64,000 nt of DNA, taken from Alteromonas sp. CI.11.F.A3 (GTDB taxonomy: Bacteria; Pseudomonadota; Gammaproteobacteria; Enterobacterales; Alteromonadaceae). Under the pieces are notes generated by a model. That model saw only the letters and a program-made list of their open reading frames with translations, did not search any database and was not told the DNA's origin. Below are positions 1 to 64,000 of the stretch, in pieces (the first letter of the stretch is position 1; each line of letters opens with the position of its first letter). A program made the position numbers and the translations under genes. Where the stretch lies: the NCBI RefSeq assembly GCF_032925565.1, contig NZ_CP136708.1, positions 1,674,001-1,738,000 of the forward strand. Reading direction: 5' to 3'.

Positions 1-1102
1 GTATTGGTCAGGATGGTAAGACAATCACTTGGGTGTCAGACAATGTACTGACAGCGGGTAGACGGTTTAATGCCAGAATCGACGGTGTAGCGGATATCAG
101 TGGTAATACAAACTCATCAGATAGCTTCTACTTCTATACCAGTTTGGAAGAAGATACAGCAGCACCAGTTGTAACTGGCACGTCAGTGCACGAAGGCTTA
201 ACCGATGTGGCGGTAAATGCCCGAGTGAGAGTGAAGTTTAGTGAAACGATAAGTCATTTATCACTGGGTGACATTACCCTGACTCATAACGGTGAGCAGA
301 TTGCGGTAAATCGTGCACTAGACAGCTCACATACGCTGGTCACGCTCACTCCTGTGACCCTGCTTCCGGCGGGCGAGACGCTAAGCTTGAATGTAAGCGG
401 TGTGAAAGACCTGGCAGATAACGTGCAGGTAGAAGACATCAATATCCACTTCACAACAGAGCTGGGTATCGATACGCAAACAGGGTCATTGATAAGTTAC
501 AGCCCGAAAAGTGGTGCAACGGACGTGGCATTGAATGCGACGATTACGGCAGACTTCAGTGAGCGTATTGACCCGACATCACTGACCAGTGAGTCATTCA
601 GGTTGTATAACAATACGGAAAAACGTAATGAGGCTGCGACATTGAGCCTAAGTGCAGACGGTAAGCGTGTGACGTTAACCCCGGATGCATTGTTAGAAGA
701 AGGGCATCATTATTACGTGTATATCAGTTGGGGTAGCTACCTGAAGGATATCGCAGGTAATAACGTGGGCAGTTATCATCAGTATACGTTTACAGCAGGT
801 GACAGTGAAGATGCGCAGGAGCCGAGTGTTATAGCAAACAACCTGTCGCAAGGGTTAACGGATGTACCAGTGAATGCCCCTGTGAGACTGTTTCTGGATG
901 AGACGTTAGCGGCACATTGTGTGAATGAAGAGACGGTATCGCTCCAAAGCAGTTCAGGTGCAGTATCGGGCAGTGTAGCACTGAGCAGTGATCGCAGAAC
1001 GATTACGTTCACGCCGGATGAATATCTGGTGGCGGGTGAAGCTTATGAGCTGATTGTTGCGGGAGTGTGTGATGTAGCGGGTAATGAAGTTGTTGAGTAT
1101 CG
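1..1102 (+). repeat. Long direct repeat, copy A, within the Ig-like gene
   Basis: This copy matches 2905-4006 at an offset of 2,904 bp. I found only four differences (positions 903, 954, 969 and 1093), and each changes an amino acid: T/A, S/T, G/S and V/A. The match ends abruptly at 1102. The repeat probably continues upstream of the window, because its other copy is preceded by further Ig domains. Confidence 0.95.
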
Positions 1103-4100
1103 CATGGACTTCACAGCCGACAGTAGCGGCAGTGTTGATACTGCCTACCCAAGAATAAGCAGTGTTACACCGACAAACAATACAGCAGATGTATCAGTTA
1201 ACACAGCGATTGTGGTGACCTTTAACGAAGCAGTCGATGCACTAAACATTAATGAAGCAGTGCGAGTTCAGGTGAATGGCCAAAGTGGCTATGTAGCGGG
1301 TGACTATCAGGTAGAAGGCAGCGTGGTGACGTTTACGCCAAGTGAGCCATTACCGGGTAGTACACAAATCAGAACAAGCATTTACTACGTCAAAGATAGA
1401 GTTGGAAATAGTGCATGTTGTTGGAATTATTACTTCACAACAGAAGACGAGCTTGATACTACGGCACCAATCGTAAGCAGTATAAGTCCGGCAGACGGAG
1501 CCATGGATATAGGAGTAGGTACGCCAATCGTACTAAGCTTCAATGAATCGTTAAATGCAGCTACGGTTAACAGTAATCACTTCAAGTTGTATTCAGAGGG
1601 CAGCATTATTACGCCGAGCGTTTACCGCTCTGCAGACAGTAAAACAATCACGTTGCGTGGCACCTGGCCAGCCGGGAAGTCACTGTCAGTAATCGTCACG
1701 GACGATGTGCAGGACTTAAGCGGTAATGCAATGGCGGATTATGTCAGCCTATTTAGCACAGCAGTGGTAGATAATGACAATGGTAGGCCAAGTGTCTCAC
1801 GCCTATACCCGAACAGTGGTGCCAATAATGTACCGAGTGTCGGCAGTATAGTGATGTACACCTCAGAGCCAATGGATGAAAGTTCCTTACATGAGGCCTT
1901 CCATGTAGCGGAAAACGGTGTACTGGTAGAGGGACAGATTACGCTGTCAGCATCAGGTCAGGCAATCGAATTCACACCAGATGAAGCCTTTGTAGAAGGA
2001 GCACTCGTTCATGTTTATCTGGATAGCACAGCACGTGATGATTCAGGTAATGCGATGAACCATTATCAAGGTCAGTTCCGCATGGCGACAACTACGGCAA
2101 CAGCAGGGGTGCGACCAACGCCTAATGCTTATCTGCCAAGTAATGGTTTAACCAATGTGTCGCTAAATCCGACCATGCGTATCGTTTATAACCAAGATAT
2201 GGATGAGACTACCATTACCGATGAATTCATTGTGATGCGAAACAATGATGGCAGTGCCTTCCCTGCGACGATAAGTCTGGCAGATGACTTACGTACAGTG
2301 GAAATCACGCCGCAATCACTCTTATCGGCCGACAGTTACTATTATGTGAGCCTATCAAGTAACATTCTGGATACAGATGGTGACCGTCAGTATTGGAGTC
2401 GCAGTTATGGCTTCACCACAGGTGAAGCAGCGCTAGAAGACTTACAGGCCCCACGAGTAACTGCGATGAGTCCGGCAACGGGAATGGAAAATGTGGCATT
2501 GAATCCGCGTTATCACGTGCGCTTTGATGAAGCGATTAACCCATACAGCTTCGAACGCATAGCAGATATGAGTATCTCGTACAGTGCAAGTAATACCGAA
2601 GTGTTGTACCACCGTTACTCACCATTACCAGAGAGTACGGAACACACAGAAACAATTACACAGGTAGAAGACTTGTCGGGCAATAAAGTTGTTTCACACA
2701 GTGAAACCTTTACAACCGGAACAGGGCCAGACCTGACAAGCCCGAATTACAGTACTTATCTACCTTACGCGAACAGTACAGTTGCAGTAAATAGTAGTGT
2801 GATCTGGGTAATGAACGAGGTTGTTGACCCACTCACGGTGAACAGCAGCACCGTATATGTACGAGATGTAGACAATGGTTGGACCCATGTCGCGGGTAGT
2901 GCCAGTATTGGTCAGGATGGTAAGACAATCACTTGGGTGTCAGACAATGTACTGACAGCGGGTAGACGGTTTAATGCCAGAATCGACGGTGTAGCGGATA
3001 TCAGTGGTAATACAAACTCATCAGATAGCTTCTACTTCTATACCAGTTTGGAAGAAGATACAGCAGCACCAGTTGTAACTGGCACGTCAGTGCACGAAGG
3101 CTTAACCGATGTGGCGGTAAATGCCCGAGTGAGAGTGAAGTTTAGTGAAACGATAAGTCATTTATCACTGGGTGACATTACCCTGACTCATAACGGTGAG
3201 CAGATTGCGGTAAATCGTGCACTAGACAGCTCACATACGCTGGTCACGCTCACTCCTGTGACCCTGCTTCCGGCGGGCGAGACGCTAAGCTTGAATGTAA
3301 GCGGTGTGAAAGACCTGGCAGATAACGTGCAGGTAGAAGACATCAATATCCACTTCACAACAGAGCTGGGTATCGATACGCAAACAGGGTCATTGATAAG
3401 TTACAGCCCGAAAAGTGGTGCAACGGACGTGGCATTGAATGCGACGATTACGGCAGACTTCAGTGAGCGTATTGACCCGACATCACTGACCAGTGAGTCA
3501 TTCAGGTTGTATAACAATACGGAAAAACGTAATGAGGCTGCGACATTGAGCCTAAGTGCAGACGGTAAGCGTGTGACGTTAACCCCGGATGCATTGTTAG
3601 AAGAAGGGCATCATTATTACGTGTATATCAGTTGGGGTAGCTACCTGAAGGATATCGCAGGTAATAACGTGGGCAGTTATCATCAGTATACGTTTACAGC
3701 AGGTGACAGTGAAGATGCGCAGGAGCCGAGTGTTATAGCAAACAACCTGTCGCAAGGGTTAACGGATGTACCAGTGAATGCCCCTGTGAGACTGTTTCTG
3801 GATGAGGCGTTAGCGGCACATTGTGTGAATGAAGAGACGGTATCGCTCCAAAGCAGTACAGGTGCAGTATCGAGCAGTGTAGCACTGAGCAGTGATCGCA
3901 GAACGATTACGTTCACGCCGGATGAATATCTGGTGGCGGGTGAAGCTTATGAGCTGATTGTTGCGGGAGTGTGTGATGTAGCGGGTAATGAAGTTGCTGA
4001 GTATCGATTGGCTTTTACCACTGAAAACACGGGTGAAGTAGATAATTCTTACCCAACCCTTACAGCTATGACACCAGCACATAGTTCAACAGGCAATGCA

Positions 4101-4367
4101 GTTAATGCGCCTATCGAGATGACTTTCAGTGAGCCACTTGATATTAGAAATATTACGTCTAATCATTCAGGCGGTGAGATTCGAATTTATTCGGGGTCAA
4201 ATTATTACGACGGCTTTTTCTCATTCGATGGTAATGTCGTTATCTTTTCGCCGACCAATCCGTTGCCGCAAAATACGCAAATTACGATTTATCTACGATA
4301 TATTAAAGACCGCGTTGGTAATTCATATTGTTGCAGAAGTTATTCGTTCACAACGCAAACCTTATAA
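1..4367 (+). CDS. Giant tandem bacterial Ig-like (Big_5/SwmB-like) repeat protein, 3' part
   Basis: The frame is open at the first base, so the gene begins upstream and only its C-terminal ~1,455 residues are seen. About 13 tandem domains of ~107 residues are visible. Each opens with a pattern like P-x-x-G-x-x-[DN]-V-x-[LV]-N and a [FY]-[SN]-E strand, and most end in D-x-x-G-N ... F-T-T/A, which is typical of Big_5 Ig-like domains in surface or secreted adhesin-like proteins. Cysteines occur only in two domain types: a spaced pair (Cys codons at 918 and 1068) and a Cys-Cys dipeptide (1416-1421), each recurring in the second repeat copy. No anchor or sorting motif is visible at the C-terminus, which ends inside the last Ig domain. 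A 2,904-bp period (9 domains) repeats almost exactly. The last domain is more AT-rich than the others. The function is probably an extracellular adhesin or stalk; the ligand is unknown. A small membrane protein and a thiol-disulfide protein follow. Confidence 0.85.
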   Translation, partial: IGQDGKTITWVSDNVLTAGRRFNARIDGVADISGNTNSSDSFYFYTSLEEDTAAPVVTGTSVHEGLTDVAVNARVRVKFSETISHLSLGDITLTHNGEQIAVNRALDSSHTLVTLTPVTLLPAGETLSLNVSGVKDLADNVQVEDINIHFTTELGIDTQTGSLISYSPKSGATDVALNATITADFSERIDPTSLTSESFRLYNNTEKRNEAATLSLSADGKRVTLTPDALLEEGHHYYVYISWGSYLKDIAGNNVGSYHQYTFTAGDSEDAQEPSVIANNLSQGLTDVPVNAPVRLFLDETLAAHCVNEETVSLQSSSGAVSGSVALSSDRRTITFTPDEYLVAGEAYELIVAGVCDVAGNEVVEYRMDFTADSSGSVDTAYPRISSVTPTNNTADVSVNTAIVVTFNEAVDALNINEAVRVQVNGQSGYVAGDYQVEGSVVTFTPSEPLPGSTQIRTSIYYVKDRVGNSACCWNYYFTTEDELDTTAPIVSSISPADGAMDIGVGTPIVLSFNESLNAATVNSNHFKLYSEGSIITPSVYRSADSKTITLRGTWPAGKSLSVIVTDDVQDLSGNAMADYVSLFSTAVVDNDNGRPSVSRLYPNSGANNVPSVGSIVMYTSEPMDESSLHEAFHVAENGVLVEGQITLSASGQAIEFTPDEAFVEGALVHVYLDSTARDDSGNAMNHYQGQFRMATTTATAGVRPTPNAYLPSNGLTNVSLNPTMRIVYNQDMDETTITDEFIVMRNNDGSAFPATISLADDLRTVEITPQSLLSADSYYYVSLSSNILDTDGDRQYWSRSYGFTTGEAALEDLQAPRVTAMSPATGMENVALNPRYHVRFDEAINPYSFERIADMSISYSASNTEVLYHRYSPLPESTEHTETITQVEDLSGNKVVSHSETFTTGTGPDLTSPNYSTYLPYANSTVAVNSSVIWVMNEVVDPLTVNSSTVYVRDVDNGWTHVAGSASIGQDGKTITWVSDNVLTAGRRFNARIDGVADISGNTNSSDSFYFYTSLEEDTAAPVVTGTSVHEGLTDVAVNARVRVKFSETISHLSLGDITLTHNGEQIAVNRALDSSHTLVTLTPVTLLPAGETLSLNVSGVKDLADNVQVEDINIHFTTELGIDTQTGSLISYSPKSGATDVALNATITADFSERIDPTSLTSESFRLYNNTEKRNEAATLSLSADGKRVTLTPDALLEEGHHYYVYISWGSYLKDIAGNNVGSYHQYTFTAGDSEDAQEPSVIANNLSQGLTDVPVNAPVRLFLDEALAAHCVNEETVSLQSSTGAVSSSVALSSDRRTITFTPDEYLVAGEAYELIVAGVCDVAGNEVAEYRLAFTTENTGEVDNSYPTLTAMTPAHSSTGNAVNAPIEMTFSEPLDIRNITSNHSGGEIRIYSGSNYYDGFFSFDGNVVIFSPTNPLPQNTQITIYLRYIKDRVGNSYCCRSYSFTTQTL
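2905..4006 (+). repeat. Long direct repeat, copy B, within the Ig-like gene
   Basis: Second copy of the near-identical segment that begins at the window edge. It covers part of one Ig-like domain and three complete ones, in frame (2,904 bp is 968 codons). After 4006 the sequence diverges into a related but older, AT-richer final domain. Confidence 0.95.
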
Positions 4368-4385
4368 GTAGTTTAAGGAAAGTCA

Positions 4386-4808
4386 ATGAAAACAAAAAAA
4401 AACGGAGTCTTAGTCGTAAGTGTCGGTGTTGTAGCTATAGCGGCACTGGGTTACCTGGTTTTCAGCGAAAATAGTGAGAATCCGCGGTCACATACTGTTA
4501 ATGAAAATCTTGAGGAGCAGGCCATAGGTCAGGAGAAGGACAGTAATATCGTAAATGTTCCTGTTGTGTACCCTGATTATCGTCCGAAGGTTGCAAAACA
4601 AAATGCGAGTGATAGCACCGAGACAAACAACGCTAATGTCGATGCAATGTTACAGGAATCTGAAGAGAAGCTTGTTGCAGCTATTACTGCTTTCAACGAT
4701 GCCCTTGATGATCCAACAGCGCAAAAAGAAATAATACAAAAAAGCAAAGAAGCACGAGAAGCAAAGAAAAGGGCGATCTTGCAGAAGCTAAAGAATGGAG
4801 ACTTGTAG
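4386..4808 (+). CDS. Small membrane-anchored protein, unknown function
   Basis: A 140-residue protein that I do not recognise. It has a basic N-terminus (MKTKKNG), one hydrophobic helix at about residues 8-26, and a charged extracytoplasmic tail. The last ~55 residues are rich in Glu, Lys and Ala and look like a coiled coil. The start is supported by a purine-rich Shine-Dalgarno (AAGGAAAG) just upstream. It lies 18 bp after the Ig-like gene and almost touches the next gene, so the three probably form one transcript. The long helical tail suggests a role as a periplasmic tether or assembly partner of the Ig-like protein, but that is inference from position only. Confidence 0.6.
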   Translation: MKTKKNGVLVVSVGVVAIAALGYLVFSENSENPRSHTVNENLEEQAIGQEKDSNIVNVPVVYPDYRPKVAKQNASDSTETNNANVDAMLQESEEKLVAAITAFNDALDDPTAQKEIIQKSKEAREAKKRAILQKLKNGDL

Positions 4809-4812
4809 CAGT

Positions 4813-5691
4813 ATGAAGTACCTAATACTCTTTTTAAGTATTTTTTTTGGGTATAGCGGTTTAGCTAAAGCAAATGATGCAAATAAACTAAACGCAAAAA
4901 TAATCCCTACCCCAGAGGTATATAGTGATTTTTTAATAGAGCCTTGGAAACCGAGCGCACCCAGCGTAATTGTTTTTAAAGATCCTAATTGCGGTTATTG
5001 TATTCGCGCACTGAAGGCGTTAGATAAATACAAAGACTACAACGTGTTTATGTTTTGGTCTCCGATTTTGGGAGATTACAGTGACAAACGTGTTGCAGCT
5101 ATTATGAAGTGTGATGATCCAATTAGTCAGGGCGTTTTTGATGACGTTATTACTCGCACGCCAATTGACTGCAAAAGTTCGGATGCCCTAAACCAAAGAC
5201 ATTTCAGGTTGCAACAGCTGAATAAAGAAATTGTTCAAAATTACAACCCTCAGTCAGTACCTTCTTATTATTTCGGCGGGCAAAAAGTATATCTGAGCTC
5301 GTTGAAAAAGTTCAAGCAACAACTCACCAATGGTATTACACCAGTACAACTTGATTGGGCCCGATATGAAACATTGCGTTTAAAGCAGAGTGGAAATCAA
5401 GGGTTAGCTAACGCAATCCTATTTGTATCTAATGAATTGTCTACCAACAAGAGTCTCATTTCTTCACTGGAAAATGACTTTCGTTACAACTGGCATCTTG
5501 CTCAGAGTACTTGTGAAAACAAAAATTGTACAAAAGATGAAGAATCAAATCGCTCGGCAGAGCTGAGACTATTAATGGATGTACCAGAAGGTGCTCAAAT
5601 TGCGTTAGCGATTGATGGTATGGTTATTCAATCAGAACGCATCAACCAATATCTAAGCAATGACTCTATTAATGCAATCAATGTTCTTTAG
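4813..5691 (+). CDS. Secreted DsbC-like thioredoxin-fold protein
   Basis: A 292-residue protein with a typical Sec signal peptide (MKYLILFLSIFFGYSGLAKA). It carries a CGYC redox motif at residues 60-63 and a cis-proline loop (QSVPSYYFGG), as in DsbC/DsbG-type thiol-disulfide isomerases. The second half (~130 residues) holds further cysteines and matches nothing I recognise; the N-terminal dimerisation domain of DsbC is not apparent. An in-frame ATG at 4795 overlaps the previous gene and would place six residues before the signal peptide; the ATG at 4813, behind GGAG, is preferred. The likely role is oxidising or isomerising cysteines in periplasmic or exported proteins, plausibly the cysteine-bearing Ig domains encoded upstream. 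Its stop codon overlaps the end of the transposase remnant on the other strand, so the native C-terminus may have been altered. Confidence 0.7.
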   Translation: MKYLILFLSIFFGYSGLAKANDANKLNAKIIPTPEVYSDFLIEPWKPSAPSVIVFKDPNCGYCIRALKALDKYKDYNVFMFWSPILGDYSDKRVAAIMKCDDPISQGVFDDVITRTPIDCKSSDALNQRHFRLQQLNKEIVQNYNPQSVPSYYFGGQKVYLSSLKKFKQQLTNGITPVQLDWARYETLRLKQSGNQGLANAILFVSNELSTNKSLISSLENDFRYNWHLAQSTCENKNCTKDEESNRSAELRLLMDVPEGAQIALAIDGMVIQSERINQYLSNDSINAINVL

Positions 5692-6045
5692 TTAATCTGT
5701 CCTAGCTCAGACCTGATCTGACTGTTCCTCTGTTTTTCTAGTTGCATCGTCAGATTAGATTTGAGCTTAATTTTTTCAGCCCAATTCTGTTTCCCACCAA
5801 TTAATTTTTCCATTGGCGTTCTGCCACAGCATATTTTGCCTTGATGATATTGTTCACTAATTTAATATTTCAGCTACTCGTCTAGATTTTTTCTGCAACA
5901 TCTCCAGCGAATCATAAATTTTCTTGCTGGATGTGACCTGATAAAACTGGTTGAGATTGGTTTTGGGAGAGCTTTCACAGATCCCATTAGTCTGTGGATG
6001 AGACACTATTGATAGACTATGAAATCATTTCTATCAGCACGATAT
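5688..6045 (-). pseudogene. Degraded IS481-family transposase, C-terminal remnant
   Basis: Reading the minus strand from about 6030 gives SHPQTNGICE, the integrase-core signature of IS481/IS3-type transposases, followed by KTNLNQFYQV and KKIYDSLE. After a stop codon and a frame change the typical C-terminal segment appears (EQYHQGKICCGRTPMEKL), ending in TAA at 5688-5690. The N-terminal two thirds (DNA-binding region and the first catalytic acidic residues) are missing, and the segment between LQ and the YHQGK block is deleted. No terminal inverted repeats were identified. The element is dead, and its last codons abut the 3' end of the DsbC-like gene. Confidence 0.8.
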
Positions 6046-6189
6046 AATTATCAAGAGAAATTTGCTCGGTAATGAAACCGCTAACCTAACTTGGTAATTA
6101 CACTAACTTAAATTAACTCATTAGCTACGATCGGCTATATAGGGGCCAAGATAGAAAAAATACGAGGCTGCTAGAAGCCCCATGGCTTG

Positions 6190-6252
6190 GTTCCACGCTT
6201 GTTCTGCGTGAGCATTCCAGAATCGTTAGAAACCATTCCAGCTTTAGAATGG
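6190..6252. repeat. Paired short palindromes of unknown origin
   Basis: Two small inverted repeats lie side by side: CACGC (6194-6198) with GCGTG (6206-6210), and CCATTC (6233-6238) with GAATGG (6247-6252). The first resembles a decayed copy of the intergenic palindromes with a TTCCCACGC/GCGTGGGAA core seen in several gammaproteobacteria. They could also be hairpins ending transcription from the IS side. Confidence 0.35.
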
Positions 6253-6263
6253 AAACTACAATA

Positions 6264-6313
6264 ATACTTGACTAAAATACTAGGTCTTATACTTGACCAT
6301 TTTAGTCAGGTAT
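6264..6313 (+). promoter_or_regulatory. Tandem IscR type 1-like operator/promoter of the iscR-suf locus
   Basis: The box at 6289-6313 matches the 25-bp type 1 IscR consensus (ATASYYGACT-RWWWY-AGTCRRSTAT) at all but one position. The 25 bp directly before it (6264-6288) match the first half-site perfectly and the second poorly, so two left half-sites lie exactly 25 bp apart. The GACT/GACC cores fall inside TTGAC elements usable as -35 hexamers. In E. coli, holo-IscR represses its own operon through such sites. The iscR start lies 37 bp downstream. Confidence 0.75.
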
Positions 6314-6350
6314 GTGAAAATTCTTGCTATCTTAATAGCGGGAGGATTCT

Positions 6351-6836
6351 ATGAAATTAACATCTAAAGGGCGCTACGCAGTAACGGCAATGCTTGATGT
6401 AGCATTGCATTCAACACGCGGTCCTGTGCCTCTCGCTGATATCTCTGAACGCCAAGCTATCTCGCTATCTTATTTAGAACAGCTTTTCTCTCGATTACGT
6501 AAAGATCAGTTAGTCGATAGTGTTCGCGGGCCCGGTGGCGGCTATTTACTAGGGCGCGATGCAGCCAATATATCAATTGGTGAAGTTATTCGTGCGGTAG
6601 ACGAATCTGTTGATGCTACCCGTTGCCAAGGGCAAGCTGACTGTCAAAGTGGTGACCGCTGCCTAACCCATAGTTTGTGGCAAGATTTGAGCGATCGTAT
6701 AAGCTCCTTTTTAAACGATATTACCCTTGGTGAATTAATGGCGAAGCGCGATGTTCAGGAAGTGGCTGGGCGTCAAGATAAAAGCGCGTCTCTTCGTAAT
6801 GTCGCCAACGATATCGAAGTTAGTTTTCAGTTATAA
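6351..6836 (+). CDS. iscR: IscR, Rrf2-family [2Fe-2S] transcription regulator
   Basis: A 161-residue Rrf2-family protein with an N-terminal winged helix-turn-helix (about residues 1-70). It has three cysteines and a histidine at exactly the E. coli IscR numbering: C92, C98, C104 and H107, the ligands of the regulatory [2Fe-2S] cluster. It senses cluster status and controls iron-sulfur assembly genes. A strong GGGAGG Shine-Dalgarno precedes the ATG. It is first in a same-strand locus with iscS and the suf genes, and tandem IscR-type boxes sit immediately upstream, implying autoregulation. The C-terminal tail beyond the cluster is similar in length to E. coli IscR. The cluster ligands argue against SufR or NsrR. 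Confidence 0.92.
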
Positions 6837-6865
6837 CATCAGCTTTAGAGAATGTATTAATCGCT

Positions 6866-8044
6866 ATGTCTCGTACAAAACCTATTTACTTAGATTATGC
6901 CGCTACCACACCTGTCGACCCAAGGGTTGCAGAGAAAATGGTGCAGTGCCTGACGATAGACGGCAATTTCGGTAATCCTGCTTCCCGTTCGTATCGTTTT
7001 GGTTGGATGGCCGAAGAAGCAGTAGACGTCGCCCGCAATCAGATAAGTGATGCGCTGAACTGCGACCCACGTGAAATTGTATTTACCTCAGGTGCGACAG
7101 AGTCAAATAATTTAGCTATTAAAGGTGTAGCCGAAGGCTATGCGAATAACGGCAAACATATCATTACCGTTAATACCGAACACAAAGCAGTATTAGATAC
7201 CTGTGAACATTTAGAGAAGCAAGGTTTTGAAGTGACATATCTAGACGTAGATGCGTCGGGTCTTATTTCAATTTCACATCTTGAAGCGGCCATAACTGAT
7301 GAGACTATTTTAGTCTCAGTAATGCATGTGAATAACGAATTAGGTGTCGTTCAGGATATCAGCGCGATTGGTGAGCTTTGCCGAGCGAAGAACATTTTGT
7401 TTCACGTAGATGCGGCGCAGAGCGTAGGTAAACTTCCTATCGATTTGCAAGCCTTGCCAGTCGATTTGTTATCTATTTCGGCACATAAAATTTATGGTCC
7501 GAAAGGCATGGGGGCCTTATACGTTCGCCGTCGTCCAAAAATTAATTTAGCTGCCCAAATTCATGGGGGCGGGCATGAGCGGGGTATGCGTTCAGGCACA
7601 CTAGCAACCCATCAAATTGTGGGCATGGGCGAAGCAATACACTTGGCCTATCAGCAGCTAGAACAGGATTCAGCCCACATTAGCGAGTTGAAAACAGCGT
7701 TATGGGAAGGGCTAAGCCAGTTAGATGATATTCACCTTAATGGCCATGAAACTCAGCGTATAGCGAACATTTTAAATGTGAGTTTTGGTGGTGTGGATGG
7801 GGAAAGTATGATGATGGCGATGAATGATATTGCGGTATCTTCTGGCTCTGCCTGCACATCGGCAAGCTTAGAACCTTCATACGTGTTACGCGCCATTGGT
7901 AGAAGTAGTGAACTTGCTCACGCTGGCATACGTTTTAGTATAGGTAGGTTCACCACATTAGATGATATTACCTACGTCATCAGCAAAGTCACCGATGTGG
8001 TTACCCGTTTACGTGAAGCAACAGTGCTGGCTGCAAGCCGATAG
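6866..8044 (+). CDS. iscS: IscS-type cysteine desulfurase with shortened C-terminus
   Basis: A class V PLP enzyme of 392 residues that removes sulfur from cysteine for iron-sulfur clusters and tRNA thiolation. The PLP lysine is K208 ([10 protein letters not shown]) and the active-site cysteine is C330 in the mobile loop [12 protein letters not shown], which is the IscS rather than SufS arrangement. The catalytic residues are offset by +2 from E. coli IscS (404 residues), so the tail is about 14 residues shorter. It lacks the Trp/His-rich extreme C-terminus known to contribute to IscU binding. No iscU lies in the locus: the next gene is sufB, after a 263-bp gap with its own promoter. It may serve tRNA thiolation mainly, or feed the SUF scaffold; which one cannot be told from sequence. 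Confidence 0.9.
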
Positions 8045-8115
8045 CACCTTTTATCGCACGTCATCGCAGTTAACGATTGGTACGATATTTAATTTTTATT
8101 TAACAAGGCTGTTGA

Positions 8116-8148
8116 ATATTTGAGTGAAATACTCAGGTATTATATAAT
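8116..8148 (+). promoter_or_regulatory. sufB promoter with overlapping IscR-like palindrome
   Basis: TTGAGT (8120-8125) and a perfect TATAAT (8143-8148) are separated by 17 bp. The palindrome at 8116-8140 fits the 25-bp IscR type 1 consensus except at position 4 and for a symmetric swap, GAGT...ACTC instead of GACT...AGTC. It covers the -35 and spacer, an arrangement suited to repression. The suf genes can therefore be transcribed independently of iscR-iscS. Confidence 0.7.
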
Positions 8149-8174
8149 ACGGCTCCAAAATTTTAGGCTGTCTA

Positions 8175-8267
8175 GATATTCGATAGGAATATCGCAAATA
8201 CGTTTTGGCAATTAGATAAATAGCCAAAACGGCAACGTGACTTACTGGCAAGACCGAGAGGCCAGTA
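8175..8267 (+). other. Three-hairpin leader upstream of sufB
   Basis: Within the ~150-nt leader between the predicted start of transcription and the sufB ATG are three perfect stem-loops: GATATTC/GAATATC (8175-8193, 5-nt loop), CGTTTTGGC/GCCAAAACG (8201-8231, 13-nt loop) and TACTGGC/GCCAGTA (8243-8267, 11-nt loop). No U-tract follows. I know of no described riboswitch with this form; it may be a cis-regulatory RNA, an RNA-stability element or an sRNA target. Confidence 0.45.
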
Positions 8268-8307
8268 GTGAAGGCAGCAAACGCAGGCAAACAAGTGAGA
8301 TCCCAAC

Positions 8308-9744
8308 ATGAGTGAACAGATCGAACAGGCGTTAGAAAGAAAGTACGATGCTGGATTTTATTCAGAGATCGAATCTGAGACTTTTGAAAGTGGCCTCGAC
8401 GAGTCAGTAATTCGCCGTATTTCAGCAATGAAAGACGAGCCAGAGTGGATGCTAGAGTGGCGCTTAAAGGCGTATCATTCGTGGCTTGAAATGGAAGAGC
8501 CTGATTGGGCCCATGTCGATTATCCTAAAATTGACTATCAAGCCATTTCTTATTACTCGGCACCAAAGAGTATGAAAGATAAGCCTCAGTCACTTGATGA
8601 AGTTGACCCTGAACTACTGCGTACCTACGAAAAGCTAGGTATTCCGTTGCATGAACAAGAAATGCTAGCGGGCGTTGCAGTAGACGCGGTATTCGACTCA
8701 GTATCAGTGGTAACTACTTTTCGCAGCAAGTTAGAAGAAGCGGGTGTTATCTTTTGCCCTATTTCAGAAGCGCTTGTGAAATATCCAGATTTAGTGAAAA
8801 AGTACATCGGCTCGGTAGTACCGCGCACCGATAACTACTTTGCCGCATTAAACAGTGCTGTATTTACCGATGGATCATTCGTTTATATTCCAAAAGGCAC
8901 ACGTTGCCCAATGGAGCTTTCTACCTATTTCCGTATAAACGAAATGAACACAGGTCAGTTTGAACGTACTTTAATTGTTGCCGAAGAAGGCAGCTATGTA
9001 AGCTACTTAGAAGGCTGTACTGCACCTCAGCGTGATGAAAATCAATTGCACGCTGCGGTGGTTGAATTGGTTGCTATGGATGACGCTACTATTAAGTACT
9101 CAACCGTACAAAACTGGTACCCAGGTGATGAAAACGGTAAAGGTGGTATTTACAACTTTGTGACCAAACGTGGTATTTGTCATAAAAACGCAAAAATTTC
9201 GTGGACCCAAGTTGAAACGGGTTCAGCGGTGACGTGGAAATACCCAAGCTGCGTACTTAAAGGTGATAATAGCGTAGGTGAGTTTTACTCAGTGGCGTTA
9301 ACCCGTGGTAGGCAGCAGGCCGACACGGGTACTAAGATGATTCACCTTGGTAAGAACACACGCTCTACCATTATCTCTAAAGGTATTTCAGCGGGTAACA
9401 GTAACAACGCCTATCGTGGATTAGTGCAAATGGGCCCACGTGCCGATGGCGCACGTAATTTCACAGAATGTGACTCGCTATTAATTGGCGATAAATGTGG
9501 CGCACACACGTTCCCGTATATAGAAAGTAGAAATCCAAGTGCCATTGTTGAGCATGAAGCAACAACGTCGAAAGTTAGCGACGAGCAGTTGTTCTTATGT
9601 AAACAACGTGGTTTAGACACAGAAAAAGCCGTTTCTATGATTGTTAACGGTTTCTGTAAAGAAGTATTCAAAGAGCTGCCGATGGAATTCGCCGTAGAAG
9701 CCGGCAAGCTGCTCGAAATTAGTCTTGAAGGTTCAGTGGGGTAA
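8308..9744 (+). CDS. sufB: SufB, scaffold subunit of the SufBCD complex
   Basis: 478 residues, close to the usual ~480-495. It is the SufB beta-helix core protein on which [Fe-S] clusters are assembled in the SufB-SufC-SufD complex. Recognisable SufB features are the N-terminal helical segment ([13 protein letters not shown]), the central block [14 protein letters not shown], and the C-terminal block [23 protein letters not shown] conserved cysteine lies in the GKNTRST...[13 protein letters not shown] region, where the assembly cysteine is found in E. coli SufB. It is first of a tight series: sufC starts 3 bp after its stop. The leader before it is long and structured, with its own promoter. 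Confidence 0.95.
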
Positions 9745-9747
9745 TCA

Positions 9748-10509
9748 ATGCTTAGTATCAAGAATTTACATGCCAGCGTAGAAGAGAAAAACATCATTAA
9801 AGGGCTTAGCCTAGAAGTTAAGCCAGGTGAAGTACACGCTATCATGGGCCCCAACGGTGCCGGTAAGAGTACCCTTGGTTACGTACTTTCTGGCCGTGAT
9901 GGCTACGAAGTGAGCGAAGGCGATGTAACACTGAACGGTAAAGATTTACTTGATTTAGAAGTTGAAGAACGTGCCCGCGAAGGTTTGTTCTTAGCGTTTC
10001 AATATCCAGTAGAAATTCCTGGTGTAAGCAATATGGAATTCATGAAAGAGTCTGTTAACGCTATGCGTGAACAACACGGCAAAGAGCCTCTTACTGCTGC
10101 TGAATTTCTAAAGAAAGCGAAAGAAGCCTGTAAGCAAGTTCAATTGCCGCTAGATTTCTTAAAGCGTGGTGTTAACGAAGGCTTCTCTGGTGGTGAGAAA
10201 AAGCGTAACGAAATCATGCAAATGATTTTGTTAGAGCCAAAGCTTTGTATTCTAGATGAGTCTGACTCAGGTCTAGACGTTGATGCACTTCAAGTGGTTG
10301 CCGATGGTGTTAACAGCCAACGTGACGGTGAGCGCAGCTTTATTGTAGTGACTCACTACCAGCGTTTGCTTGATTACATCAAACCTGACTTTGTACACAT
10401 TCTTGCCGACGGTAAAATTGTGAAAAGTGGTGATGCATCACTGGCGCTAGAAGTAGAGAAAAGTGGTTATGCTTTCTTAGGCAAAGCATACGAGGAGGCT
10501 GAAGCATGA
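9748..10509 (+). CDS. sufC: SufC, ATPase of the SufBCD complex
   Basis: A 253-residue ABC-type ATPase that drives conformational change in SufB-SufD during cluster assembly. Visible motifs are Walker A (GPNGAGKST, residues 34-42), the ABC signature in its SufC form (FSGGEKKRNE), Walker B (LCILDESDSGLD) and the switch histidine (VVTHYQR). It has no membrane segments, as expected for a cytosolic SufC. It starts 3 bp after sufB and its stop overlaps the sufD start by 4 bp (ATGA), indicating translational coupling and balanced production of the complex. Confidence 0.96.
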   Translation: MLSIKNLHASVEEKNIIKGLSLEVKPGEVHAIMGPNGAGKSTLGYVLSGRDGYEVSEGDVTLNGKDLLDLEVEERAREGLFLAFQYPVEIPGVSNMEFMKESVNAMREQHGKEPLTAAEFLKKAKEACKQVQLPLDFLKRGVNEGFSGGEKKRNEIMQMILLEPKLCILDESDSGLDVDALQVVADGVNSQRDGERSFIVVTHYQRLLDYIKPDFVHILADGKIVKSGDASLALEVEKSGYAFLGKAYEEAEA

Positions 10510-11762
10510 GTCAATGGCTAGAACAGGTCATTGATGGGGCAGCGCTAGATGATTATCTGGCGCCCGTGCGTCAGCAGGCCTTAACACAGTTAAAAAACGA
10601 TGGATGGCCGAAACGCCGAAACGAAAGCTGGATCAATACACCACTTACGCCAGTTGAAAAGCGTAACGTTGCTATTGCTACTCAGGCTGACAGCGTACCT
10701 GTACCAAACATCGATAACCTAAACGCACTTGATATCGTATTTGTTGATGGTGTGTTAGTGACGCAAATTAACACGCTAGACGTGCCAGAAGGCATGACAA
10801 TTACATCGCTTAACGTTGACGATGCAAGCACGCAAGCAGCTATTGCTAGTGTATTCGGTCAAGTGAAGCCAACGCGCCATTTATTTGGCCGTGTTAACGA
10901 TGCACTTTGCCAGCACGGTGTTTTCATCAATGTAATAGACGGCGCAAAAGTTACCAAGCCTATTCGCATAGTGAACTTAGCGACTAAAAACGTGGACGCC
11001 CATACTCGCGTATTGGTTAAGCTAGGTAACGCATCAAGCGCGGTTATCATTGAACAAGGTTCAGGTGATACCGATAGCCTTACAACCGCATTCGCTGAAT
11101 ACGATATTGCCGATGATGCGCACTTAGAGCATTACCGTTTTGCTATGTTTACCGGCAGCGCTAAGCAAATAGGTGGTAGCCACTTTATGTTGCATAACCG
11201 CTCAACGCTAAATAGCACCCTAGTGGGCTATGGCAGTGAGTTGTCGCGCTTAGATGTGGATATGCATCATGCAGGTGAATTTGCGAACGCCAAAATGAAC
11301 GCTATTTACTTATTGGCGGAAGGTGAGTTATTCGACTTACATTCAACCATTGAGCACGCTATGCCTAACGGTACTACGGAAGAAAACGCTCGTGGAATTG
11401 TGGGTGATAAAGCTCGTGCGGTATTCAATGGTCGTATTCACATTCACCGTGATGCACAGAAAACCTTGGCAGAGCTTAACAACCGTAACTTGTTGTTGTC
11501 TCGTCGTGGTGTTATCAACACAAAACCTGAACTAGAAATTTATGCCGACGACGTGCGCTGTGCTCATGGTGCAACAGTGGCAGAAATTGAGGGTGAAGCG
11601 CTTTATTATATGCTGACTCGCGGCGTACCGCGCAGCAAAGCTTTGGTGATGCTGAACTTTGGCTTTATTCAAGAGTTAATTAACGATATGCCGAACGCGG
11701 CTATTCGCGACTGGTTACTTCCCGTGCTAAGCGAACGCTTTGCACACATGGAGGTTAAATGA
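10506..11762 (+). CDS. sufD: SufD, SufB-paralogous subunit of the SufBCD complex
   Basis: 418 residues. The N-terminal half is variable; the C-terminal beta-helix is typical of SufD/SufB (HHAGEFANAKMNAIYL, FNGRIHIHRDAQKT, NNRNLLLSR, EIYADDVRCAHGATV). SufD pairs with SufB, and the conserved His in the DVRCAHG block lies at the SufB-SufD interface implicated in cluster formation and iron handling in E. coli. Its start overlaps the sufC stop and its stop overlaps the sufS start, both as ATGA, so sufC-D-S are translationally coupled. Confidence 0.95.
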   Translation: MSQWLEQVIDGAALDDYLAPVRQQALTQLKNDGWPKRRNESWINTPLTPVEKRNVAIATQADSVPVPNIDNLNALDIVFVDGVLVTQINTLDVPEGMTITSLNVDDASTQAAIASVFGQVKPTRHLFGRVNDALCQHGVFINVIDGAKVTKPIRIVNLATKNVDAHTRVLVKLGNASSAVIIEQGSGDTDSLTTAFAEYDIADDAHLEHYRFAMFTGSAKQIGGSHFMLHNRSTLNSTLVGYGSELSRLDVDMHHAGEFANAKMNAIYLLAEGELFDLHSTIEHAMPNGTTEENARGIVGDKARAVFNGRIHIHRDAQKTLAELNNRNLLLSRRGVINTKPELEIYADDVRCAHGATVAEIEGEALYYMLTRGVPRSKALVMLNFGFIQELINDMPNAAIRDWLLPVLSERFAHMEVK

Positions 11763-12976
11763 GCTTAGACGTTGCTGCGCTTCGCGCCCAGTTTCCAATC
11801 CTTGCTAAAACGGTAGATGGTAAGCCTTTGGTTTACTTAGACAACGCGGCCTCAACGCAAAAGCCGCAAGTGGTAATTGATGCCATTGTCGATTTCTATA
11901 CGAACACCAATGCAAACGTGCATCGCGGTGCTCATCATTTGTCTGATGAAGCAACCCGTCGTTACGAAAACGCGCGCACTAGTGTAGCGGGCTTCATTAA
12001 CGCCAGTGCGCGAGAAGAAGTGATTTGGACTAGCGGTACCACAGAAGCCATTAATATAGTGGCTAATGGGGTAGGGCAGTTACTTCGCGACGGCGACCAA
12101 GTCATGGTGACGGAATTAGAGCACCACGCGAACTTGGTTACTTGGCAGCAAGCGTGTCGACGTTCAGGCGCAACATTAAACATTGTGCCTGTATTCGACA
12201 ACGGTGAGCTTGATATCGATGCATTCGATAGACTGCTAACACCCAACACTAAAATGGTGGCGTTTCCGCATGTATCTAATGCATTAGGTACGGTTAACCC
12301 CATTAAACTGTTAACTGAAAAAGCAAAAGCGGTAGGTGCCTGGGTATTAGTTGACGGCGCGCAGGGCATTGCCCATGGCGGTGTTGACGTGCAAGACATA
12401 GGCTGTGACTTTTACGCTTTTTCTGGGCATAAGCTGTTTGGGCCAACGGGGATTGGTGTTTTATGGGGCCGTAAATCGGTACTAGAAGACTGGCCAGTAT
12501 GGCAAACCGGCGGCGAAATGATTAAAGATGTGTCTTATCATGAAGCGACTTGGGGCGAATTACCAAATCGCCTAGAAGCGGGTACGCCTAATATTGCAGG
12601 CGCTATTGGTCTAGGTGCAGCAGTTGATTGGTTTAAAAACCTTGATATGGCCGCATTACATAACCATGAACAAGCTTTATTAAGCTACGCCACTGAACAA
12701 GCACTTGCTCTAGACGGAATGCGTTTAATTGGCACAGCGCCTAACAAAGTCGGTGTATTAAGCTTTTTATTAGACGGCGCGCACCCTGCAGATGTCGGGT
12801 TTATTCTTGATAGGCAAGGTGTGGCCATTAGAACGGGCGATAACTGTGCGCAGCCGCTAATGAAGCGCTTCGGTATTCCAGGTACTGCTCGTGCATCGTT
12901 CTCGATTTACAACACGCTTGAAGAAGTGGACAGCCTATTTGCTGCACTTAAGAAAGCGAAAATGATGTTGGCCTAA
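11759..12976 (+). CDS. sufS: SufS, group II cysteine desulfurase
   Basis: A 405-residue PLP-dependent enzyme that liberates sulfur from cysteine and passes it to SufE. The PLP lysine is K225 (SGHKLFGPTG) and the active-site cysteine C363 (RTGDNCAQPL) sits in the short rigid loop typical of SufS, within one residue of the E. coli positions. The locus therefore encodes two desulfurases, this one and the IscS type. It overlaps sufD by 4 bp; the A-type carrier gene follows after a 9-bp gap carrying a strong AAGGAGG. Confidence 0.95.
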   Translation: MSLDVAALRAQFPILAKTVDGKPLVYLDNAASTQKPQVVIDAIVDFYTNTNANVHRGAHHLSDEATRRYENARTSVAGFINASAREEVIWTSGTTEAINIVANGVGQLLRDGDQVMVTELEHHANLVTWQQACRRSGATLNIVPVFDNGELDIDAFDRLLTPNTKMVAFPHVSNALGTVNPIKLLTEKAKAVGAWVLVDGAQGIAHGGVDVQDIGCDFYAFSGHKLFGPTGIGVLWGRKSVLEDWPVWQTGGEMIKDVSYHEATWGELPNRLEAGTPNIAGAIGLGAAVDWFKNLDMAALHNHEQALLSYATEQALALDGMRLIGTAPNKVGVLSFLLDGAHPADVGFILDRQGVAIRTGDNCAQPLMKRFGIPGTARASFSIYNTLEEVDSLFAALKKAKMMLA

Positions 12977-12985
12977 GGAGGCACT

Positions 12986-13342
12986 ATGAGTGTTGAAACA
13001 TTTGTTCCAAGCACAAAGCTAATTACCTTGAGCGACAGCGCCATCAAGCACTTTGAAAGTAAGCTTAAAGATAAGCCGGGTCAGTTAATTCGTTTATCTA
13101 CTCGCGTAAGTGGTTGTACTGGATACGCCTACGAACTTGATTTTGCAGACAGCGCGAAAGACGGCGATGAAATTGTTGAAATTTCGCCAACACTTCGTGT
13201 TGCGGTTTCAGAAGATGCGGCAGAGCTTGTACGTAGCACAGAAATTGACTACGTGACAGAAGGCGTGAATGGCATTATTAAGTATAACAACCCGAATGTG
13301 GTTGATGAGTGCGGTTGTGGCGAAAGCTTCAACGTTGGCTAA
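12986..13342 (+). CDS. sufA: A-type iron-sulfur carrier (SufA/IscA family)
   Basis: 118 residues of the HesB/IscA family, which receives clusters from the scaffold and delivers them to target proteins. The three conserved cysteines are present: one in RVSGCTGYAYEL and a C-x-C pair near the C-terminus (DECGCGESF). The E-C-G-C-G-E-S-F ending is shared with SufA and IscA, so the symbol rests mainly on location between sufS and sufT. It has the strongest Shine-Dalgarno of the operon (AAGGAGG). In E. coli SufA is promoter-proximal; here it is inside the operon. Confidence 0.85.
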   Translation: MSVETFVPSTKLITLSDSAIKHFESKLKDKPGQLIRLSTRVSGCTGYAYELDFADSAKDGDEIVEISPTLRVAVSEDAAELVRSTEIDYVTEGVNGIIKYNNPNVVDECGCGESFNVG

Positions 13343-13368
13343 CTGCAGCAATATAAAGAAGTTATAGC

Positions 13369-13902
13369 ATGAAGCAGAAGATGGTGGTAACAGAACGAGA
13401 GTGTAAAGCACGTCTTGTTCCAGCAGGTAACCCTGCGACCATACCAGAAGGTGAGTTTGTTACGATTACGCAAGATTTAGGTGGAAACTACACCGTTACA
13501 TGGCGTGGTAACATGTACCGTATTGACGGTACCGATGCAGATGCTATTGGTCGGAAAGCCCAAGTGCTTAACTTCGCTGAGCCTGACGACGGTAAAGTGA
13601 GCGAACAGCAAGTATGGGATGCGCTTGAAACTATCTTCGACCCTGAAATACCCATTAACTTGGTGTCGCTGGGGCTTATCTATAAGGTTAGCGTTAATCA
13701 AGATAACGGTGAAGTTGATATTGATATGACATTAACCGCGCCGGGTTGCGGCATGGGCCCAGTGTTAGTGGGCGATGTTGAATATCGTGTAGCATTGGTT
13801 CCTTTCGTTACCGCTGTGAATGTAGAGTTAGTCTTTGACCCTGCATGGTCAAGAGAAATGATGAGCGAAGAAGCGCAGCTAGAAGCTGGCCTTTTCTTTT
13901 AA
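13369..13902 (+). CDS. sufT: SufT, MIP18/DUF59-family Fe-S maturation protein
   Basis: 177 residues. The C-terminal ~100 residues form a DUF59/MIP18 domain (VWDALETIFDPEIPINLVSLGLIY, then TLTAPGCGMGP with the conserved cysteine, and VFDPAWSREMMSEEA). The N-terminal ~70 residues are the extension characteristic of SufT. Family members help mature Fe-S proteins; SufT supports cluster transfer under high demand in other bacteria. E. coli lacks it in its suf operon. It lies 26 bp after sufA and 16 bp before sufE, consistent with one transcript. Confidence 0.85.
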   Translation: MKQKMVVTERECKARLVPAGNPATIPEGEFVTITQDLGGNYTVTWRGNMYRIDGTDADAIGRKAQVLNFAEPDDGKVSEQQVWDALETIFDPEIPINLVSLGLIYKVSVNQDNGEVDIDMTLTAPGCGMGPVLVGDVEYRVALVPFVTAVNVELVFDPAWSREMMSEEAQLEAGLFF

Positions 13903-13918
13903 TAACACAGGATTATCC

Positions 13919-14329
13919 ATGGCATTACCCTCTACTGAAGAAATTATTGATGATTTAGCGTTTTTCGATGATTGGGAACAGCGCTATCAATATATTATCG
14001 ATTTAGGTAAATCTGTACCTGGCTTGCCAGAAGAGAAGCGCACGCCAGACAGACTTGTAAAAGGTTGCCAAAGCAGTGTGTGGCTAGTTGAGTCGTACGA
14101 CAATAATCAAATTACATTCGAAGTAGACAGTGACGCCGTGATTGTTCAAGGCTTATTAGCGTTAGTTTTGGCGGCTTACAATAATAAATCGCCGAAAGAC
14201 ATTCTTGAATTTGATATCAATGGCTATTTCGAAGCACTAGATTTGGAACGCCATATTACGCCTACTCGCGGTAATGGCCTTCGTGCAATAGTGGCGAAAA
14301 TTCAGCATCTTGCTAAAGAAAACAGCTAG
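13919..14329 (+). CDS. sufE: SufE, sulfur-transfer partner of SufS
   Basis: 136 residues. SufE accepts persulfide sulfur from SufS and passes it to SufB. The acceptor cysteine is C50 in the motif KGCQSSVWL, equivalent to C51 in E. coli SufE, and the family block RYQYIIDLGK is near the N-terminus. It closes the iron-sulfur locus; no terminator-like hairpin is obvious directly behind it, and a separate promoter serves ndk. Confidence 0.95.
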   Translation: MALPSTEEIIDDLAFFDDWEQRYQYIIDLGKSVPGLPEEKRTPDRLVKGCQSSVWLVESYDNNQITFEVDSDAVIVQGLLALVLAAYNNKSPKDILEFDINGYFEALDLERHITPTRGNGLRAIVAKIQHLAKENS

Positions 14330-14467
14330 TTATATATAAATTGGCGTGGAGCGTTAGCCTAAATTAAGTGCTACAACTACTCCTTGCCTAACACGCGGTA
14401 ATCACTGTCATAATAGTGTCATCGTTATCACGTGTAGTAGAACGCCATGGGGTGTTGAAATCGCCGC

Positions 14468-14496
14468 TGGTCAAGCCGTTAATAATTGCCTATAAT
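14468..14496 (+). promoter_or_regulatory. Probable sigma70 promoter of ndk
   Basis: TGGTCA (14468-14473) and a perfect TATAAT (14491-14496) are 17 bp apart, about 45 bp before the ndk start codon. This separates ndk from the suf transcript. Confidence 0.55.
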
Positions 14497-14540
14497 TCGC
14501 GGCCAAAAATTCATAAGACTTAATTTGTTTGGAGAGAACA

Positions 14541-14972
14541 ATGGCTCTAGAGCGTACTTTTTCGATTATCAAGCCTGATGCGGTAGCTAAAAACGTTATC
14601 GGTGCAATTTACAACCGTTTCGAATCTGCAGGTCTTCGCATCGTGGCATCTAAGATGATCCACATGAGCAAAGAACAAGCTGAAGGTTTTTACGCAGAAC
14701 ATAAAGAACGTCCTTTTTTCGGCGCTCTAGTTGGTTTCATGACATCTGGCCCAGTTATGGTTCAGGTTCTTGAAGGCGAAAACGCTGTTGTTAAAAACCG
14801 TGAAATCATGGGTGCAACTAACCCAGCTGATGCTGCTGCCGGAACACTTCGTTCTGACTACGCTGCTTCAATTGATGAAAATGCATGTCACGGTTCTGAT
14901 GCACCAGAATCAGCTGCACGTGAAATTGCTTACTTCTTCTCTGAAGAAGAGATTTGTCCTCGTACGCGTTAA
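14541..14972 (+). CDS. ndk: Nucleoside diphosphate kinase
   Basis: A 143-residue cytosolic enzyme that transfers the terminal phosphate between nucleoside triphosphates and diphosphates through a phosphohistidine. The active-site motif NACHGSD is present, and the N-terminal [12 protein letters not shown] block is characteristic. The ATG at 14541, preceded by GGAGAG, gives the family length; an upstream in-frame start would add four residues without a better ribosome site. A strong intrinsic terminator follows. Gene order (ndk then rlmN) matches the usual isc-ndk-rlmN neighbourhood. Confidence 0.96.
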
Positions 14973-14990
14973 TCGCAAACGACCGAATCT

Positions 14991-15018
14991 AAAAAACGAG
15001 GCTTCGGCCTCGTTTTTT
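14991..15018 (+). terminator. Intrinsic terminator of ndk
   Basis: Stem ACGAGGC/GCCTCGT with a TTCG tetraloop, flanked by A6 and T6, so it could work in either direction. Confidence 0.9.
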
Positions 15019-15454
15019 GTTTCTGTAAGTCTATTTATTTAGCTTTATTGTCTTGCGTCTGGCATTGGTTCACTTCGTCAAGTAACAGCAACAATATAGC
15101 TTGTTACACCCTGTATTTAGTCTGTGGGTTACGCTTTTTCTAGTTGAACAAGTATGGTAATATCCGCGCAAATTTTGAACGGCTTTGGTCTATGACTTTT
15201 GACCGTTTTGGGCGTAACGTTTTTCTTAGCAGCATATCTTCTGCTTACGTCCTACAAGTGAACGGCTTTTCACTACTTACTTTTTAAGTGTAATCCATTA
15301 TTAAGGGGGCACCTGATAAAGGCTTCCGAGGCTTCACCTTAATAACGCAAGTAGATTTAGAGCAACATGGATTCGAACCTCCAAATGTCCGTTCGCGTCA
15401 TCATATTAGCAGTACAAGGCAATAGCCTTGAATAGGTAAAAGGGTCATCATTTT
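15019..15454 (+). other. 436-bp gap with possible structured rlmN leader
   Basis: No gene seen. An extended -10 (TGG-TAATAT, 15158-15163) could start a ~285-nt leader. Downstream are AGTGAA/TTCACT near 15258-15273, a perfect 9-bp closing stem TTATTAAGG/CCTTAATAA (15298-15306 with 15337-15345) enclosing about 30 nt, and AAGGC/GCCTT (15416-15429). Confidence 0.4.
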
Positions 15455-16573
15455 ATGGCAAAGACAAATTTGTTAAATCTTAATCGCGAAGGCTTGCGTA
15501 ATTTCTTCAAAGAAAAAGGAGAAAAACCATTTCGTGCCGATCAGGTAATGAAGTGGATTTATCAGCAGGGTGAAAGCGATTTTGAGAAAATGAGCAACCT
15601 GAATAAAAACCTGCGCGCGATGTTAATAGAACACTGTGAAGTGAAAGCGCCAGAGATTGCCTATTTCCAAGAAGCCAGCGATGGCACCATTAAGTTCGCG
15701 TTAGCCCTTGAAGGTGGTCAGGAAGTGGAAACGGTATGGATCCCAGAAGCCGACCGTGCAACGCTTTGTGTATCGTCACAAGTAGGCTGTGCCCTAGAAT
15801 GTACATTCTGTTCTACTGCTCAACAAGGCTTTAACCGTAATTTGAGTGTCAGTGAAATTATCGGTCAAGTATGGCGTGTCGCTACCTTCCTTGGTTTATC
15901 AAAAGATACCAGCAAACGACCTATCACTAACGTAGTGATGATGGGTATGGGTGAGCCTTTGCTTAACCTTAAAAACGTGGTGCCAGCCATGAACATCATG
16001 CTAGATGACTTCGGGTTTGGCTTATCTAAGCGCCGCGTGACATTAAGTACCTCGGGTGTTGTACCTGCACTTGATATGCTTGGTGACCAAATCGATGTGG
16101 CCTTAGCGATTTCATTGCATGCGCCAAACGACGAACTGCGTAATGAAATTGTACCGGTGAATAAAAAATACAACATTGAAGCCTTTTTGGCTGGCGTACG
16201 TCGTTATCTTGAAAAGTCGAAAGCTAACCAAGGCCGAGTGACGGTTGAATACGTTATGCTTTCGCACATTAACGACAGTACCGACCAAGCCCATGAATTA
16301 GCGAAAGTATTGAAAGATACACCGTGTAAAATAAACTTAATTCCGTTTAACCCTTATCCGGGTTCACCGTATCTTTGTTCAAGCAATTCTCGTATCGATA
16401 GATTCTCAAAAGTGCTTATGGATTATGGATTTACCACCGTTGTACGTAAAACACGAGGCGACGATATCGATGCTGCTTGTGGGCAATTAGTGGGTGATGT
16501 AGTAGACAGAACTAAACGATTGTTAAAAAAACAGGTGAAGGGCGAAGCGATTTCGGTAAAAATAGCCCAATAA
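15455..16573 (+). CDS. rlmN: RlmN, dual-specificity 23S rRNA/tRNA adenine-C2 methyltransferase
   Basis: A 372-residue radical-SAM enzyme that methylates A2503 of 23S rRNA and A37 of some tRNAs. The [4Fe-4S] motif is C-x3-C-x2-C in [14 protein letters not shown], and the catalytic cysteine near the C-terminus lies in [19 protein letters not shown] is the SAM-binding glycine motif. It needs an iron-sulfur cluster, which fits its proximity to the assembly locus. pilW follows 24 bp later on the same strand, so an rlmN-pilW-rodZ-ispG transcript is likely. Confidence 0.96.
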
Positions 16574-16597
16574 TCATTAAGATATTAGGGTAATAAC

Positions 16598-17632
16598 ATG
16601 CGAATAGGATTGATAGCAGCTGTAGTCTTTTTAGCGGGGTGCGTAAGCAACTCGCAACCTGGAAGTTACAATAGTAACTTTGACCGCCAGGAAGCTGCTA
16701 AAACTCGTATGTCTTTAGGGTTAACCTACCTTAAAAACAATAATTATAAACAAGCTAAAGTGAACTTAGACCAAGCGCTAGAGTACGATCCACGTTCAGC
16801 TGAAGTCAATTACGCTATTGCGTACTATTACCAACTGGTAGGGGACGTGAAGCGAGCCGATGATCTCTATCAAACGGCAATGTCGTTAGCACCATATAAC
16901 GGTGATATCGCAAACAGTTATGGTGCGTTCAAGTGCCAAGACGGTGATTACGATGGCGCTAAGGAGTACTTCCTTAAGGCCGTCAGTAATCAACAATATG
17001 CTAATTCCGCAGAAACTTATGAAAATCTGGCCTTATGTGCTCAAAGCCAAGGTAATACTGAAGATGCTATTACCTATTTTCAAAGTGCACTCAAACACCA
17101 GCCCTTACGTGCTAAAAGCTTATATTTACTGACAGAGCTTTATGTTGCTACCGAGCAGTGGACATCAGCGAAGTACACGTTAGACAAGTATCAACGTGTC
17201 GCTAAACCTTCTCCCGATTCTTTATGGCTGTCTTTTGAAATACACCAAGGAACAAACGACTGGGAAGGGGCAAAAGAAGTGGGGTATCAATTATCAACCT
17301 TATTTCCAGACAGCCCGTATACAGCTGACTATAAGAATATTCTTGCGCAGCATACTCCACAGGTTGAACGAAAAGTAAAAGGGGAAGATACTAGCGCTGA
17401 TAAAGTATCTGACTCAGTACAGGCAGAAACAGAAACAGAAACAAAAACGGGGTTGTCTTCCCAGCAAGCGCAATTCCACATAGTAAAGGCGAACGAAAAC
17501 CTTTATCGTATTTCTCTAAAGCATAACATTAAAATTACCTCGCTGAAGGAGTGGAACAACATTGAAAATGCTGGCTCGATTTTTGCCGGTATGAAGCTTT
17601 GGTTAGTACCACACAACATGCAAGGGGAATAG
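16598..17632 (+). CDS. pilW: PilW/PilF-like TPR lipoprotein with C-terminal LysM domain
   Basis: 344 residues. A lipobox (VFLAGC) at the N-terminus marks an outer-membrane lipoprotein. Residues ~30-250 form TPR repeats (LGLTYLKNNNYKQAKVNLDQ, YENLALCAQSQGNTEDA), as in the type IV pilus secretin pilotin PilW/PilF, which helps PilQ assemble. Unlike the usual ~250-residue PilF, it continues through a Thr/Glu-rich linker into a LysM-like peptidoglycan-binding module (FHIVKANENLYRISLKHNI ... GMKLWLVP). The extra domain could anchor the pilotin to the cell wall. It sits between rlmN and rodZ, the standard pilF position. Confidence 0.85.
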   Translation: MRIGLIAAVVFLAGCVSNSQPGSYNSNFDRQEAAKTRMSLGLTYLKNNNYKQAKVNLDQALEYDPRSAEVNYAIAYYYQLVGDVKRADDLYQTAMSLAPYNGDIANSYGAFKCQDGDYDGAKEYFLKAVSNQQYANSAETYENLALCAQSQGNTEDAITYFQSALKHQPLRAKSLYLLTELYVATEQWTSAKYTLDKYQRVAKPSPDSLWLSFEIHQGTNDWEGAKEVGYQLSTLFPDSPYTADYKNILAQHTPQVERKVKGEDTSADKVSDSVQAETETETKTGLSSQQAQFHIVKANENLYRISLKHNIKITSLKEWNNIENAGSIFAGMKLWLVPHNMQGE

Positions 17633-17640
17633 GAAGTCGA

Positions 17641-18696
17641 ATGGTGTCAGAACAACAAACGACTGAAGAAGCAGGTTTAGCACAAGAATCTACCGTGCCA
17701 AGCCCAGGTAAAATGCTTCGAGAGCGACGGGAATCGCTAGGGCTAACTCAGCAACAAATTGCTGATAAGCTTTTCTTGAAAGTCTCGCAAATCAACGCCT
17801 TAGAAGAAGATGCTGTGGATAAAACCACGTCCATTACTTTCACCAAAGGCTATGTAAGAAACTACGCGAAACAACTTGGGCTAAATGCCGAACAGGTTGT
17901 TGCCGCGTTTGAGCAATATCATACAAGTGTGGAACCACCGGCTAAACTGCAGAGTTTTTCTCGTCGTGTCGCTAAACAGACACACGATGATCGCTGGATG
18001 ATGGTTACCTATATTATTTTGTTGCTGATAATCGGTGGCATTGTAGCGTGGTGGGTTCAACAACCTAGTGATGAAGCTATCGTTGAAGCGCCTAATCTTG
18101 ACAAAATTAAAGAGGAAGCGGCAAACACCTCCATTCCTGAAGCAACTATTCGTACCAATTCTGGCGTGTTAAACAGCACAATTCCTGATTCGACTACTGA
18201 AACGGGAAGTTCCACGCTTCCTCAATCTAGCGATGGCAACTTCAACAGTAGCGGCAATAGCAGCTTTGCGCCTTCACCATCTAATAGTCAACGTAATAGC
18301 AGTAATGCAGACGATGAAAGCTTGCCACCATCTGCAGGTATTAACCAAAGTAATAACCTGACAGCATTAGTGAGCGACTCAGATTCCGGCGAAATCCGCT
18401 TAGGTAACCAGGTTGCGAGTAATTCATCAACCTCAGGTAATCAAAGTGGGGCAGTGCCTATATCGATGACATTTACCTTTGATGATGATTGTTGGGTGAA
18501 CATAAAAGACGCAACCGGTGAGGCAATTGCTTACGGTGTTAAGCAATCTGGCCGCGTAATGGAAATTCAAGGTGTGCCTCCTGTTGCAGTTACACTCGGC
18601 AAACCGGATAATGTACGTATATCAGTTAATGGCGACCCCGTGGATATCACGGCCTTTCAAAATGGCCAGATTGCGCGATTCTCGCTTCCTATGTAG
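17641..18696 (+). CDS. rodZ: RodZ-like cytoskeletal membrane protein
   Basis: 351 residues. RodZ links MreB filaments to the cell-wall elongation machinery. It shows an N-terminal helix-turn-helix (LRERRESLGLTQQQIADKL, about residues 24-90), a single membrane helix (MMVTYIILLLIIGGIVAWWV), a low-complexity Ser/Asn-rich periplasmic linker and a C-terminal DUF4115-like beta domain (DDDCWVNIKDATGEAIAYG). The ATG at 17641 is chosen because the longer in-frame start lies inside pilW. It starts 8 bp after pilW, and ispG starts 8 bp after its stop. Confidence 0.93.
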   Translation: MVSEQQTTEEAGLAQESTVPSPGKMLRERRESLGLTQQQIADKLFLKVSQINALEEDAVDKTTSITFTKGYVRNYAKQLGLNAEQVVAAFEQYHTSVEPPAKLQSFSRRVAKQTHDDRWMMVTYIILLLIIGGIVAWWVQQPSDEAIVEAPNLDKIKEEAANTSIPEATIRTNSGVLNSTIPDSTTETGSSTLPQSSDGNFNSSGNSSFAPSPSNSQRNSSNADDESLPPSAGINQSNNLTALVSDSDSGEIRLGNQVASNSSTSGNQSGAVPISMTFTFDDDCWVNIKDATGEAIAYGVKQSGRVMEIQGVPPVAVTLGKPDNVRISVNGDPVDITAFQNGQIARFSLPM

Positions 18697-18704
18697 GTAA
18701 TTAG

Positions 18705-19823
18705 ATGTTTGCAGAAAGTCCTATCAAACGCAGAAAGTCCACGCGTATTAATGTAGGTAATATTCCTATTGGCGATGGCGCGCCCATTGCCGTTCAATCT
18801 ATGACGAATACTCGTACCACTGATGTGGCTGCGACGGTTGATCAAATTAATCGTATTGTCGCAGTGGGTGGCGAGATTGTTCGCGTGTCCGTGCCTACCA
18901 TGGACGCCGCTGAAGCATTCAAAGAAATTCGTAAGCAAGTTAGCACGCCTTTGGTCGCTGATATTCATTTCGATTATCGTATAGCGCTTAAAGTGGCCGA
19001 GTACGGTGTTGATTGTTTGCGAATTAACCCAGGTAATATCGGCAATATGGAGCGTGTACGTTCTGTTGTTGATTGTGCCAAAGACAAGAACATCCCCATT
19101 CGCATTGGCGTAAATGGTGGCTCGCTGGAAAAAGACTTACAAGAAAAGTATGGCGAACCTACGCCTGAAGCTTTGGTTGAGTCGGCCATGCGACATGTAG
19201 ACATTCTCGATAAGCTTAACTTCGACCAGTTTAAAGTGAGTGTTAAAGCCTCTGATGTATTTCTGGCGGTAGGTGCTTATCGACTATTAGCGCAACAAAT
19301 CGATCAGCCACTTCATTTAGGTATTACTGAAGCTGGCGGTCAACGTGCAGGCGCAGTAAAAAGCTCTGTTGGTTTAGGTATGCTGTTGGCAGAGGGTATC
19401 GGCGATACTATTCGTGTTTCACTGGCTGCCGATCCGGTTGAAGAAATTAAAGTGGGTTTCGACATTTTAAAGTCGCTGCGAATTCGCTCTCGTGGCATTA
19501 ACTTTATCGCATGCCCAAGCTGTTCAAGACAAGAGTTCGACGTAATCGGTACGGTCAACGCGTTAGAACAACGTCTTGAAGATATTCTAACGCCTATGGA
19601 TGTGTCTATTATCGGCTGTGTTGTCAATGGTCCCGGTGAAGCTGAAGTATCAGACTTAGGCTTGACGGGCGCCAGAAACATGAGCGGGTTATACGAAGAT
19701 GGTAAACGCGTGAAAGAACGATTAGCCAACGATGACCTTATCGATAAGCTTGAGGCAAGAATTCGTGCCAAAGCAACCCGTATGAGCGAAGCCAACAAAA
19801 TACAGGTATCGGTGAAAGACTAA
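18705..19823 (+). CDS. ispG: IspG, 4-hydroxy-3-methylbut-2-enyl diphosphate synthase
   Basis: A 372-residue [4Fe-4S] enzyme of the MEP isoprenoid pathway that reduces the cyclic diphosphate MEcPP to HMBPP. N-terminal TIM-barrel motifs ([20 protein letters not shown]) and the C-terminal cluster ligands ([10 protein letters not shown] and [10 protein letters not shown]) are all present. It is another Fe-S client close to the assembly locus. Length and order (rodZ-ispG-hisS) match other gammaproteobacteria. Confidence 0.97.
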
Positions 19824-19833
19824 GCCTGTACGA

Positions 19834-19870
19834 TTGTTGTTTATCTTCAAAGCCCCTATAATGCGGGGCT
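19834..19870 (+). promoter_or_regulatory. hisS promoter embedded in a small hairpin
   Basis: TTGTTG (19834-19839), 17 bp, then TATAAT (19857-19862). The -10 lies in the loop of an AGCCCC/GGGGCT stem (19851-19856 with 19865-19870) followed by TTT, which could weakly end the ispG transcript. The two roles may overlap. Confidence 0.5.
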
Positions 19871-19900
19871 TTTCACTATTTAGCAGTATGAGAATTTCAC

Positions 19901-21181
19901 GTGGCTAAGACTATTCAGGCAATTCGCGGAATGAATGATTGCCTGCCGGAAGTATCCGGTACATGGCAGAAAGTAGAATCTGTACTCCGTCAAGTGGTGG
20001 CCAGTTATGGCTATCAAGAAATTCGCACGCCTATTGTAGAGAGCACTGACTTGTTCAAGCGCTCTATTGGCGAAGTGACCGACATTGTCGAAAAGGAAAT
20101 GTATACCTTTGAAGACAGAAACGGTGACAGTTTAACCCTTCGCCCTGAAGGTACTGCCAGCACGGTGCGTGCTGGCAATGAGCATGGCTTGTTGTACAAC
20201 CAACAGCAGCGCTTGTGGTACATGGGGCCAATGTTCCGCCATGAACGTCCCCAAAAAGGGCGTTATCGCCAGTTCCACCAGTTCGGTGTTGAAACCTACG
20301 GCCTTGATGGCCCAGATATTGATTTGGAAGTGATTTTATTAAGCGCTCGACTATGGAAAGCGTTTGGTATTGAAAAGCACGTTACGTTGCAAATTAACTC
20401 TTTAGGTTCAAATGAAGCCCGTCAGGCCTATCGTGAAACCTTAATTGGTTATTTGAAAGAACGCGCAGATAAACTTGATGAAGAATCGCTTCGCCGGTTA
20501 GAGTCAAACCCACTTCGCGTACTTGATAGCAAGAACCCCAATGTGCAAGCGGCCATTGCTGATGCACCATCTTTGCTAGATCATTTAGATGAAGAGTCTA
20601 AAACCCATTTTGATAATTTATGCGAACGCTTAACACAGGCAGGTATTGCCTTTGAAATTAACCCTCGCTTAGTGCGCGGGCTTGATTATTATAATCGCAC
20701 TGTTTTTGAGTGGGTAACCGAAAGCTTAGGTTCACAAGGCACAGTTTGTGCGGGCGGCCGGTACGATGGATTGGTAGAACAGTTAGGCGGAAAAGCAACG
20801 CCTGCAGTAGGTTTTGCCATGGGTATGGAACGTTTAGTTCTTTTGCTTACCACGCTAAGTGAAGACGCACTAGATTCTAGCAGTGCTGATGTGTATGTTA
20901 CCGCGATGGGTGATGATGCTCAGGCTTATGCCTTAGAAGTATCAGAACACCTTCGTGATACATTGCCGAATGTGCGGGTGATGATGCACTGTGGCGGCGG
21001 AAACTTTAAAAAACAACTAAAACGCGCTGACAAAACAGGGGCAAGTTTGGCCTTGTTGTTAGGGTCACAAGAAATGCAATCACGTGAAGTGGCAGTAAAG
21101 CCGTTACGTGATGGTCAAGAGCAACAGACAATCGCTTTTGATGCGTTGTCGAGCACTATTGCCGACCTGCTGAACGCATAA
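19901..21181 (+). CDS. hisS: Histidyl-tRNA synthetase
   Basis: A 426-residue class II aminoacyl-tRNA synthetase. Motif 2 ([20 protein letters not shown]), the histidine-specific [14 protein letters not shown] block and motif 3 (GMERL) are visible, with an anticodon-binding domain in the last ~100 residues. It starts with GTG; the [14 protein letters not shown]-terminus matches the family exactly. It is followed 12 bp later by yfgM. The cognate tRNA-His is encoded in this window at about 42.5 kb. Confidence 0.97.
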
Positions 21182-21193
21182 TAAGAGGAAATC

Positions 21194-21814
21194 ATGGAAC
21201 AATTCGCAACAGAAGACCAACAAGTAGAAGCGATTAAACGCTTTTGGAAAGAGCACGGTACCGCCATTATTGTAGGTGCAGCATTGGGTTTAGGTGGCCT
21301 TTGGGGCTGGCGTTATTACTCTGATACGCAGATGGCAACCAAAGAAGCGGCATCAGTGGAATACCAAAATGCAGTTGAAACCTATGGCGAAGAAGGTAGT
21401 GCAGATAAAATTACCGCCTTTATTAATGCAAACGAAGATTCTGGCTACGCCAGTATTGCTAGCCTTTTGGCAGCAAAACAAGCGGTAGATGCTGGCGATT
21501 TTGACGCCGCTGCTTCACACCTAAACCGTGTGGTTACCTTTGCTGAAAATGAAGAATTAAAAGCGCTAGCTGCTATTCGGTTAACGCGAGTACAAATTGA
21601 AATGAACCAGCTAGACGCTGCGTTGTCTACGCTAGGCAATATTACGAACGAAGCATTTGCTGCTGAAGTATCTGAGCTGAAAGGCGATGTATATCAGCAA
21701 CAAAGTAAATTTGATGATGCTCGTTTAGCCTACTCAGGTGCGCTTGAAAAAAATGCCAACAACCCGTTATTGCAAATGAAGTTAGACAACTTAGCCGTTG
21801 CTGCGGGCCAATAA
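21194..21814 (+). CDS. yfgM: YfgM-like membrane-anchored TPR protein
   Basis: 206 residues. A short cytoplasmic N-terminus (EQFATEDQQVEAIKRFWKEHG), one membrane helix (TAIIVGAALGLGGLWGW) and a periplasmic TPR-like domain match YfgM. In E. coli this is an ancillary SecYEG partner that works with PpiD on outer-membrane protein transfer to periplasmic chaperones. It lies between hisS and bamB, the conserved position. A ppiD gene is also in this window, about 28 kb away. Confidence 0.92.
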   Translation: MEQFATEDQQVEAIKRFWKEHGTAIIVGAALGLGGLWGWRYYSDTQMATKEAASVEYQNAVETYGEEGSADKITAFINANEDSGYASIASLLAAKQAVDAGDFDAAASHLNRVVTFAENEELKALAAIRLTRVQIEMNQLDAALSTLGNITNEAFAAEVSELKGDVYQQQSKFDDARLAYSGALEKNANNPLLQMKLDNLAVAAGQ

Positions 21815-21845
21815 GCTGGTACATAAAAATAAAGAGGTAAGCAAT

Positions 21846-23102
21846 TTGTTTCACAATACGTGTGGCCGTAAGGGCCGATTTGCTCGCGTGATGGGCATGG
21901 CATTGGCCATCTCTGTAACGCTTTCTGGTTGTTCTACCGTCTCTGATTGGTTTGCAGATGAAGAAGAGCTTGAAATTCGCCGTTTGAAACCAATCGATGC
22001 GAAGTTTACGCCCTCAGTAAAATGGGACAGAGACATCGGCGATGGTGTTGATCATTACTTCTCTCGTCTTCGTCCAGTATATGCTTACGAAAATCTTTAT
22101 GCCGCCGATCGCCATGGCAGCGTTGTTGCTATGAACCCAGAGAGCGGTGATGTTCTGTGGGAACGCAACTTCGCCGTATTTGAAGGTGACGGTTGGTGGG
22201 ACTCAATTGCACGTCTTTGGCGTAGTGGAGCAAGTGCACGTATTGGCGGCATTTCGGTTGCTGACCGATTATTGTTTGTAGGTACAGAAAACGGTGTCGT
22301 AATGGCACTTGACTACGAAACTGGCGAAACCAAGTGGGAAGCATCAATTCCTGGTGAAGTGTTAGCGGCTCCTTCTGCAGACGAAGGAATTCTGGTAGTT
22401 AACACTGGCGCGGGTACCTTGTTTGGCTTCGATACGCGTACTGGTGAGCAATTGTGGCGACATGAAGGTGACACTCCTCCTTTGACCCTTCGTGGTATTT
22501 CCGGCCCGGTAGCGGCAAACGGCGGCGCTTTAATTGGAACGCCTACGGGTAAGTTGCAAGTTAACTTACTTGAGTCAGGTATTCTTGCTTGGGAAACGGT
22601 TATTGCCACGCCAACGGGCGCCACAGAGTTAGAACGTATTGTTGACCTTGATACCACCCCTGTACTTTTTGGCGGTACTATTTATACGGTTTCTTACAAT
22701 GGTACGCTGGCAGCAGTAGAACTGCGTAGTGGTCGTATTATTTGGAAGCGTGAGTACGGTTCATATCGCAACCTAAGTATTGAAGGGAACAGTATTTTTG
22801 TTGTAGATAACAACTCTAATATTTATGCCCTAGACAGACGAAACGGTGTAGAGCTGTGGTCACAAAGTGGCTTAAAGTCTCGCTCTGTTACTGCGGCAAC
22901 GCCAGTTGGTGAGCATATTGTTGTGGGTGACAACTGGGGCTTCGTTCATTGGATTGAACAAGAAACCGGCCAAATTGTTGCTCGCGTCGATGTAGGTGGC
23001 GACGATGAAGACGATGCTATATACGATGCACCATTGAACGTTGACGGAGTGGTAGTAACCATGACCCGTAACGGCGTAGTGGCAGCTATCTCTACGTTAT
23101 AG
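21846..23102 (+). CDS. bamB: BamB, outer-membrane protein assembly lipoprotein
   Basis: A 418-residue lipoprotein of the BAM complex with a PQQ/WD40-like eight-bladed propeller (repeats such as GVVMALDYETGETKWEASIP and NIYALDRRNGVELWSQ). The lipobox is TLSGC. No ATG gives a normal signal peptide: a TTG at 21846, 8 nt after GAGG, yields a basic n-region, hydrophobic core and lipobox, so it is preferred over the ATG at 21891, which would lack positive charges, and over the ATG at 21798, which lies inside yfgM. Confidence 0.9.
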   Translation: MFHNTCGRKGRFARVMGMALAISVTLSGCSTVSDWFADEEELEIRRLKPIDAKFTPSVKWDRDIGDGVDHYFSRLRPVYAYENLYAADRHGSVVAMNPESGDVLWERNFAVFEGDGWWDSIARLWRSGASARIGGISVADRLLFVGTENGVVMALDYETGETKWEASIPGEVLAAPSADEGILVVNTGAGTLFGFDTRTGEQLWRHEGDTPPLTLRGISGPVAANGGALIGTPTGKLQVNLLESGILAWETVIATPTGATELERIVDLDTTPVLFGGTIYTVSYNGTLAAVELRSGRIIWKREYGSYRNLSIEGNSIFVVDNNSNIYALDRRNGVELWSQSGLKSRSVTAATPVGEHIVVGDNWGFVHWIEQETGQIVARVDVGGDDEDDAIYDAPLNVDGVVVTMTRNGVVAAISTL

Positions 23103-23154
23103 CCTGCTCAACAGCATAATTTGTTGGATTGTTAGCCTAATATCTTCTGTTAGG

Positions 23155-23183
23155 CTGACGCATCATACCTAAACAGGTATAAT
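23155..23183 (+). promoter_or_regulatory. Probable der promoter
   Basis: CTGACG (23155-23160) and a perfect TATAAT (23178-23183) are 17 bp apart. Transcription would start just before the strong hairpin at 23200, which would then lie at the very 5' end of the der mRNA. Confidence 0.55.
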
Positions 23184-23199
23184 GCCCAATCACACTCTG

Positions 23200-23238
23200 A
23201 CCGCAAGTAAGCTATGCTTACTTGCGGTTTGTGTTTTT
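23200..23238 (+). terminator. 13-bp perfect hairpin, bamB terminator or der leader
   Basis: ACCGCAAGTAAGC (23200-23212) pairs perfectly with 23216-23228 around a 3-nt loop and is followed by a T-rich run. It fits an intrinsic terminator for bamB, but it lies downstream of the predicted der promoter, so it may also act as an attenuator. Confidence 0.75.
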
Positions 23239-23266
23239 TAGCTTTTTTTCCTTTAGGATTTGATAC

Positions 23267-24712
23267 ATGTTGCCCGTTGTTGCTTTGGTAGGCCGCCCTA
23301 ATGTGGGTAAGTCCACCTTGTTTAATCGTTTAACTAATACACGTGATGCGCTGGTCGCTGATTACCCAGGGCTTACCCGTGACCGCAAGTACGGTCAGGC
23401 TAAGTTTGAGCAGCGTCAATTCATCGTGGTGGATACCGGTGGTATCACGGGTGACGAAGAAGGTATTGATGCTGAAATGGCGCAGCAGTCTCTTTTAGCC
23501 ATTGAAGAAGCCGATGTTGTATTACTACTTGTTGATGCTAGAGCAGGTTTGTTGCCGGCAGACCAAGGTATTGCTGAGCACATTCGCCGCCTTAACAAAC
23601 AAGTTTTTGTTGTTGCGAATAAAGTCGATGGCATTGATGGCGATAGCGAAAGTGCTGATTTTTACGCGCTAGGCTTAGGAACCGTTAAGCAAATCGCCGC
23701 GGCTCACGGGCGTGGTGTAAGCCAATTACTTCAAGATGCACTAGTTCCACTTGAAGCGTCTTTTCCTGACATGCGAATTGTTGAGGAAACGCAAGAAGAA
23801 GAGCTTGATGCAGAAGAGCAACTCAAGCGCCTTCAAGATCAGCCTATTAAGCTGGCTATTGTAGGCAAGCCTAACGTGGGTAAATCTACATTAACAAATC
23901 GTATTCTAGGTGAAGAACGGGTTGTCGTTTTTGACCTACCAGGTACAACCCGCGATAGCGTTTTCATTCCAATGGAACGTGACGAGCGTGAATATATTCT
24001 TATTGATACCGCTGGGGTTCGCAAACGCAGAAAAGTGAATGAGGCGGTTGAAAAGTTCTCTATTGTTAAAACCTTGCAAGCGATCGATGAAGCCAACGTT
24101 GTGCTGATGGTAATAGATGCCCGTGAAGGCATTACCGACCAAGACTTAAGCCTACTCGGCTTTGTGTTAAATTCCGGTCGCTCACTGGTAATTGCAGTGA
24201 ACAAGTGGGATGGGCTTAGCACAGATATTAAAAATGATATAAAACGCGAACTCGATCGTCGTCTTGGTTTTATTGACTTTGCACGTTTGCACTTCATATC
24301 TGCAATGCACGGTACCGGTGTAGGCAACTTATTTGAATCAGTACAAGAAGCCTACCTAAGCGCCACTAAGCGTATTAATACCTCTATGCTTACGCAGATT
24401 ATGGAAATGGCGCAAGATGACCATCAGCCGCCACTAGTGCGCGGACGTCGGGTTAAAATGAAATATGCCCATGCTGGTGGTTATAATCCGCCTGTGATTG
24501 TTATTCACGGTAACCAAGTTGACGATTTACCTACGTCGTACAAACGCTTCTTGATGAACTACTTCCGTAAAGCGCTTCAGGTGATGGGAACGCCTATACG
24601 TATTGAATTTAGGGAAGGGGCGAACCCGTTTGAAGGCAAAAAGAATAAGCTTACCCTTACTCAAGAACGTAAGCGCAAGCGTTTACTGTCTTATCATAGT
24701 AAGAAAAAATAG
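23267..24712 (+). CDS. der: Der (EngA), double GTPase for 50S ribosome assembly
   Basis: 481 residues with two Era-like G domains. The P-loops are [12 protein letters not shown] and [12 protein letters not shown], with DTGG/DTAG G3 motifs and NKVDG/NKWDG G4 motifs. An acidic linker separates the domains, and the C-terminal KH-like domain ends in a basic tail ([13 protein letters not shown]). Der binds 50S particles late in assembly. It ends the bamB-der series and is followed by an intrinsic terminator. Confidence 0.97.
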
Positions 24713-24808
24713 CCGAGCATTAGCGCCAGCGCGATAACAAAGCGCTTTGCTGCAATAACGAAATGCGGGTTTTGAACCGTACTATTTCATATATATTTCA
24801 AACAAATA

Positions 24809-24846
24809 AAAAGGTCGACGCTATTACAAGCGCCGACCTTTTTTGT
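24809..24846 (+). terminator. Intrinsic terminator of der
   Basis: AAAAGGTCG...CGACCTTTTTT stem with one internal mismatch around an 8-nt loop, with a T-tract on the + side and an A-tract upstream. Confidence 0.8.
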
Positions 24847-25005
24847 TTTAGTGAGCGTATTCTTCACGCGTTTATTTATTATTTACGAAGGGATTTCATG
24901 AGCTTTTCGCTAAGTTTTCTATCTAAAAGCTAGTCGCTAAAAGCTAATCGCCACAAACGCCTAACTTCGAACTATTCTCTATGAGCCTGTAATAACTCGC
25001 TTTTC
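24847..25005. other. Non-coding stretch between convergent genes
   Basis: No gene seen. It contains imperfect direct repeats of a GCTAAAAGCTA-like unit near 24928-24950 between the two convergent terminators. Confidence 0.4.
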
Positions 25006-25030
25006 AAAAAGCCCCCTTGGCAGGGGGCTA
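25006..25030 (-). terminator. Intrinsic terminator of the xseA transcript
   Basis: On the minus strand, an AGCCCCCT/AGGGGGCT stem with a 4-nt loop is followed by T5. It sits 14 bp after the stop codon of the secreted-protein gene. Confidence 0.85.
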
Positions 25031-25043
25031 TTGGCCGAGCATT

Positions 25044-26207
25044 CTACTTAAGCATGGCGCGAACTTGCTGCATAAGCATAGATTCTTCTGGCACTGTGAT
25101 ATGAGCAATGAGTTCGTTGGCTAAGTCGTCAGAAAAGTCGCTAGGGAAGGTGGTAGCCACTTTCACTATTTTATCATTACGGGTAAATACATAGGTTGTC
25201 GCGAAAATAGGATCGTCTACTGGCGAGTCTGCTTTAAGCACTAATCGCCACCCATTGGCAAAACCCTTTACATTAAACGCCGATATTGGCTGGGGTTGAG
25301 AAAGGGTTAAATTGCGCGCGTTAGCGACGTGATCAGCTTTATTCCAGTCGTCATCTAGTTGCTGATGAAGTAAAGCGTCAGTGCGGGCTGAGTTTTCAAT
25401 ACTGGTGTTCGCCGTGTCCGCTGTATCACTTGATGCATTTGTGTCGAGTTTCGCCAAAATGGGAAAAACCGTTACGTCCACTAACGCATCTTCAAAGGAA
25501 GGATGGGTGTAGCGTGTAATCGAGCCCTTAAATGGGTCTGGATACAGCTGAGTATCAAGTCTGGTGAAATCACCCAAAGACTCAGGAACGCTCAAATGGT
25601 TACCATAATCGCTTGCGTTCAATGCATGATATAAAAAGGTTGGGGTGAACAGCTCGTTTTCAGTAGCATGCTTGTACCAAGAAACAAGCGGTTCTATGGC
25701 CTTCTCTGTTGAAGCTTCACTGTCATTCACTTGGCTGGCAATAACCAAAGAATCAATCTCTATACCTCGCCATTGCAGGGTTAATTCAGTAAAGTGCTTT
25801 TCTTTGCTTAGCTTTTTACTTAAATTTACGGTTTCACCTTGCTTAGCCACGTTAGCAATAAGCAATTCATAGTCTGAGTCATTACCGAAAGGTTTAATCT
25901 CAGTGAACCAAGACTTTGTTATCAGTGTGGAGATAAATGCTTCTGGGGCAATAGTATCCTCAATACACTCCTGCGTAGCCTCTGTATCGCCACAGGCATC
26001 TAAAAGGGTTTCACTGGGGTAAGTAGAAAACACCGCCAGTGAAATTGCTATAGCAGGGGCTTTAGGCACAGCCGTCGATGAAGATGACGGTTCAGGCAAA
26101 ATCGGCAACTCAGATAATGCTGCCTGTTGCTGACCATAAACGGATGGTGCGCATAAAGAGGCTAGGGCTACTAACAACCAGAGCGAACGCGAAAAAATAG
26201 GAAACAA
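25044..26207 (-). CDS. Secreted protein of unknown function, downstream of xseA
   Basis: 387 residues; I do not recognise the family. The N-terminus has a signal peptide (LWLLVALASLCAPSVYG then QQQ). The mature protein has no further membrane segment and two Cys in one short stretch (DACGDTEATQECIED), which could form a disulfide. The C-terminal part (FNVKGFANGWRLVL, TTYVFTRNDKIVKV) looks like a beta-rich fold. It starts with TTG behind AAAGG (7-nt spacing), 10 bp after the xseA stop, so the two are probably co-transcribed. There is no evidence that it acts with exonuclease VII. Confidence 0.75.
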   Translation of the reverse strand: MFPIFSRSLWLLVALASLCAPSVYGQQQAALSELPILPEPSSSSTAVPKAPAIAISLAVFSTYPSETLLDACGDTEATQECIEDTIAPEAFISTLITKSWFTEIKPFGNDSDYELLIANVAKQGETVNLSKKLSKEKHFTELTLQWRGIEIDSLVIASQVNDSEASTEKAIEPLVSWYKHATENELFTPTFLYHALNASDYGNHLSVPESLGDFTRLDTQLYPDPFKGSITRYTHPSFEDALVDVTVFPILAKLDTNASSDTADTANTSIENSARTDALLHQQLDDDWNKADHVANARNLTLSQPQPISAFNVKGFANGWRLVLKADSPVDDPIFATTYVFTRNDKIVKVATTFPSDFSDDLANELIAHITVPEESMLMQQVRAMLK

Positions 26208-26217
26208 AAGCCAACCT

Positions 26218-27573
26218 TTATTGATGACGACGAATTTCCACTATTTTACTGGTTATTTCTCCATCAGTCACTCGAGACTTAATTATATCGTTCTCTTTAA
26301 CAGTATCCACTGAGGTAACTGCCGTACCGTTCGACATGGTAATACTGTAGCCTCGAGACAATGTAGAAAGGGGACTGACCGACTGTAACAAACCGACTTT
26401 TGCAGCAAATGCCTGTTGATTAGTATTCATTAGCTGCTTCATGTTATTACAAAGGGTTTTATGGGTTTGTGCTATGCGCGCTTTAGCTTGATTTACTCTT
26501 ACCGCTGGGCTTTGTTGCGCTAAGCGATTATTGATATGCTCGAACCGTTTATTTTCGATTGCGAGTTTATTATTGATAGCATGGCTTAAGCGTAATTGAA
26601 GCCTATCAAGGGCTTGCCACTGATTTTGTATTTTGCTTTGCGGATGCACTGACTGTAAACGTTGGTGCCCGAGTTTATGCTGTTGCGCTAAATGACTGAG
26701 TTTTTGCAGCATGGCACGGGTTAAGCGTTGCTTATATTGCACTAGGCTCTCGCTGAGAGCGTTAGTATCCTGGCTCAATATTTCAGCGGCCGCCGAAGGA
26801 GTAGGGGCGCGTAAATCGGCAACAAAATCAGCAATAGTAAAATCAACCTCATGACCTACTGCGCTAATTAGCGGCAATTGTGACTCGGTAATTTCTCTAG
26901 CAAGGTTTTCATTGTTAAAACACCATAAGTCTTCTAACGAGCCTCCACCACGAGTTAGCAAAAGTGCATCGACTTCATTTCGTTGATTCGCAGTGCGTAA
27001 AGCATTAATGAGCTGAGCTGGCGCGGTCTCACCTTGCACCATTGAAGGGTAAACAATAACTTCCGTTTGTGGGCTACGGCGTTTTAACACACTAAGTACG
27101 TCATGCAGCGCTGCGCCCGTTGATGAGGTAATAATACCAATGCGATTAATAACCTCTGGCATAGGGCGTTTACGTTCGATGCTGAATAAGCCTTCAGCGT
27201 TTAGCTTTGCTTTTAAAGCTTCATAGGCTTGCTGTAGTGCGCCTTCGCCGTCGCTTTCCATGTGCTCAATGACAAGCTGGTAGTCGCCTCTTGCTTCGTA
27301 AATACCCACGGATGCACGTACAAGTACCTTATCGCCTTCTTTCGGGCGCTGTTTTACAGTGCGATTAGTATTTTTAAACATGGCAGCACGCACTTGTGCC
27401 TTATTATCTTTTAACGTGAAATACCAATGACCGGAAGCGGCACTTACAAAATTAGATATTTCAGCGGATAACCATATAAGTCCCACTTCGCTTTCAAGCA
27501 CGGTTCGAGCAAGCCGATTTAGCTTAGTAACTGTTAAAATTTGTCGCGATGTAGAGGGTGAAGATGTAAACAT
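26218..27573 (-). CDS. xseA: Exonuclease VII large subunit
   Basis: 451 residues. It forms the catalytic subunit of the single-strand-specific exonuclease VII with XseB. The N-terminal OB fold (LTVTKLNRLARTVLESEVG, GHWYFTLKDNKAQVRAAMF) and the catalytic domain blocks (RIGIITSSTGAALHDVL, LLTRGGGSLEDLWCFN, SAVGHEVDFTIADFVADLRAPTP) are clear. A long helical region occupies the C-terminal half. It is divergent from guaB, as in many gammaproteobacteria; xseB is not in the window. Confidence 0.96.
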   Translation of the reverse strand: MFTSSPSTSRQILTVTKLNRLARTVLESEVGLIWLSAEISNFVSAASGHWYFTLKDNKAQVRAAMFKNTNRTVKQRPKEGDKVLVRASVGIYEARGDYQLVIEHMESDGEGALQQAYEALKAKLNAEGLFSIERKRPMPEVINRIGIITSSTGAALHDVLSVLKRRSPQTEVIVYPSMVQGETAPAQLINALRTANQRNEVDALLLTRGGGSLEDLWCFNNENLAREITESQLPLISAVGHEVDFTIADFVADLRAPTPSAAAEILSQDTNALSESLVQYKQRLTRAMLQKLSHLAQQHKLGHQRLQSVHPQSKIQNQWQALDRLQLRLSHAINNKLAIENKRFEHINNRLAQQSPAVRVNQAKARIAQTHKTLCNNMKQLMNTNQQAFAAKVGLLQSVSPLSTLSRGYSITMSNGTAVTSVDTVKENDIIKSRVTDGEITSKIVEIRRHQ

Positions 27574-27605
27574 AAGAAAAAATCGTCTGGTTTAATAAAA
27601 TAGAG

Positions 27606-27634
27606 TTTACCTGAAATCTAAAAAACACTACAAT
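27606..27634 (+). promoter_or_regulatory. guaB promoter
   Basis: TTTACC (27606-27611), 17 bp, TACAAT (27629-27634), then a GC-rich discriminator (TGCGCCGC) of the kind found in stringently controlled promoters. Confidence 0.65.
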
Positions 27635-27673
27635 TGCGCCGCAATTAACCCTCAACTGAATAGGTGTTGTTGC

Positions 27674-29143
27674 ATGCTACGAATCATCCAAGAAGCCCTG
27701 ACGTTCGACGATGTGTTGCTGGTTCCCGGCCACTCGACAGTTCTTCCACATACTGCCAAACTTCAAACTCGTCTAACTCGTGGTGTCACGTTAAATATCC
27801 CTATGGTCTCTGCGGCGATGGATACCGTCTCTGAAGCACGCCTAGCGATTGCACTTGCTCAAGAGGGGGGCATCGGTTTTATTCACAAAAACATGGAACC
27901 TGCACAGCAGGCAAAACATGTTCGTGAAGTGAAAAAGTACGAAAGTGGCGTGGTATCAGACCCCGTTACGGTTGCTAAAGATGCCACAATCGGCGAAGTT
28001 ATTAATCTTTCTAAGCGCCTTGGTTACTCTGGTTTCCCGGTAACCGACCATCAAAATAACCTCATTGGTATCGTTACTGGCCGTGATTTACGTTTTGAAA
28101 AACGTCTTGAGCTGCCTATTAGCAATGTTATGACAGGTAAAGACGACCTTGTTACTGTTAAAGAAGGTGCAAGTTCAGATCAAGTACTCGATCTTATGCA
28201 TGAACACCGCATTGAAAAAATTCTTGTGGTAGATGATGCGTTCAAACTTACCGGTCTTATCACGGTTAAAGATTTCCAAAAAGCCGAAAACAAACCGAAT
28301 GCCTGTAAAGATTCATTGGGTCGATTACGCGTAGGTGCAGCAGTTAGCGTTGGGCCAGGTACTGATGAGCGCATTCAACTTTTAGTTGAAGCCGGTGTAG
28401 ATGTTTTACTTATCGATACCTCTCATGGTCATTCGCAAGGCGTTATTGACCGCGTTAAGAAAGTACGTACCGATTATCCTGATGTACAAATTATTGCAGG
28501 TAACGTTGCAACCGGTGATGGTGCAAAAGCACTGGCCGATGCAGGCGTTGATGCGGTTAAAGTAGGTATAGGCCCAGGTTCTATTTGTACTACCCGGATC
28601 GTTACCGGTTGTGGTGTACCACAAATTACCGCGGTATCTGATGCGGTAGATGCACTTGCAGGTACAGACATTCCGGTTATTGCCGATGGCGGTATTCGTT
28701 TCTCTGGTGATATCGCGAAAGCCCTAGCCGCTGGCGCAAGCTGCGTAATGGTAGGTAGCATGTTAGCGGGAACGGAAGAAGCGCCAGGTGAAGTTGAACT
28801 TTATCAAGGTCGTTACTTCAAATCGTACCGCGGTATGGGCTCACTAGGCGCAATGAACCAAAATCACGGTTCATCTGACCGTTACTTCCAAGAATCAAAC
28901 AATGCAGAAAAACTTGTGCCTGAAGGTATTGAAGGTCGCGTAGCTTATAAAGGACCTATTGCGAATATCATCCATCAGCAAATGGGTGGGCTACGCTCTG
29001 CTATGGGGCTTACAGGCTGTGGCAGTATCGACGAACTTCGCACCAAAGCGCAGTTTGTTCGTGTTACTTCTGCTGGAATGGGCGAGTCGCACGTTCATGA
29101 TGTTAGCATTACTAAAGAAGCGCCGAACTACCGTCTAGGTTAG
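27674..29143 (+). CDS. guaB: Inosine-5'-monophosphate dehydrogenase
   Basis: 489 residues. It oxidises IMP to XMP with NAD+, the first committed step of GMP synthesis. The TIM-barrel catalytic loop contains the active cysteine in [13 protein letters not shown], and two CBS domains are inserted at about residues 90-205 ([10 protein letters not shown] near their end). C-terminal AYKGPI and GMGESHVHD blocks complete the barrel. guaA follows on the same strand after a ~95-bp gap, giving the standard guaBA arrangement. Confidence 0.97.
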
Positions 29144-29239
29144 ATTCGCGACAAGTTATATTATTATTACAGCGCATTAAGAGGCGGAGACTTTCCCGCC
29201 TTGTTGCCGCCTTCGTTCTATTATAAAACGGGTAAAAAC

Positions 29240-30817
29240 ATGACCACAAATATCCATGACCAACGCATTCTTATTTTAGATTTTGGATCACAGTACACGC
29301 AGCTTATTGCGCGTCGCGTACGTGAAATAGGCGTTTATTGTGAGCTTTGGGCTTGGGATGTGACCGAAGAGCAAATTCGAGAATTTAATCCACAAGGTAT
29401 TATTTTGTCGGGCGGCCCTGAATCGGTGACCGAAGAAAACTCTCCACGCGCCCCTGAATACGTGTTCGAAGCTGGCGTGCCTGTTTTTGGTATTTGTTAT
29501 GGCATGCAAACCATGGCGGCCCAACTGGGTGGCGGTGTTTTAGGCTCTGACAAGCGAGAATTTGGTTACGCACAGGTAGAAATTATTAAACCTACGTCTT
29601 TACTTAGCCACATTGAAGATAGCATTGGTGAAAATGGCAATGCACTGCTCGATGTATGGATGAGTCACGGTGATAAAGTTGCCGCAGTACCTGCTGGGTT
29701 CGAAACTATCGCGCAAACGGCTTCTTGTCCGCACGCTGCTATGTATAACGAAGAAAAGCAATTTTACGGTGTTCAGTTTCACCCTGAGGTTACCCACACT
29801 AAGCAAGGCATGCGTTTGCTAAGTCACTTTGTTATGGATGTGTGTAAATGCGAAAAGTTATGGACTGCCGATGCCATTATTGAAGATGCGATTGCGCGCA
29901 TTCAACAAAAAGTTGGCGACGACCGCGTTATATTAGGTTTATCGGGTGGTGTCGATTCATCGGTTACTGCCATGTTGCTTCACCGTGCTATTGGTGAAAA
30001 CCTCACCTGTGTGTTCGTAGATAACGGCTTGCTTCGCTTAAACGAAGCAGACCAAGTGATGGAAATGTTTGGTGACCATTTCGGTCTCAATATTATTCGT
30101 GTTGACGCTGAAGAGCGCTTCTTAGGGCGTTTAAAAGATATTGAAGATCCAGAACTTAAACGTAAAGCGATTGGTAATGAATTTGTCCGTGTATTCGATG
30201 AAGAAGCCGGGAAGCTTGCCAATGCGAAATGGTTAGCCCAAGGCACTATCTACCCAGATGTTATTGAATCTGCAGGTTCTGCTACAGGTAAGGCTCATGT
30301 GATTAAGTCTCACCACAATGTTGGTGGCTTGCCAGAAGATATGGCGCTAGGTTTAGTGGAGCCATTGCGAGAACTGTTTAAAGATGAAGTGCGTAAAATT
30401 GGTCTTGAGCTAGGTTTACCGTATGACATGCTTTATCGCCACCCATTCCCAGGGCCTGGTTTAGGTGTACGCGTTCTTGGTGAAGTGAAAAAAGAGTATT
30501 GCGATTTGCTACGACGCGCAGACGCTATTTTCATTGAAGAGTTGTACAACGCCGATTTATACCAGAAAGTAAGCCAAGCCTTTACTGTATTCTTACCTGT
30601 ACGTTCTGTGGGCGTAATGGGTGATGCCCGTAAATACGATTGGGTTGTATCGCTGCGTGCGGTAGAAACAATCGACTTCATGACAGCGCATTGGGCGCAT
30701 TTACCTTATGATTTCTTAGGTAAAGTATCGAATCGTATCATCAACGAAATTGATGGTATCTCCCGTGTTGTTTACGATATATCGGGTAAACCGCCAGCGA
30801 CGATTGAATGGGAATAA
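29240..30817 (+). CDS. guaA: GMP synthase (glutamine-hydrolysing)
   Basis: A 525-residue bifunctional enzyme converting XMP to GMP. The N-terminal class I amidotransferase has its nucleophile in FGICYGMQ and the His/Glu of FHPEVTH. The ATP-pyrophosphatase domain has the PP-loop GLSGGVDSS, and the C-terminal dimerisation domain ends in PPATIEWE. The ATG at 29240 gives exactly the E. coli length; an upstream in-frame start would add 13 unrelated residues. Confidence 0.97.
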
Positions 30818-30836
30818 GAAAGAAATAACCTCATTG

Positions 30837-30929
30837 TTGTGCGCTTAGATACGTAATTGATATGATTTTTAATCGCATCGAATTAGAAGCTATGACGCTT
30901 TATAAAGTTCAAAAGCGCACAATTTTTTT
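30837..30929 (+). terminator. Branched structure with U-tract after guaA
   Basis: TTGTGCGCTT (30837-30846) pairs perfectly with AAGCGCACAA (30913-30922) and is followed by T7. The 66-nt interior can form two smaller hairpins: GAT..GATT with AATC..ATC around 30858-30881, and AAGC/GCTT. It would end the guaBA transcript; the size is unusual for a simple terminator. Confidence 0.6.
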
Positions 30930-31089
30930 AGGGTGATTTAGAAAATGCCAGTGTTAATTTTCTTATAGTTACGCGAAGATAAAGTATAACAATACAAATC
31001 CCTCTAGATAACGTCTTCACTATTACCGCAACGTTAAAGATGTCGACTGAATAGGGGAAAGAGCAGCTATTTCCTAAAGGGACTTTATT

Positions 31090-33012
31090 TTGCAATATCG
31101 CTCCGAGATTGATGGCTTAAGAGCATTAGCCGTATTACCAGTCATTCTATTTCATGCCGGGTTCAAATTCTTTGCCGGTGGCTTCGTTGGTGTCGATGTT
31201 TTCTTTGTTATAAGTGGCTATTTGATTACTTCTATTCTCATCGTAGAAATTGAGCGTGAAAAATTCAGCCTAGTTAATTTTTACGAACGTCGCGCTAGGA
31301 GAATATTGCCTGCGCTCGTATTTGTTATCGTGTTATGTCTCCCTATTGCATGGTTGACCATGACAGTAGACAGTTTTAAAGAGTTTTCCCATAGTATTGT
31401 TGCAGTAAGCCTTTTTGCATCCAACATCCTTTTTTGGCGAGAGAGCGGCTACTTTGAAGCTGCTGCTGAAGAGAAGCCTTTACTTCATACATGGAGTTTA
31501 GCGGTTGAAGAACAGTATTATCTAATATTTCCTCTACTCCTTATGTTTGCATGGCGACAAGGTTTTAAAAGAGAACGGCTTTTTTGGTTGATAGCATTTA
31601 TTGCCGTTCTGAGTCTGCTGGCATGTGAGTGGGGCTCTCGAAACAGTCCAAGTGCAAATTTTTATCTCGCTCCATTTCGTGGCTGGGAACTGTTAGCTGG
31701 CTCTCTAGCCGCTTTTATAGTTCAGAAACATGGTGTGAGATCTAACAATATCGCGGCATCTATCGGCCTTCTAATGGTGCTTTATGCTACATTTTACTTC
31801 GATAGCTTCGTGCCATTTCCTAGTTTTTATACGTTAGTGCCCGTGCTTGGTGTCGTGTTAATCGTTCTATTTGCCGATACTAAAACATTAGTTGGCCGCT
31901 TGCTTAGCCTTCGACTATTCGTAGGAATAGGCTTAATCAGCTATTCAGCTTACCTTTGGCATCAGCCTATTTTCGCCTTTACCAGAATACTTTCAGTGGA
32001 AGAGCCTTCCCATGGTTTGATGCTATCTCTTAGCATGTTAACTATGTTGTTGGCCTATGGAAGTTGGAAGTATGTAGAAACCCCCTTTAGGTTTAAGGAT
32101 AAGATAGATCGTAAAACGATATTTACGTATTCTTGCGTATCATTAATCGGTTTTATTGTAATAGGTGCTAGTAGTGCAATTTTTTCCCAAAAGCTAAATC
32201 CTGGCAATTTTAATACGCTAAACAGTTTTCAAATTGCAGAGGCATCGCGGAGTAATACACTATTAAGAGAAGAATCTTGGCATTTAGTCCGTCAATATGA
32301 CGAAGATGAGCTGTGGTTCGATTTAGATAAAAACTATGAGAATGCATTGATTATTGGAAACTCTCATTCCAAGGATTTATATAACGTACTGGAACATTCA
32401 AAGTATAGTGAGTCGCGTTTTTCTTTTGCTCGTTATGGGAGTGAAATTAGTGACATCAATAAGAATTTTTCTGAGCTTTCGGGCGTACCAAACTTCAAAT
32501 ACGCTGATACTATAATTATAGCTTCTAGGTATGACCTAGAGGATGTAGCTTCTTTAAATCAAGTTATAGAAAAATTTATAGAAGCTGGGAAGGAAATTAT
32601 TGTAGTGAATAATATCCACGAATTCCCTGAATACAGAACACGTAGTTGGACACTTGCAGACTTTATTGCTTATGCCGTCAGAGATGACAAGTCGTACGCC
32701 GATGATGAGGTTCTCGTAAACCATATCAATTCAGCTTATTTCAATGCCTACAGTGGTAATAAAACAACTACAAGAGTGGACTTCACTGGAACAGTGAGTG
32801 AAATTAATGAATCGCTCGCCCTTATAGCGAAAGCGTTTCCTAATGTTACGCTGCTGGATAGGATGGACTATATTTGTCAACCTGAGTTGAAACTGTGTTC
32901 TGGAGTAAATGAATCATTAGAAAAGCTATTTTACGATTATGGGCATCATACGTTAGCAGGGGCAAAATACTTTGGTGCTGAAGTTAGCCGTATAAACTGG
33001 TTGGAACCCTAG
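31090..33012 (+). CDS. OafA/YrhL-type acyltransferase with C-terminal SGNH domain
   Basis: A 640-residue integral membrane acyltransferase 3 protein fused to an SGNH hydrolase-like domain, the architecture of enzymes that O-acetylate lipopolysaccharide O-antigen or other surface glycans. The N-terminal YRSEIDGLRALAVLPVILFH motif and GGFVGVDVFFVISGYLI are diagnostic. About ten membrane helices span residues ~10-375. The periplasmic part has GNSHSKDLY (SGNH block I) and a terminal D-x-x-H-like element (YDYGHHT). It starts with TTG behind AAAGGG. It is a single gene without surface-sugar neighbours, which suggests acquisition or relocation. The acceptor is unknown. Confidence 0.88.
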   Translation: MQYRSEIDGLRALAVLPVILFHAGFKFFAGGFVGVDVFFVISGYLITSILIVEIEREKFSLVNFYERRARRILPALVFVIVLCLPIAWLTMTVDSFKEFSHSIVAVSLFASNILFWRESGYFEAAAEEKPLLHTWSLAVEEQYYLIFPLLLMFAWRQGFKRERLFWLIAFIAVLSLLACEWGSRNSPSANFYLAPFRGWELLAGSLAAFIVQKHGVRSNNIAASIGLLMVLYATFYFDSFVPFPSFYTLVPVLGVVLIVLFADTKTLVGRLLSLRLFVGIGLISYSAYLWHQPIFAFTRILSVEEPSHGLMLSLSMLTMLLAYGSWKYVETPFRFKDKIDRKTIFTYSCVSLIGFIVIGASSAIFSQKLNPGNFNTLNSFQIAEASRSNTLLREESWHLVRQYDEDELWFDLDKNYENALIIGNSHSKDLYNVLEHSKYSESRFSFARYGSEISDINKNFSELSGVPNFKYADTIIIASRYDLEDVASLNQVIEKFIEAGKEIIVVNNIHEFPEYRTRSWTLADFIAYAVRDDKSYADDEVLVNHINSAYFNAYSGNKTTTRVDFTGTVSEINESLALIAKAFPNVTLLDRMDYICQPELKLCSGVNESLEKLFYDYGHHTLAGAKYFGAEVSRINWLEP

Positions 33013-33120
33013 TTGTTAGCGCTCTTTTATTGTCAGAGATGAAAGTTTCAAAACTTGCTGTTAGTTCTATAATTTTTACGTATTAACGAATAGGTAAAGG
33101 TATTCAGCGTGATACCTTTT

Positions 33121-33154
33121 CTGTCACGTTTCTGTCATCAATATATCATTTAAT
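33121..33154 (+). promoter_or_regulatory. Pho box and -10 of the chemoreceptor gene
   Basis: Direct repeats CTGTCAC (33121-33127) and CTGTCAT (33132-33138) are 11 bp apart, matching the two-unit PhoB box. Ten bp later comes TTTAAT (33149-33154) as -10, with no -35 needed, the standard layout of PhoB-activated promoters. The gene starts ~50 bp downstream. Confidence 0.75.
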
Positions 33155-33204
33155 GGTGGCGTTTCATGATTTTCGCATTTTTATTAGACTAAAGGTTAGC
33201 CGCT

Positions 33205-34827
33205 GTGTTCAATTATACCAGTATCAGTCGATTGGTAATTACCCCTGTGCTTGCGAGCTTATGTTTATTGGTTTTTCTAAACGCCGCATCCATCTACAAA
33301 TCTTTCTCGCTGCTAAACAGTTTCGAATCACTAGAGCATACCCTTGTTCAGGCAGAGCGTGACGTTAACGCAACCTTAAATACCTTCAAAACCCAAGTTC
33401 AGGAGTGGAAAAATACATTGCTGAGAGGACACAACGACGACGATCGTGAAAAGTACTGGTCTCGTTTTCAAAAACGAGAAGCTGAGATAAAGCAACAATT
33501 TAGCCAAATGCTGGCAAACCCTGTAGTAAGCGACAAAGCCAAAGCGGATATTCGAAAATTCCAGACAGCGCACGCCTTTATGGCAGAAAAGTACAGAGAA
33601 GGTTATGCGGCTTTTATCGCATCGGGCCTAGACCCGAAAGTAGGGGATAGTTACGTTCGTGGTATCGACCGAGAGCCTGCAAAATTACTTGGAAGCATTG
33701 CTGATGAAATAGCACATCAATCTGAACTAGCCATTACTGATTTAAAAAACGGTACGCGCAGGATGTTGTGGCTCATTTTGCTTGCTGCTATTGTGCTGTC
33801 ACTGCTATCTGTAGTTTATGTAATTAGTCGTCTTCGCTCTCAAGTGATTAACCCTACTCGTGAAGTAGCCGCGTGTATTTCTAACCTCGCTACTAGTCAA
33901 TACGATTACCCGCTGACTTATTCAAGTGGACACGAGCTAGGCATTTTGGCTGACTCTGCCAGAGCATTACAAAGCAAGTTAAAAAACTCGGTTACCCAAT
34001 TGCATCAAACTGAATTAGAAATGGAACGGGCTTTCGTTGCCCTTGGCGATGTAGGGCAATCAATTATGGATGGCGCGGTAGAGCAGCGCGATGCTTCACT
34101 ATCGTTAGATGCCACCACTGATAAACTAAAAGGCATAGTACAGAACTTGGTTGCGATTACTGACCAAGTGGCTGTGGCTACCAAAAATTCAGAAGAGAAC
34201 GTAGCGAGTTGCTATTCAACTTTTGAGCGTGCAAATACTGGGTTTAAACAACTAGCAAAAACAGTAACAGAGTCGAGTGATATTGTAAGCGACCTACAAA
34301 GCCGCAGTAAAAATATTCTCAAAGTGGTTAATGTAATTAACGAAATTGCCGATCAAACCAACTTATTAGCACTGAATGCTGCCATTGAAGCCGCTAGGGC
34401 AGGCGAGCATGGCAGAGGCTTTGCCGTGGTAGCAGATGAAGTGCGGGCGTTGGCAGCGAAAACACAGCAATCGACGAAAGAGATAAACGATATTCTTAGT
34501 AGTTTTGAAGCCGAAGCCCGTGGAGCCGTGTTGGCCATGGAAGAAGGTAAGCAGCTCTCAGACAGCAATGCGGCTGAAGCTGCTATTGCATTACAAACCC
34601 TGAATAATGTGGTTGATGATATTAAGGAAACGGCAAGCGTTGTGGTTGCCCTTAATGAAGCAGCTGACGAGCAAGAGGCAGTGTTATCGCAGGTGGAAAG
34701 TATTATTGCGAATGTGGTGGCATCGTCTGACCGCTATCATAAATTGGCGCAACGTGATGACATGGCTGAGTCGATGAAGAGTATGTCGGTCAATGTGGAA
34801 AAAGTGGTGAACAGTTTAACCCGCTAA
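33205..34827 (+). CDS. Methyl-accepting chemotaxis protein
   Basis: A 540-residue transmembrane chemoreceptor. TM1 is at about residues 8-30, a ~155-residue periplasmic helical sensor follows, TM2 is at about 186-207 ([20 protein letters not shown]), then a HAMP-like region and a cytoplasmic coiled coil. The kinase-control hairpin tip ([22 protein letters not shown]) is canonical. No CheR-tethering pentapeptide is present at the C-terminus. It starts with GTG behind AAAGG. A Pho-box promoter upstream suggests induction under phosphate starvation, so the ligand may relate to phosphorus acquisition; that is inference. Confidence 0.93.
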
Positions 34828-34936
34828 TACATGATATTGAGTATAATGAAATGAAGTTAGTTTAAGTGCATGCTTCGTTTTCACAAACTCACTGGGGTTT
34901 TCGCCGCAAATAAAACAAGGTAGTGACTGAGACGTT

Positions 34937-35833
34937 ATGATCCCACTGGTATTCCATCCTATTTATAGCCAACTCAGCTTACCTGAACGCCATCGCTTCC
35001 CCATTGATAAATACCAAGGTATTCGAAATGCGTTATCGGCTCATGGTGTCGCTGATAATGTATTTCACACACCTTCGCCGTTTGCGGTATCAGAGTTGGA
35101 GTCTCACTTTGACAAAGACTATGTTCAGCAGTTAACAAGCGGCACATTAGATAAAAAAGCCATGCGTCGTATCGGCTTTCCTTGGTCTGATCAACTCATC
35201 GAACGTACGCTTACCGCCGTGGCTGGCACCTGTTTAACTGCTGAGTTGGCTATAAAGCATGGTAAGGCGTTGAATTTGACCGGCGGCTACCATCATGCTT
35301 TCTCAGACTTTGGATCAGGGTTTTGCTTATTTAACGATTTATTTCTTGCCGCTAAAGCGATGCAAAAATGTGATGGTATAGATAATGTGTTAATTATCGA
35401 CTTTGACGTCCATCAGGGTGACGGTACCGCTAAGCTTGCTCAATACGATAATAGTATTTTCACTGTGTCAGTTCATGGTGAGAAAAACTTCCCTTATCGA
35501 AAGCAGCATTCAAATATCGATATAGGTATGGTGAAGGGCTGTGAAGACGACGAATATTTAAATGCGGTACAAGAAACCCTCGCCATGGTGGCCATGCAAT
35601 TTCAAGCAGATGCCATTATTTATGACGCTGGCGTAGATATTCATATTAATGACGACTTGGGTTTATTAAATATCACAACCGAAGGCGTTGGTGCTCGAGA
35701 TGATATGGTTTTTGCGTTTGCTGAACGTATGGGAGTACCCATTGCGGCGGTTATTGGTGGTGGTTATCAGCGCGATATAGAAGCGTTAGTGGATGTTCAT
35801 TTGCAATTGTATAAAGCTGCTGGTGTTATTTAA
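34937..35833 (+). CDS. HDAC-like (class II/AcuC-related) deacetylase family protein
   Basis: A 298-residue zinc-dependent arginase/deacetylase-fold protein. Family motifs: tandem histidines (TGGYHHAFSDFGSGFCLFND), the metal-binding IIDFDVHQGDGTA, and a second acidic metal ligand in IYDAGVDIHINDDLG, plus a glycine-rich VIGGGYQ. Bacterial relatives deacetylate lysines, polyamines or small amides; substrate unknown. It is monocistronic, bounded downstream by a bidirectional terminator shared with pldA. Confidence 0.88.
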   Translation: MIPLVFHPIYSQLSLPERHRFPIDKYQGIRNALSAHGVADNVFHTPSPFAVSELESHFDKDYVQQLTSGTLDKKAMRRIGFPWSDQLIERTLTAVAGTCLTAELAIKHGKALNLTGGYHHAFSDFGSGFCLFNDLFLAAKAMQKCDGIDNVLIIDFDVHQGDGTAKLAQYDNSIFTVSVHGEKNFPYRKQHSNIDIGMVKGCEDDEYLNAVQETLAMVAMQFQADAIIYDAGVDIHINDDLGLLNITTEGVGARDDMVFAFAERMGVPIAAVIGGGYQRDIEALVDVHLQLYKAAGVI

Positions 35834-35864
35834 ATAAGAGGCCCGACAAACGAGGCCTCTTATT
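35833..35864. terminator. Bidirectional terminator between the deacetylase gene and pldA
   Basis: Perfect 11-bp stem AATAAGAGGCC/GGCCTCTTATT around a 10-nt loop. It starts at the last base of the deacetylase stop codon and lies ten bases before the end of the convergent pldA gene. Confidence 0.75.
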
Positions 35865-35874
35865 GATTTAATGC

Positions 35875-36819
35875 TTATAGGAAAAGTAGCTGGAAGCCTA
35901 AACCCACACGCTCTTGAGAGCGGTTATAATCAATCAGTGAGTCGCCATAGCCGTTAAAGTACTGAAACAGTAATTCATAACGGTCGGTAAGCGGATAGGT
36001 TAAATCAACTTGAATACTACCTCGGTTATTCCCTAAGTTAAGGTTATTGCGAAGCAATGCCATTACTTTGAAATTACCAAGCTTTCGCCCGTAACCAAAT
36101 TCCATACGGCCATAATAGTTTTCGATATCAGGGTTATCATCACCGGTAGGGTCAAGGGGGCCTTCTTTGTCGTCTTCAGGAATACGATACCAAGTTTTTA
36201 AATAATAAATATCATCTTGGTCACTAAACACAACAGAGGCGAAAATACGGTTCCAGCTTCTAGAGCTAAGGCCACTCTGTCCGTTAGACATATGGTTGAA
36301 CCCTACTTGAAAGGTATTAAATTTATACCCTAAAACGGAATAGTCTGCCGTTTCTTGCCAAAATATTTCTGGCTCATAATTGGTTTCTCTGAAAGGTTTA
36401 GACACTTCGCTGTTGTATAACTGCCAAAACGAAGTAAGGGTAAAGCCAAGGTAAACGCCGTCAAACCCAGTGTCTTCCAAATAAAGAGGCAGCTTTACGC
36501 TAACCTGAAATTTGGCTTCTTTTTTATCGACATTTTCTTCTGTGAGTTCGTCATTACCGTTTGAATTTGGATTGGTAATGTAAGTCATAGGAAGTAAATA
36601 GTTTTGTCTATGCTGTGTGATAGCAAAAACGTTATCAATGGCTTCCTTGTCACCTTCCAAGCGGTTATCGAGCGCACTTTCAGTTGTGGTATCTCGTTTA
36701 ATGATATCAATAACTTCAATATCACTCTCTTGTTCATCTTGCGCATTTTCTTGGGCAAGAGCACTAATGCTGCACAGACTGACTGCAGCCAATATTAAAA
36801 ATGGCTTAAACACTGACAC
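35875..36819 (-). CDS. pldA: Outer-membrane phospholipase A (OMPLA)
   Basis: A 314-residue beta-barrel phospholipase that hydrolyses phospholipids misplaced in the outer leaflet. A Sec signal peptide (LILAAVSLCSISALA) is followed by an acidic segment. The active-site block NHMSNGQSG carries the catalytic His and Ser, and SRSWNR follows, as in PldA. Amphipathic strands run to the C-terminal aromatic-rich end (GLGFQLLFL). It starts with GTG. It is convergent with the HDAC-like gene and divergent from nothing close; the next minus-strand gene upstream is the MBL-fold hydrolase. Confidence 0.9.
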   Translation of the reverse strand: MSVFKPFLILAAVSLCSISALAQENAQDEQESDIEVIDIIKRDTTTESALDNRLEGDKEAIDNVFAITQHRQNYLLPMTYITNPNSNGNDELTEENVDKKEAKFQVSVKLPLYLEDTGFDGVYLGFTLTSFWQLYNSEVSKPFRETNYEPEIFWQETADYSVLGYKFNTFQVGFNHMSNGQSGLSSRSWNRIFASVVFSDQDDIYYLKTWYRIPEDDKEGPLDPTGDDNPDIENYYGRMEFGYGRKLGNFKVMALLRNNLNLGNNRGSIQVDLTYPLTDRYELLFQYFNGYGDSLIDYNRSQERVGLGFQLLFL

Positions 36820-36866
36820 TTGTGGTGTTCTCCGTTAGGTAAGTCGTTATTATTTGCTGAGTTATC

Positions 36867-37712
36867 TTAATCAGCGAAGTCCAATGTTTGGCCTTCCGCT
36901 GATGCAAATATTTTAAGGTTCGATTCTGCAATAGTGATGTAATCTATACAGTGTTCAACCACCATATCAATATCCTCATCTGTGCGATCTGGATCATGGC
37001 TATACAGCGCTAATTGTTTTGAATTGCTTGCCATGGCGAGTTTTACCGCTTCTTCAGCAACTGAATGACCCCAACCTGTTTTAGCAGGCATATCTGACAT
37101 CATATATTGTGCATCGTGAATAATAACGTCTGCATTTCTAGCAAAATCGACAAATGTTAGAAAGTCAGTTTCTTTTTTATACGGCGGGTAGAGTTCGTTG
37201 TCAGTAATGTAGGCTATTTTAGTGCCTTTTTCTTCAATACTATAGGCGCTACCCTTGCCAGGGTGATTAATTGGTATTCGGCGAATGGTCGCAGAACCAA
37301 TTTCCCAAATATCTTGCTCAGGCGGAATAATGGTTAGATGGAGCTTCGATTGTAACGCACTGACAGGAACAGGAAACGTTGAGCCTTCCATTTGTTTTAA
37401 AATTTGATCGTGTTCGGGCAAGGTCGTTTGCCCTGGATAAATATAGATATCTCTGTCTTTTTGAAAGATAGGGCTAAAGAATGGAAAACCTTGTATGTGA
37501 TCCCAGTGATTATGGCTGAGCAACAAGTGAATAGGGGTATCTTTGCTGCGAAGTTTATTTCCTAACAGCCTGATACCCGTTCCCGAATCAAGCACAATAT
37601 CTGTGCCATCGGCTAATTCAATATGAACGCATGCGGTATTACCACCATAGCGAGCATAGGCTTTTCCAGGAGTAGGAATAGAGCCTCTCACGCCGTAAAA
37701 TGTTAACCGCAT
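36867..37712 (-). CDS. Metallo-beta-lactamase-fold hydrolase
   Basis: 281 residues with an N-terminal FYGVRGSIPTPG motif and the metal site HNHWDHIQGFPFF (H-x-H-x-D-H type), further His/Asp ligands in HDAQYM and YSHDPD. These features fit the cAMP phosphodiesterase/RNase Z-like branch of the superfamily rather than beta-lactamases. The substrate is unknown; a phosphodiester is likely. Same strand as proS, ~100 bp downstream of it. Confidence 0.85.
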   Translation of the reverse strand: MRLTFYGVRGSIPTPGKAYARYGGNTACVHIELADGTDIVLDSGTGIRLLGNKLRSKDTPIHLLLSHNHWDHIQGFPFFSPIFQKDRDIYIYPGQTTLPEHDQILKQMEGSTFPVPVSALQSKLHLTIIPPEQDIWEIGSATIRRIPINHPGKGSAYSIEEKGTKIAYITDNELYPPYKKETDFLTFVDFARNADVIIHDAQYMMSDMPAKTGWGHSVAEEAVKLAMASNSKQLALYSHDPDRTDEDIDMVVEHCIDYITIAESNLKIFASAEGQTLDFAD

Positions 37713-37812
37713 ATGTTCACCGTTTTTATTTTTTTAGCTAACCGCTATTGCAAAGCTATATACAAAATTAAATGCAAGATTACTAATATTTATCTTTCAA
37801 TAATAGACAATG

Positions 37813-39477
37813 TTAAAGACTAACAACAAAGTCTTTAGCCGAATCTAAATCTAGTAATTGCTTTTCACCTGTACGGCGGTTTTTGTACTCAATTTGTTGA
37901 TTGTCGAGGTTTCTCTCACCGATAACAATACTATGAGGTATGCCAATTAATTCCATATCATTAAACATCACACCTGGGCGTTCTTTACGATCGTCAAATA
38001 ATACGTCTATACCCAACGCAATCAGTTGTTCATAAAGTGCCTCAGCCGCTTCTTTAATGCGGTGAGATTTGTGCATATTCATTGGAATTAATGCAATTTT
38101 AAAAGGCGCAATTGGATCAGGCCACATAATGCCGTATTTATCATGGTTTTGTTCAATAGCTGCCGCAACAATACGTGAAACGCCAATTCCATAGCATCCC
38201 ATGGTTAGGGTTTGATGCTTGCCAGTTTCGCTTAGTACACCACAATTCATCGCTTCTGAGTATTTGCTACCCAGTTGGAAAATGTGGCCCACTTCAATAC
38301 CGCGCTTTATTTCAATAGTACCATTGCCGTCTGGTGAAGCGTCACCAGCTACAATGTTACGTAAATCAGCTGTTTGTAAATCGACAGTCCAGTTTGCATT
38401 TTTCATGATTTGGCCATTTTCGCCGGCACCACATATGAAATCGGCAAGTGCAGCGGCACTAAAATCGACATGCATTGGCAATGTAATATCATTAGGGTTA
38501 ACGAAAGCTGGGTGAACGCCTAAAATTTCAGTGGCTTTTTCTTCACTAGCTATAACAAGCGGACTGGCTACGCCAGCTACTTTTTCTGCCTTAACATCGT
38601 TAAGCGCGTGTTCTGCGCGCAACACTAATACTACCCATTGTTCGGTTGTATTTTCTTCCTCTGTTTCGCCTTTAACAACATAAATGCTAAGCGCGCTATC
38701 AGAATCTTTGCCACTTACTACTTCAGCTGCTGCGCCTGAAGCTTGTTGTTTTTCTGGCATTGCTGTTGCGGCCATTTCAACGTTTGCGGCATAGTCACTG
38801 TCACTCGCAAAGGCAATTGCATCTTCACCAGACTCGGCAAGTACGTGGAACTCATGGGAATGGTTTCCACCAATTGAACCCGAGTCGGCAATAACAGCAC
38901 GGTAGTCTAAGCCCATGCGGTTAAAGATATTGCCATAGGCTTCATACATTGTTTGGTACGTTTTATCTAAACACGTATCGTCTAAGTGAAAGCTATAGGC
39001 GTCTTTCATGGTGAATTCACGTCCACGCATAATGCCAAAACGAGGGCGTACTTCATCACGGAATTTAGTTTGAATTTGATAAAGATTGATAGGCAGTTGT
39101 TTGTAACTACTGATTTCGTTTCTGACTAACGATGTGATCACTTCTTCATGTGTAGGACCTAACACAAAGTCTCGCTGGTGGCGGTCTTTAATGCGCAGTA
39201 ATTCTGGGCCGTACTCTTCCCATCGTCCAGACTCTTCCCACAAATCAGCAGGTTGAACCACGGGCATTAACACTTCTACACCGCCTGCTTTGTTCATCTC
39301 TTCACGAACGATGTTTGCCACTTTATTCAGCACGCGAAGCCCGGAAGGCAACCATGTGTAAAGGCCTGAAGCCAGTTTTCTTATCATACCAGCACGTAAC
39401 ATTAACTGGTGGCTGATAACCTCAGCATCGGCCGGAGTTTCTTTCTGCGTGGCAAGTAAATATTGACTAGTGCGCAT
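37813..39477 (-). CDS. proS: Prolyl-tRNA synthetase (bacterial type with editing insertion)
   Basis: A 554-residue class II synthetase. N-terminal catalytic motifs ([40 protein letters not shown]) flank an INS editing domain (about residues 220-400) that clears Ala-tRNA-Pro, and the C-terminal anticodon-binding domain ends the protein. Two tRNA-Pro(TGG) genes lie ~3 kb away. It is slightly shorter than E. coli ProS (572). Confidence 0.96.
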
Positions 39478-39562
39478 TCGAAGCGGTCTTCCTATAACTA
39501 TGAAAAATACAATTGAGCGTATTCTAATTAACTGTGAGCAATAGTGCTACAACCACGTGCGT

Positions 39563-40285
39563 CTAAAGCGTGTTAATCCCAACGACGTCGACTACACCAT
39601 TTTTTACCGTGAAGGCAAAATCATAGTTATACAGTGCAGTATGGTAAGTTTTTTCATCATTGCTTAGTTTATGACGATAAGCGGGACGGGGGTCTTGAGC
39701 TAGCACCGCGGTTAGTAATGTGGGCAGGTCGGGATGCTGTGCCGCGGCTTCTTGCAACAAGTCTTGCACGAGCGGGTTAATTGTCACATCTAAGTTAGGG
39801 ATAGGTGCGGCATGTGTCAGTTCTGCCATGCTGTCAGTAGCATGGGGAAGCGCATCGGCATAGGGCAAATAAGGCTTAATATCGATAATGGGCGTGCCAT
39901 CTAACAAGTCTACCCCTTCAACATTTAAGGTAAGCTTTCCATCCACAGTTTCAGAACCTAAATTTTTCACGGCCGACATGCCTATACCGTTCGGGCGATG
40001 TGTACTTCTTGAGGCAAACACTCCAAGCGTTGCGTTTCCACCTAAACGAGGGGCTTTAACTGAAGGTTTCCAGCCTTTGTCTAAATTTTCATGGAATAGA
40101 AAAAGTAGCCATACATGACTAAATACTTCTAAACCTTTAAAGACACGAGGGTCATCAAAGTCCGGTGCTAACACGACTTGTCCCTTAGCCTTGGCTAAAT
40201 TGGGCTGTCGGGGAATAGCAAACTTTTGTTTAAACGGTGTTTGTATATGGCCGATGGCACAAAGGGGGAACTGATTGGGAGTCAT
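39563..40285 (-). CDS. trmO: TrmO, tRNA t6A37 N6-methyltransferase
   Basis: A 240-residue TsaA/UPF0066-family protein. The SAM-binding fold contains AIGHIQTPFKQKF, GLEVFSHVWLLFLFHEN and the characteristic STHRPNGIGMS. A C-terminal extension (FAFTVKNGVVDVVGI) matches full-length TrmO. In E. coli it methylates threonylcarbamoyladenosine at position 37 of tRNA-Thr. Same strand and ~85 bp upstream of proS. Confidence 0.9.
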   Translation of the reverse strand: MTPNQFPLCAIGHIQTPFKQKFAIPRQPNLAKAKGQVVLAPDFDDPRVFKGLEVFSHVWLLFLFHENLDKGWKPSVKAPRLGGNATLGVFASRSTHRPNGIGMSAVKNLGSETVDGKLTLNVEGVDLLDGTPIIDIKPYLPYADALPHATDSMAELTHAAPIPNLDVTINPLVQDLLQEAAAQHPDLPTLLTAVLAQDPRPAYRHKLSNDEKTYHTALYNYDFAFTVKNGVVDVVGINTL

Positions 40286-40345
40286 TACCGTAAAATCCTA
40301 TTTGCATAGCGCACTGTCATAAAATTCTCACATAGTTTACGTAGA

Positions 40346-40462
40346 GTACGGGTTCAAGTTTAAAACCTTGAACCAATTACGGACATCTGGGGCGGCCGTA
40401 TTTGGCATCCCTGGACCCAATCAAACCCTTTGGCCTGTGATTTTACAGGCCGTTTTTATTTT
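40346..40462 (+). ncRNA. Candidate small RNA between trmO and the DUF1415-like gene
   Basis: On the plus strand an 8-bp hairpin GGTTCAAG/CTTGAACC (40351-40374 region) is followed by ~60 nt and then an intrinsic terminator, GGCCTGT/ACAGGCC (40432-40451) with T5-A-T5. No plus-strand gene feeds this terminator. A convincing promoter was not found, so this could also be debris or antisense RNA to the 3' end of the minus-strand gene. Confidence 0.35.
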
Positions 40463-41006
40463 TAGCGCTTCGCATCTCATTCAATGCTTTTTCAAAATAA
40501 GGGCAGCCTAGTTCATTAGCTTTGGCAATATTGTGAGTGTAAATTTTCTCTGCATCATCTTCGTTTTTCATATAGCGGGCAATATCACGCTCGCGAATTA
40601 AATGAAGTAAAGGGTAGGGAGAGCGGTTGGTATAATTTGCTACGCTGTCTATCGCTTCGCCATCGAACTGATAGTTAGGATGAAAACTAGCAAGTTGATA
40701 CACGCCCGTATACCCCCAATCAGATAGCATGCGGTCACATATCGCCAATACATCTAGGTAGTCATCAAAGGAAGCTGTAGACGATGAGGGCACAATAACA
40801 AGGGTAGTGGCAATATCGTCTTGTTCGTCTAAGCGTTTACACTCATCGAAAAGCGAGGCAATAACATCGCCTGCATCCCCATTAACCACGACACAGTGAA
40901 TTTGGCCCGGTTGACGGACGAAACCTGCAAAGGGGCAAAAGTTGTGGTTGATGACAATGTCATCAACCCAACGCATAGTGGCTTCAATAAGATGGGTATC
41001 GTTCAC
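40443..41006 (-). CDS. DUF1415-like conserved protein
   Basis: 187 residues, recognised as a conserved gammaproteobacterial hypothetical family (DUF1415). Visible: TMRWVDDIVINHNFCPFAG near the N-terminus and FHPNYQFDG plus RSPYPLLHLIRE in the middle. Function unknown. It begins with GTG nine bases after the folD stop, so it is probably co-transcribed with folD. Its stop codon lies inside the hairpin of the candidate plus-strand RNA. Confidence 0.8.
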   Translation of the reverse strand: MNDTHLIEATMRWVDDIVINHNFCPFAGFVRQPGQIHCVVVNGDAGDVIASLFDECKRLDEQDDIATTLVIVPSSSTASFDDYLDVLAICDRMLSDWGYTGVYQLASFHPNYQFDGEAIDSVANYTNRSPYPLLHLIRERDIARYMKNEDDAEKIYTHNIAKANELGCPYFEKALNEMRSAKNKNGL

Positions 41007-41015
41007 GATTTCAAC

Positions 41016-41870
41016 TTAAGAGTGGTATTTAACGTAAGCTTCTAAGGTATTTTCTATTAAGCTAGCAACTGTCATGGGACCCACACCACCAGGTACCGGG
41101 GTGATCCATCCTGCACGTTGTTTGGCTGGCTCAAAGTCCACGTCACCCACTAATGAACCGTCACTCACACGGTTAATACCTACATCGATAACAATAGCGC
41201 CGGGCTTAATCCAGTCGCCAGGAATAAAGTTTGGTTTACCTACCGCAACCACAAGAAGGTCTGCACGACTTACGTGGGCTTTTAAATCTTGTGTAAATTT
41301 ATGACAAGTAGTGACCGTACAACCCGCAAGCAATAATTCTAAGCTCATTGGGCGACCCACAATATTAGAGGCTCCCACAATCACAGCGTCTAGTCCTTTC
41401 ACTGGACGCTTAGTGGCCTCAATCATCGTCATGATACCTTTCGGAGTGCATGGGCGAAGCGCTGGGATACGTTGTGCCAATCTACCTATATTATAAGGAT
41501 GGAAGCCATCTACATCTTTATGGGGGTGAATACGCTCTAATACTTTTTCTGCATTCAAACCGGCAGGTAAGGGCAACTGCACTAAAATGCCGTCTATTTC
41601 CTTGTCGTCATTTAATTGGTCAACAAGTGCTAACAGTTCGCTTTCTGTGGTATCGGCGGGTAAATCAAAAGAGCGAGATACAAATCCCACTTCATCACAC
41701 GCTTTTCGTTTGTTAGAAACATAGACTTGTGAGGCGGCATCGCTACCGACTAACACAACGGCTAATCCAGGTTGACGTTTCTTTGCGTCAATAAGTGAAT
41801 CTACATAAGAAGCAACATGCTGGCGAACTTGTTTGGCAATTAATTTGCCGTCAATTAAATGAGCTGTCAT
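41016..41870 (-). CDS. folD: FolD, methylene-tetrahydrofolate dehydrogenase/cyclohydrolase
   Basis: A 284-residue bifunctional cytosolic enzyme interconverting 5,10-methylene-, methenyl- and 10-formyl-tetrahydrofolate. The signatures [22 protein letters not shown] (catalytic Lys in the YVxxKxK motif), LVQLPLP and the NADP-binding [15 protein letters not shown] are present, ending with [14 protein letters not shown]. It is the first gene of a folD-DUF1415 pair. Confidence 0.97.
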
Positions 41871-42174
41871 AGAAGTGATTATAATGTGTGGTCATTAAGT
41901 GCTAATTATTGTTTCATAAAACAGCATGTGGCGACCAGTAGAAACACACAAATACTGTAAATCGCAAAAAGTTTAAAAAGATTTGCGCTTATATAAGGTA
42001 AATTTCGATAAATAATGAAAATGTCTATCATAGGTAAACACGTGTCGAACCTTCAGGTTCGCATTTAATTATCGGTTTTTAGGTTTTAATTAGTTTGAAA
42101 AATGCTCAAAGTGCTCAAAAAAGCACATTTATGGGCGCTTTATGAGCGGTTGAATATTTTATTTAAAAAAGTGT
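41871..42174. other. AT-rich intergenic region between folD and the tRNA operon
   Basis: No gene seen. AT-rich with repeated GTGCTCAAA-type words near 42105-42125; holds the divergent promoters of folD and the tRNAs. Confidence 0.4.
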
Positions 42175-42203
42175 TTGACGAGGTGGGGTCTTGTCAGTAA
42201 TAT
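42175..42203 (+). promoter_or_regulatory. Promoter of the tRNA operon
   Basis: TTGACG (42175-42180), 17 bp, TAATAT (42198-42203), followed by a C-rich discriminator (CGCACCCC) typical of stable-RNA promoters. Confidence 0.75.
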
Positions 42204-42257
42204 TCGCACCCCGTAACGGCACAGACGCAAATTGCTTCAAACGTATCGTTACGCAGT

Positions 42258-42334
42258 CGGTGAGTGGCGCAGCTTGGTAGCGCACTTGTTTTGGGTACAA
42301 GGGGTCGTAGGTTCAAATCCTATCTCACCGACCA
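42258..42334 (+). tRNA. tRNA-Pro(TGG), first copy
   Basis: 77 nt with encoded CCA. Acceptor CGGTGAG/CTCACCG; anticodon stem CTTGT/ACAAG with TGG in the loop; T-arm GTAGGTTCAAATCCTAT. Identical to the last tRNA of the cluster. Confidence 0.96.
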
Positions 42335-42359
42335 TTTTTTGCAAGCGAAGATTCGCCGA

Positions 42360-42436
<77 letters not shown>

Positions 42437-42483
42437 TGCGAGTCAGGTAGGACCTGATTCGGATTGGTCGAATCTTTAAAGGT

Positions 42484-42511
42484 AAACATGTACTATCAAT
42501 TCAACATGTTT
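42484..42511 (+). other. Hairpin in the tRNA-Arg/tRNA-His spacer
   Basis: AAACATGT (42484-42491) and ACATGTTT (42504-42511) form a perfect 8-bp stem in the precursor RNA. Another stem, TCAGGT/ACCTGA, lies just upstream at about 42443-42457. They are probable processing or spacing structures. Confidence 0.5.
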
Positions 42512-42532
42512 ATTTATTGCAAGCACCTCAGT

Positions 42533-42609
42533 GGTGGGCGTAGCTCAGTTGGTAGAGCCCCGGATTGTGATTCCGGTTGTCGTGGGTTCGAGCCCCATCG
42601 TCCACCCCA
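42533..42609 (+). tRNA. tRNA-His(GTG)
   Basis: 77 nt including the extra 5' G (position -1) typical of tRNA-His and encoded CCA. Anticodon loop TTGTGAT; T-arm GTGGGTTCGAGCCCCAT. Confidence 0.96.
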
Positions 42610-42616
42610 CTTTTTC

Positions 42617-42701
42617 GCGGGAGTGGTGGAATTGGTAGACACGCTGGATTTAGGTTCCAGTGCTTCACGGCGTGAGAGTTCAAGTCTCTCCTTCCGCACC
42701 A
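42617..42701 (+). tRNA. tRNA-Leu(TAG)
   Basis: 85 nt with a long variable arm (TGCTTCACGGCGTG) and CCA. Anticodon stem CTGGA/TCCAG with TAG in the loop. It starts 7 nt after tRNA-His. Confidence 0.96.
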
Positions 42702-42768
42702 TGTTTTAAGCTTTTTTTACAAAAGCTGTTGTAAGTGCTTTCTTTAGCACTGTTGTAAGTAATATTGT

Positions 42769-42845
42769 CGGTGAGTGGCGCAGCTTGGTAGCGCACTTGT
42801 TTTGGGTACAAGGGGTCGTAGGTTCAAATCCTATCTCACCGACCA
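42769..42845 (+). tRNA. tRNA-Pro(TGG), second copy
   Basis: Identical over all 77 nt to the first tRNA of the operon, also with encoded CCA. The spacer before it holds the direct repeat CTGTTGTAAGT (two copies). Confidence 0.96.
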
Positions 42846-43155
42846 TTTACTCTATCCTCTTTATATTTTCCTTATTAAATTCCTTATTTCTATCCGTTTG
42901 CACACTTATCATTCAAAAGCGTGTTACAAACTTGTGTTTCCCTCTCGACTCTCGTTCTCTGCGACTGTATACTACGGCGTCTTTTTTTAACTCGTATGTT
43001 TGTAACAAATACGCGATTAACACAGTATTGTGTGGTGTTTTGTTAGTGCAAACGTCGGAAACGACCTCTACCCCGGTGTGATATGCCATATAGGCATGAC
43101 GGGAGAGGGGATTGAGAACAAAGCGCTTAAATAGGCGTAAAGTTGAGGTAATATA
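42846..43155 (+). other. 310-bp tig upstream region with inverted 9-mers
   Basis: No gene seen. GTTACAAAC (42923-42931) and its exact complement GTTTGTAAC (42998-43006) lie 66 bp apart; the second sits inside a 21-bp imperfect palindrome (42993-43013, CGTAT...ATACG). Nearer to tig is ATGCC/GGCAT (about 43083-43097). tig has a GAGG Shine-Dalgarno. Confidence 0.4.
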
Positions 43156-44460
43156 ATGCAAGTTTCAGTCGAGACGACCCAGGGTTTAGAACGCCGTCTT
43201 ACTATCACCGTTCCAGCTGACGCTATTGATTCAGCTGTTAAATCTCGCCTACAGCAATTGGCGAAAACGCAACGAATCAACGGTTTCCGCCCAGGCAAGG
43301 TACCAGTAAGCGTAATCAAAAAGCGTTTCGGCCAAGCAGTGCGTCAAGAAATTGCTGGTGATGTAATGCAGCAAAACTTCTACCAGGCTATCGTTCAAGA
43401 AAAAATTCAACCAGCTGGTATGCCTAATTTCGAACTGACTAAAGATGAAGATGGTCAGGATTTGGAATTTGTTGCTTCTTTTGAAGTGTATCCAGAAGTA
43501 GAAGTTAAAGGCATCAACGATATCGAAATCGAAAAGCCAGTAGTAGAAATTACTGACGAAGATCTTGATAACATGATGGTAACGCTACAGAAGCAACACG
43601 CTTCTTGGAAAGAAGTTAAACGTAAAGCGAAGAAAGACGATAAAGTTGTTATCGATTTCGTTGGCTCTATCGACGGTGAAGAATTTGAAGGCGGAAAAGC
43701 TGAAGATTTCGAACTTGAACTAGGTCAAGATCGCATGATCCCAGGTTTCGAAAAGCCACTTGTTGGCGCGAAAGCGGGCGAAGAAGTAACAGTAGAAGTT
43801 GCTTTCCCTGAAGATTACCACGCTGAAAACCTTAAAGGTAAAGACGCGGTATTCCAAGTAACAGTGAAAAAAGTAGAAGGCCAGTCACTTCCTAAAGTTG
43901 ACGAAGAGTTTGCTACCTTGTTCGGTGTTCAGGAAGGGGGTGTTGACGCGCTTAAAGCTGAAGTTCGTAAGAACATGCAACGCGAGTTAGATCAAACACT
44001 TAAAACTCAGGTTAAAGAAGACGTTATTGCTAAATTGGTTGACGCCAACGAGCTTGATATTCCTCAAGCACTTATCGACCAAGAAGTTAACGCTTTACGT
44101 GAACAAGCTAAACAGCGTTTCAGCCAACAGGGCGGTGGTCAAAACCTTCCAGAGTTGCCAGCTGAATTATTTACCGATAATGCCAAGCGTCGTGTTTCAA
44201 TTGGCCTATTATTAGGTGAAGTAATTAAGCAAAACGAACTTAAAGCTGACGAAGCAAAAGTAAACGAGATGATCGAAACTGCTGCTTCTGCGTATGAAGA
44301 CCCTCAAGAAGTTGTAGAATACTACAACAACAACCAAGAGCTTATGCAGCAAATGCAAAACGTTGCACTAGAAGAGCAGGCGGTTGAGTGGGTACTTGAG
44401 CAAGCTAAAGTTACCGAAGTAACTAAAGCTTTTGACGAGGTTATGAACAAACAGGCGTAA
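43156..44460 (+). CDS. tig: Trigger factor, ribosome-associated chaperone
   Basis: 434 residues. The N-terminal ribosome-binding domain carries the FRPGKVP signature (NGFRPGKVP), the middle FKBP-type peptidyl-prolyl isomerase domain spans about residues 160-245 ([19 protein letters not shown]), and the C-terminal helical chaperone domain is Gln/Glu rich. Length matches E. coli (432). Followed by an intrinsic terminator, then clpP-clpX-lon, the usual quality-control block. Confidence 0.97.
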
Positions 44461-44501
44461 TTTTTTACTGTCTGATTGACTTCACCTGTCAGCAACTGCT
44501 T

Positions 44502-44535
44502 AAATGCTCGGAGCCTTCCGAGCATTTTTGTTTTT
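44502..44535 (+). terminator. Intrinsic terminator of tig
   Basis: AATGCTCGGA/TCCGAGCATT stem with a 4-nt loop, then TTTG and a T5 run, placed between tig and clpP. Confidence 0.85.
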
Positions 44536-44558
44536 AACGCTAGATAATCAAGGTAGCT

Positions 44559-45188
44559 ATGACTAATACCCCATTTGATCCAATGAATGCACTTGTTCCT
44601 ATGGTAGTTGAACAGACTTCCAAAGGTGAACGTTCGTACGACATCTATTCTCGTCTACTAAAAGAAAATGTTATTTTCTTAGTAGGGCAGGTAGAAGACC
44701 ACATGGCCAACCTGATTGTGGCTCAAATGCTATTTTTGGAAGCTGAAAATCCAGAAAAAGACATTTTCCTTTATATCAATTCACCTGGCGGTTCTGTAAC
44801 TGCGGGTATGGCAATTTACGACACCATGAATTTCATCAAGCCAGACGTAAGCACAGTATGTGTTGGTCAAGCGGCTAGCATGGGTGCGTTCCTGCTATCT
44901 GGTGGCGCTAAAGGTAAGCGTTACTGTTTACCAAATTCTCGCGTGATGATTCACCAACCTTTAGGTGGTTTCCAAGGTCAAGCATCAGATTTTGAAATTC
45001 ATGCGAAAGAAATCCTGTCTATTAAAGAGAAGTTGAACCGCTTAATGGCGCAACACACTGGGCAAGATTACGAAAAAGTTGCCCACGACACTGATCGTGA
45101 CAACTTCCTTAGTGCAACTGAAGCCAAAGAATACGGCTTGATCGACCAAGTTATGACAAATCGATCTGACGCGGCTGCAACTAAGTAG
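44559..45188 (+). CDS. clpP: ClpP, ATP-dependent protease proteolytic subunit
   Basis: A 209-residue serine protease forming the ClpP chamber. Catalytic Ser in [14 protein letters not shown], His in [14 protein letters not shown] and the Asp of the triad in the DTDRDNF block are present, as is the [12 protein letters not shown] strand. clpX follows ~80 bp later, separated only by a short AT-rich spacer, consistent with co-transcription. Confidence 0.97.
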
Positions 45189-45266
45189 TATAGTTATATA
45201 TAGTAGACCTGAACTAGTGCTTGGCACGATTTGGTTTTCGGTTCAGGCAAGGCAGAGGCAATAGTA

Positions 45267-46544
45267 ATGAGTGATAAACAAAGCGGTGACGGTGATAACA
45301 AGTTACTGTACTGCTCGTTTTGTGGCAAAAGCCAACACGAAGTAAGAAAGTTAATAGCAGGCCCGTCGGTATTTATTTGCGACGAGTGTGTTGAGTTATG
45401 TAACGATATCATTCGCGAAGAAATCAAGGAAATCGCGCCTAAGCAAAAGCAGGATGCTTTACCAAAGCCAAATGAAATCCATGCACACTTAGATGACTAC
45501 GTTATCGGTCAAGAGCACGCCAAAAAGGTATTGTCTGTAGCGGTGTATAACCATTACAAACGTTTGCGTAACGGTGATGTGCACGATGGTGTGGAGCTTG
45601 GTAAGAGTAACATCCTACTTATCGGGCCAACGGGTAGTGGTAAAACATTACTGGCAGAAACCCTTGCTCGTTTGCTTGACGTTCCGTTCACAATGGCAGA
45701 TGCAACGACATTAACCGAAGCCGGTTATGTGGGTGAAGATGTTGAAAACATCATTCAAAAGCTTTTGCAAAAATGTGATTACGATGTAGAAAAAGCCCAA
45801 CGCGGTATTGTCTACATTGATGAAATTGATAAAATTTCGCGTAAATCAGATAACCCATCTATTACTCGTGATGTATCGGGTGAAGGTGTACAGCAAGCAT
45901 TGCTTAAGCTTATTGAAGGTACTGTTGCTTCAGTGCCTCCACAAGGCGGCCGTAAGCATCCACAGCAAGAGTTTTTGCAGGTTGATACCTCTAAGATTCT
46001 GTTTATTTGTGGTGGTGCGTTCGCTGGCCTAGATAAGGTTATTGAACAACGTGCACAAAAGGGCACGGGTATTGGATTCGGTGCGGCTGTTAAGTCTAAA
46101 TCTGAAAACACCGCGCAAATAAGCGAGTTGTTCAAGCAAGTAGAACCACAAGACTTGGTCAAATACGGGTTAATTCCTGAATTTATCGGTCGTCTACCTG
46201 TGGTAACTAGCCTTGAAGAATTGAATGAAGAAGCCTTGATTCAAATTCTTAAAGAGCCTAAGAATGCGATTACGAAGCAGTACTCAGCATTATTTGATAT
46301 GGAAGATGTGGAACTTGAGTTCCGTGACGACGCATTGCACGCTATCGCTAAAAAGGCGATGGATCGTAAAACCGGTGCCCGTGGTCTTCGTTCAATTGTT
46401 GAAGCTGTTTTGCTTGATACCATGTACGAATTACCGTCTGCGGTAGACGTAAGTAAAGTAGTTATTGATGAAACCGTCATTCGTGGCGAATCAAAACCTA
46501 TTTTAATTTACGACAATACAGATAAGAAAGCGGCTTCTGAGTAA
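45267..46544 (+). CDS. clpX: ClpX, AAA+ unfoldase of the ClpXP protease
   Basis: 425 residues. N-terminal zinc-binding domain ([16 protein letters not shown] ... ICDECVELC), Walker [11 protein letters not shown], Walker [10 protein letters not shown], and the IGF loop that docks ClpP (GIGFGA). The ATG at 45267 behind AGAGG gives the E. coli N-terminus (MSDK...); the longer frame would add 12 residues. A terminator follows. Confidence 0.97.
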
Positions 46545-46558
46545 GCCTGTTTACTTTC

Positions 46559-46586
46559 AAAAAAAGGTCCTTCGGGGCCTTTTTTG
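46559..46586 (+). terminator. Intrinsic terminator of clpX
   Basis: AAAAAAGGTCC/GGGCCTTTTTT stem (one T-G wobble) with a TTCG loop. Confidence 0.9.
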
Positions 46587-46912
46587 TTTTCTAGAGGCGT
46601 AAAAAATGCGCCTGCATTAGGTAGTGCTAATCTCGCCTTACAACCCACCCCAACCCAACTTCAAATTCAATATTCAGAGTTTTTATCTCAAATGTGTAAC
46701 GTGATGCTTAAATTTTACGCTTTCCAATATAGTGTGAACCAGCTTTTCTCTGCCTTTTAAAAAACAACTTGCTGGTTATTTAAGCAAACAAACTCGTTTA
46801 ACCTATCCTTTCTGATAGATTCGGCAACAAACTGTTGCCATACGGTCTAAAATCGATAATGGTAAAGAAAAGCAGGGAAAGCAGCGAATTTACGTACATT
46901 AAGAATGTTTTA
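46587..46912 (+). other. lon upstream region with hairpins
   Basis: No gene seen. Inverted repeats AACCAGC/GCTGGTT (about 46737-46778) and GGCAAC/GTTGCC (about 46822-46839) are present ahead of the heat-shock-type promoter. Confidence 0.4.
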
Positions 46913-46940
46913 TTTGAACTTTGCGCTAGCATCCCCATAT
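46913..46940 (+). promoter_or_regulatory. Sigma32-type heat-shock promoter of lon
   Basis: TTTGAAC (46913-46919) and CCCCATAT (46933-46940) are 13 bp apart, close to the RpoH consensus CTTGAAA ... CCCCATNT. It lies 32 bp before the lon start. Heat-shock control of lon is well known in E. coli. Confidence 0.8.
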
Positions 46941-46972
46941 CAATCGACAATGCTAACTAATAGAGAACACGT

Positions 46973-49327
46973 ATGACAGTTGAGCGAGAAAATCGCATTG
47001 AAATTCCTGTGCTTGCCTTAAGGGACGTGGTTGTTTATCCGCATATGGTCATACCCTTATTCGTCGGGCGAGAAAAATCAATTCGTTGTCTTGAAGCGGC
47101 AATGGAAAACGAGAAACAGATTTTCTTAGTGGCCCAGAAAGACGCCGGTGTGGACGAACCCGATGCCGATGACATTTATACCGTTGGTACTATTGCTACC
47201 ATTCTTCAACTTTTGAAACTACCTGACGGCACCGTAAAAGTGTTAGTAGAAGGAAGTGTGCGTGGTGAAGTTGAAGGTTATGAGCAATCAGAGCCTTTCT
47301 TTGTTGCTAAGGTAAATAAAATTGAAGACGGTGCTATCGATGAGAGCGAGCAAGAAGTGCTTATTCGCTCTGCGGTATCGCAGTTTGAAGGTTACGTTAA
47401 GCTAAACAAAAAAATACCGCCTGAGGTACTTACGTCGCTAAATGGTATTGAAGATGCTGCACGCTTAGCAGATACCATGGCCGCGCACATGCCACTTAAA
47501 CTCACCGAAAAACAGAAAGTGCTAGAAATGAAAGGGGTGAATGAACGCCTTGAGTATTTAATGGCCTTGATGGAAGGTGAAATCGATTTGCTACAGGTTG
47601 AGAAGAAAATTCGAACCCGTGTTAAAAAGCAAATGGAGAAAAGCCAGCGTGAGTACTATTTGAATGAGCAAATGAAAGCCATTCAAAAAGAACTTGGCGA
47701 GCTTGATGATGCACCGGACGAATTTGAAGCGTTAGCCAAAAAAATCGAAGAAGCCAAAATGCCGCAAGAGGCTTTAGATAAAGCGAAGTCTGAACTTCAA
47801 AAGCTCAAGATGATGTCGCCTATGTCGGCAGAGGCGACGGTTTTGCGTAGCTACATTGAGTGGCTAACTAATGTGCCGTGGAACAAGCGTTCACCGGTGA
47901 AAAAAGACCTATCGCGCGCTGAAGTCGTTCTAAATGAAGACCATTACGGCTTAGAGAAAGTTAAAGAACGTATTTTAGAGTATCTTGCTGTGCAACAGCG
48001 GGTGAAAAAACTTAAAGGGCCTATCTTGTGTCTTGTTGGACCACCGGGGGTAGGTAAAACCTCTCTAGGCCAATCTGTCGCAAAAGCGACTGGACGCAAG
48101 TATGTTCGCATGGCACTTGGTGGGGTTCGTGATGAAGCTGAGATTCGTGGGCACAGACGTACCTACATTGGTTCATTGCCCGGTAAGCTAGTGCAAAAGA
48201 TGGCAAAGGTGGGGGTGAAAAATCCACTCTTCTTATTAGATGAAATCGATAAGATGTCGTCTGATATGCGCGGTGACCCAGCGTCAGCGTTATTAGAAGT
48301 ACTTGATCCAGAGCAGAACAACAGCTTCAGTGATCACTACTTAGAAGTGGATTATGACTTATCTGACGTGATGTTTGTGGCCACCTCGAATAGCATGAAT
48401 ATTCCAGGCCCTTTACTTGATCGTATGGAAGTTATTCGTCTTTCTGGTTATACCGAAGATGAGAAACTAAACATAGCGACGCGTCACTTGCTGAGTAAGC
48501 AAATGGAACGCAACGGCCTTAAGTCTAAAGAGCTTGAGATTACCGAGTCGGCCATTATCGGCATGATTCGGTATTATACCCGTGAAGCAGGTGTACGTAG
48601 TTTAGAGCGTGAAATTTCTAAGGTATGTCGTAAAGCCGTAAAAGATATCCTGCTCAATAAGAGTAAAGATAAAGTGTCAGTGACCCAAGATAATCTTAAG
48701 GATTACTTAGGCGTACAACGCTTCGATTACGGTAAAGCTGATAAAGACAATCAAATTGGCCAAGTTACCGGGTTAGCATGGACACAAGTAGGTGGTGATT
48801 TACTGACTATCGAAACCACGTCCGTGCCGGGTAAAGGCAAAATGACATCAACCGGTTCGCTTGGTGATGTTATGCAGGAATCTATTAAAGCTGCAATGAC
48901 GGTTGTGCGCAGTCGCGCTGAAAAGCTTCGTATTAACGAAGATTTTTATGAAAAACGCGATATTCACGTGCACGTGCCTGAAGGTGCTACACCAAAAGAT
49001 GGCCCAAGTGCGGGTATCGCAATGTGTACTGCTTTAGTGTCATCGTTAACAGGTAACCCTGTTAAATGCGATGTGGCCATGACCGGTGAAATCACACTAC
49101 GTGGTGAAGTATTAGCCATTGGTGGTTTGAAAGAAAAGCTACTGGCCGCACACCGTGGTGGAATTAAAACGGTGGTTATTCCAGCAGAAAATGAACGTGA
49201 TCTGGAAGAAATTCCAGAAAATGTGAAAAAAGATTTATCAATTCACCCTGTAAAGTGGATTGATGATGTGCTTGATATTGCACTTCAAGAGCCAGTAGAG
49301 TCTTTTGAGGTTGCAACGAAAAGCTAA
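46973..49327 (+). CDS. lon: Lon, ATP-dependent serine protease
   Basis: 784 residues, the same length as E. coli Lon. N-terminal substrate-binding domain ([20 protein letters not shown]), AAA+ module with Walker [10 protein letters not shown] and Walker [10 protein letters not shown], and the C-terminal protease with the Ser-Lys dyad ([10 protein letters not shown] and the downstream [14 protein letters not shown]). It degrades misfolded and regulatory proteins. Monocistronic, driven by a sigma32-type promoter. Confidence 0.97.
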
Positions 49328-49544
49328 AATGGTTGGCTGCATGTCCTAATTTTAAAGGCTTGCAGCCTTAAATTTGCAATAATTGATTAAAAAGTGTGCA
49401 TACCTTCGCCAATTCGCCTATTTTTTTCAAAATAGGGCTTTCTTGTCGCAAGAGTTGTGTTACCTTTAATTTGTATTCGCTTGAAGCCTTGCCACAAAAG
49501 GGATTGCAGCGATTCAATAAAAGTTAATTAATTGTGACAGATGC
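49328..49544 (+). other. lon-hupB intergenic region
   Basis: No gene seen. A CCTATTTT/AAAATAGG hairpin (about 49418-49437) may end the lon transcript, although its U-tract is poor. Confidence 0.4.
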
Positions 49545-49573
49545 TTGATGTTCAGAATCAAGCTTGCTATAAC
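49545..49573 (+). promoter_or_regulatory. hupB promoter
   Basis: TTGATG (49545-49550), 17 bp, TATAAC (49568-49573). The -35 and spacer contain CTTGAT/ATCAAG, a short inverted repeat that might be an operator. Confidence 0.65.
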
Positions 49574-49630
49574 GTTCAATCAAATCGTTTTGGACAAACA
49601 GTATAATAACAATCGAAGGGGATCATAATA

Positions 49631-49903
49631 GTGAACAAGTCTCAACTTATCGACCAAATTGCTGCTGGCGCAGATATTTCAAAAGCAGCTGCCGGCCGCG
49701 CTCTAGATGCATTCACTGACTCAGTAACTGCAGCACTTAAAGACGGTGACCAAGTGGCACTAGTCGGTTTCGGTACTTTCTCAGTACGTGAGCGCTCTGC
49801 TCGTAGTGGTCGTAATCCACAAACTGGTGAGACTATTCAGATTTCAGCGGCGAAAGTTCCTTCTTTCAAAGCTGGTAAAGCTCTGAAAGACGCTTGTAAC
49901 TAA
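49631..49903 (+). CDS. hupB: HU-beta type histone-like DNA-binding protein
   Basis: 90 residues, the exact HU length. The conserved [25 protein letters not shown]-binding arm is present. It starts with GTG behind AAGGGG. The lon-hupB-ppiD order supports the HU-beta assignment over HU-alpha. A strong terminator follows. Confidence 0.96.
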
Positions 49904-49918
49904 GCAAAACTTGCAAGA

Positions 49919-49951
49919 AAAAGGCGATGGCGTATGCCATCGCCTTTTTTA
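49919..49951 (+). terminator. Intrinsic terminator of hupB
   Basis: GGCGATGGC/GCCATCGCC stem with a 4-nt loop, flanked by A5 and T6. Confidence 0.92.
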
Positions 49952-50188
49952 TTTGTAACGCCGAATTTATCATTTCCCACTATTTTCTTTATCTCACCTA
50001 TAGCGCGACAGTGCATTGCGCACCACGCTGCGGTTTTATTGAACAATAGAAGGATTAGTTTTTGTTAAGCCGTTTATCTTCACAGGTATTAGGTTATAAT
50101 CACCGCTTATTTTTTGCCATGACGTTAGCGTAGGCATTTTCCAACGCTAAAGGGCAAGTGTAGTAAGCAACGGAGTTGAAGAACAATC

Positions 50189-52081
50189 ATGCTAGAAAGA
50201 ATCAGAGAAGGTTCTCAAGGCCCATGGGCAATGGCAATTATTGCCCTAATCGTATTGAGTTTCGTGTTTGCTGGTGTAGGAAGCTACCTGACGTCTTCAG
50301 GTACTACGGCAGTAGCAACAGTTAATGGCGAAGAAATTTCTGCTCAGGAATTAGAACGCGGTTATCAGAACCAACGGGCACAAATGGAATCACAATTTGG
50401 CGAAAGCATTGCCCAGTTGTTTTCGAGCGAACAGTATTTAAGTGACTTTCGTCGTAACGTACTAGATAGACTTATTGCTGAAAAACTAATTCAGCAACAA
50501 GCACAGGAAATGGGCTTACGCGTTAGCGATGCGCAAATTCGTGAAACTATCGTACAAATGCCAGAGTTTCAGTTCGGTGGTCAATTTGACAACGACCGTT
50601 TCCAAACTATCTTGCGTCAAAACGGTTTTCAGGTTGCTGACTTCCGTGACTACTTACGAATTCAAATGACACAAAATCAATTGGCTGCTGCGTTAACAAA
50701 TTCTGAGTTTGCGTTACCTGGTGAAGCTGAACGTGCAAATGCATTGCAACTTCAAACTCGTGACGCTAAATATGTGATGATTGATTCTGCTTCATTCGCC
50801 GAGTCGGTGGAAGTAACAGAAGATGATATTGCTGAATATTACAACGCTAACATCACTGCATTTGATACCGAAGAGCAAATTAAGCTTGCCTATGTAACAC
50901 TCACAGTAGAAGACGTTAAAAGCCGCGTAAGCGTAGATGACGACGCCGTTCGCACTTACTATGACAATAACCTAAGCGGTTATGGCAAAGAAGAAGAGCG
51001 TCGTGTGTCACATATTCTTATTGAAGCTGGCGATGACGCTGAAGCAGCGAAAGCGAAAACTCAAGCGTTGTTAGACCAACTGAACGACGGTGCCGATTTT
51101 GCGGAGTTAGCTGAAAGTAGTTCAGATGACACCTTTTCTGCTGAAAATGGTGGTGATCTAGATTTCATTACGCCTGGAATGATGGACGAGGCGTTTGATG
51201 AAGCGGTATTTAGTTTAGCCAATGTGGGTGACTATACCGACGTTGTTGAGACTGAGTTCGGCTTTCACATCATTAAACTGACTGAACTTAAAGAAGCACA
51301 AGTTCAGCCATTTGAAGAAGTAGAAGCAGAAATCCGCGAGACACTGCTAACGGATAAAGCATTAGAAGAATTCTTTGAGTTGCAAAACACCATGGCTGAA
51401 ATTGCATTCGAAGTGCCAGATACACTAGAAGATGTAGCTAACGCAGTTGATTTACCTGTGCAAGAAACTGGCTTGTTTAGCCGTAACTCTGCGCCAGTAG
51501 ATATGAGCTCGCCAGCACTGACGGAAGTCGCGTTTTCTTCTGAACTTATTGATGAAGGCGTTAACAGTGACATTATCGAGTTAGATGATGAAACGGTAGT
51601 TGTAGTGCGTGTTGTAGAACATTTGCCACAGCGTACTCAAACGCTAGATGAGGTGCGTGAAGGTATTGTATCAACCGTTAAAGCACAGAAGGCGCAAGAA
51701 GCGGCAGAAAGTTGGGCCTCCGATGTTGTCGATTCGCTGAAACAAGGTGAAAGTGTAGACGCTGTATTGGCAGAAAAATCACTAAGCTGGGAAAGTGCCG
51801 AAGCTGTAGCGCGAAGTGGTAGTACGTTAAACCGCAGTATCGTTGATAAGCTGTTTACCTTATCTAGCGAAGCCGAAAAGCGGGTAGATGTAATTGCAAC
51901 TGTGAATGGCAATGTTGCTATTGTTGAACTCGTTAAAGTAAACAGCGCGCCTACGCTAAGTGCTGAGATGTCAGAAAGTCTGAAACCTCGTTTAGCACAG
52001 ATGCAAGGTCAACGTGTTTACCAACAGTTTATTGAAGCATTACGTGCTGATGCCGATGTGACGGTGTCTGAAAGCCTTTAG
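50189..52081 (+). CDS. ppiD: PpiD, membrane-anchored periplasmic chaperone
   Basis: 630 residues. A short cytoplasmic N-terminus (MLERIREGSQGPWA), one membrane helix (MAIIALIVLSFVFAGVGSYL), a SurA-like helical region and a parvulin domain (RRVSHILIEAGDDAEAAKAK ... FGFHIIKL) at about residues 270-370. PpiD sits at the exit of SecYEG and, in E. coli, partners with YfgM, which is also encoded here. A TATAAT at 50095-50100 marks the likely promoter. Confidence 0.96.
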   Translation: MLERIREGSQGPWAMAIIALIVLSFVFAGVGSYLTSSGTTAVATVNGEEISAQELERGYQNQRAQMESQFGESIAQLFSSEQYLSDFRRNVLDRLIAEKLIQQQAQEMGLRVSDAQIRETIVQMPEFQFGGQFDNDRFQTILRQNGFQVADFRDYLRIQMTQNQLAAALTNSEFALPGEAERANALQLQTRDAKYVMIDSASFAESVEVTEDDIAEYYNANITAFDTEEQIKLAYVTLTVEDVKSRVSVDDDAVRTYYDNNLSGYGKEEERRVSHILIEAGDDAEAAKAKTQALLDQLNDGADFAELAESSSDDTFSAENGGDLDFITPGMMDEAFDEAVFSLANVGDYTDVVETEFGFHIIKLTELKEAQVQPFEEVEAEIRETLLTDKALEEFFELQNTMAEIAFEVPDTLEDVANAVDLPVQETGLFSRNSAPVDMSSPALTEVAFSSELIDEGVNSDIIELDDETVVVVRVVEHLPQRTQTLDEVREGIVSTVKAQKAQEAAESWASDVVDSLKQGESVDAVLAEKSLSWESAEAVARSGSTLNRSIVDKLFTLSSEAEKRVDVIATVNGNVAIVELVKVNSAPTLSAEMSESLKPRLAQMQGQRVYQQFIEALRADADVTVSESL

Positions 52082-52184
52082 TATTATTGAGCTTACTGTT
52101 TAGGGGCTGGCGAGAATATAAGCGGGCTGAAACGTAAAACTATTATGTTTTAGTTCTAACCTTAAAGGTAAGCGAAAAATACAC

Positions 52185-52244
52185 AAAAAAAAGCCAGTGT
52201 TGGCGAAGCGATAACCATATCGCTTGTTCAACACTGGCTTTTTT
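52185..52244 (+). terminator. Two-tier terminator of ppiD
   Basis: Outer stem GCCAGTGTTG (52193-52202) with CAACACTGGC (52229-52238), flanked by A and T tracts, encloses an inner hairpin AAGCGATA/TATCGCTT with an ACCA loop. The symmetry allows it to serve the convergent small gene as well. Confidence 0.9.
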
Positions 52245-52274
52245 GTGGGCGCTTGTCTTTAATAAGTAAAAGTA

Positions 52275-52445
52275 TTAATGGGTGAGAAAAAGCATAAGCG
52301 CATAAAACGCAGCGATAACACTCGATAAAACCAGTATGTAAGTAAAACCTTGTTTACCTTGCGCTAGAGAATAGCTATTCACCCTTAAGTAGCCAAACCA
52401 CAATAACGACAAGATAAGTGGTATCAGTACAATAATCTTAAGCAA
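52275..52445 (-). CDS. Small two-helix membrane protein, unknown
   Basis: A 56-residue reading frame starting with TTG behind GAGG. It encodes two hydrophobic helices (IIVLIPLILSLLWFGYL and YILVLSSVIAAFYALML) joined by a short polar loop (RVNSYSLAQGKQG), a credible inner-membrane hairpin. It ends just before the shared terminator after ppiD. I do not recognise the family. Below 60 residues the frame alone is weak evidence, but the membrane-hairpin pattern and ribosome site support it. Confidence 0.55.
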   Translation of the reverse strand: MLKIIVLIPLILSLLWFGYLRVNSYSLAQGKQGFTYILVLSSVIAAFYALMLFLTH

Positions 52446-52671
52446 AACTCGACCTCGCGTTGTATCGGTAAAGGGGCATCACATTATGTGTAGTGCAGTA
52501 GCTTTCAGTAGTAAGTCAATCCCACTGCATGATTATAAGTTTAACGATAAACCATAACTCTAACTATATATGAGTACAGTCTAGAAAGGGAATACAGTTT
52601 AGCCTGCGGGTTATTTTAATTTTCGGGAGCATTGATACCTGTAATAGTCATTAATGCGCTAGTAACAAATT
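52446..52671. other. Non-coding stretch before the dapE remnant
   Basis: Nothing convincing apart from a short palindrome CACATTATGTG near 52480, possibly part of the promoter region of the small minus-strand gene. Confidence 0.3.
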
Positions 52672-53358
52672 ACCCTCGATATGTGCTTAGTGGGCGACCC
52701 TACTGCTACGCACACTACTGGCGATACCATAAAGGTAGGACGTAGAGGTTCCTGATCAGGCTCTATTGTCGTATCGGGTAAACAGGGGCACGTAGCCTAC
52801 CCACATACCTGCGATAACGCTATTCACAAAGCAAGCAGAATTATACAGGCGTTATCCTCTTATGAATTTGAACAAGGTAGCCTAGACTTTCCAGGTACAT
52901 CCCTGCAAGTCACTCACGTTGATACGGGCGCTTTTACTGATAATTTAGTGCTGGTAAGTACACGTATTGAATTTAATGTGCGCTATGCATGGCAATTTAA
53001 CCGCGACAGCCTAGTTAAGTTGCTAGCAAGTATTATTGGCGAGGTAGATGGTGGTGCGTCGGTAAGCTGGTCTAGACCTTGTGAATCCTATATGAGTAGA
53101 ACCAATACGCAAAAGCGCTGCTTAATTACTATTGCAGAAAAAGCCATTGTGCAAGCCACTGGCCGTTATCCCGTAGTCAGTACATCTGGCGGGGCATTTT
53201 GCGGTAAAGCAGACGGACGGTTTTTCGCATCAGACACAACCCAAGTGGTAGAACTGGGTGTGCCAAATGCTACTATTCATCAAGTTAACGAGCATGTGCA
53301 TTTATCGGATATAGTAACGTTAGAAGATATCTTCACCGATATTCTGCTAAGCCTATAA
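52672..53358 (+). pseudogene. dapE: Truncated dapE (succinyl-diaminopimelate desuccinylase) remnant
   Basis: One frame gives DapE-like sequence: LDMCLVGDPTATHTTGD and KVGRRGS, then a TGA stop at 52753-52755, then GKQGHVAYPH in the same frame, and a C-terminal TIHQVNEHVHLSDI matching the end of DapE. The N-terminal ~170 residues with the first metal ligands (the HTD motif) are missing, and the frame upstream of 52672 is closed. Internal cores are eroded: the usual VIPG-like segment after DNL is altered. A downstream ATG frame could still be translated but would not give an active enzyme. A functional dapE must lie elsewhere if the lysine/peptidoglycan route is intact. Confidence 0.8.
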
Positions 53359-53374
53359 ATTTACGCCTGTAAAT

Positions 53375-55129
53375 TTACGCCGACTTCTTCAATTCAGGCT
53401 TTAATTGAGTTGCTCCTAAATAACGTTCCTTTTTCTTTGGCGTTAGCGCTTCTAAATCGACCACTACCAAGCCATCTATGCAGTCGTTAAAATCAGGATC
53501 TACATTGAAATCGAGGAAGGCCACTCCACCCGTTTTCGAGAGTTCACTGTATTGCTTGTATAAAGTAGGTACATTCACTCCCATATTAGCGAGTAGATGC
53601 TTTAACTGGGTAAACTCAGATTTGTAGTCTTTACCTGTAAAGGTATACAAGGCATCTTGCGACATTTGATAAGGGCGTTTCGATTTAGCTTGGCCAAATT
53701 TAGCCGGAAAGTAAATTGAGTAAAACTGTACGATCAAATCTTTAGCTGGCTGAGGATAAGCGTTACTTAACGACACGGCCCCAAACATATATCGGTATTT
53801 CGGGTAACGATTTAAAAACGCGCCAATGCCTACCCATAAATAATCTAGGCTACGTTTACCCCAATAGCAGGGTTGTACAAAGCTTCTGCCCAGTTCTAAC
53901 CCTGCACCAAACATGGTGGCATTAGCACTAGCATCGGTATTAGTCTTGCCTGTGCCATAATCGAACAAGGTGGCTGAATATAACCCCGTAGGGTGGTCTT
54001 GTTGACTAAGTATTTCTGCATCTCCAAATCGATAAGCGCCTACGATTTCTAAATTACTCTCATCCCACAAAATCAAATGATAATAATGAGTATCGTATTG
54101 GTCTATATCACGGCGTTTGTTCGTGCCTTCGCCCACTGCCCGAAATGCAATTTCTCTCAAGCGACCAATTTCACGCATAATTGGTGAGCAATTTTTATGT
54201 TGGTATAAATATATCGACTGACCATCACTGGTGTGGCCTAAGTGTTCACATTGCTTCATTGCACGGGAAAGCTCTTTTCTGTCTTCCGGCATGGCCACTG
54301 GGGCTTGGGTGTCGAAAATACCTTTCTTGTTGCTGCCAATTCGATATAAGTGGCGTTTAAATAGTTTCACCTGATCTTTAAGCGCTATGCTGGTTTGTTG
54401 GTAAGACTCAAAGGGAATAAGCTCGCCTATTCGCATAGGAAGGTGTTTCTTGCGTTGCTTAAACATTTCTTTTACTAGCAGCGCAGTGGCTAAGGGTTTG
54501 TATACCATAGACACCCCATAAAACAGCGGGCTATTTTTGGCATCAATATAAACCGGAAGAATAGGGGATTTGGCTTGTCGGGCGATGCGCAAAAAACCGG
54601 AATGCCAAAGCGTATCTCTTACACCTTGAGGTCGTAGTCGTGAAACTTCCCCAGCGGGAAAGATTAAAATGGCGCCGTCTGATCGCAAGTGTTCTTGTAT
54701 AGCGCTTAAATGCTGTTTCGGCGTACCGCCTTGCATGTTGTTTACTGGCAGTAACATATCGTGCAAAGGCTCAATGGCCATGAGCATTTGGTTCGCCACG
54801 ACTTTTAAATCGTGACGAACTTCACTCACCAGCTTAATTAACGCAAGGGCGTCTAGCGAGCCGATAGGGTGATTGGCAATAATCACCACTCGTCCTTGTG
54901 ATGGAATACGCTCTTTCTCTACGTCACGGGTAGAGTAGCTAATATTGAAGTATTCGAGCACTTGCTCAACAAAGTCGATATCTTCGTAGTGGGGGTAGGT
55001 TTCGCCGAACTCTATTATTTCTCGTTCATGCAAAAGGTGGCGCAGCACAAACGATAAAGACCTAAACAACAAGGGGTTGTTAGCCACTTGGGGATAGTGT
55101 TTATTTAGTACTTCATCAACTGTAAACAT
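53375..55129 (-). CDS. olsF: OlsF-like bifunctional ornithine-lipid synthase
   Basis: 584 residues with two acyltransferase modules. The N-terminal half is PlsC/OlsA-like (ANHPIGSLDAL near residue 87, and LIFPAGEVSRL). The C-terminal half is OlsB-like, of the acetyltransferase/hemolysin type (REIAFRAVGEGTNKRRDID, HLILWDE, GAYRFG). This order is that of OlsF, which makes phosphorus-free ornithine lipids by N- and then O-acylation. The ATG at 55129 is chosen over an in-frame GTG at 55180, because the GTG falls inside the Pho-box array, upstream of the predicted transcription start. It lies downstream of the plcP-like gene on the same strand, with its own PhoB-type promoter. A general GNAT/PlsC fusion of other function cannot be excluded. 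Confidence 0.72.
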   Translation of the reverse strand: MFTVDEVLNKHYPQVANNPLLFRSLSFVLRHLLHEREIIEFGETYPHYEDIDFVEQVLEYFNISYSTRDVEKERIPSQGRVVIIANHPIGSLDALALIKLVSEVRHDLKVVANQMLMAIEPLHDMLLPVNNMQGGTPKQHLSAIQEHLRSDGAILIFPAGEVSRLRPQGVRDTLWHSGFLRIARQAKSPILPVYIDAKNSPLFYGVSMVYKPLATALLVKEMFKQRKKHLPMRIGELIPFESYQQTSIALKDQVKLFKRHLYRIGSNKKGIFDTQAPVAMPEDRKELSRAMKQCEHLGHTSDGQSIYLYQHKNCSPIMREIGRLREIAFRAVGEGTNKRRDIDQYDTHYYHLILWDESNLEIVGAYRFGDAEILSQQDHPTGLYSATLFDYGTGKTNTDASANATMFGAGLELGRSFVQPCYWGKRSLDYLWVGIGAFLNRYPKYRYMFGAVSLSNAYPQPAKDLIVQFYSIYFPAKFGQAKSKRPYQMSQDALYTFTGKDYKSEFTQLKHLLANMGVNVPTLYKQYSELSKTGGVAFLDFNVDPDFNDCIDGLVVVDLEALTPKKKERYLGATQLKPELKKSA

Positions 55130-55150
55130 AGTCTTTCTCGGTTTTTGCGA

Positions 55151-55206
55151 ACAATAGCAGGGGAATGTGACGTTTTTCACACAGTTAGATGTCAGTTATC
55201 TGACAA
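55151..55206 (-). promoter_or_regulatory. Four-unit Pho-box array and -10 of olsF
   Basis: On the minus strand the heptamers TTGTCAG, CTGACAT, CTGTGTG and ACGTCAC follow each other at exactly 11-bp steps (plus-strand positions 55200-55206, 55189-55195, 55178-55184 and 55167-55173). Ten bases after the last comes TATTGT (55151-55156) as -10. Transcription would start ~15 nt before the ATG at 55129. Confidence 0.7.
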
Positions 55207-55257
55207 TGCAGAGACCCGCGTTCCGTGAATTATGAAACGCGGGTTTAAGTGGTATGC

Positions 55258-56058
55258 TTATGCTGCTTTTGATGGTGAATTTTTCACTTTCAATGGGGTA
55301 ACGTTATCTGCGTTGTTCATGGTCTCAAGGGAGTAAATCAGGGATAGGTTTCCATTTTCGTCTTCACCCAACGCAGTACAGTTTTCCATCCAATCACCGT
55401 CGTTAATGTAGTGGATGCCATTTTCCATTGTGCTTTCAGGGTGATGAATATGACCACAAATTACGCCATCAAGCCCCATTTCTGCGGCACGAGAACAACA
55501 AGCCTCTCGGTAGCGAGCAATTGCTTCATTTGCGCCTTTGATGTGCTTTTTAATGTAACCTGCAAGTGACCAGTACTCACGTTTACGCCAACTACGAAAA
55601 CGATTGAACTCGCGATTTAAAAACAGCAGTAGGTCGTAACCTTTATCACCAATCCACGCATGGAATTTACCCATGGTGACATCGCCATCAAATTGATCGC
55701 CATGTAACACGAGGTAGCGTTTGCCTTGGGCAGTGGTATGCACAAGTTGACGTTCAATTTCGATATCACCAAATGCCATGCCTGAATATGACTGAATGGG
55801 TTCGTCATGATTACCTGGGAGATAAACAACGCGAGTGCCATCTTGGCTCATCGCCATTAGCTTATGCATAACTTGATTGTGCGCTTGCGGCCAACGAAAT
55901 TGTTTTGTCATTTGCCACATATCGACAATGTCGCCAACCAAATATAGGGTATCGACAGTAACGCTGTTTAAAAATGAAAGTAGGTATTCAGCTTTGCAAT
56001 CACGATTGCCAAGATGAATGTCAGAAAGCCAAAGTGTGCGGTAATGTGTTTTTTTCAT
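55258..56058 (-). CDS. plcP: PlcP/LpxH-like calcineurin-type phosphoesterase
   Basis: 266 residues with all dimetal phosphoesterase motifs: LSDIHLGNRD, VGDIVDMW, PGNHDEP, LHGDQFDGD and GHIHHPE. The family is usually labelled UDP-2,3-diacylglucosamine diphosphatase-like, but its members include PlcP, a phospholipase C that removes phosphate head groups from phospholipids under phosphate limitation. The Pho-box array directly upstream and the adjacent olsF-like gene favour PlcP here; LpxH activity in lipid A synthesis is the alternative. There is no signal peptide, so it would act at the cytoplasmic face of the inner membrane. Confidence 0.7.
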   Translation of the reverse strand: MKKTHYRTLWLSDIHLGNRDCKAEYLLSFLNSVTVDTLYLVGDIVDMWQMTKQFRWPQAHNQVMHKLMAMSQDGTRVVYLPGNHDEPIQSYSGMAFGDIEIERQLVHTTAQGKRYLVLHGDQFDGDVTMGKFHAWIGDKGYDLLLFLNREFNRFRSWRKREYWSLAGYIKKHIKGANEAIARYREACCSRAAEMGLDGVICGHIHHPESTMENGIHYINDGDWMENCTALGEDENGNLSLIYSLETMNNADNVTPLKVKNSPSKAA

Positions 56059-56091
56059 AGCAAGGTCCCAAAGCGATTGCCTTGGAACGCC

Positions 56092-56147
56092 ACTATATGG
56101 AGGTTAATTGACAAAATAGTGACGCTTGTTTGACGATAGTGTTACAG
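56092..56147 (-). promoter_or_regulatory. Four-unit Pho-box array and -10 of plcP
   Basis: Minus-strand heptamers CTGTAAC, TCGTCAA, GCGTCAC and TTGTCAA lie at exact 11-bp steps (plus positions 56141-56147, 56130-56136, 56119-56125 and 56108-56114). After 10 bp comes TATAGT (56092-56097). Same architecture as the olsF promoter. Confidence 0.75.
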
Positions 56148-56172
56148 CTAGCTTTTCTACAGACTCTGGTTC

Positions 56173-57078
56173 TTATAGAAGCTCATCGGCTAATGCCAGT
56201 AACTTCTCTCGCATCCATTTATTCACTAAATCCTCATCAGCTTGCTTGTGCCAATACATGTGAATGGGCATAAGTGGTACATCAAAGGGCAGTGTGGTAA
56301 CGGCAACTGGCAGGCTGCTAGTAATCTGCAGTGCATAACGACTTGGTACGGTAAGTAATAAATCTGATTTACTGACTACGCTTGCCGCAGCGAAGTAATG
56401 TTCGCACTGTAGCGCAAATTGTCGCGTGGCGTTTTGTTTCGCAAGCGCTAAGTCTACCGTATCTAATCGAGAGTCTTTCAAGGTAACCAGAACGTGGGAT
56501 GCTGCTACATAATTGGCTAGTGTTTTATCTTTTAAAATGGGGTGTTCTTTCGAACAGATAAGCACGAAATGCTCGTCGCATACCAGTGTTGACCGAATAT
56601 CAGGGCCTGTAGGCACCAACGCATCGATAACAATATCCAGTTCTTTATTGGCAAGGGCGGTTTCAAGTTCAGGGCGGGTAACCCGCCTGCTAGTTACGGT
56701 AATATTTGCTGCATTTTGCAAAAGCTCGGGAATAAGTGTGGGTAGAAAGGTCGACTCAAGAATGTCTCTTAACCCTAACCTTATTTCTCTTTTATAGCGG
56801 CTGATATCAAAGTCGATAGGATCTGACAGCGTAGACTCTAAGTGAGAGAGAGCTTCTTTTACCGGTTGAATGATAGATTGGCACAACGGGGTTGGCACCA
56901 TTCGCCGGCTATGGCGCACGAATAGCTCATCATCAAATTTTTCTCGTAAACGTGACATTGCATGACTCACGGCCGGTTGCGTTAAATGCAATGCTTTGGC
57001 AGCCGCAGTAATACTCTCTTCTTCATACACAGCTTTAAGTACAAAAAACAAATTAAGGTCTATTTTTCCATGCATCAT
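56173..57078 (-). CDS. LysR-family transcription regulator
   Basis: A 301-residue LTTR with an N-terminal helix-turn-helix (ESITAAAKALHLTQPAVSHAMSRLREKF) and a periplasmic-binding-like effector domain. The start at 57078 (or the adjacent ATG at 57075) fits the family; the longer open frame would place 50 AT-rich residues before the HTH. It is divergent from the class II aldolase gene with an 86-bp gap, so it probably regulates that gene and perhaps the transporter operon beyond. An imperfect palindrome TTATGAAATTCCATAA (57081-57096) overlaps its leader and is a candidate LTTR site. Confidence 0.9.
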   Translation of the reverse strand: MMHGKIDLNLFFVLKAVYEEESITAAAKALHLTQPAVSHAMSRLREKFDDELFVRHSRRMVPTPLCQSIIQPVKEALSHLESTLSDPIDFDISRYKREIRLGLRDILESTFLPTLIPELLQNAANITVTSRRVTRPELETALANKELDIVIDALVPTGPDIRSTLVCDEHFVLICSKEHPILKDKTLANYVAASHVLVTLKDSRLDTVDLALAKQNATRQFALQCEHYFAAASVVSKSDLLLTVPSRYALQITSSLPVAVTTLPFDVPLMPIHMYWHKQADEDLVNKWMREKLLALADELL

Positions 57079-57164
57079 ATTTATGAAATTCCATAAAAAA
57101 GTATCATTTTTATTTATTTTTATCGAGGTTACACTGGCTTGAATGTTAATGGAAGGATGTATTT

Positions 57165-57995
57165 GTGAGTGAAACGTTAAGATCCACCTCGAGTGATTCA
57201 TTAAAAGAGCAAGCGCAGAAGATGACATTGGGAAGTGATAAATTTGCTATCCCTATGCCGCCATCGTTTGATAACAAAAGTGCACAACAAGCGTATGAAA
57301 AACAGCGTCTAGCCTCGGCATTTCGCGCGTTCGCTATACATGGATTTGATGAAGGCCTTGCGGGGCATATTACTTTGCGGGATTGTATCGACCCTGAAAC
57401 ATTTTGGGTTAACCCATTGGCCGTGCATTTTTCTAAAATTAAAGCATCGGACTTAGTTAGGGTAGATCACCACGGCAACATTGTGGAAGGTAAAGCCGTT
57501 ATTAACTTGGCCGCATTTGCTATTCATTCTCGCATTCATGCAGCTAGAGACGATATTAACGCTGTTGCCCATGCACATACCACTTATGGGCGAGCGTTTG
57601 CGTCTTTAGGGGAAAAACTGCTACCTATTTCACAAGATGCTTGTGTGTTTTTTGAAAATCATGGGTTATTTAATACCTTCACTGGCGTAGTGGCCGAACG
57701 TGAAGAAGGCGACTTAATTGCTCAAGCATTAGGTGAGGGTATTGGTGTGATACTACAGAATCATGGTTTATTAACCGTAGGGTCTTCGGTAGACGCTGCT
57801 ACTGCTAACTTTATTATGATGGATAGTTGTTGTCATAGTCAGTTACTTGCGCAAGCGGCTGGCGAACCCAAACTAATTGATCATGACACGGCAGTAAAGA
57901 CGCGCAAAGCAAATGGCAACGAGTTAGTCACGTGGGGCAACTATCAGCCGCTATACCAAGTGATTGAGTCACAAGATATGAGCTTTAAGGATTAA
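57165..57995 (+). CDS. Class II aldolase/adducin family protein
   Basis: 276 residues. Zinc-ligand histidines occur in AHAHTTYGRAF and in LQNHGLLTVG, with an acidic residue nearby, as in the fuculose-aldolase/adducin fold. Relatives cleave or epimerise sugar phosphates or act on small hydroxy-acids; the substrate here is unknown. It starts with GTG behind GGAAGG. The N-terminal ~35 residues are a polar extension. A 14-bp tandem repeat and a terminator-like hairpin follow, separating it from the transporter operon. Confidence 0.88.
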   Translation: MSETLRSTSSDSLKEQAQKMTLGSDKFAIPMPPSFDNKSAQQAYEKQRLASAFRAFAIHGFDEGLAGHITLRDCIDPETFWVNPLAVHFSKIKASDLVRVDHHGNIVEGKAVINLAAFAIHSRIHAARDDINAVAHAHTTYGRAFASLGEKLLPISQDACVFFENHGLFNTFTGVVAEREEGDLIAQALGEGIGVILQNHGLLTVGSSVDAATANFIMMDSCCHSQLLAQAAGEPKLIDHDTAVKTRKANGNELVTWGNYQPLYQVIESQDMSFKD

Positions 57996-58006
57996 CCTAG
58001 CGTTTT

Positions 58007-58062
58007 TAAAACTAGGTAGACAAAACTAGGTAGACAAAACTAGGTAGACAAAACTAGGTAGA
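58007..58062 (+). repeat. Short tandem repeat, 14-bp unit, four copies
   Basis: The unit CAAAACTAGGTAGA is repeated exactly from 58021 to 58062 (three full copies), preceded by a fourth that differs in its first base. It lies just after the aldolase stop codon. Confidence 0.92.
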
Positions 58063-58092
58063 ACGAGCTGACGGATGAAGCTCGTTTCATTT
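58062..58092 (+). terminator. Probable terminator after the aldolase gene
   Basis: AACGAGCT (58062-58069) pairs perfectly with AGCTCGTT (58079-58086), followed by a modest T-rich run. Confidence 0.55.
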
Positions 58093-58183
58093 ATGCAATA
58101 CTAATTCAGCGTTACTCTGAGCATTAGGTCAAGGACGATACGTGTTTATCACCATTAAAAACTTACAATAACAAAGGGCATAT

Positions 58184-59101
58184 ATGCAGGCCTCGATTTT
58201 TACCGAAATACTTCTTCCACTGGCTTTGGCTTTCGTGATGTTTGGTATGGGTCTTACGTTAACGGTAGCCGATTTCACCCGTTTACTTAAAGCGCCTAAA
58301 GCCATCGTAGTGGGGCTGGTGGGGCAAACCGTATTGCTACCCTTATTGGCGTTTGGCTTGTGCATGGCATTTTCCCTTCATCCAGCAATGGCCATAGGTA
58401 TTATGATTTTATCAGCGTGTCCTGGTGGCACGATGAGTAACTTAATAAGTCATATTGGGCGAGCGAACCTGGCGTTATCTGTAAGCTTAACAGCGCTATC
58501 TACCTTTATTTGCGTATTCTCAACGCCTTTTATAATCCACTATTCCATGGACTATTTCGCTGGTGAGAACGCACCTTCATTTTCCATTGTTACTACCGTC
58601 GTCGGCTTGGTTTGCGTGTCTATCGTGCCTGTCATCATTGGTATGGCAATACGACACTTCAAACCCACCTTTTCTATTAAGGTAGAGGGATTTTTTAGAA
58701 CGTTTTCATTGTGGTTCATGATTGCCATGATCATTGGCATATTAATTAGTGAGCGGGCGAACTTAATGGCGTCATTAGAAGAGGCCTTGCTAGTGTGTTT
58801 AGCCCTGAATATTTCAGCAGTGGTATTGGGCCTTATTTTAGCGTTTGCCTTTAAGTTGTCGAAAATTGACGGTATTACACTGGCTATTGAAGTGGGCGTC
58901 CAAAACGCAGCGCTGGCCATGTTAATTTGTATTACCTTCTTAAATTCTCCTGAATTTGCCGTGGCGGCTGGGGTTTACGGGTTAACCATGTATGCAGGCC
59001 CTGGGCTTTTAGCTGTATGGTCGAAGCGCCTGAAAAATGCCACTAAAAGCGCTGATGAAGATGAAGGTAAGGACAAACCACTTGCTACTCAAAAAGCCTA
59101 G
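58184..59101 (+). CDS. Bile acid:sodium symporter (BASS) family transporter
   Basis: A 305-residue inner-membrane protein with about nine to ten hydrophobic helices and the family blocks LMFGMGLTL-like (VMFGMGLTLTVADF), SACPGGTMSNLISHIGRANLALSVSLTALST (first crossover motif) and EVGVQNAALAM (second crossover). Members carry organic anions such as bile acids, pyruvate, pantothenate or keto-acids with Na+. It is first of an operon with two SDRs and a kinase-like protein, so it probably imports or exports their substrate. Confidence 0.9.
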   Translation: MQASIFTEILLPLALAFVMFGMGLTLTVADFTRLLKAPKAIVVGLVGQTVLLPLLAFGLCMAFSLHPAMAIGIMILSACPGGTMSNLISHIGRANLALSVSLTALSTFICVFSTPFIIHYSMDYFAGENAPSFSIVTTVVGLVCVSIVPVIIGMAIRHFKPTFSIKVEGFFRTFSLWFMIAMIIGILISERANLMASLEEALLVCLALNISAVVLGLILAFAFKLSKIDGITLAIEVGVQNAALAMLICITFLNSPEFAVAAGVYGLTMYAGPGLLAVWSKRLKNATKSADEDEGKDKPLATQKA

Positions 59102-59130
59102 ACTGAGCGCTAACAATAAGAGCAAAACAC

Positions 59131-59985
59131 ATGAGTACAAAAACAAACGATAAAGAAAAACGTATCCTCATTACCGGTGGCGCCACGGGACTAGGGCAAG
59201 GCATAGCACTTGCGTTAAGTAACGAGCACAGTAAAAGCGGCGAACAATTGAAAATTTGTATCGCTGACATCCATGAGGAGCGAGGGCTAGAAACGCTTGC
59301 CCTACTAACAAAAAATAGTACAGAGGCTTTCTATCAACCCTGTGACATTACCCAAGATAATGATGTCGCCAATTTGGTTAGCGCTATAGAAGCACGATGG
59401 GGCGGTGTTGATATCGTGTTCAACAACGCAGGTGTCGCGTCTGGCGGTAGTTTAAGTGATGAAAGTATTGCCCAGTGGAAATGGATTTTCGATATTAACC
59501 TGCTAGGCATGGTGCGTGTCAGCAAGGCTATATTGCCATTATTCAAAGCGCAGGGGGCGGGCTATTTTGTGAATATAGCGTCGCAAGCAGGGCTAACGCC
59601 TATTCCCTACATGAACAGTTACAACGCAGTAAAGGCGGCGGTAGTCTCACTGTCTGAAACCATGAAGTTAGAGCTTGCTCCCGATAATATCGATGTGAGT
59701 GTGGTGTGCCCTAGTTTCTTCAAAACCAACCTTGATGAGTCGATGCGAAGCGATAACCCCGCCATGCATAAAATGATGGCGCGATTTTTTAAAAAAGCAG
59801 ATATGACCAAAGAAGAGGTGGCGCAAAGTATTTGTGATCAGGTTACCCAAAAGCGGTTTTTAATCCTTACCCACAAACTAGGTAAGCGGGCATTTTTGAT
59901 GAAAAAACTACTACCCACTCAAACCTATATTAATAATATGCTAAAACAAACCAAAGCGATGAAACGTGCAATGGAAAGACGGTAA
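59131..59985 (+). CDS. Short-chain dehydrogenase/reductase
   Basis: 284 residues of the classical SDR fold: cofactor loop TGGATGLGQGIAL, NNAG motif (FNNAGVASGG), catalytic Ser and Y-x-x-x-K (MNSYNAVKAA). The C-terminus is extended and basic. It is NAD(P)-dependent, with an unknown alcohol or ketone substrate. Three bp separate it from the next gene, so coupling is expected. Confidence 0.93.
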   Translation: MSTKTNDKEKRILITGGATGLGQGIALALSNEHSKSGEQLKICIADIHEERGLETLALLTKNSTEAFYQPCDITQDNDVANLVSAIEARWGGVDIVFNNAGVASGGSLSDESIAQWKWIFDINLLGMVRVSKAILPLFKAQGAGYFVNIASQAGLTPIPYMNSYNAVKAAVVSLSETMKLELAPDNIDVSVVCPSFFKTNLDESMRSDNPAMHKMMARFFKKADMTKEEVAQSICDQVTQKRFLILTHKLGKRAFLMKKLLPTQTYINNMLKQTKAMKRAMERR

Positions 59986-59988
59986 CCC

Positions 59989-61065
59989 ATGACGAATACA
60001 GTATTAGATAAAGCAGTATCAGTAAGAGAAGGCGAAGAACTAGACGTTAATGTCGTCGATGGGTGGCTGAAAAACCATATTCAAAACCTTATCGGCACAC
60101 CTAGGGTGACACAATATTCAGGCGGTGCGTCTAACTGGACCTACTGTCTTGAATACGAAAATACGTCGCTAATATTACGCCGTGCACCCGCGGGCACTAA
60201 AGCGAAAGGTGCCCATGATATGGGGCGTGAATATCGTCTTCAAGCCGCGCTGAAGCCGGTTTATAGTTATGTGCCTGACATGCTCGCGTATTGCGATGAT
60301 GAAACCGTGATTGGCACAGAATTCTATATCATGGAAAAGCTGTCTGGCGTTATTCCCCGTAAGAATCTTCCTCGCGATTTAAAGACCTCTCCAGAACAGA
60401 CGCATCAGCTATGCAAAAATGTACTCGATAGCTTAATAGAGCTGCACAAGGTTGACTATAAGGCGGCAGGTTTAGACACCATTGGCAAAGGTAGCGGTTA
60501 TATAGAGCGCCAAATTACAGGCTGGAGTGAGCGTTACACAAAAGCAAAAACCTGGAATGTCCCCTCTGGCAAAGGCGTTATGCGCTGGCTTAAAGCTAAT
60601 ATGCCAAGTGAAGAGCGTATTTGCATTACTCACAACGATTTTAGATTCGACAATGTGGTGTTAGATCCTAACGACTACACCAACATTTTAGGTGTGCTTG
60701 ATTGGGAGTTGGCCACCCTTGGCGATCCCTTGATGGACTTGGGCAATACGTTGGCCTATTGGGTTAATGCTGACGATGATTTTCTCGCCCAATCTACACG
60801 TAGGCAGCCCACTCATCTAAAAGGCATGATGACACGAGATCAAGTGGTGGCTTATTACTGCAAGCAAATGGATGTTAACGTTGATGATTTCACTTTCTAT
60901 GAAGTGTATGGCTTGTTTCGTTTAGCGGGTATTGCACAGCAAATCTACTACCGCTATCACCATGGGCAAACCAATAACCCAGCGTTTAAAAACTTTTGGA
61001 TATTTATTCATTATTTAATGTGGCGTTGTAAAAAGGCCATTCGTCAATCAGGAAAAAGAAAATGA
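59989..61065 (+). CDS. APH-type phosphotransferase, ACAD10/11-kinase-like
   Basis: A 358-residue aminoglycoside-phosphotransferase-fold protein. Catalytic loop HNDFRFDNVVLD (H-x-D-x4-N) and the metal-binding GVLDWELATLGDPLMDLG are intact. This branch is related to the kinase domains that phosphorylate 4-hydroxyacyl-CoAs (LvaA, ACAD10/11) rather than to antibiotic kinases. The SDR neighbours fit a hydroxyacyl or alcohol pathway, but no acyl-CoA dehydrogenase is nearby. It overlaps the next gene by 4 bp. Confidence 0.85.
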   Translation: MTNTVLDKAVSVREGEELDVNVVDGWLKNHIQNLIGTPRVTQYSGGASNWTYCLEYENTSLILRRAPAGTKAKGAHDMGREYRLQAALKPVYSYVPDMLAYCDDETVIGTEFYIMEKLSGVIPRKNLPRDLKTSPEQTHQLCKNVLDSLIELHKVDYKAAGLDTIGKGSGYIERQITGWSERYTKAKTWNVPSGKGVMRWLKANMPSEERICITHNDFRFDNVVLDPNDYTNILGVLDWELATLGDPLMDLGNTLAYWVNADDDFLAQSTRRQPTHLKGMMTRDQVVAYYCKQMDVNVDDFTFYEVYGLFRLAGIAQQIYYRYHHGQTNNPAFKNFWIFIHYLMWRCKKAIRQSGKRK

Positions 61066-61814
61066 CAACAAGACAAAATATTCTGATCACGGGCGCAAGC
61101 TCAGGCCTTGGAAAAGGAATGGCAACAGAGTTCGCAAAGCAAGGCAGAAATTTAGCACTGTGCGCAAGGCGATTAGATCGCTTAGAAGAATTAAGAAGTG
61201 AGCTACTAGCGGTAAACCCTAACATAAAGGTGCTAATTAAGTCGCTTGACGTGAACGACCATAACGCGGTTTTTGAAGTGTTTGACGCGTTCAAACAAGA
61301 GATGGGGCAACTTGATAGAGTTATTGTTAATGCAGGTATGGGCAAAGGCGCTTCTATAGGTACGGGGTTCTTTAATGCAAACAAGCAAACCGCCGAAACT
61401 AATTTTATTGCGGCACTTGCGCAAGCCGAGGCAGCGATGACAATTTTCAGGGCCCAAAATTCTGGCCACCTAGTCACTATATCATCAATCAGTGCTGTAA
61501 GAGGGTTCAGGCGCGCTCTAACCGTGTATGCGGCCACTAAAGCGGGGCTTACGTCAATGACAGAGGGGATTCGCTTGGATGTGATGAATACGCCAATTAA
61601 GGTGAGCTGTGTTCATCCAGGATTTATTCGTACTGAAATTAATGAAACGGTAGAAAAAGTGCCGTTTATTGTCGATGCCGAAACCGGCTGCAAGGCGCTG
61701 GTAAAAGCGATTAATAAGGAAAAGGCTGTGTCTTATGTGCCAAGTTGGCCGTGGGCATTATTGCATTGGGTACTAAGTGTTGCGCCTGCTAGCACTATTC
61801 GCAAAATGAGTTAG
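61062..61814 (+). CDS. Short-chain dehydrogenase/reductase, second of the operon
   Basis: 250 residues. Cofactor loop TGASSGLGKGMA, ARRLDRLEEL (a basic residue after the second strand suggests NADP(H)), NAGMGKGA and catalytic Y-x-x-x-K (YAATKAGL). The C-terminal hydrophobic stretch (SWPWALLHWVLSVAP) suggests membrane association. Its ATG overlaps the kinase stop codon. It ends the operon; a bidirectional terminator lies between it and rpsT. Confidence 0.93.
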   Translation: MTTRQNILITGASSGLGKGMATEFAKQGRNLALCARRLDRLEELRSELLAVNPNIKVLIKSLDVNDHNAVFEVFDAFKQEMGQLDRVIVNAGMGKGASIGTGFFNANKQTAETNFIAALAQAEAAMTIFRAQNSGHLVTISSISAVRGFRRALTVYAATKAGLTSMTEGIRLDVMNTPIKVSCVHPGFIRTEINETVEKVPFIVDAETGCKALVKAINKEKAVSYVPSWPWALLHWVLSVAPASTIRKMS

Positions 61815-61931
61815 TGCCAAAGCTCTGATAAAAGCCTCTGACAAACGCATCGAACAAAAGCGCTGTATAAAATGCGCCGAACAAAAGATACAAGCAGAAG
61901 AGGCTCAAAAAAGATATCAAAAAAAAGACAC

Positions 61932-61959
61932 AAAAAAAGCGCCAATAGGCGCTTTTTTA
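61932..61959. terminator. Bidirectional terminator between the SDR operon and rpsT
   Basis: AAAAAAGCGCC/GGCGCTTTTTT perfect stem with an AATA loop, giving T-tracts in both directions. Confidence 0.92.
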
Positions 61960-61972
61960 CTAACTGTAAAAT

Positions 61973-62236
61973 TTAAGCTAAAGCTTTAATTTGTGCAGCT
62001 AGGCGGCTCTTGTGACGAGCAGCTTTATTCTTGTGAATCAAACCTTTAGTAGCCATTCTGTCAAGAATCGGAGTTGCAGCAGCAAATGCAGTTTGTGCAC
62101 CTTCTTTATCACCACTAGCGATAGCAGCTACTACTTTCTTCAAGCTTGTACGAGTCATGGAGCGACGGCTAGCGTTATGCTGGCGACGCTTTTCGGCTTG
62201 GATTGCACGTTTCTTAGCAGACTTGATGTTAGCCAA
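61973..62236 (-). CDS. rpsT: Ribosomal protein S20
   Basis: 87 residues, exactly the E. coli length. [20 protein letters not shown] and [15 protein letters not shown] are diagnostic. The start is TTG at 62236 behind GGGAG; E. coli rpsT also starts with UUG, which is part of its translational autoregulation. The frame is open further upstream, but the extra residues do not belong to S20. It is divergent from murJ, as in other gammaproteobacteria. Confidence 0.97.
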
Positions 62237-62598
62237 GGTGTAACTCCCAAATAAATTCATGTCAAAAACGAGGGTGCGGATTTTGCCTATCATCCAGCCA
62301 AAAGTCAAACGATTTAACCCAATAAGTAGAAAGTTAATTTCTACCTTAATTAAGGTGTAGATCGAATGTTTTGGTTTTTCGCCCTGTTCTTAGTAAAAGA
62401 GCTAATAAAGCGCTTAACAGAAAGTACAGAACAAAAAAGCGATGCACAGCACGAAACCATACCCACAACGGGCGCGGATTATAGCAAAAAAATTTCATGA
62501 GATGCACTTATATTTTGAATAATACGTTTCGCCCTTTACGGGGTTTCGTTATGATTGAGCGCTTAACTGAATGAAATGTATTTATTGGAATCGTCTTA
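62237..62598. other. rpsT-murJ divergent intergenic region
   Basis: No gene seen. It holds a hairpin GTAGAAA/TTTCTAC (62326-62344) that overlaps a perfect 14-bp palindrome ACCTTAATTAAGGT (62343-62356). A minus-strand TTGACT near 62305 fits the rpsT -35. Confidence 0.55.
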
Positions 62599-64000
62599 GT
62601 GTCACGGAAGTTATTAAAATCAGGCCTTATTGTCAGTGTAATGACATTGATATCCCGCGTGTTAGGGCTAGTGCGAGATGTGGTAGTCGCAAGGCTAATG
62701 GGGGATGGCGCCGCCGCCGACGTGTTTTTCTTTGCAAATAAAATTCCTAACTTCCTGCGCCGCTTATTTGCCGAAGGTGCATTCGCGCAAGCATTTATTC
62801 CGGTATTAACCGAAGTACACCAAAATCACGAGAAAGCAGAACTTAAAGCGTTTGTTGCTAAAATTTCCGGTACGCTCGGGGCCATTGTATTTATTGTTTC
62901 CCTTATTGGCGTAATAGCATCACCGGTTTTGGCCGCGTTATTTGGCACAGGCTGGTTCATTGCGTGGGTGCAGGGCGATGAAGCGGGCGATAAATTTTTA
63001 CTCGCCTCTACCATGTTAAAAATCACCTTTCCGTATCTTGCCTTTGTATCATTAACTGGGTTGGCTGGGGCTATATTAAATACCCTGAATAAATTTGCAG
63101 TCGCAGCGTTTACGCCTGTACTACTTAACGTATGTATTATTGCTTGTGCAGTATTTTTAGCCCCTGATATGGAACAGCCCGCCTTTGCATTGGCGTGGGG
63201 CGTCTTTTTAGGCGGCATAGTACAACTTGGCTTTCAATTGCCGTTTTTGTATCGGGCAGGTCTACTAGTTAAGCCTAAATGGGGCTGGCGAGACGAAAAT
63301 GTTGTTAAGGTGCGTACCTTAATGATCCCAGCTTTATTCGGCGTATCCGTGGGGCAAATCAACTTATTATTCGATACCTTCATTGCCAGCTTCCTTATGA
63401 CGGGCTCTATTAGCTGGCTTTACTACTCTGACCGCTTACTGGAATTTCCGTTAGGTCTGTTTGGTATCGCCATCGCCACCGTAATATTGCCCGCGCTGTC
63501 GCGTAATCATGTGAGTAAAGATCCGAAAGCCTTTTCTGCCAATATAGATTGGGCATTTCGCATGGTGTGTTTACTGGGCATTCCAGCCGCCGTAGGGTTA
63601 GCTACGATGGCGCGCCCAATCTTAACGGTGATATTCCAGCGGGGCGCTTTTACGGCGGAAACTGCCACTATGGCGTCTTATTCACTAACCGCGTATGCAT
63701 TTGGTTTACTCAGCTTTATGTTAGTGAAAGTGCTGGCGCCCGGGTTTTACTCGCGGCAAGACACCAAAACCCCGGTTAGATTTGGTATTTGGTGCATGGT
63801 GGCAAACATGGTGTTTAATTTGTTAGCCATTCCCTTTGGCTATATTGGCCTAGCCATTGCCACTAGCATGTCGGCCACGCTGAATGCCGCACTGCTGTAT
63901 ATTACCCTGCACAAGCAAGGTGTTTTTGTACTTAGCCGTACATCGGTGATGTTTATACTTCGCGTACTTATTGCCAGTACGGTAATGGGGGCGGTGATTT
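62599..64000 (+). CDS. murJ: MurJ, lipid II flippase (5' part)
   Basis: The frame runs off the window end; 467 codons are visible of the usual ~510-520. MurJ (MviN) flips the peptidoglycan precursor lipid II across the inner membrane. The N-terminus (SGLIVSVMTLISRVLGLVRD) and the RLFAEGAFAQAFIPV segment are diagnostic, and about twelve of the fourteen helices are seen. It starts with GTG. Divergent from rpsT, the conserved arrangement. Confidence 0.95.
   Translation, partial: MSRKLLKSGLIVSVMTLISRVLGLVRDVVVARLMGDGAAADVFFFANKIPNFLRRLFAEGAFAQAFIPVLTEVHQNHEKAELKAFVAKISGTLGAIVFIVSLIGVIASPVLAALFGTGWFIAWVQGDEAGDKFLLASTMLKITFPYLAFVSLTGLAGAILNTLNKFAVAAFTPVLLNVCIIACAVFLAPDMEQPAFALAWGVFLGGIVQLGFQLPFLYRAGLLVKPKWGWRDENVVKVRTLMIPALFGVSVGQINLLFDTFIASFLMTGSISWLYYSDRLLEFPLGLFGIAIATVILPALSRNHVSKDPKAFSANIDWAFRMVCLLGIPAAVGLATMARPILTVIFQRGAFTAETATMASYSLTAYAFGLLSFMLVKVLAPGFYSRQDTKTPVRFGIWCMVANMVFNLLAIPFGYIGLAIATSMSATLNAALLYITLHKQGVFVLSRTSVMFILRVLIASTVMGAVI

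Follow-up and report, generated by a model that had tools for sequence, protein, structure and literature searches.

In Alteromonas sp. CI.11.F.A3, two neighboring genes, plcP and olsF, very probably constitute a lipid-remodelling module of the PhoB type, which under phosphate starvation would exchange phospholipid for ornithine lipid; we infer the exchange from sequence. The pair lies in a 64-kb stretch of DNA that was analysed as a whole (the window) and comprises the following features, listed in the direction of transcription.

56108..56147, minus strand: Pho-box-like array of plcP, four heptamers at 11-bp steps (sequence scoring; conserved in relatives)
56092..56097, minus strand: -10 element TATAGT of plcP, 10 bp past the array (sequence inspection and scoring)
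55258..56058, minus strand: plcP, encoding a 266-aa metallophosphoesterase of the PlcP type, a predicted phospholipase C (homology and motifs)
55214..55244, minus strand: hairpin with an 11-bp stem and no T-run between plcP and the olsF array, a possible transcript end (z -5.2)
55167..55206, minus strand: Pho-box-like array of olsF, four heptamers at 11-bp steps (sequence scoring; conserved in relatives)
55151..55156, minus strand: -10 element TATTGT of olsF, 10 bp past the array (sequence inspection and scoring)
53375..55129, minus strand: olsF, encoding a 584-aa predicted bifunctional ornithine lipid synthase with the acyltransferase domains PF19576 and PF13444 (profile models)

Both genes are on the minus strand, plcP first and olsF 128 nt downstream, and the coordinates given for the pair in a preliminary description of this DNA are correct. 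We take ATG 55129 as the start of olsF, rather than GTG 55180 of the open reading frame list, because the alignment to the OlsF model begins at that residue 1. The intergenic hairpin, which has no T-run, was not called by the terminator scan.

The evidence supports the first protein as a PlcP-type enzyme, predicted to be a phospholipase C. It shares 43 to 50% identity, mostly from residues 2-8 to 240-266, with predicted PlcPs adjoining GT4 glycosyltransferases. Residues D13, H15, D43, N83, H84, H119, H203, and H205 are invariant in an alignment of 21 sequences and presumably represent the metal ligands of the metallophosphoesterase superfamily. The closest PlcP among the named matches listed is that of Alteromonas sp. 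76-1 (98% identity), and the structure model has a mean pLDDT of 81.5. PlcP and LpxH belong to this one superfamily, and the phosphoesterase might instead act in lipid A synthesis, as LpxH or as an additional LpxH, and stand next to olsF by coincidence. The source names displayed for its close relatives are indeed mostly of the LpxH type, and all six solved-structure matches are UDP-2,3-diacylglucosamine hydrolases. We consider this highly improbable. The LpxH model TIGR01854 rejects the protein at 46.8 bits (cut-off, 190.35), whereas a true LpxH encoded elsewhere in the genome reaches 309.6 bits and shares 25% identity with PlcP over 129 aa. This separate LpxH removes the case in which the phosphoesterase is the sole LpxH of the cell, which the preliminary description had named as one that would refute its reading of the pair. 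A GNHD motif is present in 51/51 PlcPs of the family and in 80/80 named PlcPs (the best 80 of at least 585), while the LpxH of this genome has GNRD. The identity to GT4-adjoining PlcPs, the position next to olsF in 76 of the 98 genomes that have both genes, and the Pho arrays upstream of plcP likewise speak against a role in lipid A synthesis. The assignment as PlcP would thus explain why a gene that databases name LpxH is not LpxH. Twelve of the GNHD-bearing PlcPs carry an additional GNRD elsewhere in their sequence.

Support for the second protein as OlsF, a predicted ornithine lipid synthase, comes from the NCBI (NCBIfam) OlsF equivalog model, which it matches over residues 1 to 571 with 870 bits at a cut-off of 620, so that the OlsF-like identity proposed earlier holds. 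PF19576 (residues 25 to 263), described in the available text of a review as the N-terminal domain of OlsF (PMC11631085), is followed by the GNAT acyltransferase domain PF13444 (residues 324 to 432). The product might be another aminolipid, for example one of lysine, in which case the module would trade phospholipid for a different amino acid lipid; in the source text available, a role in lysine lipid synthesis is considered probable for an OlsF homologue elsewhere. Given the equivalog score, and with the glycine lipid models GlsA (170.7 bits; cut-off, 260) and GlsB (158.1; cut-off, 300) both below their cut-offs, we regard such a product as quite unlikely.

The two promoters have the same design. 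On the minus strand, that of plcP reads CTGTAAC-TCGTCAA-GCGTCAC-TTGTCAA with 4-nt spacers, then TTAACCTCCA, then TATAGT; that of olsF reads TTGTCAG-CTGACAT-CTGTGTG-ACGTCAC, then ATTCCCCTGC, then TATTGT. The four heptamers in 11-bp phase, ending 10 bp before each -10 element, are therefore exactly as first described. All arrays here were scored against the heptamer CTGTCAT, which we take to be the consensus of the E. coli-type Pho box. By this measure, the plcP array scores 18/28 and the olsF array 19/28, whereas rescoring at 9-, 10-, 12-, or 13-bp steps gives only 12 to 13. Among the olsF heptamers, CTGTGTG is a poor match. An array of at least 18 combined with a -10 element of at least 4/6 matches at the right distance occurs at three places in the window (plcP, olsF, and position 14383, the last probably a chance match), compared with a mean of 0.15 when the window was simulated 20 times with a first-order Markov model. 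A looser three-box pattern showed no clear excess over the whole genome (387 + 372, versus 371 + 367 in the reversed control). For this reason the statistic from a single genome is modest, and we therefore examined the arrays in relatives, where their conservation makes them secure. The earlier argument that the parallel arrays are hard to explain by chance is upheld by this conservation.

The window and 60 DNA stretches taken from 50 relatives together provided upstream regions of 51 plcP and 51 olsF genes. Arrays scoring at least 17/28 at 11-bp steps are present in 42/51 plcP and 30/51 olsF regions, while at steps of 8, 9, 10, 12, 13, and 14 bp only 0 to 4 each reach 17. For other open reading frames of at least 200 aa at the same loci, 23 of 237 upstream regions reach 17, which is above the 2% of the off-step control; some of these 23 matches may overlap the plcP or olsF arrays. 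Of 37 tandem plcP-olsF pairs, one of them that of the window, 29 have a gap of at least 70 nt and eight a shorter gap. A separate array for olsF (score of at least 16) is present in 24 of the 29 and in none of the eight, seven of which have an array at plcP; this contrast (Fisher P = 3e-5) depends on a 70-nt border and a threshold of 16 that were picked after the data had been seen, and the off-step control reaches 16 in 10% of 612 cases. The three reversed olsF-plcP operons that were fetched each have the array upstream of olsF (score of 20 each), with only 12 to 14 at plcP. Where the genes lie apart (10 genomes), olsF keeps its array in 8/10 and plcP in 9/10. Pho-box arrays thus track transcription units. 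Among the named PlcPs, the 11-bp spacing again stands out: 38 of 79 loci reach 17 at 11-bp steps and 2 to 4 do so at four other steps, the 79 being those with a long enough upstream region among the best 80 of at least 585 relatives. A PhoB is encoded in the genome (366 bits; profile cut-off, 296), and a 448-aa open frame follows phoB on the same strand. Taken together, these data support both arrays as putative Pho boxes and both genes as predicted members of the PhoB (Pho) regulon, in agreement with the PhoB-type control suggested at the outset.

Within the host's family, taken as Alteromonadaceae, plcP and olsF occur together. Among 196 sampled genomes, OlsF (over the cut-off) is found in 124 and PlcP (E < 1e-50) in 100: 98 genomes have both, 26 only OlsF, 2 only PlcP, and 70 neither (Fisher P = 2e-28). 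These genomes are not independent, and with one genome per genus (52 genera) the counts are 25, 7, 0, and 20, respectively (P = 7e-9). The genes lie within 3 kb of each other in 76 of the 98 genomes, with 24 to 341 nt between the matches, in the order plcP-olsF in 71 cases, olsF-plcP in 4, and on opposite strands in 1; in the other 22 genomes they are apart or on different contigs. One of the two PlcP-only genomes has an olsF split over two reading frames beside plcP; the other has a plcP array with a score of 19 and no OlsF over the cut-off. Three partial PlcP matches (E of 1e-23 to 1e-17) were left out of these counts, one in a genome with OlsF over the cut-off and two in genomes without; if they are counted, OlsF is present in 99/103 PlcP genomes, and the per-genus figures become 26 with both and 1 with PlcP only. 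In sampled relatives, therefore, PlcP is almost always accompanied by OlsF, usually next door, and the proposed link between the two genes is borne out. A larger conserved cluster was considered and rejected, as every other gene family is limited to at most 16 of the 60 loci that were fetched. Ten representatives of the common neighbor families were scanned (M20 and M28 peptidases, MurJ, riboflavin kinase/FAD synthetase, LysR, SDR, OmpW, and others); of the further families, one occurs in 10 loci and several occur in 6 or fewer.

The proposed module would work as follows. At low phosphate, PhoB would bind the four-box arrays and activate each promoter, as the boxes and the PhoB gene suggest. 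PlcP, judged by its family, would strip the phosphorylated head groups from phosphatidylethanolamine and phosphatidylglycerol, which would free phosphorus and leave diacylglycerol. OlsF, again by analogy with its family, would N-acylate ornithine with a 3-hydroxyacyl chain and then O-acylate the product, and the resulting ornithine lipid would fill the membrane. Because OlsF does not consume diacylglycerol, the two steps would be joined by regulation and not by a shared intermediate.

This lack of a shared intermediate, which is a matter of general biochemical knowledge, also leaves room for another explanation, in which the two genes share Pho control but have separate functions: PlcP would serve mainly to scavenge phosphorus from phospholipids and OlsF would supply an additional lipid under stress, the two activities not being matched as an exchange. 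In line with it, PlcP is absent from 26 of the 124 OlsF genomes, the pair is not adjacent in 22 of 98, and OlsF of Vibrio cholerae works under PhoB according to the available text of PMC12186959. Independent action would, however, have to accommodate the rarity of full-length PlcP without OlsF over the cut-off (2/100, one of them carrying the split olsF next to its plcP) and a linkage that is kept across several gene orders; we think it unlikely. Two published observations, each taken from a part of its source, count against the exchange module itself: (i) in a Pseudoalteromonas study, the phospholipid acquisition strategy of uninfected cells was unaltered by phosphate, and (ii) in Tara data, olsF abundance was not significantly correlated with relative N and P.

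The usual partners of PlcP, Agt and BtaAB, use diacylglycerol, and OlsF does not. At least 585 PlcP relatives were found in genomes of named species, of which the best 80 were kept, a choice that favors sequences near the query. Neighbors (less than 500 nt away and on the same strand) are OlsF in 12, a GT4 glycosyltransferase that is Agt-type or close to it in 36, OlsB-like and/or MGDG-synthase-like proteins in 7, and none of these in 25; the OlsF cases next to plcP were judged by inspection, and the Agt label denotes neighborhood and GT4 domains, not a curated model. The 12 OlsF-adjoining PlcPs come from Alteromonas, Aestuariibacter, Glaciecola, Thalassotalea, Rheinheimera, Shewanella, Psychrosphaera, and unclassified Alteromonadaceae. 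With an alignment of five Agt-type proteins as the query, Agt was found in 0/196 family genomes at 1e-40, at least some genomes being scored on their first 10 candidates only (10 of 12 in the genome under study); the same query detected 5/5 positive-control genomes at 3e-150 or lower. An earlier query, a distant GT4 glycosyltransferase, had matched 192/196 genomes unspecifically and was replaced by this alignment. PF11899, which we take to be BtaA, is present in 3/196 family genomes, and a profile search did not find it in the genome under study. Nor was DgkA found there, with a positive control in E. coli. The genome does have a DAGK_cat protein (561-aa open frame, 94.7 bits), and this diacylglycerol-kinase-like gene lacks a Pho array (best score, 14).

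These data raise the question of where diacylglycerol goes if it is not a substrate of the partner enzyme. We tentatively propose, with more doubt than conviction, that PlcP of this family has changed its partner for good: it may have been kept almost only with OlsF, with Agt and, in nearly all cases, BtaA having been lost. Diacylglycerol may then be phosphorylated or taken apart rather than incorporated into a replacement lipid, and its acyl chains could become available for ornithine lipid synthesis. If this is true, the remodelling circuit would be coupled by regulation and acyl recycling, here without DgkA as the recycling kinase.

Remodelling by PlcP in which betaine lipids or glycolipids take the place of phospholipids is established (PMC4796936, cited here, like the other papers, from part of its text). 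The PlcP-Agt and PlcP-BtaAB systems of Phaeobacter MED193, SAR11 HTCC7211, and Erythrobacter NAP1 described there resemble the present module in the PlcP family, in putative Pho boxes, and in a partner gene next to plcP that serves to make a phosphorus-free lipid, but their partner enzymes use the diacylglycerol released by PlcP, as does the SAR11 glycosyltransferase partner (PMC8231724), whereas OlsF does not. Of the six types of plcP neighborhood in PMC4796936, the available text names btaAB and glycosyltransferases, not olsF. V. cholerae OlsF (VC0489; PMC12186959) is likewise under PhoB control, and the ornithine lipid predicted here has been observed there under phosphate limitation; PlcP is unmentioned in the available part of that paper, whereas here plcP adjoins olsF with a parallel promoter. 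Both plcP and olsF are mentioned in the accessible text of PMC9239053, PMC6298996, PMC5082522, and PMC9938194. Among the matches listed in our literature search, outside which most subscription papers and preprints lie, none describes plcP and olsF as a pair of genes in Alteromonadaceae, and none is a study on the lipids of Alteromonas and its relatives under phosphate limitation. These organisms are common marine copiotrophs, and the present data predict which lipid they would employ.

Two further systems are similar. In Pseudomonas putida BIRD-1, a PHO-dependent PlcP is found together with the proteins that synthesize ornithine lipid (PMC5082522, available text); it differs in using the two-protein OlsBA route, with plcP (1390) far from olsAB (0974-0975) by locus numbers. 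Dokdonia sp. MED134 shares plcP and an OlsF gene with the present strain, and aminolipids have been observed in it, its phospholipid content falling by about one-third after P starvation (PMC4796936 and PMC11631085); it is a flavobacterium, and the parts of its description available do not include gene linkage or a shared promoter design. With Dokdonia MED134 as a precedent, the combination of PlcP with aminolipids is not unheard of. The preliminary description had suggested that the coupling of PlcP to a one-protein OlsF route would be a distinct variant; this is upheld as regards a one-protein OlsF coupled to an adjacent plcP, but not as regards PlcP plus aminolipid synthesis, which already occurs in Dokdonia MED134 and P. 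putida BIRD-1. The adjacent PlcP-OlsF module with parallel promoters is a variant of a known strategy, in a combination that is not wholly new.

Against LpxH models, the score of the predicted PlcP-type phospholipase C encoded by plcP (window 55258-56058, -) falls far below the cut-offs. LpxH, or UDP-2,3-diacylglucosamine diphosphatase, is a frequent name in public databases for close PlcP-type relatives of this protein.

Among the plcP loci of named species (the best 80 of at least 585 PlcP relatives), OlsB-like GNAT genes lie within L124, L129, L145, L152, L157, L161, L167, and L173, mostly from Burkholderiales, and three of these loci also carry an MGDG-synthase-like gene, which suggests that there may be other plcP-aminolipid linkages. 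In five fetched loci of family relatives (L058, L067, L068, L078, and L087), plcP or olsF is flanked by members of one glycosyltransferase-like gene family; the flanking gene of L078 is MJ1255/VC2487-like (193.6 bits, slightly below the 195.9 cut-off).

Scanning of the 64-kb window for the four-box array (four Pho-box-like heptamers at 11-bp steps, as upstream of plcP and olsF) gave further matches:

14383 (+), four-box array match
33110-33121 (+), four-box array match

At 33121 (+), CTGTCAC and CTGTCAT form two good boxes upstream of an ORF at 33205.

Within the 196-genome family sample, the olsF of genome G081 (locus L179) appears as two reading frames adjoining plcP, representing either a split or a disrupted gene. 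An extra OlsF-like protein of about 330 to 415 bits, below the OlsF cut-off of 620 bits, occurs in a number of these genomes (e.g., G100:C12 and G049:C1); two OlsF proteins are also reported for V. cholerae (PMC12186959).
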